Shown here: positions 1 to 37,024 of the stretch, one piece after another
Layout of the letters: every line of letters starts with the position of its first letter
Numbering within the stretch: the first letter of the stretch is position 1
Source: Rhodospirillaceae bacterium
GTDB taxonomy: Bacteria; Pseudomonadota; Alphaproteobacteria; Rhodospirillales; Rhodospirillaceae
Assembly (NCBI GenBank): GCA_019752235.1
Contig: JAIEMI010000156.1
Coordinates: 1 to 37,024, forward strand
Direction: 5' to 3'
Length of the DNA stretch: 37,024 nucleotides
Notes under the pieces: model-generated
Told to the model about the DNA's origin: nothing
Databases searched by the model: none
Seen by the model: the letters and a program-made list of their open reading frames with translations, nothing else
Program-made: the position numbers and the translations under genes

Positions 1-50
1 ACCAGGATCTCGGCTTTCTTGCCAGATTCAGTTTTATCGGTGTCACTCAT
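1..50 (-). CDS. 5' end of a gene truncated by the window edge (MSDTDKTESGKKAEILV...), product unknown
   Basis: ATG on minus strand at 50-48 preceded by a GAGAAA ribosome-binding-like stretch; frame open to window edge. Only about 16 codons visible. Confidence 0.35.
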   Translation of the reverse strand, partial: MSDTDKTESGKKAEIL

Positions 51-121
51 GGCTTTCTCATGGTGCGTCCGGGTCGTGGACCAGTATAGGCCATGCAACC
101 TCAGATTCAAAAGCCTGCCCT

Positions 122-1399
122 TTAGGCTGGCCCCACCAGAATCGCCCTAAAATCGTTGACATTCGTATATGTGGGGCCCGGGTCCAGCAAATCGCCCAGG
201 GATGCGAAAACCCCTGCCGAATCGTTCCCCGCCAGCACTGCACGGATGTCCCAACCCGCCGTCCGCACGCGCCGCAAGGTGTCCGGTCCGATCAACGCCC
301 CGGCGGCGCCGGCGGCGCCATCCCGTCCATCCGTGTCCGCCGCCAGTCCCCAGACCCCGGCGCTGCCTTCAAGTTCGGCCGCTAGAGCAAGAGCAAATTC
401 GGTATTGGGCCCGCCGCGTCCGGCACCTTTGACGGTCACGACATATTCGCCGCCCGACAGGATTACGCACGGTGCTTGGACCGGCCCCGTGCCGGCTTGT
501 ACCGCACGCACTAATGCCGCCTGTGCGGCTGCGCCGGCACGCGCATCGCCGTCGAGGCGGTCTCCGAGATTGAGCACGGCGAGGCCTTCGCGCCGTGCCG
601 CTGCCGCGGCAGCGGCCAAGGCATCGCTCGGCCGCGCGATGATGCGCGTTGTCACATCGCCGTCATTTTCCTTGGGCGTTTCAAAATCGCCCGCAGTCAA
701 AGCCGTGCGAATAGCGGTGGGCACCGCCACGCTATATTTGTCGAGCACAGCCAAAGCATCGGCGCACGTTGTCGGGTCTGGTACGCAAGGGCCAGATGCG
801 ACCACGGCAGGGTCGTCGCCAATCACGTCGGATATGATGAGATTGAACACCGGCGCTGGCGCGGCGGCGGCGGCAAGGTGACCGCCTTTAATCGCAGAAA
901 GGTGCTTGCGCACACAATTTATTTGGGTGATGTCGGCCCCGCTTCGCAGCAGCGCAGCGGTGATGGCGCGTTTGTCGTCCAACGTTACCCCTGGAGCCGG
1001 CAAAGCCATCAGCGCCGACGCGCCGCCGGAGATCAGCGCCAGCACCATGTCACTCGGACCCGCGCTTTGTACAAGGCTCAGGATTTTTGCAGCGGCGGCT
1101 TCGCCGCGCACGTCAGGCACCGGATGCGATGCCTCGATGACAGTGACGCGCGGATTTTCGATTTTTGCGCTATAGCCGTCAGGAACGATCACCAGCCCTT
1201 CTAGGCGGTGCGGGTAACACTCCTCTACAACCGCGGCCATGGCGGCGGCGGCTTTGCCCGCACCGACAACAATGAGACGACCGGTCGGGGGCGAAGGAAG
1301 ATGGGGTGCCAGGCAGACATCGGCCTGGACCGACGCTACAGCCGTCTCGTACAGGCTCTTGAGAAAAGTGAAAGGATCAGGAGGAAGGGCGGTGGCCAT
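122..1399 (-). CDS. Glycerate 2-kinase / MOFRL family (hydroxypyruvate reductase-annotated family)
   Basis: 425 aa; GAGKAAAAMA, ISGGASALM, ILSGGE, GRGGPNTEFAL and AADTDGRDG motifs typical of the MOFRL glycerate kinase family. Confidence 0.9.
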   Translation of the reverse strand: MATALPPDPFTFLKSLYETAVASVQADVCLAPHLPSPPTGRLIVVGAGKAAAAMAAVVEECYPHRLEGLVIVPDGYSAKIENPRVTVIEASHPVPDVRGEAAAAKILSLVQSAGPSDMVLALISGGASALMALPAPGVTLDDKRAITAALLRSGADITQINCVRKHLSAIKGGHLAAAAAPAPVFNLIISDVIGDDPAVVASGPCVPDPTTCADALAVLDKYSVAVPTAIRTALTAGDFETPKENDGDVTTRIIARPSDALAAAAAAARREGLAVLNLGDRLDGDARAGAAAQAALVRAVQAGTGPVQAPCVILSGGEYVVTVKGAGRGGPNTEFALALAAELEGSAGVWGLAADTDGRDGAAGAAGALIGPDTLRRVRTAGWDIRAVLAGNDSAGVFASLGDLLDPGPTYTNVNDFRAILVGPA

Positions 1400-1429
1400 G
1401 CCGACATCAACGCGATGTGACAGCGGAAG

Positions 1430-1840
1430 TCACGCACTTACCCACGTCAAGGCGCGTTTTTGGTTCCCATCCGTGTAGAACTCATAAGCGTCGGGCGGCA
1501 GGCTGTCGCGCAAAACCAGCGCCAGGCCCGCCCACGACGGACCGCCGACGATGGCGGCACGTTCGAACTTGTGCAGGTTGGATTTAAGGACCGCGCCTGT
1601 TTCCCAACTCGAATTCTCGTCCCAACCCAGAAGGCGGCTTAAGTCGGCATAGAGGCGGAACGTGGGGAACTGCGTCAGCACGTCGGTCATGGTGGGGATA
1701 AAAACGTCGGCATAGTCCTCTTCTGTGAGTGTGCCGACTGCGCGAAAACAAACAAGATTGCCGCCGCTTCCAGGCAACGTTTCCAACATGACGGCACTCC
1801 GAATCAACCCAGGGTATGGGCACCCTATCAGGGCCTTCAA
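1430..1840 (-). CDS. SpoIIAA-like / STAS-type small protein
   Basis: 136 aa; pattern FRLYADLSRLLGWD...W.TGAVLKSNLHKFERAAIVGGPSW resembles SpoIIAA-like (PF11964) proteins. Confidence 0.65.
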   Translation of the reverse strand: MKALIGCPYPGLIRSAVMLETLPGSGGNLVCFRAVGTLTEEDYADVFIPTMTDVLTQFPTFRLYADLSRLLGWDENSSWETGAVLKSNLHKFERAAIVGGPSWAGLALVLRDSLPPDAYEFYTDGNQKRALTWVSA

Positions 1841-1845
1841 AGGAA

Positions 1846-1882
1846 GAAAATATTCAGACGACCGAAAATATTCAGACGACCG
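1846..1882. repeat. 18-bp perfect tandem duplication (gaaaatattcagacgacc x2)
   Basis: 1846-1863 and 1864-1881 are identical; located between the STAS-like gene start and the histidine kinase stop. Confidence 0.9.
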
Positions 1883-1891
1883 CGTTTCGGA

Positions 1892-4375
1892 TTATTGCGC
1901 CGCCTGCAGCTGCCTTTCGGCGATAGGGAGATAAACCTTAAAGCTGGTTTTGAGCCCCGGCACGCTGTCGACCGTCACGGTCCCGCCCCAGCTCTTCGCA
2001 AGACCCGAGACAACCGACAGACCGAGCCCGGTGCCTTTGCCCTGCGGTTTGGTCGTGAAGAACGGGTCGAAAACCTGGTCAATCTGGTGCGGGGGAATGC
2101 CCGGACCATTGTCTTCAATCTCCAGGCAGCAGTACACCCCCGGTGCGAGGCGCAAGGTTGCGGCGGTCGTGCCCATGAGATGCGTCGCCCCAATAGCAAT
2201 GCCGATGCGCCCAGGAACTGGTCCGCCGGTCGGCACAGCTTCGGCGGCATTGGTCAGCAAGTTGACAAGCACTTGCCCCAGCCCTGTCCGGTCGACACGC
2301 ACAGCGAGATCACCGGCATTGTCGCGAATTTCAAGCAGAGTGCCCGGAGCCAGCGTGCCGTCCATAAAATCGACGGTTTCGTGCACAACGTCGATAACTT
2401 GCACATTCTCGCGGCGGGGTGGACTTTGGCGCGCAAAAGCTAGGACGTTCCGCACAATCAGCATCGAGCGTTCCGCCGCGCGGCTGATGCGCTGAAAATA
2501 CTGCCGGACGTTGGCCGCGGCATCGTTCTGCGCCGCGCCAAAATTCGCGTAGATCATGATCGGCTGCAGCAGGTTGTTGATTTCATGCGCAAGGCCGCTA
2601 GCGAGCCGCCCGAGCGCTTCGGCCTTGCGGCTGGCTTCGTCCTGCTGACTGCGGGCACGGAGCTCGGTGACGTCAGTACCCGCGCCGCGATATCCCAAAT
2701 AATTGCCTTTGGCGTCGAAACGCGGATTACCGCTGACACGCAGCCAGCGTGTTTCGCCGGTTTCATTGAGTGTCGGGATCAGCAAGCTGCGGAATTTATC
2801 GCGCTTGGCGACAGCGTTTCGCATTTCGAAGCGGTCGCCATCATCATGTAATGGAATATGGTCGGCAAGCACAAGCGGATGTCCCACCCAAGCGCCGCCC
2901 ATGTTATTCCCGCTGAACAGCCGGATAACGCCTAGCGTATCCAGTTCCCATATATAATCGCTTGAGCACTCGACAATGTCGTGCAGACGCTCCGCGTCCT
3001 CGCGAATAATGCTTTCGGCGTTGCGGATAGCCGTAACGTCTTGCGCCACGCCGAAAATGCGGGAGGGCCTGCCGTCTTCGTTATCGAAAATCCGCCAGGC
3101 ATACCGGATATGGCGGATATCTCCGTCCGGTGTCCGGATACGGCATTCAACATCGTCTTTGACCTTGCTGCTATCCACCGCGCGCCAGGCTTCCATCAGC
3201 TTGTCCTGGTCCTCCGGGATGACCATGCGGCTGAATCCCGCGCGATCCGGTGCGAATGTTTCCGGAGTCACACCATGAATTTGGTACATCAGAGGGGACC
3301 AAACCGGTATCTGTGAATTCACGGCGCGCTCGAAATAGCCGATGCCGGAAAGCCGCTGGGACTCGCTCAAACTGTTTTCACTCGCCGCCAAAGCCCGCTG
3401 CGTTGCCTGCTCGGCGCCGATGCGCCGTATGAGCCACAACGTCAGCCCTATGATGACCAGGATGCCGATGAGCGCTGAAGCGACCAGCACCTGGCTGGAT
3501 TGGCTCCAGCGGTCGATCACTTGCGACCAGTTCGCTTTAATGACGACGACCGCGGGATACCTTTTCAACACGCGATACGACAGCAGTTGATCGCTATTTT
3601 CGCCGTTGACGCGGTAAACCCCCGCCGGAGCGGCCGGCACCATTTCTCCAAAGACCCGCTTCTCGACATCTGAAAGTTCGCGTTTGCGATCGGGCGTTGT
3701 ACTCGCCAGCGGCGCGCCGTCGCGCCTGAACAACTCGATAGACGTATAGCGGGTTGGCACCGAGCCGCCAAAAGCGCGCGTGAACGTGTCGAGCGTCACC
3801 GTCACCAGACACACGCCGCGAAAAATATTCTCTTTGTCGTAAATCGCTTTACTGATTGTCAGCACCCACGCACTCGACACCATGTCGCGGCCAGGGCGCG
3901 CCACGTACAGCATGCGCTCGCCGCGTTCGCGTGCTTTGACGTGAACCTCGAACAAGGGCTGGCCGCGTACATCAGGTAATTTGGCGACCGTGTGCAGCCG
4001 CCCATCGGGCTCGCGAATGACGGCCTGCGCCATTGTGCCGTCGGCGGTAAGGAAGCCTATTGAGTGGACCACCCTCCACTTGTCGCCGAGGCTGACAAAA
4101 CGCTGCGCGATCTCGGACCGCGCTCGCACCACGTCATTACCATCGAGGATCTCCTCGATGGCGTGGTCGATAATGACCTCGGCCGCTTCGAACGTGTTCT
4201 CGGTGTTGGCTTCGAGAATTTGACTGAATTGCTGCACGTCGCGGCGGGCCGCGGCGACGGTCGTGTTGTAGGTCTGCCAGACTTGCACGGTGACCATGAC
4301 CGCAATGATGACGATGGCCGCTCCGGCCACCATCAATGTGCGCTGCTTCAAATTGGGATTGGCCCGGACAGCCAT
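1892..4375 (-). CDS. Membrane sensor histidine kinase (dCache-like periplasmic sensor, TM, PAS/PAC repeats, HisKA, HATPase_c)
   Basis: 827 aa; N-terminal TM, periplasmic sensor-like region, second TM (VLVASALIGILVIIGLTLWLI), PAS/PAC segments, H-box LASGLAHEINNLLQPI, N-box NLLTNAAEAV, G-boxes DNGPGIPP and GTGLGLSVV. No receiver domain. Confidence 0.93.
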   Translation of the reverse strand: MAVRANPNLKQRTLMVAGAAIVIIAVMVTVQVWQTYNTTVAAARRDVQQFSQILEANTENTFEAAEVIIDHAIEEILDGNDVVRARSEIAQRFVSLGDKWRVVHSIGFLTADGTMAQAVIREPDGRLHTVAKLPDVRGQPLFEVHVKARERGERMLYVARPGRDMVSSAWVLTISKAIYDKENIFRGVCLVTVTLDTFTRAFGGSVPTRYTSIELFRRDGAPLASTTPDRKRELSDVEKRVFGEMVPAAPAGVYRVNGENSDQLLSYRVLKRYPAVVVIKANWSQVIDRWSQSSQVLVASALIGILVIIGLTLWLIRRIGAEQATQRALAASENSLSESQRLSGIGYFERAVNSQIPVWSPLMYQIHGVTPETFAPDRAGFSRMVIPEDQDKLMEAWRAVDSSKVKDDVECRIRTPDGDIRHIRYAWRIFDNEDGRPSRIFGVAQDVTAIRNAESIIREDAERLHDIVECSSDYIWELDTLGVIRLFSGNNMGGAWVGHPLVLADHIPLHDDGDRFEMRNAVAKRDKFRSLLIPTLNETGETRWLRVSGNPRFDAKGNYLGYRGAGTDVTELRARSQQDEASRKAEALGRLASGLAHEINNLLQPIMIYANFGAAQNDAAANVRQYFQRISRAAERSMLIVRNVLAFARQSPPRRENVQVIDVVHETVDFMDGTLAPGTLLEIRDNAGDLAVRVDRTGLGQVLVNLLTNAAEAVPTGGPVPGRIGIAIGATHLMGTTAATLRLAPGVYCCLEIEDNGPGIPPHQIDQVFDPFFTTKPQGKGTGLGLSVVSGLAKSWGGTVTVDSVPGLKTSFKVYLPIAERQLQAAQ

Positions 4376-4528
4376 CCGTACCCCCGCGAGTCCCCGAACC
4401 GACTCTATCCCAGACCCCTTCCTAACTCCATGCGTGCATGCGTACCGGGTGGCGCACTTAATGGTTTTACGACGCCCGGGGGGTTACAAGCTCTCTTCAC
4501 GCTGCCCCGGGTCAAAATAAAGATGTTA

Positions 4529-4543
4529 TAAATCAGTGATTTA
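4529..4543. promoter_or_regulatory. Perfect 7-1-7 inverted repeat TAAATCA-G-TGATTTA upstream of hspQ
   Basis: Direct reading of sequence in the divergent histidine kinase/hspQ intergenic region, about 85 bp upstream of the hspQ start. Confidence 0.5.
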
Positions 4544-4627
4544 GGTTGCAGCCCTGGACCTTTAGCCGGGGGATTCTTATCCTGCCCATTCCGCCGCCGC
4601 GCACGAAATCCCTGTAGAGGGATAAAA

Positions 4628-4963
4628 ATGGTCATGGAACTCAGAAACGCAAAATTCAAAATCGGACAGGTGGTCAAACACCGCTCGTTTCCATTCCGCG
4701 GCGTGATTTTCGACGTCGACCCTGAATTCGCCAACACCGAAGAATGGTGGTTGGCGATTCCGGAGGAAAAACGCCCCCGCAAGGACCAGCCGTTTTATCA
4801 TCTGCTGGCCGAGAACGCGCAAACCCACTATGTCGCTTATGTGTCGCAGCAGAACCTGCTGGCGGACGAATCCGGAGAACCCGTGAAACACCCGGAGGTG
4901 CGCTCCTATTTCGCCGAGTTCAAGGGCGACCACTATGTCATGCTACGGTCCTACGCGAACTAG
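4628..4963 (+). CDS. hspQ: Heat shock protein HspQ
   Basis: 111 aa; KFKIGQVVKHRSFPFRGVIFDVDPEF...EEWW, QPFYHLLAEN, YVAYVSQQNLL match the HspQ/YccV family. Confidence 0.92.
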   Translation: MVMELRNAKFKIGQVVKHRSFPFRGVIFDVDPEFANTEEWWLAIPEEKRPRKDQPFYHLLAENAQTHYVAYVSQQNLLADESGEPVKHPEVRSYFAEFKGDHYVMLRSYAN

Positions 4964-5111
4964 CCAGCCCTGGTCACCACGATTCGCAGCTATATTCTTC
5001 TGTAAATCATTTGGAAAATCGGCGCTAAGTCCTTACCTTAGCCGCCTTACCAAGGCCGTACCCCAGCGGCGGAAAATCATTTGGTACGCACACTTTAATC
5101 ACGAGGACACG

Positions 5112-5591
5112 ATGACCATTAAACAAGGCGACAAGCTGCCCGCAGGCTCCTTCAAGGTGAAAACCGCGGACGGAATCAAAGACCTTTCCACCGACGAGAT
5201 TTTCAAAGGCAAGAAAGTGGTGCTGTTCTCGGTGCCCGGCGCATTCACGCCGACGTGCTCCAACCAGCATCTGCCCAGCTATCTCAAAAACTACGACAAG
5301 GTGAAGGCGCAAGGCGTCGACACCATTGCCTGTATGGCCGTCAACGACGCCTTCGTGATGGAAGCCTGGGGCAAGGATAAGGGCGTAGGCGACAAGATCC
5401 TCATGCTGGCCGACGGCAACGGTGAATACACCAAAGCGCTGGGTCTGGAACTGGACGGCAGCAAGTTCGGCCTCGGTTCGCGCGGCAAGCGTTTCTCGAT
5501 GATCGTCAATAACGGCGTCGTCGAAAAGCTGAATGTCGATGAGGCCGGTTACGCGCTGACCAGCGCAGAAGCGACCTGTTCGATCAATTAA
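5112..5591 (+). CDS. Peroxiredoxin (Prx5/AhpC-TSA redoxin family)
   Basis: Trimmed from the ORF 4935..5591 to the ATG at 5112 (MTIKQGDKLPAG); contains the peroxidatic motif VPGAFTPTCSNQHLPSY. Confidence 0.92.
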   Translation: MTIKQGDKLPAGSFKVKTADGIKDLSTDEIFKGKKVVLFSVPGAFTPTCSNQHLPSYLKNYDKVKAQGVDTIACMAVNDAFVMEAWGKDKGVGDKILMLADGNGEYTKALGLELDGSKFGLGSRGKRFSMIVNNGVVEKLNVDEAGYALTSAEATCSIN

Positions 5592-5673
5592 GACTCTCCG
5601 CGATGATCCGCGCCTGCATTATCTCCGTCATCGGATTTGATGTGGGCGCGGCCTTCTCTCCGTCGGTGCGCCG

Positions 5674-7695
5674 ATGACCGGTTCCAAAGGCCCCGCCAAG
5701 TCCATTATCTCGGCGGTGGGCCGCTCGGGAACCACCATTATCCACAAATTGCTGCTCGATATTTACGTCGATCATTACGGCGGCGAATTTGATTGCCTCT
5801 ACGAGCCCTTTGTCTGGGACAGCGCCGCCATCGGCCACTATCCCCGGGACGCCGCGCGCGAGGCGCAATTCGGCAACAAAGACGCCCTGAGTGAAGAGGG
5901 CATTTTCTATCACACCAAGCTGCCGCTGTTTGCGGGCTCAGAGCAGCAAGATCCCACGTTAGACGGCCTCCCCGCTTATCTCAAAACGCACACCGCGCGG
6001 CCTTTGCTGGCGAAGTTCATCCGCGCCAACGGGCGCCTGGGCTACCTCGACCAATTGTATCCCGACGGCCGCTTCATCATCACGTTGCGCAATCCCTTTG
6101 ACGTGGTGAATTCGGTCATCACCAAATTCTCGTTCTTCGGCGCCGAGTTCCACAAAAACGATTACCCGCGCTTCTGCCGCGATGTGAAGCGCCTCTTCGG
6201 CGTCGACCTGCCGGCCGAGCATGAACTGCCGGCCGCCTACCGCGCTGCGCTGTGGGCGCATTTCATGAACCTCGCCGCCGTCACGCACGCTGTCGGCAAG
6301 CCGAATTATAAGGTCATCGTTTACGAAGATTGGGCCGCCAACCGCGAGGCCTATACCAAGATCATTTGCGACCACGTCGGCGCGACATACAAACCTGCCT
6401 ACGACAACGCGACCGCCGCGCCCGTCGGCCGCGTCACCAAAGGCGCGCCGACGCTGACCGTCGACGAAGTCGAAGCCATTAAGCCGCTCTTCGAGCAGTA
6501 CCTGGCAATCACCGCGCCGCTGGCGAAACTCTCGCCCATCGATGGCGACAAAATCTTACGCAAATACGCCGCGGCCACACCGCGCACGAGCACCCGCGAC
6601 GAACGCGGCCTCGGCTGGTCCCCCGTGAAACTGGAAAGCGAACTGTTCAGCTTCAACCGTGCGCTCCGCGACAGCGCCAATCTCAACCGCCTACGCATCG
6701 CCGAGGTGCAACGCCTCACATTGGCGTCAGCCGTGCCAGCGCCCACGACCGGCCTTATTCCCATCAGCGTCGTCGTGACGAGTTACAACAACGCCGCCAC
6801 CATCAAGCGTGCCGTCGACAGCGTCCTGCGCCAATCCTACCCGGTGGCGGAAGTGGTCGTCGCCGATGACGGTTCCACCGACGGCAGCCAGGCGTTGCTG
6901 CACGCCCTCGCGGCAGCCGACAGCCGCGTACGCGTTATCGCCCGCGAACGCAACGTCGGCGTCTCGGCCAATCGCAACGCCGCGCTCCGCGATACCGCCC
7001 AAGCCTTCATTTCGCAACTGGATGGGGACGACGAGTTCCACCCCACGAAGATCGAGCGCGAAGCGGCAGCTTTAGGCGGACGTACGGATACCGTGGCTTT
7101 CAGCGATACGTTAAAGCTCGGGCCCGAGGAATATTGGGACTGCCTTTGGTTCGCGGGCCTCAGCGGCCGTGACGCGCTGGCGGCCATGGTGTCACGCCGC
7201 GCGTCCCTGCCGCGGGACATGCTGATGGCCAAAGACCTCTTTTTCGCCGCCGGCGGCTACCGCGAAGACATTTCCATCTACGAGGACTGGGGCTTTAAAA
7301 TTCGCCTTACCGAAAAGGCCAGGCACTGGCTCTATTCCGGCGGGCCCGGCACGGTTTATCGCCCGGGCGGACTGTCACAGGTGAATCACGTTAAACACCT
7401 GCATGGCGTGCTGAGGATTATTTGCGACGATGCCGCCGACGTCATCGCGCGTAACGGCGCCCAAGTGCCGGCGCTTCAGGGCCTTTTCAAGGTCATGAAA
7501 ATCGATCTGCCGCCTCAGGCTTTCGCCCAGGTTCAGGATCTTCTGGCGCTCAAAGTCGATGTCGTCTTCGACAACATTCGCCGCAACCTGCTCGACAAGC
7601 CGGCCTCGGCCTACGACGGCCAGGAACAGGTATTCATGGAGCGACTGGAGCGGGCCGTAAGCATCGTCGGCACAATGCTGGTCGCCAAAGCGTAA
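5674..7695 (+). CDS. Two-domain protein: N-terminal P-loop sulfotransferase-like plus C-terminal GT2 glycosyltransferase
   Basis: 673 aa; N-terminal SAVGRSGTTIIHKLL (5'-PSB-like loop) and RFIITLRNPFDVVNS (3'-PB-like segment); C-terminal PISVVVTSYNNAATIKRAVDSVLRQSYPVAEVVVADDGSTDGS...QLDGDDEFHP typical of GT-A family 2. Confidence 0.88.
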   Translation: MTGSKGPAKSIISAVGRSGTTIIHKLLLDIYVDHYGGEFDCLYEPFVWDSAAIGHYPRDAAREAQFGNKDALSEEGIFYHTKLPLFAGSEQQDPTLDGLPAYLKTHTARPLLAKFIRANGRLGYLDQLYPDGRFIITLRNPFDVVNSVITKFSFFGAEFHKNDYPRFCRDVKRLFGVDLPAEHELPAAYRAALWAHFMNLAAVTHAVGKPNYKVIVYEDWAANREAYTKIICDHVGATYKPAYDNATAAPVGRVTKGAPTLTVDEVEAIKPLFEQYLAITAPLAKLSPIDGDKILRKYAAATPRTSTRDERGLGWSPVKLESELFSFNRALRDSANLNRLRIAEVQRLTLASAVPAPTTGLIPISVVVTSYNNAATIKRAVDSVLRQSYPVAEVVVADDGSTDGSQALLHALAAADSRVRVIARERNVGVSANRNAALRDTAQAFISQLDGDDEFHPTKIEREAAALGGRTDTVAFSDTLKLGPEEYWDCLWFAGLSGRDALAAMVSRRASLPRDMLMAKDLFFAAGGYREDISIYEDWGFKIRLTEKARHWLYSGGPGTVYRPGGLSQVNHVKHLHGVLRIICDDAADVIARNGAQVPALQGLFKVMKIDLPPQAFAQVQDLLALKVDVVFDNIRRNLLDKPASAYDGQEQVFMERLERAVSIVGTMLVAKA

Positions 7696-7698
7696 CGG

Positions 7699-9564
7699 TT
7701 AAGCCGAGATCAGTATATTGCGCGCCGCCAGATCTTCCGGCGATGGGCGTGTCGCCAGCCAAGCGGGGATATTCAGCTTCGGCAACTCCGGCGGCTCCAC
7801 GGAGATCAGGTGTTCGAAGGACTCCACCACCGGAAACGTCATCCGGTCGGTCCCATAGTAGTAGTCAAAGAACTTCTCGATCTGCTCACCCATCATCGGT
7901 TTATGCATCACCGCCGGCACGCCCAGCGCTTCGGCTAGAATAATGCCGTGCAGCGAGCTGGCCACGATCAGGTTGGCCGACAGCAGCGCCGCGCAGAAAT
8001 CCAACAGGCTCGCGTCCACGTCAATAATTGGCACGCCCAGTGCGCCATAGGCGGCGCGGAACGCCGCGCGATCATGGTGGTGCGGGACAAAGGCCAAGCT
8101 GTGACTTCCGATCTTGCCTGACGCCTCAGCCTGCGCACGCACCGCTGCCAGTTCCTCCCCGAAGATATCGCCGATCAGAAGGCCCGGGTCGAAGAAATGC
8201 GTCACCTTGCTAACGTCGACGCCGTATTTCTTCAGATATTCCAGCGTCAACGGGCCGCGCGTGGCGCGCACGTCAATGGTCGCGGCATCAGCCGCCGTAA
8301 TGGCGGGCGGCTGATTGCGAAACCCCGTGCCCCACAGCGTATCGCCCGCGAGCATGCGGTGCGAGATCGAGCCGACGCCCAGCAGGCGCGCGCCGCGCGT
8401 GTCGTCATGAATCGGAGCGGCTTTATAAATTCGGGAAATTAGGTGTTCTTCCAATTGGTCCCCGACGTTGCCGTAGCGGAACGGATTCTTCAGCGCTTTG
8501 CGCGCATTCCAGAAAAAGGTCCGCATCATGCCGCGCGTTTGCGTGTCCGTCGTATCCTGACCTGCTGTCAGCGCCGGCGTGACGTGGCGGCGCTCGATAC
8601 TCTTGATGGGCGTCAGTCGCGGGAACAGCGCATCCTGGGCGTAACAGCGCACACCGGACGCGAAATCATTGATGCCGTAGGACATCACCAGGCCCTGGGC
8701 GCTCTCGTCCCAGAAGAAGCCGCCGGGATAGATGCACGATCTCAGGAATTTGTTAAGTGTCTGGGCCGGTTGGATTTTCAACTCGTCGGGCGTCAAGGGC
8801 ATCAGCGGTTGGTACGAGAACGCCTTTGGCCGGAACGGCGCGGTGCTCTCGAAGCTCAGGATCGAGGCGTAGTAGACACGATCATGATCCTTGGGAAAGC
8901 GGCTCTGCACAATGAAGTGAAAGTCCTCTCCGATCTTGATGGGCGACGGCCCGCCGTGCAGGTCTCCGTAACGATCTTCATAATCGCGCGAGGCCCAGTG
9001 GTTTTCATAGACCGTCCGGCACAGCACTCTGTCGCCATGAAATTCACACGCGAGAACGGTAAATGGCTGGATCGAATAGACGCAATACAGGTGGCCTTCG
9101 GATTCAAAAAAGCCCCAATTCTTCTCGATGGGCTGACGCCCGTCTTCCTTGGCCAGCGTATAAACCTTTACCGGCAGGCCCGCCCAATCGACTTCGGCGA
9201 GGTAGATATCATTTGGCAACGGGTTCTGGCCGTTGTTGAAGGTGATGTAGTCCTTGCCCCGAAAGGTGAAATGCCGTGGATCGGCAAACCACGTCACCTG
9301 GGGCAGAAACTTGCGCAAAGTGCCCGAGAAGCTAGCGGCGGTTTTACCGACGAAGTTCAAATCGCGGTCCAGCGGCAAGCAAAATAGCTCGCGCCGCCCA
9401 TCGCCGACATAGCGCGCCAGGAATTGTGTGGTGCCCGATTGGGTCCGATAGATGGCAGGATTGAAGAAGTATTCCGCCGCGCCGCGCGGCAAACCGTCGA
9501 TCTTCAGATCGTCGAAGTTATAGACTTTGCGGAAGTAAAATGCAGGAACGTCGGAAGCCGGCAT
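7699..9564 (-). CDS. Two-domain protein: N-terminal glycosidase-type beta-propeller-like region plus C-terminal polysaccharide pyruvyltransferase-like domain
   Basis: 621 aa; N-terminal ADPRHFTFRGKDYITFNNG and repeated strand-like segments resemble five-bladed propeller glycan enzymes; C-terminal FRYGNVGDQLEEHLI, GVGSISHRML, GTGF, VRATRGPLTLEYL, ASSLHGIILAEALGVPAV match the PS_pyruv_trans family. Confidence 0.78.
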   Translation of the reverse strand: MPASDVPAFYFRKVYNFDDLKIDGLPRGAAEYFFNPAIYRTQSGTTQFLARYVGDGRRELFCLPLDRDLNFVGKTAASFSGTLRKFLPQVTWFADPRHFTFRGKDYITFNNGQNPLPNDIYLAEVDWAGLPVKVYTLAKEDGRQPIEKNWGFFESEGHLYCVYSIQPFTVLACEFHGDRVLCRTVYENHWASRDYEDRYGDLHGGPSPIKIGEDFHFIVQSRFPKDHDRVYYASILSFESTAPFRPKAFSYQPLMPLTPDELKIQPAQTLNKFLRSCIYPGGFFWDESAQGLVMSYGINDFASGVRCYAQDALFPRLTPIKSIERRHVTPALTAGQDTTDTQTRGMMRTFFWNARKALKNPFRYGNVGDQLEEHLISRIYKAAPIHDDTRGARLLGVGSISHRMLAGDTLWGTGFRNQPPAITAADAATIDVRATRGPLTLEYLKKYGVDVSKVTHFFDPGLLIGDIFGEELAAVRAQAEASGKIGSHSLAFVPHHHDRAAFRAAYGALGVPIIDVDASLLDFCAALLSANLIVASSLHGIILAEALGVPAVMHKPMMGEQIEKFFDYYYGTDRMTFPVVESFEHLISVEPPELPKLNIPAWLATRPSPEDLAARNILISA

Positions 9565-9567
9565 GCA

Positions 9568-10275
9568 TCAGGCCCCGTCGTCGCCTTCAATGACGTGCAT
9601 GTTGGCCAGCACCGCGTTGGGAACGATGTATTTATTAATGCCAAGCCGCGCGCAAAAGTCATGTTTAGCCTGAATTTTGGTTTTGCCCGTGAAGTGCACG
9701 AGAAAATGTTCTTCCGGACGGGCGACGAACTCGAAGTCGCGGTTATTGAAGTGGTTATGGTCTATGATCTTAATGAAATTCTCCCGGAACAGCGGGTGGG
9801 CTTCGGTCAAATACACGAAGGCGTCCTGATCGCCATTGGAAAAGAAGCCCAGATCTTCCCGCCAAAACTGGTTCTTAACATATTCCAGATCGACTTTCTT
9901 CGCGGCGCGTAAAAATTCTTTCGCTTCCGGCCCGTTGCGCAGGAAGAACTGGCCCGAAGAAAATTTGGTGAAGATTTTTTTGGTCGAAGGGCTGGCGCAG
10001 ATCAGCATCTGCTCGCCGTTCAAGAGGTCGAGGAAGCTATGCAGCGGCTTGCTGAAGTCGGTGAAGTAGGCGTCATCGTCGATCCAATACAGCCAGTCGA
10101 ATAGATCGAGATATTGGTCAATAACTTCAATCTTGCGAAAGAAACGCCGCGTGTCCTGGCCCGGCTGACTGGCATCGATATAATAGTATCCGTGGGTCCG
10201 GCAGTAAGCCGCATGGTTGACGTGCGAATTGAACCGTCGGCCCGGGTAGAAACCTGAAACAACGCCGATCTTCAT
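9568..10275 (-). CDS. Putative glycosyltransferase (GMA12/MNN10, GT34-like)
   Basis: 235 aa; DWLYWIDDDAYFTDF DXD-like motif, NGDQDAFVYLTE, HFTGKTK; 4-nt overlap with the upstream GSCFA gene. Confidence 0.62.
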   Translation of the reverse strand: MKIGVVSGFYPGRRFNSHVNHAAYCRTHGYYYIDASQPGQDTRRFFRKIEVIDQYLDLFDWLYWIDDDAYFTDFSKPLHSFLDLLNGEQMLICASPSTKKIFTKFSSGQFFLRNGPEAKEFLRAAKKVDLEYVKNQFWREDLGFFSNGDQDAFVYLTEAHPLFRENFIKIIDHNHFNNRDFEFVARPEEHFLVHFTGKTKIQAKHDFCARLGINKYIVPNAVLANMHVIEGDDGA

Positions 10276-11366
10276 GGTCGCTTCGCATTCTGTTCGCGTT
10301 CGGCGCGCAACGAATCCACGGTCTTGTCCAATCCGAACTGGAGAAACAGCGACGCGCTATCGAAGCAATTCTGCCAACGCGTCTCGACGAACAAGTTGCG
10401 CAGCTCCTCGGCCGTGATGCTGGGCGGGTCGATATAGAAGTGGTCGAACAGCAACATCATGAAATCGATGATGTTTGTGTGGATATGCCGATTATCGAAT
10501 TTATAGGGGTGCGGGAAAAGCTCGGTGATGATTTCGTAGGACGGAAAATAGTGCAAGCGCTTGTCCGTGCTGCGGTCCTGCAAAAGCTGATCCAGGGCCG
10601 ACTTCAGGTTGGCCTTCGACGTATGATTGGCGGTCAGGCACGACATGGGCCGGAACGTCGCCGCCAGCTTGATCGGCGATAGCGTGAACAGGATATCCGC
10701 ATCCGGCACGCGCTTACGAATGATATCCACAATCTTGTTAAGGTTCGCCAGGTTCTCGGCCTGGGTCGCGACCTTGAATTTATGGCGTGCGGGGTCGTAG
10801 TGCTTCATCGGGATGGCACGCCAGAACACGCCGCCCGTCGGTTCGTCGTACCAGACTTCCGATAGACCCAGAGTCAAAATGAAGACTTTACTCTGTTTAA
10901 AGACCGCGCCGGTGCGGCGGCGGATATCTTCCGAGTATCCGAACTCCTCGGCCTTATATCCGTGCCACAGATTTTGCGTCGGCACGTGTCCGTCGAGCGC
11001 CCACTCGAACTGGGAGGCGATGGCGTAGGTGTTCACCATGCCTTCGCCCATCAACGAGATATAGATCTCGGAATCCACCGAGCTGTGCATCTTGAAGGAT
11101 TTCTCGGTCAGGTACTTCGTGACGTTTTGCGCGAAGCAGCTTCCGATGGACGTGATGGTCTTGCTGGCGTTGATGAACTTTTTATCCGGCAGCAAACCGT
11201 TCATGACGTAGGTCTCGAAGAAACCTTCAGCCACGTATTCCTTCTGATAGGGCATAAAGTTCGCGCCATCGCCCCGGAAAAACGTCGTTCCGATCGTGCG
11301 CTTAACACCCTTGCCGACGCTTTCGACGATTTCTTGCTTCCAGGACTCGTGGTCTAGGATTTTCAT
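10272..11366 (-). CDS. GSCFA-domain protein (SGNH-like)
   Basis: 364 aa; SIGSCFAQNVTKYL signature, LTLGLSEVWYD, TLSPIKLAATF, YFPSYEI. Confidence 0.85.
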   Translation of the reverse strand: MKILDHESWKQEIVESVGKGVKRTIGTTFFRGDGANFMPYQKEYVAEGFFETYVMNGLLPDKKFINASKTITSIGSCFAQNVTKYLTEKSFKMHSSVDSEIYISLMGEGMVNTYAIASQFEWALDGHVPTQNLWHGYKAEEFGYSEDIRRRTGAVFKQSKVFILTLGLSEVWYDEPTGGVFWRAIPMKHYDPARHKFKVATQAENLANLNKIVDIIRKRVPDADILFTLSPIKLAATFRPMSCLTANHTSKANLKSALDQLLQDRSTDKRLHYFPSYEIITELFPHPYKFDNRHIHTNIIDFMMLLFDHFYIDPPSITAEELRNLFVETRWQNCFDSASLFLQFGLDKTVDSLRAEREQNAKRP

Positions 11367-11406
11367 GGCGGCGCGCCCGATACCGGAAATTATGGGTCGT
11401 CCCAGA

Positions 11407-11419
11407 CTACGCAGCGTAG
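11407..11419. promoter_or_regulatory. Perfect 6-1-6 inverted repeat CTACGC-A-GCGTAG in the divergent GSCFA/galE intergenic region
   Basis: Direct reading; lies between two divergent gene starts (11366 minus, 11523 plus). Confidence 0.4.
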
Positions 11420-11522
11420 GGTTACCACTTGTTTAATTTATACCGGCCCTTCTGGCGCCGGCGGCACGGTGAAGGACCATGATTTCCGCGCGGCGCCCAG
11501 ACCTGATATGCTCCTGTCCTGC

Positions 11523-12503
11523 ATGACAACCAAAACGATCCTCGTCACCGGCGGCGCCGGCTATGTCGGCAGCCATGCCTGCAAGGCTTTGGCGCAGGCA
11601 GGTTTTCAGCCCGTCGTCTTCGACAATCTGAATACCGGCCACCGTGAGTTGGTGAAATGGGGGCCGCTGGAAATTGGCGACATCTGCGACGCCGACGCCA
11701 TACGGGCTGTCATGGCGCATTATAAGCCCGCCGCTGTGATGCATTTTGCGGCGCTTACCGTGGTCAGCGAGTCCGTATCCCACCCCGCACGCTATTTCCG
11801 CACCAACGTCGATGGCACGGCTGCGCTGTTGGCCGTCATGCGTGCTCATGGCGTTGGCAAGCTGATCGTGTCTGGCACCTGCGCGGTCTACGGCCTGCCC
11901 GCGGACAACCCCATCACCGAAACCACCGCCATTGCCCCCATCAATCCCTATGGCGAGTCCAAACTCGCCATGGAGCGGCTTGTGGCCGAGGCGGGTAAGG
12001 ATGGCGCGGTGTCATCGGTGGTGTTGCGCTACTTCAATGCCGCAGGTGCCGATCCCGACGGCGAAACCGGCGAGTGGCACGAACCCGAGACTCACCTTAT
12101 CCCCAATGTTTTGCGGGCCGCCGCCGGGACCGGTGAACCATTAAAACTGTACGGCGAGGACTATCCCACGCCGGATGGCACCTGCATCCGCGACTATATT
12201 CATGTCTGTGACATCGCCGACGCGCATATCGCCGCGCTGACGTATCTCGACACAAATCCCGGCGGGCATATTTTCAATCTCGGGTGCGGCACAGGCTTTT
12301 CCGTGCGTCAGGTCATCGACACCGCCCGCATGGTAACCGGCCTGCCCATTCCCATCACGATCGCACCCCGGCGCGCGGGCGATTCCCCGATCCTCGTCGC
12401 AAACGCTTCGAAGGTGAAAAACGCCTTGGGCTGGTCGCCACACGCAACACTGCTCGACCAAGTGCGCGATGCATGGAAATGGGAGCAGTCGGGCAAGCGC
12501 TAA
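11523..12503 (+). CDS. galE: UDP-glucose 4-epimerase
   Basis: Trimmed to MTTKTILVTGGAGYVGSHACKAL; contains the YGESK (YxxxK) motif and GalE-typical DYPTPDGTCIRDYIHVCDIADAH. Confidence 0.93.
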   Translation: MTTKTILVTGGAGYVGSHACKALAQAGFQPVVFDNLNTGHRELVKWGPLEIGDICDADAIRAVMAHYKPAAVMHFAALTVVSESVSHPARYFRTNVDGTAALLAVMRAHGVGKLIVSGTCAVYGLPADNPITETTAIAPINPYGESKLAMERLVAEAGKDGAVSSVVLRYFNAAGADPDGETGEWHEPETHLIPNVLRAAAGTGEPLKLYGEDYPTPDGTCIRDYIHVCDIADAHIAALTYLDTNPGGHIFNLGCGTGFSVRQVIDTARMVTGLPIPITIAPRRAGDSPILVANASKVKNALGWSPHATLLDQVRDAWKWEQSGKR

Positions 12504-12710
12504 CTCACACGGACCACGTTGTTACAAACTGTTGCGAAATGCCATAATTTCAAGCCCTTCCCCGCACTGCACACGGTATTTCCCGCTTGGCCCCTTCAGG
12601 GCGATATGCTTCATTCCTGCCTCACGGCGGGAGGGGCCGTTGACCCGCGGTAGCGGGCCATAAAGCGTTGGTTTCGCCCCTTAACCGGTGACGTTTTGGG
12701 GAGTGACCAC

Positions 12711-12965
12711 ATGAAACCTCGTCTCGATGTGCAGCCGGTCGATAAGAAGGGCGCCATCTTCGCCGCCGCCGCCCTGGGCTTTGCCGCGCTCTATCAGGCG
12801 CTTTGGTACATCTGGCCGGGACTGATGCAGGCCAAGATCGGCAGCGTCATTCCCTTCAGTGTGCCCTTCGGCGTTATTGCCATCTTCGTGCCCCTGCTGT
12901 TTGCCTGGCTCTGTGCCCGCGACGACAAGGACACCGGCGAGACCTTCGAAACCGCCAAGCACTGA
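12711..12965 (+). CDS. Small two-TM membrane protein, likely small partner of the downstream symporter
   Basis: 84 aa from MKPRLDV (12711, preceded by GGGGAG); two hydrophobic stretches; 18 bp upstream of the symporter gene. Confidence 0.65.
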   Translation: MKPRLDVQPVDKKGAIFAAAALGFAALYQALWYIWPGLMQAKIGSVIPFSVPFGVIAIFVPLLFAWLCARDDKDTGETFETAKH

Positions 12966-12983
12966 AGACTAGGGATTTAGCAC

Positions 12984-14507
12984 ATGCAGTCTTCACCCAG
13001 CGGCGTCGCCATCGGCCTGTTCTTCGGCGTCATCGCGATCACTCTCGCTATTACATATTGGGCTGCGCGCCGCAGCAACTCGGCTGCACAGCTATATGCC
13101 GCCGGCGGCTCCATCACGGCCGGACAAAACGGCCTCGCCATCGCCGGCGATCTGCTGTCCGCCGCCCTGTTCCTGGGCGGTATCGGCATGTATTTCACGT
13201 CGGGCTACGACGCAATCCTGTACTTTTTCCCGGCCATGGCCGGCTTCGCCCTGATGCTGGGCTTCATCGCCGGGCCACTGCGCCGTCTCGGCAAATACAC
13301 CTTCGCCGACGTGGCCTGCGCCCGCCTCAATCCAGTACCGATCCGCATTCTCGCGGCCTTCAGCTCCCTCGCCGTCACTCTGATGTACATGATTATTCAG
13401 ATGGTGGGCGCGGGCGGCCTGATCCAGATTCTGTTCGGGATTCCCTACACCTATGCCGTCATTATCGTCGGCAGCCTGATGGTGATCTATGTCGCCTTCG
13501 GCGGCATGCTGGCCACCACATGGGTGCAGATTATCAAAGCCATCCTCATGCTGAGCGGTTTGGCCGTCATGAGCATACTGGCGCTCGCCCATGTCGGCTG
13601 GAACTTGGATGAACTGTATTCCCGCGCGGCCTCGGTGCATAAGCTGGGCGAAGGTCTGTTCCAGCCTGGCGGCCTGAATCTCTCGGTCGCGCAGGCCGCC
13701 TCGCTAAGCTTGGCCATCGCGCTTGGCATCCCGGGCATGCCGCACATCCTGATGCGCTTCTTCACCGTTCCCAATCCCAACACCGCCCGCAAGTCGCTGG
13801 TGATCGGCATGGTCTTCATCGGCCTGGCCTATACGATGGTGTTCCTGGTCCTGGGCGCGGCGGGCACAGCCTTCATCACCGGCAACCCCGACTTTGTGGA
13901 CGCCGCCGGCAAGCCACACGGCGGCACCAACATGGTCGCTCTGCACCTCGCCTCCTTCCTCGGCGGCAACGTGCTGTTCGGCGCCGTGGCGGCCGTAGCC
14001 TTCGCCACCATTCTCGCAGTGGTATCGGGCCTCACCGTGGCGGCGGCATCGGCCCTCTCGCACGACATCTACGTTGGCGTCCTCGCTAAAGGCAAAAAGA
14101 TCAATGAAAAGACCGAAACCACGGTCTTCCGCGTCTCGTGCCTCGTCATCGGCGGCCTCAGTATTCTGCTGGGCATCGCTTTCGAAGGGCAGAACATCAT
14201 CTACCTCACCGGCATGCTGTACTCGATTGCCGCCAGCGCCTGCTTCCCGGTACTCGTGATGTCGATGTACTGGCGTCGTCTCACCACGCAAGGCGCGTTG
14301 GCGGGCGGATATGCAGGCCTGGTGTCGTCGCTGATCCTCATCACGATCGGCCCCAGCGTCTGGGTCGCTGTCTTGAAGAACGCGACGCCAATCCTGCCGA
14401 TCGAACAACCGGCCATCATCTCCGTACCGGTGGCCTTCATCACCATGATCCTGGTCTCGCTGATGACCCAGGAAGCACAGCGTCCGGCGACCGCGGCGGC
14501 GGAATAG
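12984..14507 (+). CDS. ActP-like sodium:solute symporter (SSS family, acetate/monocarboxylate permease type)
   Basis: 507 aa; ITYWAARRSNSAAQLYAAGGSITAGQNGLAIAGDLLSAALFLG and LGKYTFADVACARL closely resemble ActP. Confidence 0.88.
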   Translation: MQSSPSGVAIGLFFGVIAITLAITYWAARRSNSAAQLYAAGGSITAGQNGLAIAGDLLSAALFLGGIGMYFTSGYDAILYFFPAMAGFALMLGFIAGPLRRLGKYTFADVACARLNPVPIRILAAFSSLAVTLMYMIIQMVGAGGLIQILFGIPYTYAVIIVGSLMVIYVAFGGMLATTWVQIIKAILMLSGLAVMSILALAHVGWNLDELYSRAASVHKLGEGLFQPGGLNLSVAQAASLSLAIALGIPGMPHILMRFFTVPNPNTARKSLVIGMVFIGLAYTMVFLVLGAAGTAFITGNPDFVDAAGKPHGGTNMVALHLASFLGGNVLFGAVAAVAFATILAVVSGLTVAAASALSHDIYVGVLAKGKKINEKTETTVFRVSCLVIGGLSILLGIAFEGQNIIYLTGMLYSIAASACFPVLVMSMYWRRLTTQGALAGGYAGLVSSLILITIGPSVWVAVLKNATPILPIEQPAIISVPVAFITMILVSLMTQEAQRPATAAAE

Positions 14508-14527
14508 GTCTTACCGTCCGCCAAAAG

Positions 14528-14560
14528 AAAAAGGGACGGATTACGCCGTCCCTTTTTTTT
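14528..14560. terminator. Bidirectional rho-independent terminator (AAAAAGGGACGG-ATTACG-CCGTCCCTTTTTTTT)
   Basis: Stem GGGACGG/CCGTCCC flanked by an A tract on the left and T tract on the right, between convergent genes. Confidence 0.92.
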
Positions 14561-14579
14561 GTTTCGACCTTCTCGATAT

Positions 14580-15833
14580 TTACGGCGAAGCCGCGACCCA
14601 CACGAGCGCCGCGGCGCCGCGCAGCGCGCCGCCGTTGCTGCCGAAGGTTTTGAAGGTGCCTTCGTCCTGAATGAATTCGTAGCTGTCGACGCCGTTCATC
14701 TGACCGGGCTTCACGTCGCCGATGAAGGTGTACAGCGGATAGCCGCCGTAGACCCACTGCTTAGATCCGTCCTCGCGGGCGATGGTTTCCCAATAGCCGC
14801 CGGGCACGGCGTCGGCGGGGGCTTTGAACGGCACCCAGGTCTGGGTGCAGCTGCCGGTGCAGGTGGAGATGCCGAACATACGGCCGAACCCGGCCGGACT
14901 GCGCGGTGCATTGCGCAAGCTGTGGCCTGACACGCCGCCGACACCGCGGCCGCGCGTGTAGAGCGTCATGCCGGTGGCGGTGACGAGGTTGCTGCCGCCG
15001 AAATGGTTATGCCAGACAGATACGTCCGGCGGCATCGCATAGCGCACCAGCATCGCCGTGCGCCACTTGCCTTCCAGCGCGTTGCCGACGGTGTCGCCGG
15101 GCTCGCGGTCCCCTGTGTACGTATAAAGCGGGCGGCCCTTGTAAGCCCATTGCGAAACACCGTCATTGCGATTCACGACGGTGAAGTCGCCCACGGGGCG
15201 CGACAGCTGCGACGCCAAGAACGGGCGCCACTCCTGCGCGCACGCACCGCTGACGCAGGTCGGCTTGCCGGCGGCTATATCATCGTTGGTGGTGTAGAGC
15301 GGTTTGGCCTCGGCACTGATGAATACCCAGCCGTTGGCCGCCGCCAGTTCGCGCACCGACACGCCCGGCGGCATTTTTACGCCTTTGTCGGGCGCATAGG
15401 CCAGCACGTTCCAGGCGTTTTCCTCGGCTTTGTCCCCTTTGGCGTCACCGGGTTTTTCATCGGCCGCATGGGTATAAACCGGCTTGCCCTGATAGGCCCA
15501 TTGCCTGGTGCCGTCGGCGCGGCTGACGATGCTCCACGCGCCGAAGGCCTTGGCGTCGGCGGGCGCGGCGAGCGGTGGCCAGGTTTTGGCGCACGCGTCC
15601 ACGCAGGCCGACTTACCGCCGACGTCCTTTTCGCTGGTGTAAAGGCTTTTGCCCTTCATATCGCCCAGGATCATAGTCGCCGGAGCCATCATGCCCTTGC
15701 CGGGCTTTTCCTGGAACGTCACGCCGGGCGGCGTAGCCAGCGGCACGTCATCGAGCGGCAGAAGCGCCGCGGTCTGCGCAAAAGCCGCGCCCGAAGCGAG
15801 CAGCGCGACGCTCAATGCCAAGGCGCGCATCAC
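14580..15833 (-). CDS. Secreted protein with three PF03640 (COG4315, Lipoprotein_15) repeats
   Basis: 417 aa; signal peptide MMRALALSVALLASGAAFAQ; three repeats of SLYT...C..(A/S)CA..W.PF/PL..P......W....R.DG..QWAY.G.PLYT..GD..PG. Confidence 0.85.
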   Translation of the reverse strand: MMRALALSVALLASGAAFAQTAALLPLDDVPLATPPGVTFQEKPGKGMMAPATMILGDMKGKSLYTSEKDVGGKSACVDACAKTWPPLAAPADAKAFGAWSIVSRADGTRQWAYQGKPVYTHAADEKPGDAKGDKAEENAWNVLAYAPDKGVKMPPGVSVRELAAANGWVFISAEAKPLYTTNDDIAAGKPTCVSGACAQEWRPFLASQLSRPVGDFTVVNRNDGVSQWAYKGRPLYTYTGDREPGDTVGNALEGKWRTAMLVRYAMPPDVSVWHNHFGGSNLVTATGMTLYTRGRGVGGVSGHSLRNAPRSPAGFGRMFGISTCTGSCTQTWVPFKAPADAVPGGYWETIAREDGSKQWVYGGYPLYTFIGDVKPGQMNGVDSYEFIQDEGTFKTFGSNGGALRGAAALVWVAASP

Positions 15834-17173
15834 GCCATGACCTCGGTGATGGTGCGTGAGGTCTCATTGGACTCCGTGCCCCAGCTGCTGACGGGAACGC
15901 CCATGGCCTGCTGGGCGGTCAGGCCGACGCGGGTGACGGGCTGGCCCTTGGCGGCGACGTGGATGCCGGTCTTCATACGCCCGCCGCCCGAACCCGCCGT
16001 AAACAGCGGCATGTTTTCAAGGCCGTGCAGCTTGGCGTAGCCGTGATCGGTGGAGGCGAAGATGATGGAACGGTCCAACAACGTGCTGTCGCCTTCCTTG
16101 ATGCCGTCCATGGCGGTCAGGAATTCATTGAATCCTTCCATGATCTCGGTGTTGAACACAGCGAGTTCGGGCTGATAGCCCAGCTTCACGTCGATGGGCT
16201 CTTCATGGGTGTGCTCATGGTGCGACTGCGTACCGCCCTTGTGACGCAGCGACGAGGTAGCGTCAGCAAAGGCGACGTTGACGACACGGGTCTGATCGCA
16301 CGCAACGGCATGGGCCAGCAGGGTGGAGAACAGGCGATTGTTCTCGCGCACCATGGCAATTTCGTTGCCGACGGCACTATCGGCCACGGCACCGGGCACG
16401 GAACAAGATTCAATCGGCGCTGGCTTTTCGAGCTGCAAGGCCAATTGCTGTTCTAACTCGCGCACCGAGGTAAAGTATTCGTCGAGACGCTGGCGGTCGG
16501 CGGCGCCAATTTTCTTCATGAGATCTTGGCGCTTTTCAGAGACCACCGACAAGGCGCTCTTGCGCACCATCACCGCCGGGTCCGGCTTGAACACGGCGGC
16601 ATTCGGATCGGTAAACTCCGGTCCGAAGATCCTGGTGTAGAGCTTCGCAGGCGAGACTTCCGCCGGATTCATGGCTGTGGCGCTGCGGCGACTTTGACTG
16701 TGGGACGGGATGCCCGCGCAGGCGACTTCGATGGAGCGGAAGCGCGAGCGCGTGCCGATGACGTCAGCCACCAGGGAGTCGATGGAGGCCTTGCTGGGCA
16801 TCATGCCGTTGGGCACGGTGCCGGTGGTGCAGGCCATGACGCCCGAGAAGTGCACGCCCACGGCCTTGCCGTCGAGGAAGGTCTTAAGACCACTATAGAC
16901 GTTGAGTTTATTCTTGAAGCCGGCGACGGGCGCCATTTCCGGCTTGATGTCATAGTCGGCGCCAACCTTGTCCGGCTCCCACCGGCCGGGGTTGAGGCCA
17001 CAGCCCCAGAACCACGTACCGAAGCGCACCGGTAGAGCCTGACCGGTGGCGGCGAAGGCCGTGCCGTTGGTGTTCAAAAAACAGTCGAGGATCGGCAGAC
17101 CGACCGAGATGGCGGCGCCACCCATCATGCCGCGCAGCACGCTTCGCCGGTGCATGGGTCGCATATAGATCAT
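15830..17173 (-). CDS. DUF1552-family protein with Tat-type signal
   Basis: Trimmed to MIYMRPMHRRSVLRGMMGGAAISVGLPILDCFLN (start at 17173 preceded by AGGAGAACC); twin-arginine RRSVLRG; TWFWGCGLNPGRWEP and ASTDHGYAKLHGLENMPLFTAGSGGG typical of DUF1552. Confidence 0.85.
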   Translation of the reverse strand: MIYMRPMHRRSVLRGMMGGAAISVGLPILDCFLNTNGTAFAATGQALPVRFGTWFWGCGLNPGRWEPDKVGADYDIKPEMAPVAGFKNKLNVYSGLKTFLDGKAVGVHFSGVMACTTGTVPNGMMPSKASIDSLVADVIGTRSRFRSIEVACAGIPSHSQSRRSATAMNPAEVSPAKLYTRIFGPEFTDPNAAVFKPDPAVMVRKSALSVVSEKRQDLMKKIGAADRQRLDEYFTSVRELEQQLALQLEKPAPIESCSVPGAVADSAVGNEIAMVRENNRLFSTLLAHAVACDQTRVVNVAFADATSSLRHKGGTQSHHEHTHEEPIDVKLGYQPELAVFNTEIMEGFNEFLTAMDGIKEGDSTLLDRSIIFASTDHGYAKLHGLENMPLFTAGSGGGRMKTGIHVAAKGQPVTRVGLTAQQAMGVPVSSWGTESNETSRTITEVMA

Positions 17174-17183
17174 GGCGGTTCTC

Positions 17184-18896
17184 CTATTCGCGCGCCGCGA
17201 CGCTGGTCGCGGGCTGGGCGCTGGCTTCGGTTTTGGATTTGAGTTTGTCGTCAACAGGCTTATCGGCACTCGGCTTGGCGACACGGTAGAACTGATCGCT
17301 CAACGCGATATGGCGCATCAGGTCGGGCACACGGTATCCCTCGGCCGCGAAGGACTTCTGCAACTCCGCCACCATTTCCCGTTCGCTGCGTTCGACGGCA
17401 CGGCCGACGCCGTAGGAATACATGCGCGTGACCAGGCATGAGGGCGCGGCGGGATGGTTGCTCACCACGCGGCCCAGGTCGGCGGCGTCGGCGAACTTTT
17501 GACCGTCCAGCTCGCCGGTGGTGTCGATGGACGCGCCGTGTTCGGAGGTGCGGTAGCCGCCGCTGGAATCGAAGTGCTCCAGCGCCAGGCCGATGGGATC
17601 CATGATCTTGTGGCAACCGGCGCACATGGCTTCGGAGGCATGCGCCTTCAAACGCTCACGCGCGGTTTTGAATTTCGGGTTCTCGGCATCCTCAATCAGG
17701 GTGAAATCGACGTTGCCCGGCGGATCTGGAACTTTCTGGCACAGCAGCAATTCCCGCAGCGCCTTGCCGCGCAGCGTCGGCGAACTGCGGCCCGGGTGAG
17801 AGTGCAACGCCGTGAAGCTGATGTGGGCGAGAATACCGGTGCGCGGATCACCCTTGGGGAATTCAAAGGGCTGCCAGCCGCCGTCCGGATCCACCGGCAC
17901 GCTATAGATCGAGGCCAGCATCGGCGAAATAAAGGTCTTCGGGGTTGTGAACAAGGCGCGGTAGTCGGCGCGCTGCGTTACCAGATGATCGGCGATGGTG
18001 CGCAGTGTCTGTTCCTCGGCTTCGGCCGCGACCTTGAAATTGAACTTCGGGAAGATCACGACATCTTTGGCGAGGCCTTCGAATTTGTCGTAGCCCAGCA
18101 TGTCCGTGAAGTAGGCGCGCACGCCGCCCTCGAGACGCGGCGACGCCACCATGCGGTCCACTTGGCGCTGCAAGCCTTCGGGCTTATTAAGCTCACCCTT
18201 TTCGGCGGCAGCCAGCAGTTCCGGATCAGGCGCGGCATTCCACAGGAAGAAACTGAGGCGCGCCGCACGCGAATAAGAATCTAGGCGATAGGCGCCCTTA
18301 TTGGCGGGGTCAGCTTCAGCGAATTCCTGGCGGAACAGGAATTCCGGCGAGATCAGCATGGTCCACAGACTGGTGCCAAGGCCGGCGTAGAAATCCTTAT
18401 TGGTGGCGGCGGATTCGCCGGCAACGTCGATCTGGGCTTTCAACTCCTCGCGCGACAGCGGACGGCGGTAGAGCAGCTTGCCCACCTCACCTAGGAATTC
18501 CTTCGCGCAGGCGGCGTCGGCTTTCTTGGCGTCTTTCGGCGTGCAGGGGATTAACGCCGAACGCTGCGGTTCGGTGGTGACTTGCGCGGCGATAGACCGG
18601 GCCATTTTGTCGTATTCGCCCAGGCCGGTCGTGGTGACGGTGACCAGGCCGGAGCCCACCGCCAACAAACCATCCTTGCGCAGGCCCGGCTCAAAACGCC
18701 CGCCGATCTCGATGGTGGGGCCGAACACGTCGGCTATGATCTGGCGGTATTGCGTACCGTTGAGCCGCACCGCGACCGGTTCTCGCGTGGCGGGCGCCGG
18801 CGAGGAGGCTGCGTAATCCGCGGCGACAGCCGTGAGAGACACCGCGGCGACGCCAACAGCAAGAGCGGCCAGACGAAGGCCTGTACGTGTGATCAT
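17184..18896 (-). CDS. DUF1592/DUF1588/DUF1585-type secreted protein with CxxCH motif
   Basis: Trimmed to MITRTGLRLAALAVGVAAVSLTAVAA; RLSFFLWNAAPDPELLAAAEKGEL, HPGRSSPTLRGKALRELLLCQKVPDPPGNVDF, AMCAGCHKIMDPIGLALEHFDSSGGYR are hallmarks of this multidomain family. Confidence 0.88.
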   Translation of the reverse strand: MITRTGLRLAALAVGVAAVSLTAVAADYAASSPAPATREPVAVRLNGTQYRQIIADVFGPTIEIGGRFEPGLRKDGLLAVGSGLVTVTTTGLGEYDKMARSIAAQVTTEPQRSALIPCTPKDAKKADAACAKEFLGEVGKLLYRRPLSREELKAQIDVAGESAATNKDFYAGLGTSLWTMLISPEFLFRQEFAEADPANKGAYRLDSYSRAARLSFFLWNAAPDPELLAAAEKGELNKPEGLQRQVDRMVASPRLEGGVRAYFTDMLGYDKFEGLAKDVVIFPKFNFKVAAEAEEQTLRTIADHLVTQRADYRALFTTPKTFISPMLASIYSVPVDPDGGWQPFEFPKGDPRTGILAHISFTALHSHPGRSSPTLRGKALRELLLCQKVPDPPGNVDFTLIEDAENPKFKTARERLKAHASEAMCAGCHKIMDPIGLALEHFDSSGGYRTSEHGASIDTTGELDGQKFADAADLGRVVSNHPAAPSCLVTRMYSYGVGRAVERSEREMVAELQKSFAAEGYRVPDLMRHIALSDQFYRVAKPSADKPVDDKLKSKTEASAQPATSVAARE

Positions 18897-18907
18897 TACC
18901 AAATACT

Positions 18908-20035
18908 CTAGCGTGCTTGAGCTGAGGGCGTGGCTTGCACGCTCTGATTCTCGCCGACGGTGAAGGCCCGCACCGCTTCGATGTGCCACGTGGTGGAGAT
19001 GGCGCGGTTCTGGCCCGTGGCCGGATCGGGATCGGCATCGGCCAATTTCTTCAGCGCGTAGTAGACGCCCGGCGCATCGACCGAGGCGGCGTACTCCGCG
19101 ATGTGAGCAACGCGCGCGATGCCGTAATAAATCGTGTACCAGGGCTGATAGCCGCCGATGTAGCCCTCAAGCGAGCCGTCGGGCTTCACTTCCAGGCGCA
19201 TCTTGGCTTTGTCGAAGTCCATTTCGTGGATGATGTACTCATCAAACTTCATGGTGAACTTCGACGCTTCAGTGGTGATCATTCCTTCCTTCAGCTTGCC
19301 CTTGAATTCGTTGTGGGTGCGCGGATCAGGATCGAGGCGGTAGCTCATGTCGGGCTGTACATTGCCGCTGGCGGCGCGGGTAATGGGCTGCAGCGCGCGA
19401 TTAAAGTGCACAATCACCGGGCCGTCCTGCTGAAAACCGTTCTCGGCCGTGACCGTGACAATCCAGGCGTTCATGACGTTGCGCAGGACGTCCCAATGAA
19501 TCTCGGGCTGCGACGGATGTCCCGGCGGCGGGAGACCGCGGTAGGAACGGATACAACCCATGGCGCGGTAGAGTTGGTTATCGACGCCCTCCTCACCGGT
19601 GATGGGATCGACGAAATCGTTCTTATCCTTGCGGCCGTCGAGATTGAAGCCGAGGCCGTGTTTGCCCTTCACGGTTTTCAGCATCGGGTCCGGCGCGGTT
19701 TCGGGAAATTGGTAAACGTTGTCCTTACCGTTGCCGCGCGTCATGACCATCGGCACCCAGGGCTGCGTCAAACCGCCCTCGCCCGGGAAATCCTTTAAGG
19801 CTTCCTCGATTTTCTCTTTCGGGATGCCTATCCGCAGCAAATCACGGCGATAGAAATCGATCGCCGAGGGATTAAGGCCGTCGGGACATTCGGACTTCGC
19901 GCCCTCGCCCGCATAATAGTTGGCGTCGGTGAACCAATTGACGACGAAGCTGCGGCTTTCGGCGGCCTGCGCGGGATTAAATGCAAGCGCGGCAGATGCC
20001 AGCGCCATCACTGAAAGACACGATTTTACAGACAT
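18908..20035 (-). CDS. Conserved secreted protein of unknown function, first gene of the DUF1592/DUF1552 operon
   Basis: 375 aa with N-terminal signal sequence (MSVKSCLSVMALASAALAFNPAQAAES); 11 nt upstream of the DUF1592 start; no family recognised. Confidence 0.8.
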   Translation of the reverse strand: MSVKSCLSVMALASAALAFNPAQAAESRSFVVNWFTDANYYAGEGAKSECPDGLNPSAIDFYRRDLLRIGIPKEKIEEALKDFPGEGGLTQPWVPMVMTRGNGKDNVYQFPETAPDPMLKTVKGKHGLGFNLDGRKDKNDFVDPITGEEGVDNQLYRAMGCIRSYRGLPPPGHPSQPEIHWDVLRNVMNAWIVTVTAENGFQQDGPVIVHFNRALQPITRAASGNVQPDMSYRLDPDPRTHNEFKGKLKEGMITTEASKFTMKFDEYIIHEMDFDKAKMRLEVKPDGSLEGYIGGYQPWYTIYYGIARVAHIAEYAASVDAPGVYYALKKLADADPDPATGQNRAISTTWHIEAVRAFTVGENQSVQATPSAQAR

Positions 20036-20128
20036 TTGGCCCTCTCCAACCCAGAAGCGACAGCGCTTCGATCTCCACTAGACACAAGTCTACCTAGTTT
20101 TAAGCACACTGAAAAATAACAAAGGCCC

Positions 20129-20142
20129 TTTGTCCGGACAAA
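20129..20142. promoter_or_regulatory. Perfect 14-bp palindrome TTTGTCCGGACAAA in the divergent operon/TonB-receptor intergenic region
   Basis: Direct reading; followed at 20144-20159 by the inverted repeat CAAGTT-CACA-AACTTG. Confidence 0.5.
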
Positions 20143-20194
20143 TCAAGTTCACAAACTTGTTTTGTATATTCATATAGAAGAACAAGTTACAGAG

Positions 20195-20206
20195 CGGCGT
20201 ACGCCG
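20195..20206. promoter_or_regulatory. Perfect 12-bp palindrome CGGCGTACGCCG in the same intergenic region
   Basis: Direct reading. Confidence 0.4.
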
Positions 20207-20513
20207 ATTATGTAAGCTTTTGATGCAATTGGGTTGGCGTGTAACCGAGCGCTTGCAGGCGCCGTCAAACGCATCAGAGGAGATCGCACTGTTACATTAT
20301 CGGACCGGACGAAAGTCTCTCTTTGGAGAGGACGGCGCGACCTAACAGCTGTTCGAATCACGTATCCCGGCCCTCAACCCCTTACGCAAGTTTGACAGAC
20401 GCGCGAATGTGTAACAGCATATGCGTCATTAGGGGCGTCCATAATTACGTTTGTATTGGTTCGGGAGTTCAACGCGCCGCCATCGCGACGAGTTAGGCCT
20501 TGGGAGGGGTCAC

Positions 20514-22973
20514 ATGAAATCGCAGTTCAATTACATGTTGTTATGCAGCACGGTGCTCGCCGCCGTGTGTTTGAATCAGTCGCCGGCATCGGCACAACAG
20601 CAAGCTGCCGCGCCAGTGATGGCGGCTCAGGACAGCATCCCCGACATCGTCGTGACGGCGAGCCGCCGCGAAGAACTTAATCAAAACGTACCCATCTCGA
20701 TCACGGCGTTCTCCAGCGAACGCATGCGGCAGCTGAACATCACCAAGCCGCAGGATCTGCAAGCCACCGTTCCGTCACTGGTGGTCGGCTCGAACGGTCA
20801 GGGAACGCGCGATTCGCAAACATTCACGCTGCGCGGCCAAGGCGCCACGTTCCAAGCCTCGCCCGGCGTCGTCGTCTACATGAACGAAGTGCCGCTGCCT
20901 GCTCCGATCTCGCTCAGCCAGCAAGGTTCAGCCGGCAACTACCTCGACCTGGAAAATCTACAAGTGCTGGCCGGTCCGCAAGGCACGCTGTTTGGCCGCA
21001 ACACCACCGGCGGCGCGATCCTGCTGGTGCCGCGCAAACCGACCGATAAACTTGAAGGGTCAGTGAGCGCCAAGTTCGGCAACTACGACACCACCGAATT
21101 CGAAGGCGTCCTCAACGTCCCGGTCATCGCGGATAAGCTGCTCGTGCGCGCCGTGGGCGGTTACACCGACCGCGACGGCTATACCCGCGATATAACCTTC
21201 AAGAAAAAGCTCGACGACACGCACTGGTACTCAGGCCGCCTGGGCATCACCTTCACACCGACCGACAACTTCGAAAACTACACGATGGGCTATGGCACCC
21301 ATCAGTCGAATAACGGCACGGGCCTGATCCACAAAGGCTTCAACATTCCCGGTCTGCAAGGCGTCGGCTTCTGCGTCGATCCGCCGCTAACGCCGCCCGG
21401 ACCATCGTTCATCGCCGTGTCTTGCGATGTTTACCGTAACCAGACCACACAGGCCAACAACCTGGGACCGCGCGCCACCGCGCCCAGCGTCGATCAAGGC
21501 CAGCGCACGGAAACGTGGGGCGTATCCAACACGTCGCGCTTTCAAATTAACGAAGACCTCGCGATCCGCAACATCTTCAGCTATCAGCGGTTCAAGAGCT
21601 TCTACTACTACGACGGCGACGGCGCACCCGCGCAGCAATATGACTCTTCGCTGCGCATCAACCCGCTGCCGCGCGATCACCTGACTACCATCACCGAGGA
21701 ACTGCAGGCCCAAGGCACGGCGCTGGACAAGAGGCTGACCTATACCGTCGGCGGCTTTTTCTACGACCAGAAGCCGGCGGGCCCGTCGGGCGCCTCGTCT
21801 TTCATCTATTGCCCGGCGGCGTTCACAAACTTCTGCGGCGCCAACCAGCTCCGTAGCGACGTGCGCAACGAATCTAAAGCAATCTATGTTCAGGCCAGTC
21901 TCGACATCGGCGGCTACATTTCTTCGCTCGAAGGTCTGAAGCTGACCGGCGGCTATCGCCACACCTGGGATACGATCACAGGCAGCGCGTCGTTGTGGGC
22001 GCCGTCCACCACGACACCGGGAGCCTCGGTCTGCTCGCACGACAGCTCCGTCGTCACGGGAGATCCGGTGGCCGGCTGCCGCTTTGGGGCCACACTGAAG
22101 AGCGACGCACCCAACTGGACCGTGGGCCTGGACTACAAAGTCCGTGAAGACCTGCTGCTGTTCGGCAAAGTTGCCAAGGGTTACAAGTCCGGCGGCTTCA
22201 ACGCCTATGCGGTGTTCCCGACGACCCGTACCTTCACGCCCGAATATGTGACCTCGTATGAAGGCGGCTTCAAGTCCGACATCAAATTGGGCAACATCCC
22301 GACGCGCTTGAACGGCACGTTCTACTACCTCAACTACACGAACATCCAGAAGGCCACCGGCGACTTCAACCCGGCGACCCTGTCCAGCGGCGCCCGCATC
22401 AACCCGGCGTCGGCGCACATCTACGGCATCGAACTGGACGGCACCATCCGCCCCTTCGAATGGCTGGAACTGGGCGCTTCGTTCAGCCATACGGACTTCA
22501 AGTACACACGGTACAACATCGTCTCGAACGGAATCCTGCCGGATTGCACCGGCGCAGTTCCCACCGCGGGCACAAATTCCAACCTGCGCTGTCTGAAGGG
22601 GCAGTATGTCTCGCCCTACATCTACAGCCTGCGCGGCACGGTCACCCTGCCGGTACCGGAAGAGTACGGCGAGATGTCGGTGTTCCTGAATTATGCACAT
22701 AACGCCGCCCAGAATACCGAGGCGCTGATTTTGCCGGCTTTCCAGCCCGGCGCGGTTCTGGAGCCCTTCGGCACCCTCAACGGCTCCCTGGACTGGAACA
22801 ATGTCTACCAGACGGGCATTGATATCGGCCTGTATGCGACAAACATCACCAACAAACTGTACCGCATCAGCAATACGGACGTCTTCCAGATCGGATCTCT
22901 GCTGTCATGGGCGACAATCTACGGCGAACCCCGCATGTTCGGCGCGCGGGTGCGTTATCACTTCGGCGGCTAA
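20514..22973 (+). CDS. TonB-dependent outer membrane receptor
   Basis: Trimmed to MKSQFNYMLLCSTVLAAVCLNQSPASAQQQ; TonB-box-like PDIVVTASRREE, plug LQVLAGPQGTLFGRNTTGGAILLVPRKP, C-terminal GARVRYHFGG. Confidence 0.95.
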   Translation: MKSQFNYMLLCSTVLAAVCLNQSPASAQQQAAAPVMAAQDSIPDIVVTASRREELNQNVPISITAFSSERMRQLNITKPQDLQATVPSLVVGSNGQGTRDSQTFTLRGQGATFQASPGVVVYMNEVPLPAPISLSQQGSAGNYLDLENLQVLAGPQGTLFGRNTTGGAILLVPRKPTDKLEGSVSAKFGNYDTTEFEGVLNVPVIADKLLVRAVGGYTDRDGYTRDITFKKKLDDTHWYSGRLGITFTPTDNFENYTMGYGTHQSNNGTGLIHKGFNIPGLQGVGFCVDPPLTPPGPSFIAVSCDVYRNQTTQANNLGPRATAPSVDQGQRTETWGVSNTSRFQINEDLAIRNIFSYQRFKSFYYYDGDGAPAQQYDSSLRINPLPRDHLTTITEELQAQGTALDKRLTYTVGGFFYDQKPAGPSGASSFIYCPAAFTNFCGANQLRSDVRNESKAIYVQASLDIGGYISSLEGLKLTGGYRHTWDTITGSASLWAPSTTTPGASVCSHDSSVVTGDPVAGCRFGATLKSDAPNWTVGLDYKVREDLLLFGKVAKGYKSGGFNAYAVFPTTRTFTPEYVTSYEGGFKSDIKLGNIPTRLNGTFYYLNYTNIQKATGDFNPATLSSGARINPASAHIYGIELDGTIRPFEWLELGASFSHTDFKYTRYNIVSNGILPDCTGAVPTAGTNSNLRCLKGQYVSPYIYSLRGTVTLPVPEEYGEMSVFLNYAHNAAQNTEALILPAFQPGAVLEPFGTLNGSLDWNNVYQTGIDIGLYATNITNKLYRISNTDVFQIGSLLSWATIYGEPRMFGARVRYHFGG

Positions 22974-22999
22974 ACCCGACCGAAGAAACTTAGCCTAGG

Positions 23000-23033
23000 C
23001 CCCCGCCGGGAAACCGGCGGGGGTTTTTCTTTT
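23000..23033 (+). terminator. Rho-independent terminator of the TonB receptor gene (CCCCCGCCGG-GAAA-CCGGCGGGGG-TTTTTCTTTT)
   Basis: 10-bp GC stem with GAAA tetraloop and T-rich tail; overlaps the maf stop codon on the opposite strand. Confidence 0.93.
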
Positions 23034-23613
23034 AGAGCTTGGCGGCATGTGCCTGCGCGGCCAGCAGCAGTTTACGCGCGGTGTGGATGCAGAGGCCCAC
23101 AATGTTCGGATAAGAGCCGTTAATAGTGCTGACGTAGGCGCCCGCTCCGCCCTGAATGGCGTAGCCGCCGGCTTTGCTTTTCCAGTCGCCTGAAGCGACG
23201 TAGGCTTTCATGTCCTCATCCGTCAGGCGGGCAAACTTCACCACAGTCATGACCGTGCGCGCCCAAATCTTGCCATCCGGCGCACGCACGGCAATACCGC
23301 CATAGACACGGTGGCGCTTGCCCGAGAGCAGCTTGAGGCAGACCCAGGCGTCCTTCTCGGTTTCAGCCTTGGGCAGAATGCGCCGCCCGCAGGCCACCAC
23401 CGTATCGGCGGCCAGAATGACGGCATTGGGATGGATGACCGCAGCCGCCGACGCCTTTTCCACCGCGAGCCGCAAAGCCAGTGCGCCGGGCGCTTCGTCC
23501 TTATGCGGGGTCTCATCAATGTCGGTAGGCGCGACGACATCAGGTACGTAGCCGATCTGCTGCAAAAGCTGCAGCCGCCGCGGCGACGCCGAGGCCAGGA
23601 CAAATGACGCCAT
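23032..23613 (-). CDS. maf: Maf-family nucleoside triphosphate pyrophosphatase
   Basis: Trimmed to MASFVLASASPRRLQLLQQIG; ILAADTVV, SGKRHRVYGGIAV, YAIQGGAGAYVSTINGSYPNIVGL. Confidence 0.93.
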   Translation of the reverse strand: MASFVLASASPRRLQLLQQIGYVPDVVAPTDIDETPHKDEAPGALALRLAVEKASAAAVIHPNAVILAADTVVACGRRILPKAETEKDAWVCLKLLSGKRHRVYGGIAVRAPDGKIWARTVMTVVKFARLTDEDMKAYVASGDWKSKAGGYAIQGGAGAYVSTINGSYPNIVGLCIHTARKLLLAAQAHAAKL

Positions 23614-24047
23614 CAGAAGTGCTCGCCGCGCGGGAACAGATCGAGGATCTTTTGCTGCAGCTGGTCGCGCGTCGCGCGGTAGGCCGCCAGACGTGCGTCG
23701 CGGCTGCCTTCGGTCAATGACGGGTCGACAATGTTCCACAGCCGCACATCGCACGACATATAACGTGTCATCTCGTCAGCGGCGGCCTTGGCTTCGGGCG
23801 ACATCGCGATGGCCATATCAAAAGAGTCGTCTGTGAGGTTATCGAAGATTTTGGGTTTGTGACGCGCCATGTCGACGCCGATCTCATTCATCACTTCGAC
23901 CATGAGCGGGTCGAGGCCACCCTGGCGCACACCCGCCGAATCCACAAATACCTGCGTGCCGTGAAAGCGTTTCATGATGCCTTCCGCCATAGGCGAACGG
24001 ATTTCGTTCATGGTGCAGCAGAACAAAACGGATGATGGAAGAATCAT
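23613..24047 (-). CDS. Low molecular weight protein tyrosine phosphatase / arsenate reductase-like protein
   Basis: 144 aa; CX5R loop CTMNEIRSPMAEGIMK; stop and start shared with maf. Confidence 0.83.
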   Translation of the reverse strand: MILPSSVLFCCTMNEIRSPMAEGIMKRFHGTQVFVDSAGVRQGGLDPLMVEVMNEIGVDMARHKPKIFDNLTDDSFDMAIAMSPEAKAAADEMTRYMSCDVRLWNIVDPSLTEGSRDARLAAYRATRDQLQQKILDLFPRGEHF

Positions 24048-24062
24048 ATGCCCCCGCGCCCC

Positions 24063-24605
24063 CTACCCGCGCATATGCAGCACGCAGAGTAGCGTGAAAA
24101 AACGCCGCGAGGTGCCTTGGTCAAGTTCAACGTGTTCGGCCAACCGCTCGCGCAGCATCTGCGCGCCCTCGTTATGCAGGCCGCGCCGTCCCATATCGAT
24201 GGCTTCGATCTGCGATGGTGACGAGGTTTTGATGGCGTCAAAATAACTTTCGCAGACCAGGAAGTAGTCTTTGATCACCATGCGGAACGGCTTCACCGCC
24301 ATGACAATCTCACGGCACGGCGCATCGCTGGTATCGCGCACGTCAAAAATCAGGCGATCTTCGGACAGTGCGAGGCGTAGGTGGAACGGCCCAGGCGCCG
24401 CGCCTTCGCCTTTCAGGATGAATGTGTTTTCTTCCAGCAGGTCGAACAGCGCGACTTCGCGCTCGTGTTCCACTTCCGGGCGGCGGCGCAGAAAAGATTT
24501 TTCGTCGAGTTGGACTTTAACAATGGAACGGCGGCGCTCGGCGTCGCCGCCGAAGCTACCGTCATCGGCCCCGCCGGGCCCGTCATTGCCCGGGTCCATC
24601 GTCAT
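24063..24605 (-). CDS. UPF0262 family protein
   Basis: Sequence pattern ALFDLLEENTFILKGEGAAPGPFHLRLALSEDRLIFDVRD and KDYFLVCESYFDAIKTSSPSQIEAIDMGRRGLHNEGA matches UPF0262; 1-nt overlap (TGATG) with hisD. Confidence 0.88.
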   Translation of the reverse strand: MTMDPGNDGPGGADDGSFGGDAERRRSIVKVQLDEKSFLRRRPEVEHEREVALFDLLEENTFILKGEGAAPGPFHLRLALSEDRLIFDVRDTSDAPCREIVMAVKPFRMVIKDYFLVCESYFDAIKTSSPSQIEAIDMGRRGLHNEGAQMLRERLAEHVELDQGTSRRFFTLLCVLHMRG

Positions 24606-25906
24606 CAGGCGCCCCGGTTGTTGAGGCGGATCGCCACGGACAAAGCGTGGGCATCAAGCACTTCCGCCTCGGCCATGGCGAGCGCGCCGGGTCCAATCGC
24701 GGCCAGACCCGCAACGCCGCAGTCGATCAGCGAGGTACGCTTCATGAAGTCCAGGACGCCAAGGCCCGACGAGAACCGCGCCGCGCCCGACGTGGGCAGC
24801 ACGTGGCTGGGACCGGCGCTGTAATCGCCGACAGCTTCGGGCGTGTGCCGGCCCAGGAAAATCGCGCCGGCGTGACGGATACTCTTGGCCAGCGCCTTAG
24901 GGTCGGCGACCGCGAGTTCCAGATGCTCAGGCGCGATGCGGTTCACCAGCGCCGCGGCATCTGCAATATTTTTGACGACTATCACCGCGCCATTATCGTT
25001 CCAGCTCTTAGCCGCCGTCTCGCGGCGCGGCAGGGTTCTGAGATGACCTTCGATCGCCTGAATGACGCGCGCGGCAAAAGCCGCGTCATCGGTGATGAGA
25101 ATGGACTGCGATGAGGCGTCGTGTTCGGCCTGCGCCAACAAATCGGCGGCCACCCAGGCAGGATCGGTTTGCGCATCCGACACCACCGTCACTTCCGAGG
25201 GGCCCGCGATCATGTCGATACCCACTGTGCCGAAGACTTGCTTCTTGGCGGATGTGACGTAGGCATTGCCGGGACCGACGATCTTATCCACGGCACGTAC
25301 GGTTTTGGTGCCATAGGCCAGCATGGCGACGGCCTGCGCGCCGCCGACGCGATAGACTTCATCGACGCCGGCAATCGCGCACGCCGCCAGCGTTAGCGGA
25401 TTGGTTTTACCCTCGGGTGTCGGCATGGTGACGACGAGACGATCCACGCCCGCAACCTTTGCGGGGATAGCATTCATCAACACCGACGAGAACAACGCCG
25501 CAGTACCGCCAGGTACATAAAGTCCTGCCGAAGATACCGCGGTCCAACGCCAGCCGAGACCGATGCCCGATTTGTCCGTGAAGAAATCGTCGGTGGGTAA
25601 TTGACGCGCGTGATAAGCGCGTATGCGCTCAGCAGCCTCATTGAGCGCGGCCATCGTCTTGGCATCGCACTTGGCCGCAGCGCCTTGGATATCGTCGGTT
25701 GAGAAGGCGAGCGTCGCCGGCGTCAGGCTGAGGCGGTCGAACTTCAGCGAATAATCGATGACGGCTTGGTCCCCGCGCGCCTTCACATCCGCCAGCACGG
25801 CGGCGACGACATCATCGACATTGCTTTTGGCCTCACGGCTTTTGGCGATGAGAGCGGCAAAAGCGTCGGCGAAGCCAGGATCCTCGGCCGAGAGCTTCAA
25901 CGCCAT
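24605..25906 (-). CDS. hisD: Histidinol dehydrogenase
   Basis: Trimmed to MALKLSAEDPGFADAF; GLYVPGGTAALFSSVLMNAIPAKVAGV, VDKIVGPGNAYVTSAKKQVFG, IDMIAGPSEVTVV, NRIAPEHLEL. Confidence 0.96.
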   Translation of the reverse strand: MALKLSAEDPGFADAFAALIAKSREAKSNVDDVVAAVLADVKARGDQAVIDYSLKFDRLSLTPATLAFSTDDIQGAAAKCDAKTMAALNEAAERIRAYHARQLPTDDFFTDKSGIGLGWRWTAVSSAGLYVPGGTAALFSSVLMNAIPAKVAGVDRLVVTMPTPEGKTNPLTLAACAIAGVDEVYRVGGAQAVAMLAYGTKTVRAVDKIVGPGNAYVTSAKKQVFGTVGIDMIAGPSEVTVVSDAQTDPAWVAADLLAQAEHDASSQSILITDDAAFAARVIQAIEGHLRTLPRRETAAKSWNDNGAVIVVKNIADAAALVNRIAPEHLELAVADPKALAKSIRHAGAIFLGRHTPEAVGDYSAGPSHVLPTSGAARFSSGLGVLDFMKRTSLIDCGVAGLAAIGPGALAMAEAEVLDAHALSVAIRLNNRGA

Positions 25907-25910
25907 GATG

Positions 25911-26612
25911 TCACCCGGCTTTGCGCTGCGGCGCGCCGTCAACCACCGCGCGGAATTTCTCGATCCAGCCGGTCACTTCCTGCGGGCGGACCTTCAGCGC
26001 CGTGCGATTAACGATGAGGCGTGACGTCACATGGGCCAGGACGTCAACTTCCACAAGGCCATTGGCCTTAAGCGTGTGGCCGGTCGAGACCAGGTCGACG
26101 ATGCGGGGACACAAACCCAGCACCGGCGCCAACTCCATGGCGCCGTTCAGCTTCACGCATTCCGCCTGAATGCCGCGGTCGGCGAACCATTTGCTGGTGA
26201 TGTGCGGATACTTGGTGGCGATACGCACGTGGCTGAGGCGGTCCAAGGCCAGACTCTCGTCGAGATCCCTTGGCTGTGCGATGGACAGGCGGCAGGTTCC
26301 GATACCGAGATCGAGCGGCGCGTAAATCTCCGAATAGTCGAATTCCATCAACACGTCGTTGCCGGCAATGCCGAGTTGTGCCGCGCCGAAGGCCACAAAC
26401 GTCGCCACGTCGAAGGACCGCACGCGGATCAGTTTGATGTTCGCCTGATTGGTATCGAACATCAGCTTACGCGAGCTTTCGTCGCCGAAGGCCGCCTCGG
26501 GTTCGATGCCGGCCGCACGGATAATCGGCAAGGCTTCGCCGAGAATGCGGCCCTTGGGTACGGCAATGACGAGGGGTTCTTTGCGGTCGGCGCTCATAAC
26601 GGTTGTGCTCAT
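25911..26612 (-). CDS. hisG: ATP phosphoribosyltransferase catalytic subunit (short-form HisG)
   Basis: 233 aa; [72 protein letters not shown]. Confidence 0.94.
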
Positions 26613-26749
26613 TTAGGAAGGCAGGCGCGGCTTTTACACGGTTTTAGCCCCCGCCACCACCCGCCGCGGTGCGGCAACAGCCATGCGTCAGACTTCTCAT
26701 AAAGAGGCTAACGCATTGATTTTGCGTTGGATATGGCCTGAAACGGCTT

Positions 26750-27817
26750 TTAGGCTGGAGCCTGCGTCTGGCTCTGACTTTGCGTTTGTGTAGGCTCAAG
26801 TGCCGGGGGTTCGGACACGGGGATCTCGGTCATTTGGGCTTCGTCGACCGGCTCAACATCGACTTCTACAGTCAGATTCTGGCCCCCGCCGCCGATGATA
26901 ACGCCGCGCATGGGGCTGACGTCATCGTAGTCGCGCCCCCACGCGAGGGTGATCATATCGGTGGAGCCCAGCGTGCCGTTGGTGGGATCCAGGTCGAGCC
27001 AAAGGTCTCCGCCGCACCAAACCGACAGCCACGCGTGCGTCGCGTCGGCGCCCACCAGGCGGGGCTGACCGAGCGGTGGAACGGTGCGCAGATAACCGCT
27101 GACATAGCGCGCGGCGAGGCCCATGCCGCGCAGGCAGCCGATGGCAAGATGCGCGAAGTCCTGGCAAACGCCACGCTTGTGGGTGAGCACGTCCGCCAGC
27201 GGCGTTGCGATGGTGGTCGCGACTGGGTCGAAGACAAAGTCGGCATGAATGCGCGTGATGAGGTCGAAGGCCACCTCGCCGATCGGCCGCCCCGGTGTAA
27301 AGGAAGGCGCGGCATATTCCGCAAGGCCAGGCAGCGGCGGGATCATGCTGGAAGAAAAAGCAAAAAGATTGGAATCCTTGGCCAGCGCATCGGGCGGAGC
27401 GTAGATGGTCGCCTTGATCTCTTCCCACGGCGGCGTCGCGGAAAGGTCGTAGTTGGGCGGCGGCATCACTTCGACTTCGAAGTCCACCTGCACAAACAGT
27501 TTTTTATGCGGAATTTCGAGGGCAAGGTAGGTGATGGGGTTACCGAAGTAATCCACATGCTCCACCAAACGCGCCGCCGGCGGCTCAAGCGTGATCACGT
27601 TTTTGGTGAACGCCTGACGCGGCAATGCGCGCGGGTTCAGATGCAGCGTGTGTTGCGCATGCTGAATTTCTTCGGTGTACTCGCAAGACGTGGTGTGCCG
27701 GATGCGGTAGCGCATGGGCTCCGGGGAAGGGTTATGAACCCGCGATTGAGGCGGGTCGGTGGGAGCGGGATCGGCAACATCGCGCACGGGCTGTTTCTCC
27801 TGAAGAACTTCCGCCAT
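26750..27817 (-). CDS. Transglutaminase-like family protein (bacterial N-terminal plus core)
   Basis: Trimmed to MAEVLQEKQPV; MRYRIRHTTSCEYTEEIQHAQHTLHLNPR, HKRGVCQDFAHLAIGCLRGMGLAARYVSGYL, DATHAWLSVW, DLDPTNGTLGS provide the Cys/His/Asp triad. Confidence 0.9.
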   Translation of the reverse strand: MAEVLQEKQPVRDVADPAPTDPPQSRVHNPSPEPMRYRIRHTTSCEYTEEIQHAQHTLHLNPRALPRQAFTKNVITLEPPAARLVEHVDYFGNPITYLALEIPHKKLFVQVDFEVEVMPPPNYDLSATPPWEEIKATIYAPPDALAKDSNLFAFSSSMIPPLPGLAEYAAPSFTPGRPIGEVAFDLITRIHADFVFDPVATTIATPLADVLTHKRGVCQDFAHLAIGCLRGMGLAARYVSGYLRTVPPLGQPRLVGADATHAWLSVWCGGDLWLDLDPTNGTLGSTDMITLAWGRDYDDVSPMRGVIIGGGGQNLTVEVDVEPVDEAQMTEIPVSEPPALEPTQTQSQSQTQAPA

Positions 27818-27830
27818 CACGCCGCCTTCT

Positions 27831-30500
27831 TCACGCCCGCCGCGCGAAGGCGTGGGTAAAGTACGCGCGCGAAAGAAGATCGGAGATTTCCGGAAGTACG
27901 GCGTCCAGCAAGGAGAATGCCGCACGCAGGGAATTGTTCTCGGGATGGGGTGCATCGGAAGGCTTTTTTCCGCCGCGTGTTGCGGCAGCTATTGCATCCC
28001 GCACCATGACAAGGGCGCCGGCTACCCGCTCCGCCGCTTGCGTAACCAGACCGGCCGCGGCCCCGTCCCGTGTCACCGAATGCGGCAGGAGCGCCAAATG
28101 CGTGTTGAGGCTGATCAACTGGTAGACGAGCGTGCGCGGATCGTCGCCATTGGCCAAAACCGCCTCCAGCACGGCGCGACGGTCGGGCAGGCGAGCTGAA
28201 CCCGGCTCAACATTTGCGCCGACCAGCGCGACGATGGCCTGCAACTGTCGGCGCTCAGAGACATGAGTGATAGCCTCGCCCGAAAAGCGCACGCCGGAGA
28301 TGCCCCGCATCAACGCCACCAACTGGATCGCGCGCTCGAGACGTTTGCCGATCTCCAGGAAATGCCAGCTGTCGCCGCGCGGCATGGATTCATCGATGGC
28401 GCCCGCGAGCGACGTGCCCAAAGTTACCAGTTCGTTGAGGCGCAGCAGCACTTGCACCGGCGTTGCGCGGCTCATCGAGACCAGTGGCGCGCGCCCCAGG
28501 GCGGTCAGCGCGTGCCAGCAATCCGCGGGCAGGCGGTCGCGCACGTCGCCGGCCGCACCAATGAGTTTGTTCAGTTGCGCGCGAATACCGCCGGCTTGCG
28601 AAGGCTCGAACAGGGCCCTATGCACCAGCGCGATGATCTGCTGCGGCGTCGCGGACTCGGGATCGATCCACGGCAAGAGGCCCGTGTAGGCTGAAAGGTT
28701 CAAGAGCGGCTCGGCGTCATGCAAATCCCAGCCCCGCGCCGGATCGGTAAGGCCCGCAACGATAGTGCGCAACAGCCGCACCGTGCTATTCGTACGTTCG
28801 GCATAACGGCCGGTCCAAAATAGACTGTCCGCCACACGGCTGGGCAACGCCCCGGGCGATGTGCGTCGCACCGCTATTTCCGGCAGCGCCACGATATTGG
28901 ACGAAGTCTCCGACGCACGCGCGGCGATATCGTCCATTTTACTCTGCAAGACCCACGTGTCTTTGCTGCCTCCTCCGGACTGCATGGAGATGGCGTGAAC
29001 TCCACCTGGACGCGACGTACGGGTGAGCCCGCCGGGCATGACAACAAAGCCGTCGGGCCCCATCGCGACATAGACCCGCAGAGAGACGGGCCGGGGCTCC
29101 ATCTTGCCGCCCTCCCATACCGGCGCGCTGGACAACGTCACGCGCGTCTGACCCACGTAGTCTTGCGGCCGCGCCGCAATACGCGCCGTCAGATTTTCGC
29201 GGTCGGCTTGGGAGAGATCGGTCTGCGCCGCGCGCAGGATGCTTAAGGGCGCAAAGGCCGGCCGCACCGCTAGATCATCAAGGCTGCCGAGGACATGGTT
29301 TTTTTCCGCCTCCCCCCCGCACCACCAGCTCGGCGCGTCGGGCAGCACTAGGTCTTCGCCGATCAACGCGCGCGACAGCGCCGGGAAGAACGGCTTAAAG
29401 GCCGCCGCTTGCACCGCGCCCGCGCCTAAGGCATTGGCAACCGTCACGGTGCCTGCCCGCACCGCCTCCAGCAGTCCGGCCACGCCCAGCGCGCTATCGC
29501 GGTAGAGTTCGAGGGGATCACAGAATTTATCATCGACGCGGCGCAGGATGATGTCGACCGTTTCCAGCGCGCTGACGGTTTTGATGTAAACCCGCCGGTC
29601 ACGCACGGTCAGGTCCGCGCCCTGCACCAGCGTCACACCGAGATGCCCAGCGAGATAAAGATGCTCGAAATAAGTTTCGTTGTAAGGGCCCGGCGTCAAT
29701 AGCACGATGCGGGGCGCTTCGCGGGTAACGCGGTTCGGCGGCGCCAGCGCCAACAAGCCGTCGCGGAAGGTATTGAAAAAGGGTGTGAGCGGCGCAATGC
29801 GCGTGCCGCCCACGGTCGGGTCCATGCAGTCGGCCAGCACGCGGCCAATGACGCTGCGATTTTCCAGCGCATAGCCTGCGCCGCTCGGCGTTTCAGTGCG
29901 ATCCGCCAGCACACACCACTGACCGTTGGCGGCACGGCCCAGATCCGCCGCATACAAATGCAGATAGGTGCCGCCGATAGGCTTCAGATCATGACAAGGC
30001 CGCAGGAAGGCCGGGTTTCCCTCCAGCAGCATTGGCGGCAGCACACCGTCAGCCACGCAGCGCCGCGCGCCATAAATATCGCCGAGCACAGTGTTGAGCA
30101 GGCGCGCCCGCTGCAGCGCGCCCGCGGAGATCGACCGCCACTCCTCCGCGGAGATCAGCAGCGGCATGATATCCAGTGGCCACAGACGCTCGTTGGACTG
30201 CGCGATGTTTTGCGGGTCGCCGTAGACCGTATAGGTGACGTCGTTCTCGCGCAGGAGGCGCATCGATTCCTCCACACGCTCAGCCATGTCCTTAGAGTTC
30301 AGCGGACTCAATTGCGCGAGCAGCGGCTGCCAATGGGCGCGCAAGGAACCTGTGCCGGTGACGATTTCATCGTAGACCGGTTCGCCCGTCCGGCCCGACG
30401 CATAGCCGAAGGCTGCCGCGTCGCCCATCTGCGACGCCTGCACGGCGCTTTGCCCCCCGGGGAGGTTATCCCCTTGGCCTAACGTCACCCGATCAGACAC
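27831..30500 (-). CDS. Circularly permuted ATP-grasp type 2 protein fused to alpha-E domain (COG2308-COG2307)
   Basis: 889 aa; N-terminal YGDPQNIAQSNERLWPLDIMPLLISAEEW, LLTPGPYNETYFEHLYLAGHLGVTLVQGADL, VDIILRRVDDKFCDPLEL; C-terminal PSRVADSLFWTGRYAERTNSTVRLLRT typical of alpha-E. Confidence 0.92.
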   Translation of the reverse strand: MSDRVTLGQGDNLPGGQSAVQASQMGDAAAFGYASGRTGEPVYDEIVTGTGSLRAHWQPLLAQLSPLNSKDMAERVEESMRLLRENDVTYTVYGDPQNIAQSNERLWPLDIMPLLISAEEWRSISAGALQRARLLNTVLGDIYGARRCVADGVLPPMLLEGNPAFLRPCHDLKPIGGTYLHLYAADLGRAANGQWCVLADRTETPSGAGYALENRSVIGRVLADCMDPTVGGTRIAPLTPFFNTFRDGLLALAPPNRVTREAPRIVLLTPGPYNETYFEHLYLAGHLGVTLVQGADLTVRDRRVYIKTVSALETVDIILRRVDDKFCDPLELYRDSALGVAGLLEAVRAGTVTVANALGAGAVQAAAFKPFFPALSRALIGEDLVLPDAPSWWCGGEAEKNHVLGSLDDLAVRPAFAPLSILRAAQTDLSQADRENLTARIAARPQDYVGQTRVTLSSAPVWEGGKMEPRPVSLRVYVAMGPDGFVVMPGGLTRTSRPGGVHAISMQSGGGSKDTWVLQSKMDDIAARASETSSNIVALPEIAVRRTSPGALPSRVADSLFWTGRYAERTNSTVRLLRTIVAGLTDPARGWDLHDAEPLLNLSAYTGLLPWIDPESATPQQIIALVHRALFEPSQAGGIRAQLNKLIGAAGDVRDRLPADCWHALTALGRAPLVSMSRATPVQVLLRLNELVTLGTSLAGAIDESMPRGDSWHFLEIGKRLERAIQLVALMRGISGVRFSGEAITHVSERRQLQAIVALVGANVEPGSARLPDRRAVLEAVLANGDDPRTLVYQLISLNTHLALLPHSVTRDGAAAGLVTQAAERVAGALVMVRDAIAAATRGGKKPSDAPHPENNSLRAAFSLLDAVLPEISDLLSRAYFTHAFARRA

Positions 30501-33500
30501 GCCGCAAGTCTAACGTGAAAGGGAAGTCGGGGTTAGGCCCTGGATCGCGCATCTGAAAATGTCCGGGCGTGTGCCCATACGGGAAAAAGCGCGCCAGGCG
30601 GCGGCCTTCCGCCTCGTGGGCATTGACCGGGAAGGTCTCGAAGTTGCGCCCGCCGGGATGGCTGACATGGTAGGTGCAACCGCCCAACGACCGGCCCGAC
30701 CAGTTGTCCACCAAATCGAACACCAGCGGCCCATGCGGCGGAATGGTTGGATGCAGCGCCGATGGCGGCCACCACGCCTTATAGCGCACGCCGGCGACGT
30801 ACTCGCCTTCGACACCCGTGGGATGCAGCGGCATTTTGACCCCGTTGCACGTCACGGCGTGCCGCCCGAACACCATGCCTTTGACGCGCGCTTGCAGCCG
30901 TTCAACCGAACTGTCGACAAAACGCACCGTGCCCCCGCCGCCGGGCTCCTCGCCCAGCACATGCCACGGCTCCAGCGCATGACGGATTTCGAGCTGAAGG
31001 CCTTTCACGGTAACGCCGCCGTGTACCGGGAAGCGGAAATTCAGGTGCGGCAGGAACCAGGCATCTTCGAAGGCGTAGCCGGCTTCGCGCATCTCGGCCA
31101 GCACGTCGTGGATATCCTGCTCGACGAAGTACGGCAGCATGAAGCGGTCATGCAGTTCCGTGCCCCAGCGCACCATCTTGTTGGTGTAGGGCTGCTTCCA
31201 GAAGCGCGCGATCAGCGCGCGCAACAAAAGTTGCTGCGCCAGACTCATCTCCGCGTGCGGCGGCATTTCGAAGGCACGGAATTCCACCAGGCCGAGACGG
31301 CCTGAGGACGAATCCGGCGAGTAAAGTTTGTCGATGCAGAACTCGGCCCGGTGGGTGTTGCCGGTCACGTCGGTCAGCAGGTGGCGCAGCGTGCGGTCGA
31401 TCAGCCATGGCGGACAATGCTGGCCCGCCTTGTCGATCTGCGCGAAGGCGATTTCCACTTCGTACAACGCATCGTCGCGGGCTTCGTCGATGCGCGGCGC
31501 CTGGCTGGTGGGGCCTATGAACAGGCCCGAAAACAGATAGGACAACGCCGGATGGTTCTGCCAATAGGTGATCAGCGAACGTAGCAGATCGGGGCGACGC
31601 AGAAACGGACTGTCGGCCGCCGTGGCCGCGCCGACGACAATGTGGTTGCCGCCGCCCGTACCCACATGGCGCCCATCGGTCATGAACTTCTCGGTGCACA
31701 AACGCGACAGACGCGCTTCACTGTAAACCCCCTGGGTAATGCGCAGCAGCTCATCCCAGCTCGCCGCGGGGTGCACGTTGACCTCGATCACGCCGGGATC
31801 GGGCGTCACGGCCAGGGAATTCAGGCGCGGATCGCGCGGCGGTGTATAGCCTTCGATGATCACCGGCAGGCCGGTTTCAACCGCGGTCTCCTCGATGGCT
31901 TCGATCAGGTCGAGGTAGTCTTCCAGCTTTTCCGTCGGTGGCATGAACACATAAAGCCGCCCGTGGCGCGCTTCCACCGCCAACGCCGTACGGACCACCC
32001 ACGGCGCGGGCTGGCCGCGTTTCAGCTTGCCGCTGCGCAGTTCTTCCATGGCCGGCCGCACGCGGGCTTCGCTGTGCTCCTCGGGCTTACCTTTGATGTG
32101 CTGTTGTTTCTGCTTCGCCAGGGCCTCGTCATCGACTTTGCGCGGCCGTAAGGGCGGACGGCCGTCGAAAGGATCCTGCTCGTAAATATAAGGATAGCTC
32201 GCCGCATCCACCCACGGCAGCGAGTCCAGAGGCAGCCTGTAGCCGATGGCGCTGTCGCCGGGCATCAAATAAAGCCGCTCGCGGCGCGTGATCCAAGCGC
32301 TGGACTGCCAAACCGGCCCCGTGGCCTCGTGGCGGCGCGAGATCGGCAGCACATAGCCGCGCGGAATATCGAGGCCACGGTCGAAGACGTCAGCCAGCCG
32401 TGCGCGCTCCTCCTCGTCTTCGAGTTTGTTATCGAGCGGATCGACGTTGATAGGCAGTAGCCGCTCACGGCGGATATAGTGCCAGGGGTCTTCAAACGCC
32501 GCGTGTACGGACTCCTCGGGCACCTTCAGGCGCCGCGCCAGCGCCGAGATGAATGTGTCGGCTTCGGCGGGCGTGTAGCCGTAATCGTGATCTTCACGCG
32601 CGAGAAATTCCCCGTTGGCCCAAATCGCGTTGCCGTCGCGCCGCCAATAGGCGGTCAGCGCCCAACGCGGCAGGCTTTCGCCCGGATACCATTTGCCCTG
32701 GCCGAAATGCAGCAAACCGCCCGGCGCGAAACGGCGCATGAGTTTGTCCACGAGGCCCGCCGCGATGATGCGCTTTTTGGGGCCCAGCGCCGCCGTGTTC
32801 CATTCGGGCCCGTTGGCGTCGTCGATGGAAACAAAAGTGGGCTCGCCGCCCATGGTCAGGCGCACGTCGCCCGCCGCCAGATCGCGTTCCACGGCATGTC
32901 CGAGAGCTTCGATGGCGCCCCATTGCTGCGGCGTGTAAGGCTTGGTCGATCGGGGCTGTTCGTTGATGCGGGTGACAAACATCTCGTGATGGAACGAGAC
33001 TTCGCATTCGTCGAGCCCGCCGCTGATGGGCGCGGCGCTGGACGCATCGGGCGTACAGGCCAGCGGGATATGCCCCTCGCCCGCCAGTAAGCCGGATGTC
33101 GGATCGAGCCCAATCCAGCCCGCGCCTGGCAGGAACACCTCAGTCCACGCATGCAGGTCTGTGAAATCCTTGTCCGTGCCGCTGGGCCCGTCGAGGGATT
33201 TCTCGTCGGCGACCAACTGAATGAGATAGCCCGAGGCAAACCGCGCGGCGAAACCCAGGTGGCGCAAAATCTGCACCAACAGCCACGCGCTATCGCGGCA
33301 CGAGCCTTTAGCCAGCTTCAGCGTCTGCTCACAGGTCTGAATGCCCGGCTCCAGCCGGATGACATAGCCGATGCGCTGCTGCAGATCGCGGTTAATGTCG
33401 ATGAGGAAGTCGATGGTGGCGCGCGGGGTCTTGTCGATCCCCGCCAGCAGTTTCTTCAGAAGCGGCCCCTGCGGCTCCTTCACCATGTAGGGCTTCAGCT

Positions 33501-33837
33501 CATGCGCCAGCGCCTTCTCATAGTCGAAGGGCGCTTTCTCGGCGCCCTTTTCCAAGAAGAAGTCGAAGGGATTGATGATCGCCATCTCAGCGACCAGATC
33601 GACTTCGATCAGGAACTCACGCGTCTTTTCCGGAAACACAAATCGCGCCAGGTAATTGGACTGCGGATCCTGCTGCCAATTCAGGAAATGCGTTTTCGGC
33701 GTGACACGCAGCGAGTAAGACAGGATCGGCGTGCGGCAATGCGGCGCGGGACGCAAGCGAACAATCTGCGGGCCCAAATTGATGAGCTTGTCGTAGGTGT
33801 AGTGCGTGCGGTGGGTCAGTCCGACCTGAATGGCCAT
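30493..33837 (-). CDS. Transglutaminase-like plus DUF2126 large protein (COG1305-COG4196)
   Basis: 1114 aa; N-terminal THRTHYTYDKLINLGPQIVRLRPAPHCRTPI, core LAKGSCRDSAWLLVQILRHLGFAARFASGYLIQL and DLHAWTEVFLPGAGWIGLDPTSGLLAGEGHIPLA; C-terminal LTMGGEPTFVS, GKWYPGESLPRWAL, GGGNHIVVGAAT of DUF2126. Confidence 0.93.
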   Translation of the reverse strand: MAIQVGLTHRTHYTYDKLINLGPQIVRLRPAPHCRTPILSYSLRVTPKTHFLNWQQDPQSNYLARFVFPEKTREFLIEVDLVAEMAIINPFDFFLEKGAEKAPFDYEKALAHELKPYMVKEPQGPLLKKLLAGIDKTPRATIDFLIDINRDLQQRIGYVIRLEPGIQTCEQTLKLAKGSCRDSAWLLVQILRHLGFAARFASGYLIQLVADEKSLDGPSGTDKDFTDLHAWTEVFLPGAGWIGLDPTSGLLAGEGHIPLACTPDASSAAPISGGLDECEVSFHHEMFVTRINEQPRSTKPYTPQQWGAIEALGHAVERDLAAGDVRLTMGGEPTFVSIDDANGPEWNTAALGPKKRIIAAGLVDKLMRRFAPGGLLHFGQGKWYPGESLPRWALTAYWRRDGNAIWANGEFLAREDHDYGYTPAEADTFISALARRLKVPEESVHAAFEDPWHYIRRERLLPINVDPLDNKLEDEEERARLADVFDRGLDIPRGYVLPISRRHEATGPVWQSSAWITRRERLYLMPGDSAIGYRLPLDSLPWVDAASYPYIYEQDPFDGRPPLRPRKVDDEALAKQKQQHIKGKPEEHSEARVRPAMEELRSGKLKRGQPAPWVVRTALAVEARHGRLYVFMPPTEKLEDYLDLIEAIEETAVETGLPVIIEGYTPPRDPRLNSLAVTPDPGVIEVNVHPAASWDELLRITQGVYSEARLSRLCTEKFMTDGRHVGTGGGNHIVVGAATAADSPFLRRPDLLRSLITYWQNHPALSYLFSGLFIGPTSQAPRIDEARDDALYEVEIAFAQIDKAGQHCPPWLIDRTLRHLLTDVTGNTHRAEFCIDKLYSPDSSSGRLGLVEFRAFEMPPHAEMSLAQQLLLRALIARFWKQPYTNKMVRWGTELHDRFMLPYFVEQDIHDVLAEMREAGYAFEDAWFLPHLNFRFPVHGGVTVKGLQLEIRHALEPWHVLGEEPGGGGTVRFVDSSVERLQARVKGMVFGRHAVTCNGVKMPLHPTGVEGEYVAGVRYKAWWPPSALHPTIPPHGPLVFDLVDNWSGRSLGGCTYHVSHPGGRNFETFPVNAHEAEGRRLARFFPYGHTPGHFQMRDPGPNPDFPFTLDLRRV

Positions 33838-33864
33838 TGTTGTTTTTTATTATCCCCTCTGGCA

Positions 33865-33903
33865 GGTGCAGAACCGTCATGTTCGACGGTTTTATGCTGC
33901 ACC
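33865..33903. promoter_or_regulatory. Long composite hairpin GGTGCAG-AACCGTC-atgttc-GACGGTT-ttatg-CTGCACC
   Basis: 14 potential base pairs with one asymmetric 5-nt bulge, in the 110-bp gap between murA stop and the DUF2126 gene start. Confidence 0.55.
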
Positions 33904-33947
33904 GCAATAGGGTCTGAGGCGATTATAAAGTAAATGTTATCAGATAC

Positions 33948-35249
33948 TTATCCGCCAACAATCCGCTCGATCCGCGCGCCGCATCCGCCGAGCTTCTCCT
34001 CCAACCGCTCGTACCCGCGATCCAAGTGATAGATGCGGTTCACCAGGGTTTCGCCCGAAGCTGCCAGTCCCGCCAATATAAGCGAGGACGACGCCCGCAA
34101 ATCCGTCGCCATCACCGGAGCGCCCGACAGGGCCTTGCGGCCGCGCACGATGGCCGATGAGCCGTGCACGTTCACGTCGGCGCCGAAGCGCGTCAGTTCC
34201 GGCACATGCATGAAGCGGTTTTCGAAAATCGTTTCCGTGATCATCGACGCGCCCGACGCGGTCGCCATGAGCGCCATCCATTGCGCCTGCATGTCCGTGG
34301 GGAAACCAGGGAACGGTTCCGTCATCACATCGACGCCGTTCAAACCGTTTTCCGCCGACACCACAACGCCGCCTTCGGTAGGTTCGATGCTCACGCCCGC
34401 CTGACGCATGGCGCTGAATACGGAATCCAGCAGGTCAAAACGCGTGCCCTTCAGCAAAACCTTGCCGCGCGTGATGGCGGCGGCGATAGCGTACGTGCCG
34501 GTCTCGATACGGTCGGGAATAACCGCGACGCGCGCGCCGTGCAGCGCTTTCACGCCTTTAATGCGCAGCGTGCCGGACCCAAGCCCGGTAATCTGCGCGC
34601 CCATGGCGTTCAGGCACTCGGCGAGGTTGGTGATTTCCGGTTCGCGCGCGGCGTTATCAAGCACGGTTTCGCCCGCCGCCAGCGTTGCCGCCATCAGCAG
34701 GTTTTCGGTCCCGCCGACGGTGACTTTCGGAAACACCACATGCGCGCCCTTCAGACCGCCCGGGGCGGTGGCGTGGATATAGCCCTCTTTCAATTCGATC
34801 TTCGCGCCCAGGCTTTCCAGCGCTTTCAGGTGCAAATCCACAGGACGTGTGCCGATGGCGCAGCCGCCCGGCAGCGAGACCTTCGCTTCATGCATGCGCG
34901 CCAGAAGCGGGCCCAACACCAGCACCGACGCGCGCATGCGGCGCACCAGATCATACGGCGCCGTAATGCTGGTGATGCGCTCCGACGTCAACGTCATGGA
35001 GCGCCCCGTGGCGCCGGCTTCGCCGTCGCCCGCGTCCGGCGCTAAAGCCGACTGATCAACCCGCGCGCCGTGTTGCCGCAATAGATTGCCCATGGTGGTG
35101 ATATCCACCAGCTCGGGCATGTTGATCAGCGTCAGCGGTTTATCGGTCAGCAACGTGGCGGCCATGAGCGGAAGCGCCGCGTTCTTCGCGCCGCCGATGA
35201 CGATCTCACCGTGGAGCGGAACGCCGCCCTGAATCTTTATGGCATCCAC
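33948..35249 (-). CDS. murA: UDP-N-acetylglucosamine 1-carboxyvinyltransferase
   Basis: 433 aa; [30 protein letters not shown], catalytic [47 protein letters not shown]. Confidence 0.97.
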
Positions 35250-35262
35250 TGAACAACGATCC

Positions 35263-35817
35263 TTAGAGTCTGGGTAAAGTCACGCCGATCTGGCCCTGGT
35301 ACTTACCCTTACGGTCGGCGTAAGAGGTTTCGCACACACTGTCGGCTTTGAGGAAGATGAACTGCGCCGCACCTTCGTTGGCATAGATGCGCGCGGGCAT
35401 CGGCGTGGTGTTGGAGAACTCCAATGTCACGTGGCCTTCCCACTCGGGCTCCAGCGGCGTGACGTTGACGATGATGCCGCAGCGGGCATAGGTCGACTTG
35501 CCGAGGCAGATCACCAGCACGTCACGCGGGATTTTGAAATGCTCGACCGTGCGGGCCAGAGCGAAACTGTTAGGCGGTATCACGCAAACGTCGGTCTTGC
35601 GGTCAACGAAGCCGCTTTCGGAAAAGTTTTTCGGATCAACGACGACGGAATCGAGATTGGTGAAAATCTTGAACTCGTCGGAAACCCGGGCGTCATAGCC
35701 GTACGAAGACACCCCGTAGGAAATCACGCCGTCACGCCGCTGGGCCTCGGTGAACGGCGATATCATGCCGTGTTCCGTGGCCATCTTGCGGATCCATGTA
35801 TCGGGAAGCACCCCCAT
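35263..35817 (-). CDS. dcd: dCTP deaminase
   Basis: 184 aa; [71 protein letters not shown]. Confidence 0.96.
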
Positions 35818-35879
35818 CGCGGGCCTTTATCTCGTAGTGGAAAACCGGAGATTCTTGTAACGCGTGCGCGCCATCGAGG

Positions 35880-36077
35880 CTACGAGGTTTTACCCTCGTC
35901 ATCGGCCTCTGATTTATCCACAGCTGATTTATCCACAGCCGTATCCTTCCCATCCCGGGCCCTGATCTGGGCCTTGCGGCGGCGCAGGTTCTCGCGCAAG
36001 GCATCGGCCAGCCGGGCCTGGGCCTCGGCGGATGACAATTTTGGACGGTGTTTTTTGGGCGGCGGGGTGGTGTTCAT
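35880..36077 (-). CDS. Small basic conserved-type protein (about 65 aa)
   Basis: Trimmed from a longer ORF to MNTTPPPKKHRPKLSSAEAQARLADALRENLRRRKAQIRARDGKD; pattern LRENLRRRKAQ resembles small alphaproteobacterial proteins; ends AVDKSAVDKSEADDEGKTS. Confidence 0.6.
   Translation of the reverse strand: MNTTPPPKKHRPKLSSAEAQARLADALRENLRRRKAQIRARDGKDTAVDKSAVDKSEADDEGKTS
35910..35939 (+). repeat. 15-bp tandem duplication (tgatttatccacagc x2), each copy containing TTATCCACA, a perfect DnaA-box sequence
   Basis: Units 35910-35924 and 35925-35939; TTATCCACA at 35914-35922 and 35929-35937. Confidence 0.9.
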
Positions 36078-36205
36078 GGGCCGGGTTTTCCCACACTTCC
36101 ACGCTTCACTAAAGGGCCCTGAAATCCCAGGAAAAATGCCAAATCCGGCCTCCCGCCAGCGTGGTTGCGCCCCAGGGGGTGATATGGCATGTTCCGCGCC
36201 TTCGC

Positions 36206-36221
36206 GAGGGGGCGCCCCCTC
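36206..36221. promoter_or_regulatory. Perfect 16-bp palindrome GAGGGGGCGCCCCCTC just upstream of tRNA-Thr
   Basis: Direct reading; ends 12 bp before the tRNA 5' end. Confidence 0.5.
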
Positions 36222-36233
36222 CGATCTCATGGC

Positions 36234-36308
36234 GCTGCCGTAGCTCAGTGGTAGAGCACCCCCTTGGTAAGGGGGAGGTCGAAAGTTCAATCCTTTTCGG
36301 CAGCACCA
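36234..36308 (+). tRNA. tRNA-Thr (anticodon GGT), CCA encoded
   Basis: Acceptor GCTGCCG/CGGCAGC pairs perfectly; D arm GCTCAGTGGTAGAGC; anticodon stem CCCCC/GGGGG with loop TTGGTAA; T arm GAAAG-TTCAATC-CTTTT; discriminator A plus CCA. Confidence 0.96.
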
Positions 36309-36417
36309 TTATCTCCAGCTAAAGACTCACACTTAGCGGATAGTTGGATATAACGCCCCGAGCGGGGGCCAAAACTATACCCAGAAAAATTATCCATTTG
36401 CGCTCGTAGGAACTTGG

Positions 36418-36984
36418 CTAGGGATATTCGGCGAGCGCCACCAAGCATGCGTCAGTAATATCTGGGAGTACTTTGATTCCGCGCTCCTCGGTCAGCACCT
36501 GAATTGCGTAGTCTTTACCTAGCGCGCTTCGGTATGGACGGGAATTGATTATGGAATCTGCCGTGTCCGCAACCGCAATTATTTGGGCCTCACGTAGTAT
36601 GGCCCCATTGCGCAGCCCGCGCGGATAACCTGTGCCGTCCAATCGCTCATGATGCTGGTAGACAATTTCTGCGACCGGAAACTCGGATTCCATCGGCCGC
36701 AATATTTCATACCCGCGTTCGGAATGCGTCTTGATGATACTCCACTCCAACGGGTCGAGCTTTGTCGGCTTGGCTAGATACTCCTGGGGAATACTGACTT
36801 TGCCTATGTCATGAACTCCAGCCGCCGCTGCCACGGCGCGACAGTCCACCAGAGCTAATCCTAGAATTTCAGCCATGCGATTCGCCAGTCTGGCAACATG
36901 GTTTTGGTGACCGGATGTGTAAGGATCCCTGGCCCCAAGAACGTCGCTTAACGACCGGGCCATATTATTTTGTAGACCTTCCAT
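36418..36984 (-). CDS. Standalone HD-GYP domain phosphohydrolase (putative c-di-GMP phosphodiesterase)
   Basis: 188 aa; ARDPYTSGHQNHVARLA, VHDIGKVSIPQEYL, HSERGYEIL, YQHHERLDGTGYPRGL (HD and GYP signatures). In-frame TAG lies two codons upstream of the ATG. Confidence 0.9.
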   Translation of the reverse strand: MEGLQNNMARSLSDVLGARDPYTSGHQNHVARLANRMAEILGLALVDCRAVAAAAGVHDIGKVSIPQEYLAKPTKLDPLEWSIIKTHSERGYEILRPMESEFPVAEIVYQHHERLDGTGYPRGLRNGAILREAQIIAVADTADSIINSRPYRSALGKDYAIQVLTEERGIKVLPDITDACLVALAEYP

Positions 36985-37024
36985 ACGCTAGTTGGCTGAT
37001 AGAACTTCTCTCTCAGCCTGCTTC

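Follow-up and report, generated by a model that had tools for sequence, protein, structure and literature searches.

A 37,024-nucleotide stretch of a Rhodospirillaceae contig, hereafter the window, carries a compact operon of four genes, A, B, C and D, which represents a real, expanded and apparently undescribed system. We put at roughly even odds the explanation that this operon is one among many copies of a periplasmic redox cassette in which A sets the substrate and electrons leave via the heme of B. The cassette joins DUF1552, DUF1592-type cytochromes and PF03640 with an unnamed family, that of A, in one conserved unit. To our knowledge, the three named families have long been listed without function, and we know of no enzymatic activity for DUF1552 or PF03640; a literature search found no papers naming DUF1592 and DUF1552 together.

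The four minus-strand ORFs are intact in the window. Gene A (18908..20035; ORF, Pfam and AlphaFold evidence) encodes an exported 375-aa protein. Gene B (17184..18896; Pfam and motif) encodes an exported mono-heme c-type cytochrome protein with the domains DUF1587/1595/1592/1588/1585 (PSD3-PSD5-PSD4-PSCyt3-PSD2); its start is taken as ATG 18896, instead of the mechanical ORF start at 18989, because the signal peptide and the paralogues fit 18896. Gene C (15830..17173; Pfam and model) encodes a Tat-exported DUF1552 protein with a predicted sulfatase/alkaline-phosphatase-like fold, and gene D (14580..15833; Pfam), starting at either GTG 15833 or ATG 15830, an exported PF03640 repeat protein. The tight spacing reported in the preliminary description holds, with 11 nt between A and B, 10 nt between B and C and a 4-nt GTGA overlap between C and D; across cassettes, the B-C overlap is mostly exactly 4 nt. 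Its assignment of export signals to all four genes, one of them Tat-like, is likewise upheld: read by eye, the signals of A, B and D are Sec-like and that of C is the Tat-like RRSVLRG, whose twin-arginine pair (17144..17149, minus strand, from the sequence) recurs in 23/23 full-length C relatives. A promoter and terminator scan gave no signal above chance.

The host draft genome (3.8 Mb) has gene A ~20 times and gene C 13 times, and thus many paralogous cassettes; related freshwater and bog Alphaproteobacteria reach ~35 A genes per genome. An alignment-based scan of genome contigs returned 120 relatives, as compared to 0 with a single A query. At ~5.6 kb per cassette, with many copies partial, rough arithmetic suggests that the cassettes may fill as much as ~3% of the host genome, and 5% in some other genomes. 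Of 96 uncut A loci from ~26 genomes, 64 retain the A-B-C-D order, a recurrence that places the grouping far beyond chance and, spanning several genera, supports the earlier proposal that the four genes form one conserved unit. Each of the four evolves under strong purifying selection (dN/dS 0.04-0.16). Among the same 11 cassettes, pairwise identity is 41% for A, 42% for D and 56% for both B and C, making A and D the most variable members, and the A/B/C/D distances are correlated (r 0.80-0.88); cassettes therefore diverge as units. That 20-35 diverged copies are kept under purifying selection implies that they must matter to their freshwater, bog and soil hosts. The ~20-fold repetition within the same genome is the main feature of the locus, and one that the first reading of the window missed.

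Judged by its motifs, B is a mono-heme c-type cytochrome. Exactly one CXXCH is found in each of 18 full-length B proteins; in the window it is CAGCH, at residues 425-429 (17610..17624, minus strand; coordinates by arithmetic). The PSD5-PSD4-PSCyt3-PSD2 domains of window B score above the Pfam cut-offs and follow the same order in 18/18 B proteins, whereas the match to PSD3 (DUF1587) is weak. The expectation of four exported proteins with a redox component among them is thus borne out by the export signals and this heme motif. DUF1587 is common to B and Cellvibrio japonicus Cbp2D, which has X183/X132 cytochrome domains and whose X183 domain reduces LPMOs (PMC8981238), and B could by analogy donate electrons to LPMO-like oxidative polysaccharide enzymes. 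We disfavor this role as extremely doubtful: an AA10 LPMO is present in 0/7 host genomes, this one included, and a carbohydrate-binding module in 0/18 B proteins.

Window C scores 164 bits against the DUF1552 Pfam profile (cut-off 30), and 23 of 23 cassette C proteins match it. The literal H-x-x-S-H-H is absent from all 23, which carry H-x-x-(T/S)-H-(E/N); in the window, HEHTHE (H-x-x-T-H-E; 16202..16219, minus strand) replaces the classical HXXSHH. HPxSHH is present in five classical DUF1552 genes of one gammaproteobacterium, which have a weak B-like neighbor and no A or D nearby. On this basis cassette C is filed as a divergent HXX(T/S)HE subfamily of DUF1552. With a model of C (pLDDT 77, moderate confidence), 15 PDB entries match at E<=0.001, and almost every one is a sulfatase or a sulfamidase; Foldseek E values go down to 1.2e-6 with a probability of 1.0, but TM-scores are low, at ~0.4. 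A sulfatase/alkaline-phosphatase fold is what these matches predict. Given such a fold, C could be a true sulfatase- or phosphatase-like hydrolase that removes groups from imported polymers or conjugates, with the B heme secondary and the cassettes serving as alternative polysaccharide- or ester-utilization loci, a reading that fits both the finding that PSCyt genes of freshwater Verrucomicrobia have sulfatase and carbohydrate-related genes close by (PMC5615132) and the enrichment of TonB receptors beside cassettes. We consider it rather unlikely, as the heme motif is kept in every full-length B, the recurrent immediate neighbors listed include no CAZyme families, and the C/S-x-P-S-R motif occurs in 0/24 C proteins, with an invariant His in the region corresponding to this sulfatase motif. 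The missing motif also led us to reject a formylglycine sulfatase (S1) identity for C. We infer that C is catalytic.

A combines two invariant Cys residues (C50 and C161) with a fold that has no counterpart among solved PDB structures, as judged from a confident AlphaFold model (pLDDT 87). Searches of 28 family members against Pfam, NCBIfam and PDB sequences gave no convincing match, and neither sequence nor fold disclosed a function for A; a phage origin was considered and dropped when the search gave no match. A-B fusion proteins exist in three Gammaproteobacteria, which predicts an interface between the two. A would bind B and set the substrate specificity of each cassette. D matches PF03640 with 181.8 bits, above the Pfam cut-off, in five stretches and not the three counted previously, and has three CxxxC pairs; for PF03640, the literature offers only a poor structural model. 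No lipobox is found in D and no anchor on either A or D.

The TonB-dependent receptor (20514..22973, plus strand; Pfam and neighbor counts) is divergent, as originally described, with a spacing of 478 nt from A. TonB receptors are the commonest immediate neighbors of cassettes (11/107 upstream, 6/94 downstream) and make up 49 of 864 neighbor genes against a genome background of ~1%. The proposed link to the receptor therefore stands as an enrichment, but most cassettes have none nearby, and the same counts led us to reject it as an obligatory member; it is best seen as an optional partner. The convergent ActP-like sodium:solute symporter (12984..14507, plus strand), once proposed to act in the same pathway, falls outside the conserved unit by neighbor counts: of the 122 loci, only the one in the window has an ActP-like gene, and the 864 neighbor genes include no further case. 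The remaining neighbors in the window (GalE, a glycosyltransferase and his genes), like ActP, suggest no substrate. These counts bear on a scheme in which the genes would build a surface or envelope structure or take up metal, with the receptor as gate and the symporter as inner-membrane step, the roles suggested in the preliminary description. Receptor enrichment, the secretion of A with its unmatched fold and a lipobox in some (though only some) B paralogs would agree with this scheme; the lack of a receptor at most loci, of an ActP-like gene at all others and of an anchor on A or D makes it very unlikely, and a periplasmic location of A-D is the simpler reading than the outer surface.

Other neighbors of the paralogs, including cytochrome c', HiPIP, cytochrome b561 and Mo-hydroxylases, point to periplasmic redox chemistry. 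On contig C52 of the same genome, cytochrome c' lies between C and D, and the contig also carries a HiPIP and a PQQ dehydrogenase; in the closest relatives outside the host genome, the cassette runs directly into a 2Fe-2S and Mo-hydroxylase pair. Redox neighbors vary by locus, and most loci have none. PQQ dehydrogenase, with 36 matches in the host genome, was rejected as a general partner because it is nearly absent (1 match each) from two genomes with >30 A copies. The mono-heme B, the HiPIP and cytochrome neighbors, the origin of many hosts in bogs and lakes and the fact that PSCyt genes have been considered alongside electron transfer for habitats of this kind (PMC5615132) would also suit modules for respiration or for extracellular electron transfer, with humic substances as one example of an acceptor, in place of substrate-specific catabolic enzymes. 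This we regard as distinctly improbable: a respiratory module is not usually present in 20 to 35 diverged versions in one genome, each B has a single heme, neither a multiheme nor a porin-cytochrome partner turned up, and the Sphingobium copies reside in catabolic regions.

In culturable Sphingobium, the gene order is A-B-C-cytochrome c'-cytochrome b561, with D absent beside A-B-C, and the genes lie in or next to plasmid regions for steroidal-saponin catabolism. A scan of 72,556 plasmid records located A in just 12 from Sphingobium and one from Novosphingobium; of the A-bearing records, 11 stem from isolates of alpha-tomatine-treated soil and one from the alpha-tomatine degrader S. herbicidovorans MH (PMC10653915). 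Sphingobium cassettes neighbor GH106, GH3, GH78-type, KshA-type Rieske and acyl-CoA dehydrogenase genes, and in TomTYG65 A adjoins GH39 and a 3-beta-HSD-like gene; no saponin GH or steroid genes were seen beside the cassette in the window. The saponin link may represent one or two events because the Sphingobium plasmids are close relatives. Saponin-degrading, culturable Sphingobium with the core plus cytochromes c' and b561 offers a concrete place to test function.

We posit that the redox cassette has a constant core formed by C, a Tat-exported putative metalloprotein that would combine an alkaline-phosphatase-type fold with a His-rich site, and the mono-heme cytochrome B, which together would oxidize or otherwise convert an organic substrate. 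The fast-evolving A, bound to B, would give each cassette its own specificity, and the repeat protein D could be a scaffold or accessory. Electrons would exit via the B heme to local carriers (cytochrome c', HiPIP or cytochrome b561, varying by locus) and on to the respiratory chain. The substrates are probably small, hydrophobic and often plant-derived, and in some cases taken up through a TonB receptor close by; for Sphingobium, steroidal saponins or sapogenins are the likely class. We infer both this electron path and the substrate class. A broader claim, doubtful for now, is that A-B-C-D represents a novel type of modular system for periplasmic oxidation, in which an AlkP-fold metalloprotein, recruited to redox chemistry, and a dedicated cytochrome are steered by exchangeable new-fold A proteins toward different substrates, plant steroids included, and that its expansion to 20-35 versions in a genome supplies a catabolic repertoire.

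Several known systems share parts of this design. In Verrucomicrobia and Planctomycetes, a "Planctomycete-specific" PSCyt3/PSD gene lies beside a gene of one particular uncharacterized family (PMC5615132); the PSCyt3/PSD gene has the same domain set as B, and certain freshwater genomes contain many copies, whereas the cassette adds two fixed members, A with its unmatched fold and the PF03640 protein D, has C in the divergent HXX(T/S)HE subfamily and is hosted by Alpha- and Gammaproteobacteria. Like Cbp2D, with its CXXCH cytochrome domains, B is secreted and has a DUF1587 domain and a CXXCH, but it has one heme motif, is devoid of CBM, FN3 or YceI-like domains and belongs to a four-gene operon (PMC8981238). 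The Sphingobium alpha-tomatine regions (PMC10653915, whose main text makes no mention of "DUF15," "cytochrome" or "TonB") carry, in tomato-associated isolates and S. herbicidovorans MH, A-B-C homologs in or next to them together with GH3, GH106, GH78-type, GH39 and steroid-type genes; they differ in that cytochromes c' and b561 occupy the place of D in other cassettes. Finally, as in Sus-type PULs, a genome carries many paralogous cassettes that have diverged and are associated with TonB receptors, which suggests different substrates, but here the receptor is optional, the recurrent neighbors are not CAZymes, and the core consists of a cytochrome and a predicted AlkP-fold protein.

The four minus-strand genes at 14580-20035, A, B, C and D, lie nearly end to end (an 11-nt gap, a 10-nt gap, then a 4-nt overlap), bearing out the compact spacing given in the preliminary description, which had counted three PF03640 repeats in exported protein D where we find five PF03640 stretches. 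Protein A (375 aa, exported) has no match in Pfam or NCBIfam; B combines PSD5-PSD4-PSCyt3-PSD2 (DUF1595/1592/1588/1585) and a weak DUF1587 with one heme motif, CAGCH; C is a DUF1552 protein with a Tat-type signal. That this cassette is real and conserved is close to certain. Among 122 gene runs containing A, 96 are uncut by contig ends, and 64 of these keep A-B-C-D in order, upholding the proposal that the four genes are one linked unit; A stands alone in 12, and variants include A-A-A-B-C-D, B-C-D-A and A-D. B overlaps C by exactly 4 nt in most cassettes, and in three gammaproteobacterial MAGs A and B are fused in a single reading frame (L095:8827-11769, L105:8818-11727 and L165:8860-10784). 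Five classical DUF1552 genes from a single gammaproteobacterium served as the control: they adjoin a weak B-like gene, but the 13-20 kb regions retrieved around them contain neither A nor D. Elsewhere in the window, a compact minus-strand block of three genes (7699-11366; 621, 235 and 364 aa), without an NCBIfam match, overlaps a GC dip to 53-55%.

Each of the four genes shows a dN/dS of 0.04-0.16 in a sister-genome comparison. Across 11 cassettes their pairwise distances correlate (r 0.80-0.88), and mean identities are 41% for A, 56% for B, 56% for C and 42% for D, which argues that cassettes diverge as units in which A and D are the variable parts. The window is one contig of a draft genome (3.82 Mb, 346 contigs, 79.5% complete) that holds 13 DUF1552 genes, 10 PSCyt3 matches, 63 PF03640 matches and 20 matches to a profile of A; related genomes of 3.2-4.0 Mb carry up to 35 A genes (a RHODO3 MAG), then 32, 28 and 24. 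With the copies sampled only in part, best matches fall within the same genome for just 38 of 128 A genes; own copies are often closest to a gene in another genome and not to a sister paralogue, indicating that many subfamilies are old. Distribution across genomes is patchy: A occurs in 2 of 399 sampled Pseudomonadota genomes, this one included, and in 5 of 200 genomes from the order, all five belonging to two genera of one family. Most named relatives are lake and bog MAGs assigned to Rhodospirillales/Rhodospirillaceae; some are Gammaproteobacteria. Cassettes also appear in MAGs titled 'Candidatus Marinimicrobia' (L097, L098, L100 and other CANJ.../CAMD... loci), titles that are probably wrong, since one such MAG matches a genome classified in the same genus as the window.

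The flanking genes had been proposed as partners. The divergent TonB-dependent receptor (20514-22973) belongs to the commonest class of immediate neighbor, and the association is real but optional: such receptors, 29-58 per genome, make up 49 of 864 neighbor genes versus roughly 0.8-1.5% of genes genome-wide (binomial values being a guide only, as loci are not independent), and they lie immediately upstream in 11 of 107 cases and downstream in 6 of 94. The convergent ActP-like symporter (12984-14507) drops out of the proposed pathway, an ActP-like gene occurring at no other locus in the tally. Redox carriers recur at some loci: a paralogous cassette on another contig of the same genome (L060:1-8842) encodes cytochrome c' between its C and D genes and, further downstream, a HiPIP and a PQQ dehydrogenase, and the nearest relatives from other genomes carry a 2Fe-2S/Mo-hydroxylase pair directly behind D. 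Also recurring near cassettes are an exported family of ~700 aa (L064:1139-3244 and its cluster, 10 loci), whose member in this genome has no Pfam match at E<=1e-4; a 650-aa exported protein, found next to them (L135:4001-5953 and its cluster, 5 loci), without any Pfam match; and NHL beta-propeller genes (16 loci). Virginiamycin-B-lyase and CarboxypepD_reg families are found among immediate neighbors.

Of 72,556 plasmid records, 13 carry A (twelve Sphingobium, one Novosphingobium). In the tomato-associated strain Sphingobium TomTYG74, and likewise in S. herbicidovorans MH, a TonB receptor and then a regulator precede A, B and C, and cytochrome c' and cytochrome b561 follow in that order; these regions also encode saponin-type hydrolases (GH106, GH3 or GH78-type), KshA-type Rieske proteins and acyl-CoA dehydrogenases. 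A is one intact 402-aa frame in TomTYG74 (L205:17572-18780) and is annotated as two overlapping frames, frameshifted or decayed, on MH plasmid pMSHV (L204:17435-18780); in TomTYG65 (L207:14485-15735) a solitary A, away from the same plasmid's B-C pair, adjoins GH39, an FMN oxidoreductase and a 3-beta-HSD-like gene. Soil treated with alpha-tomatine is the source of the Tom isolates, and S. herbicidovorans MH has been shown to degrade alpha-tomatine (PMC10653915); the main text of that paper does not contain 'DUF15', 'cytochrome' or 'TonB'. Because these plasmids are closely related, the saponin link is an association, not proof. We consider steroid- or terpenoid-like substrates less likely than not.

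Sequence profiles of all four families found no solved relative. The model of A is confident (pLDDT 87.3, pTM 0.84), and Foldseek against the PDB returned nothing at E<=0.001 (best E 0.03, TM 0.18). The model of C (pLDDT 76.7) gave 15 matches at E<=0.001 to sulfatases, sulfamidase and alkaline phosphatases, the top at 1.2e-6, but with TM only about 0.4; a C/S-x-P-S-R motif occurs in 0 of 24 C proteins. Histidines 108, 319, 323 and 383 are invariant in C, and in place of the classical HPxSHH all 23 cassette sequences carry HXX(T/S)H with a following E (N in a single sequence), marking cassette C as a divergent DUF1552 subfamily.

A redox role for the cassette is, on balance, probable. The best-supported model, which as a whole could equally prove right or wrong, is a periplasmic redox cassette: C and cytochrome B would form the core, A would partner B and confer substrate specificity, D would be accessory, and electrons would pass to carriers specific to each locus. 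The B-C core is already known, without function, from PVC phyla (PMC5615132). A search for AA10 LPMOs found none in seven host genomes; the cytochrome domain of DUF1587-bearing Cbp2D reduces LPMOs (PMC8981238), and B shares DUF1587 with Cbp2D, if weakly.
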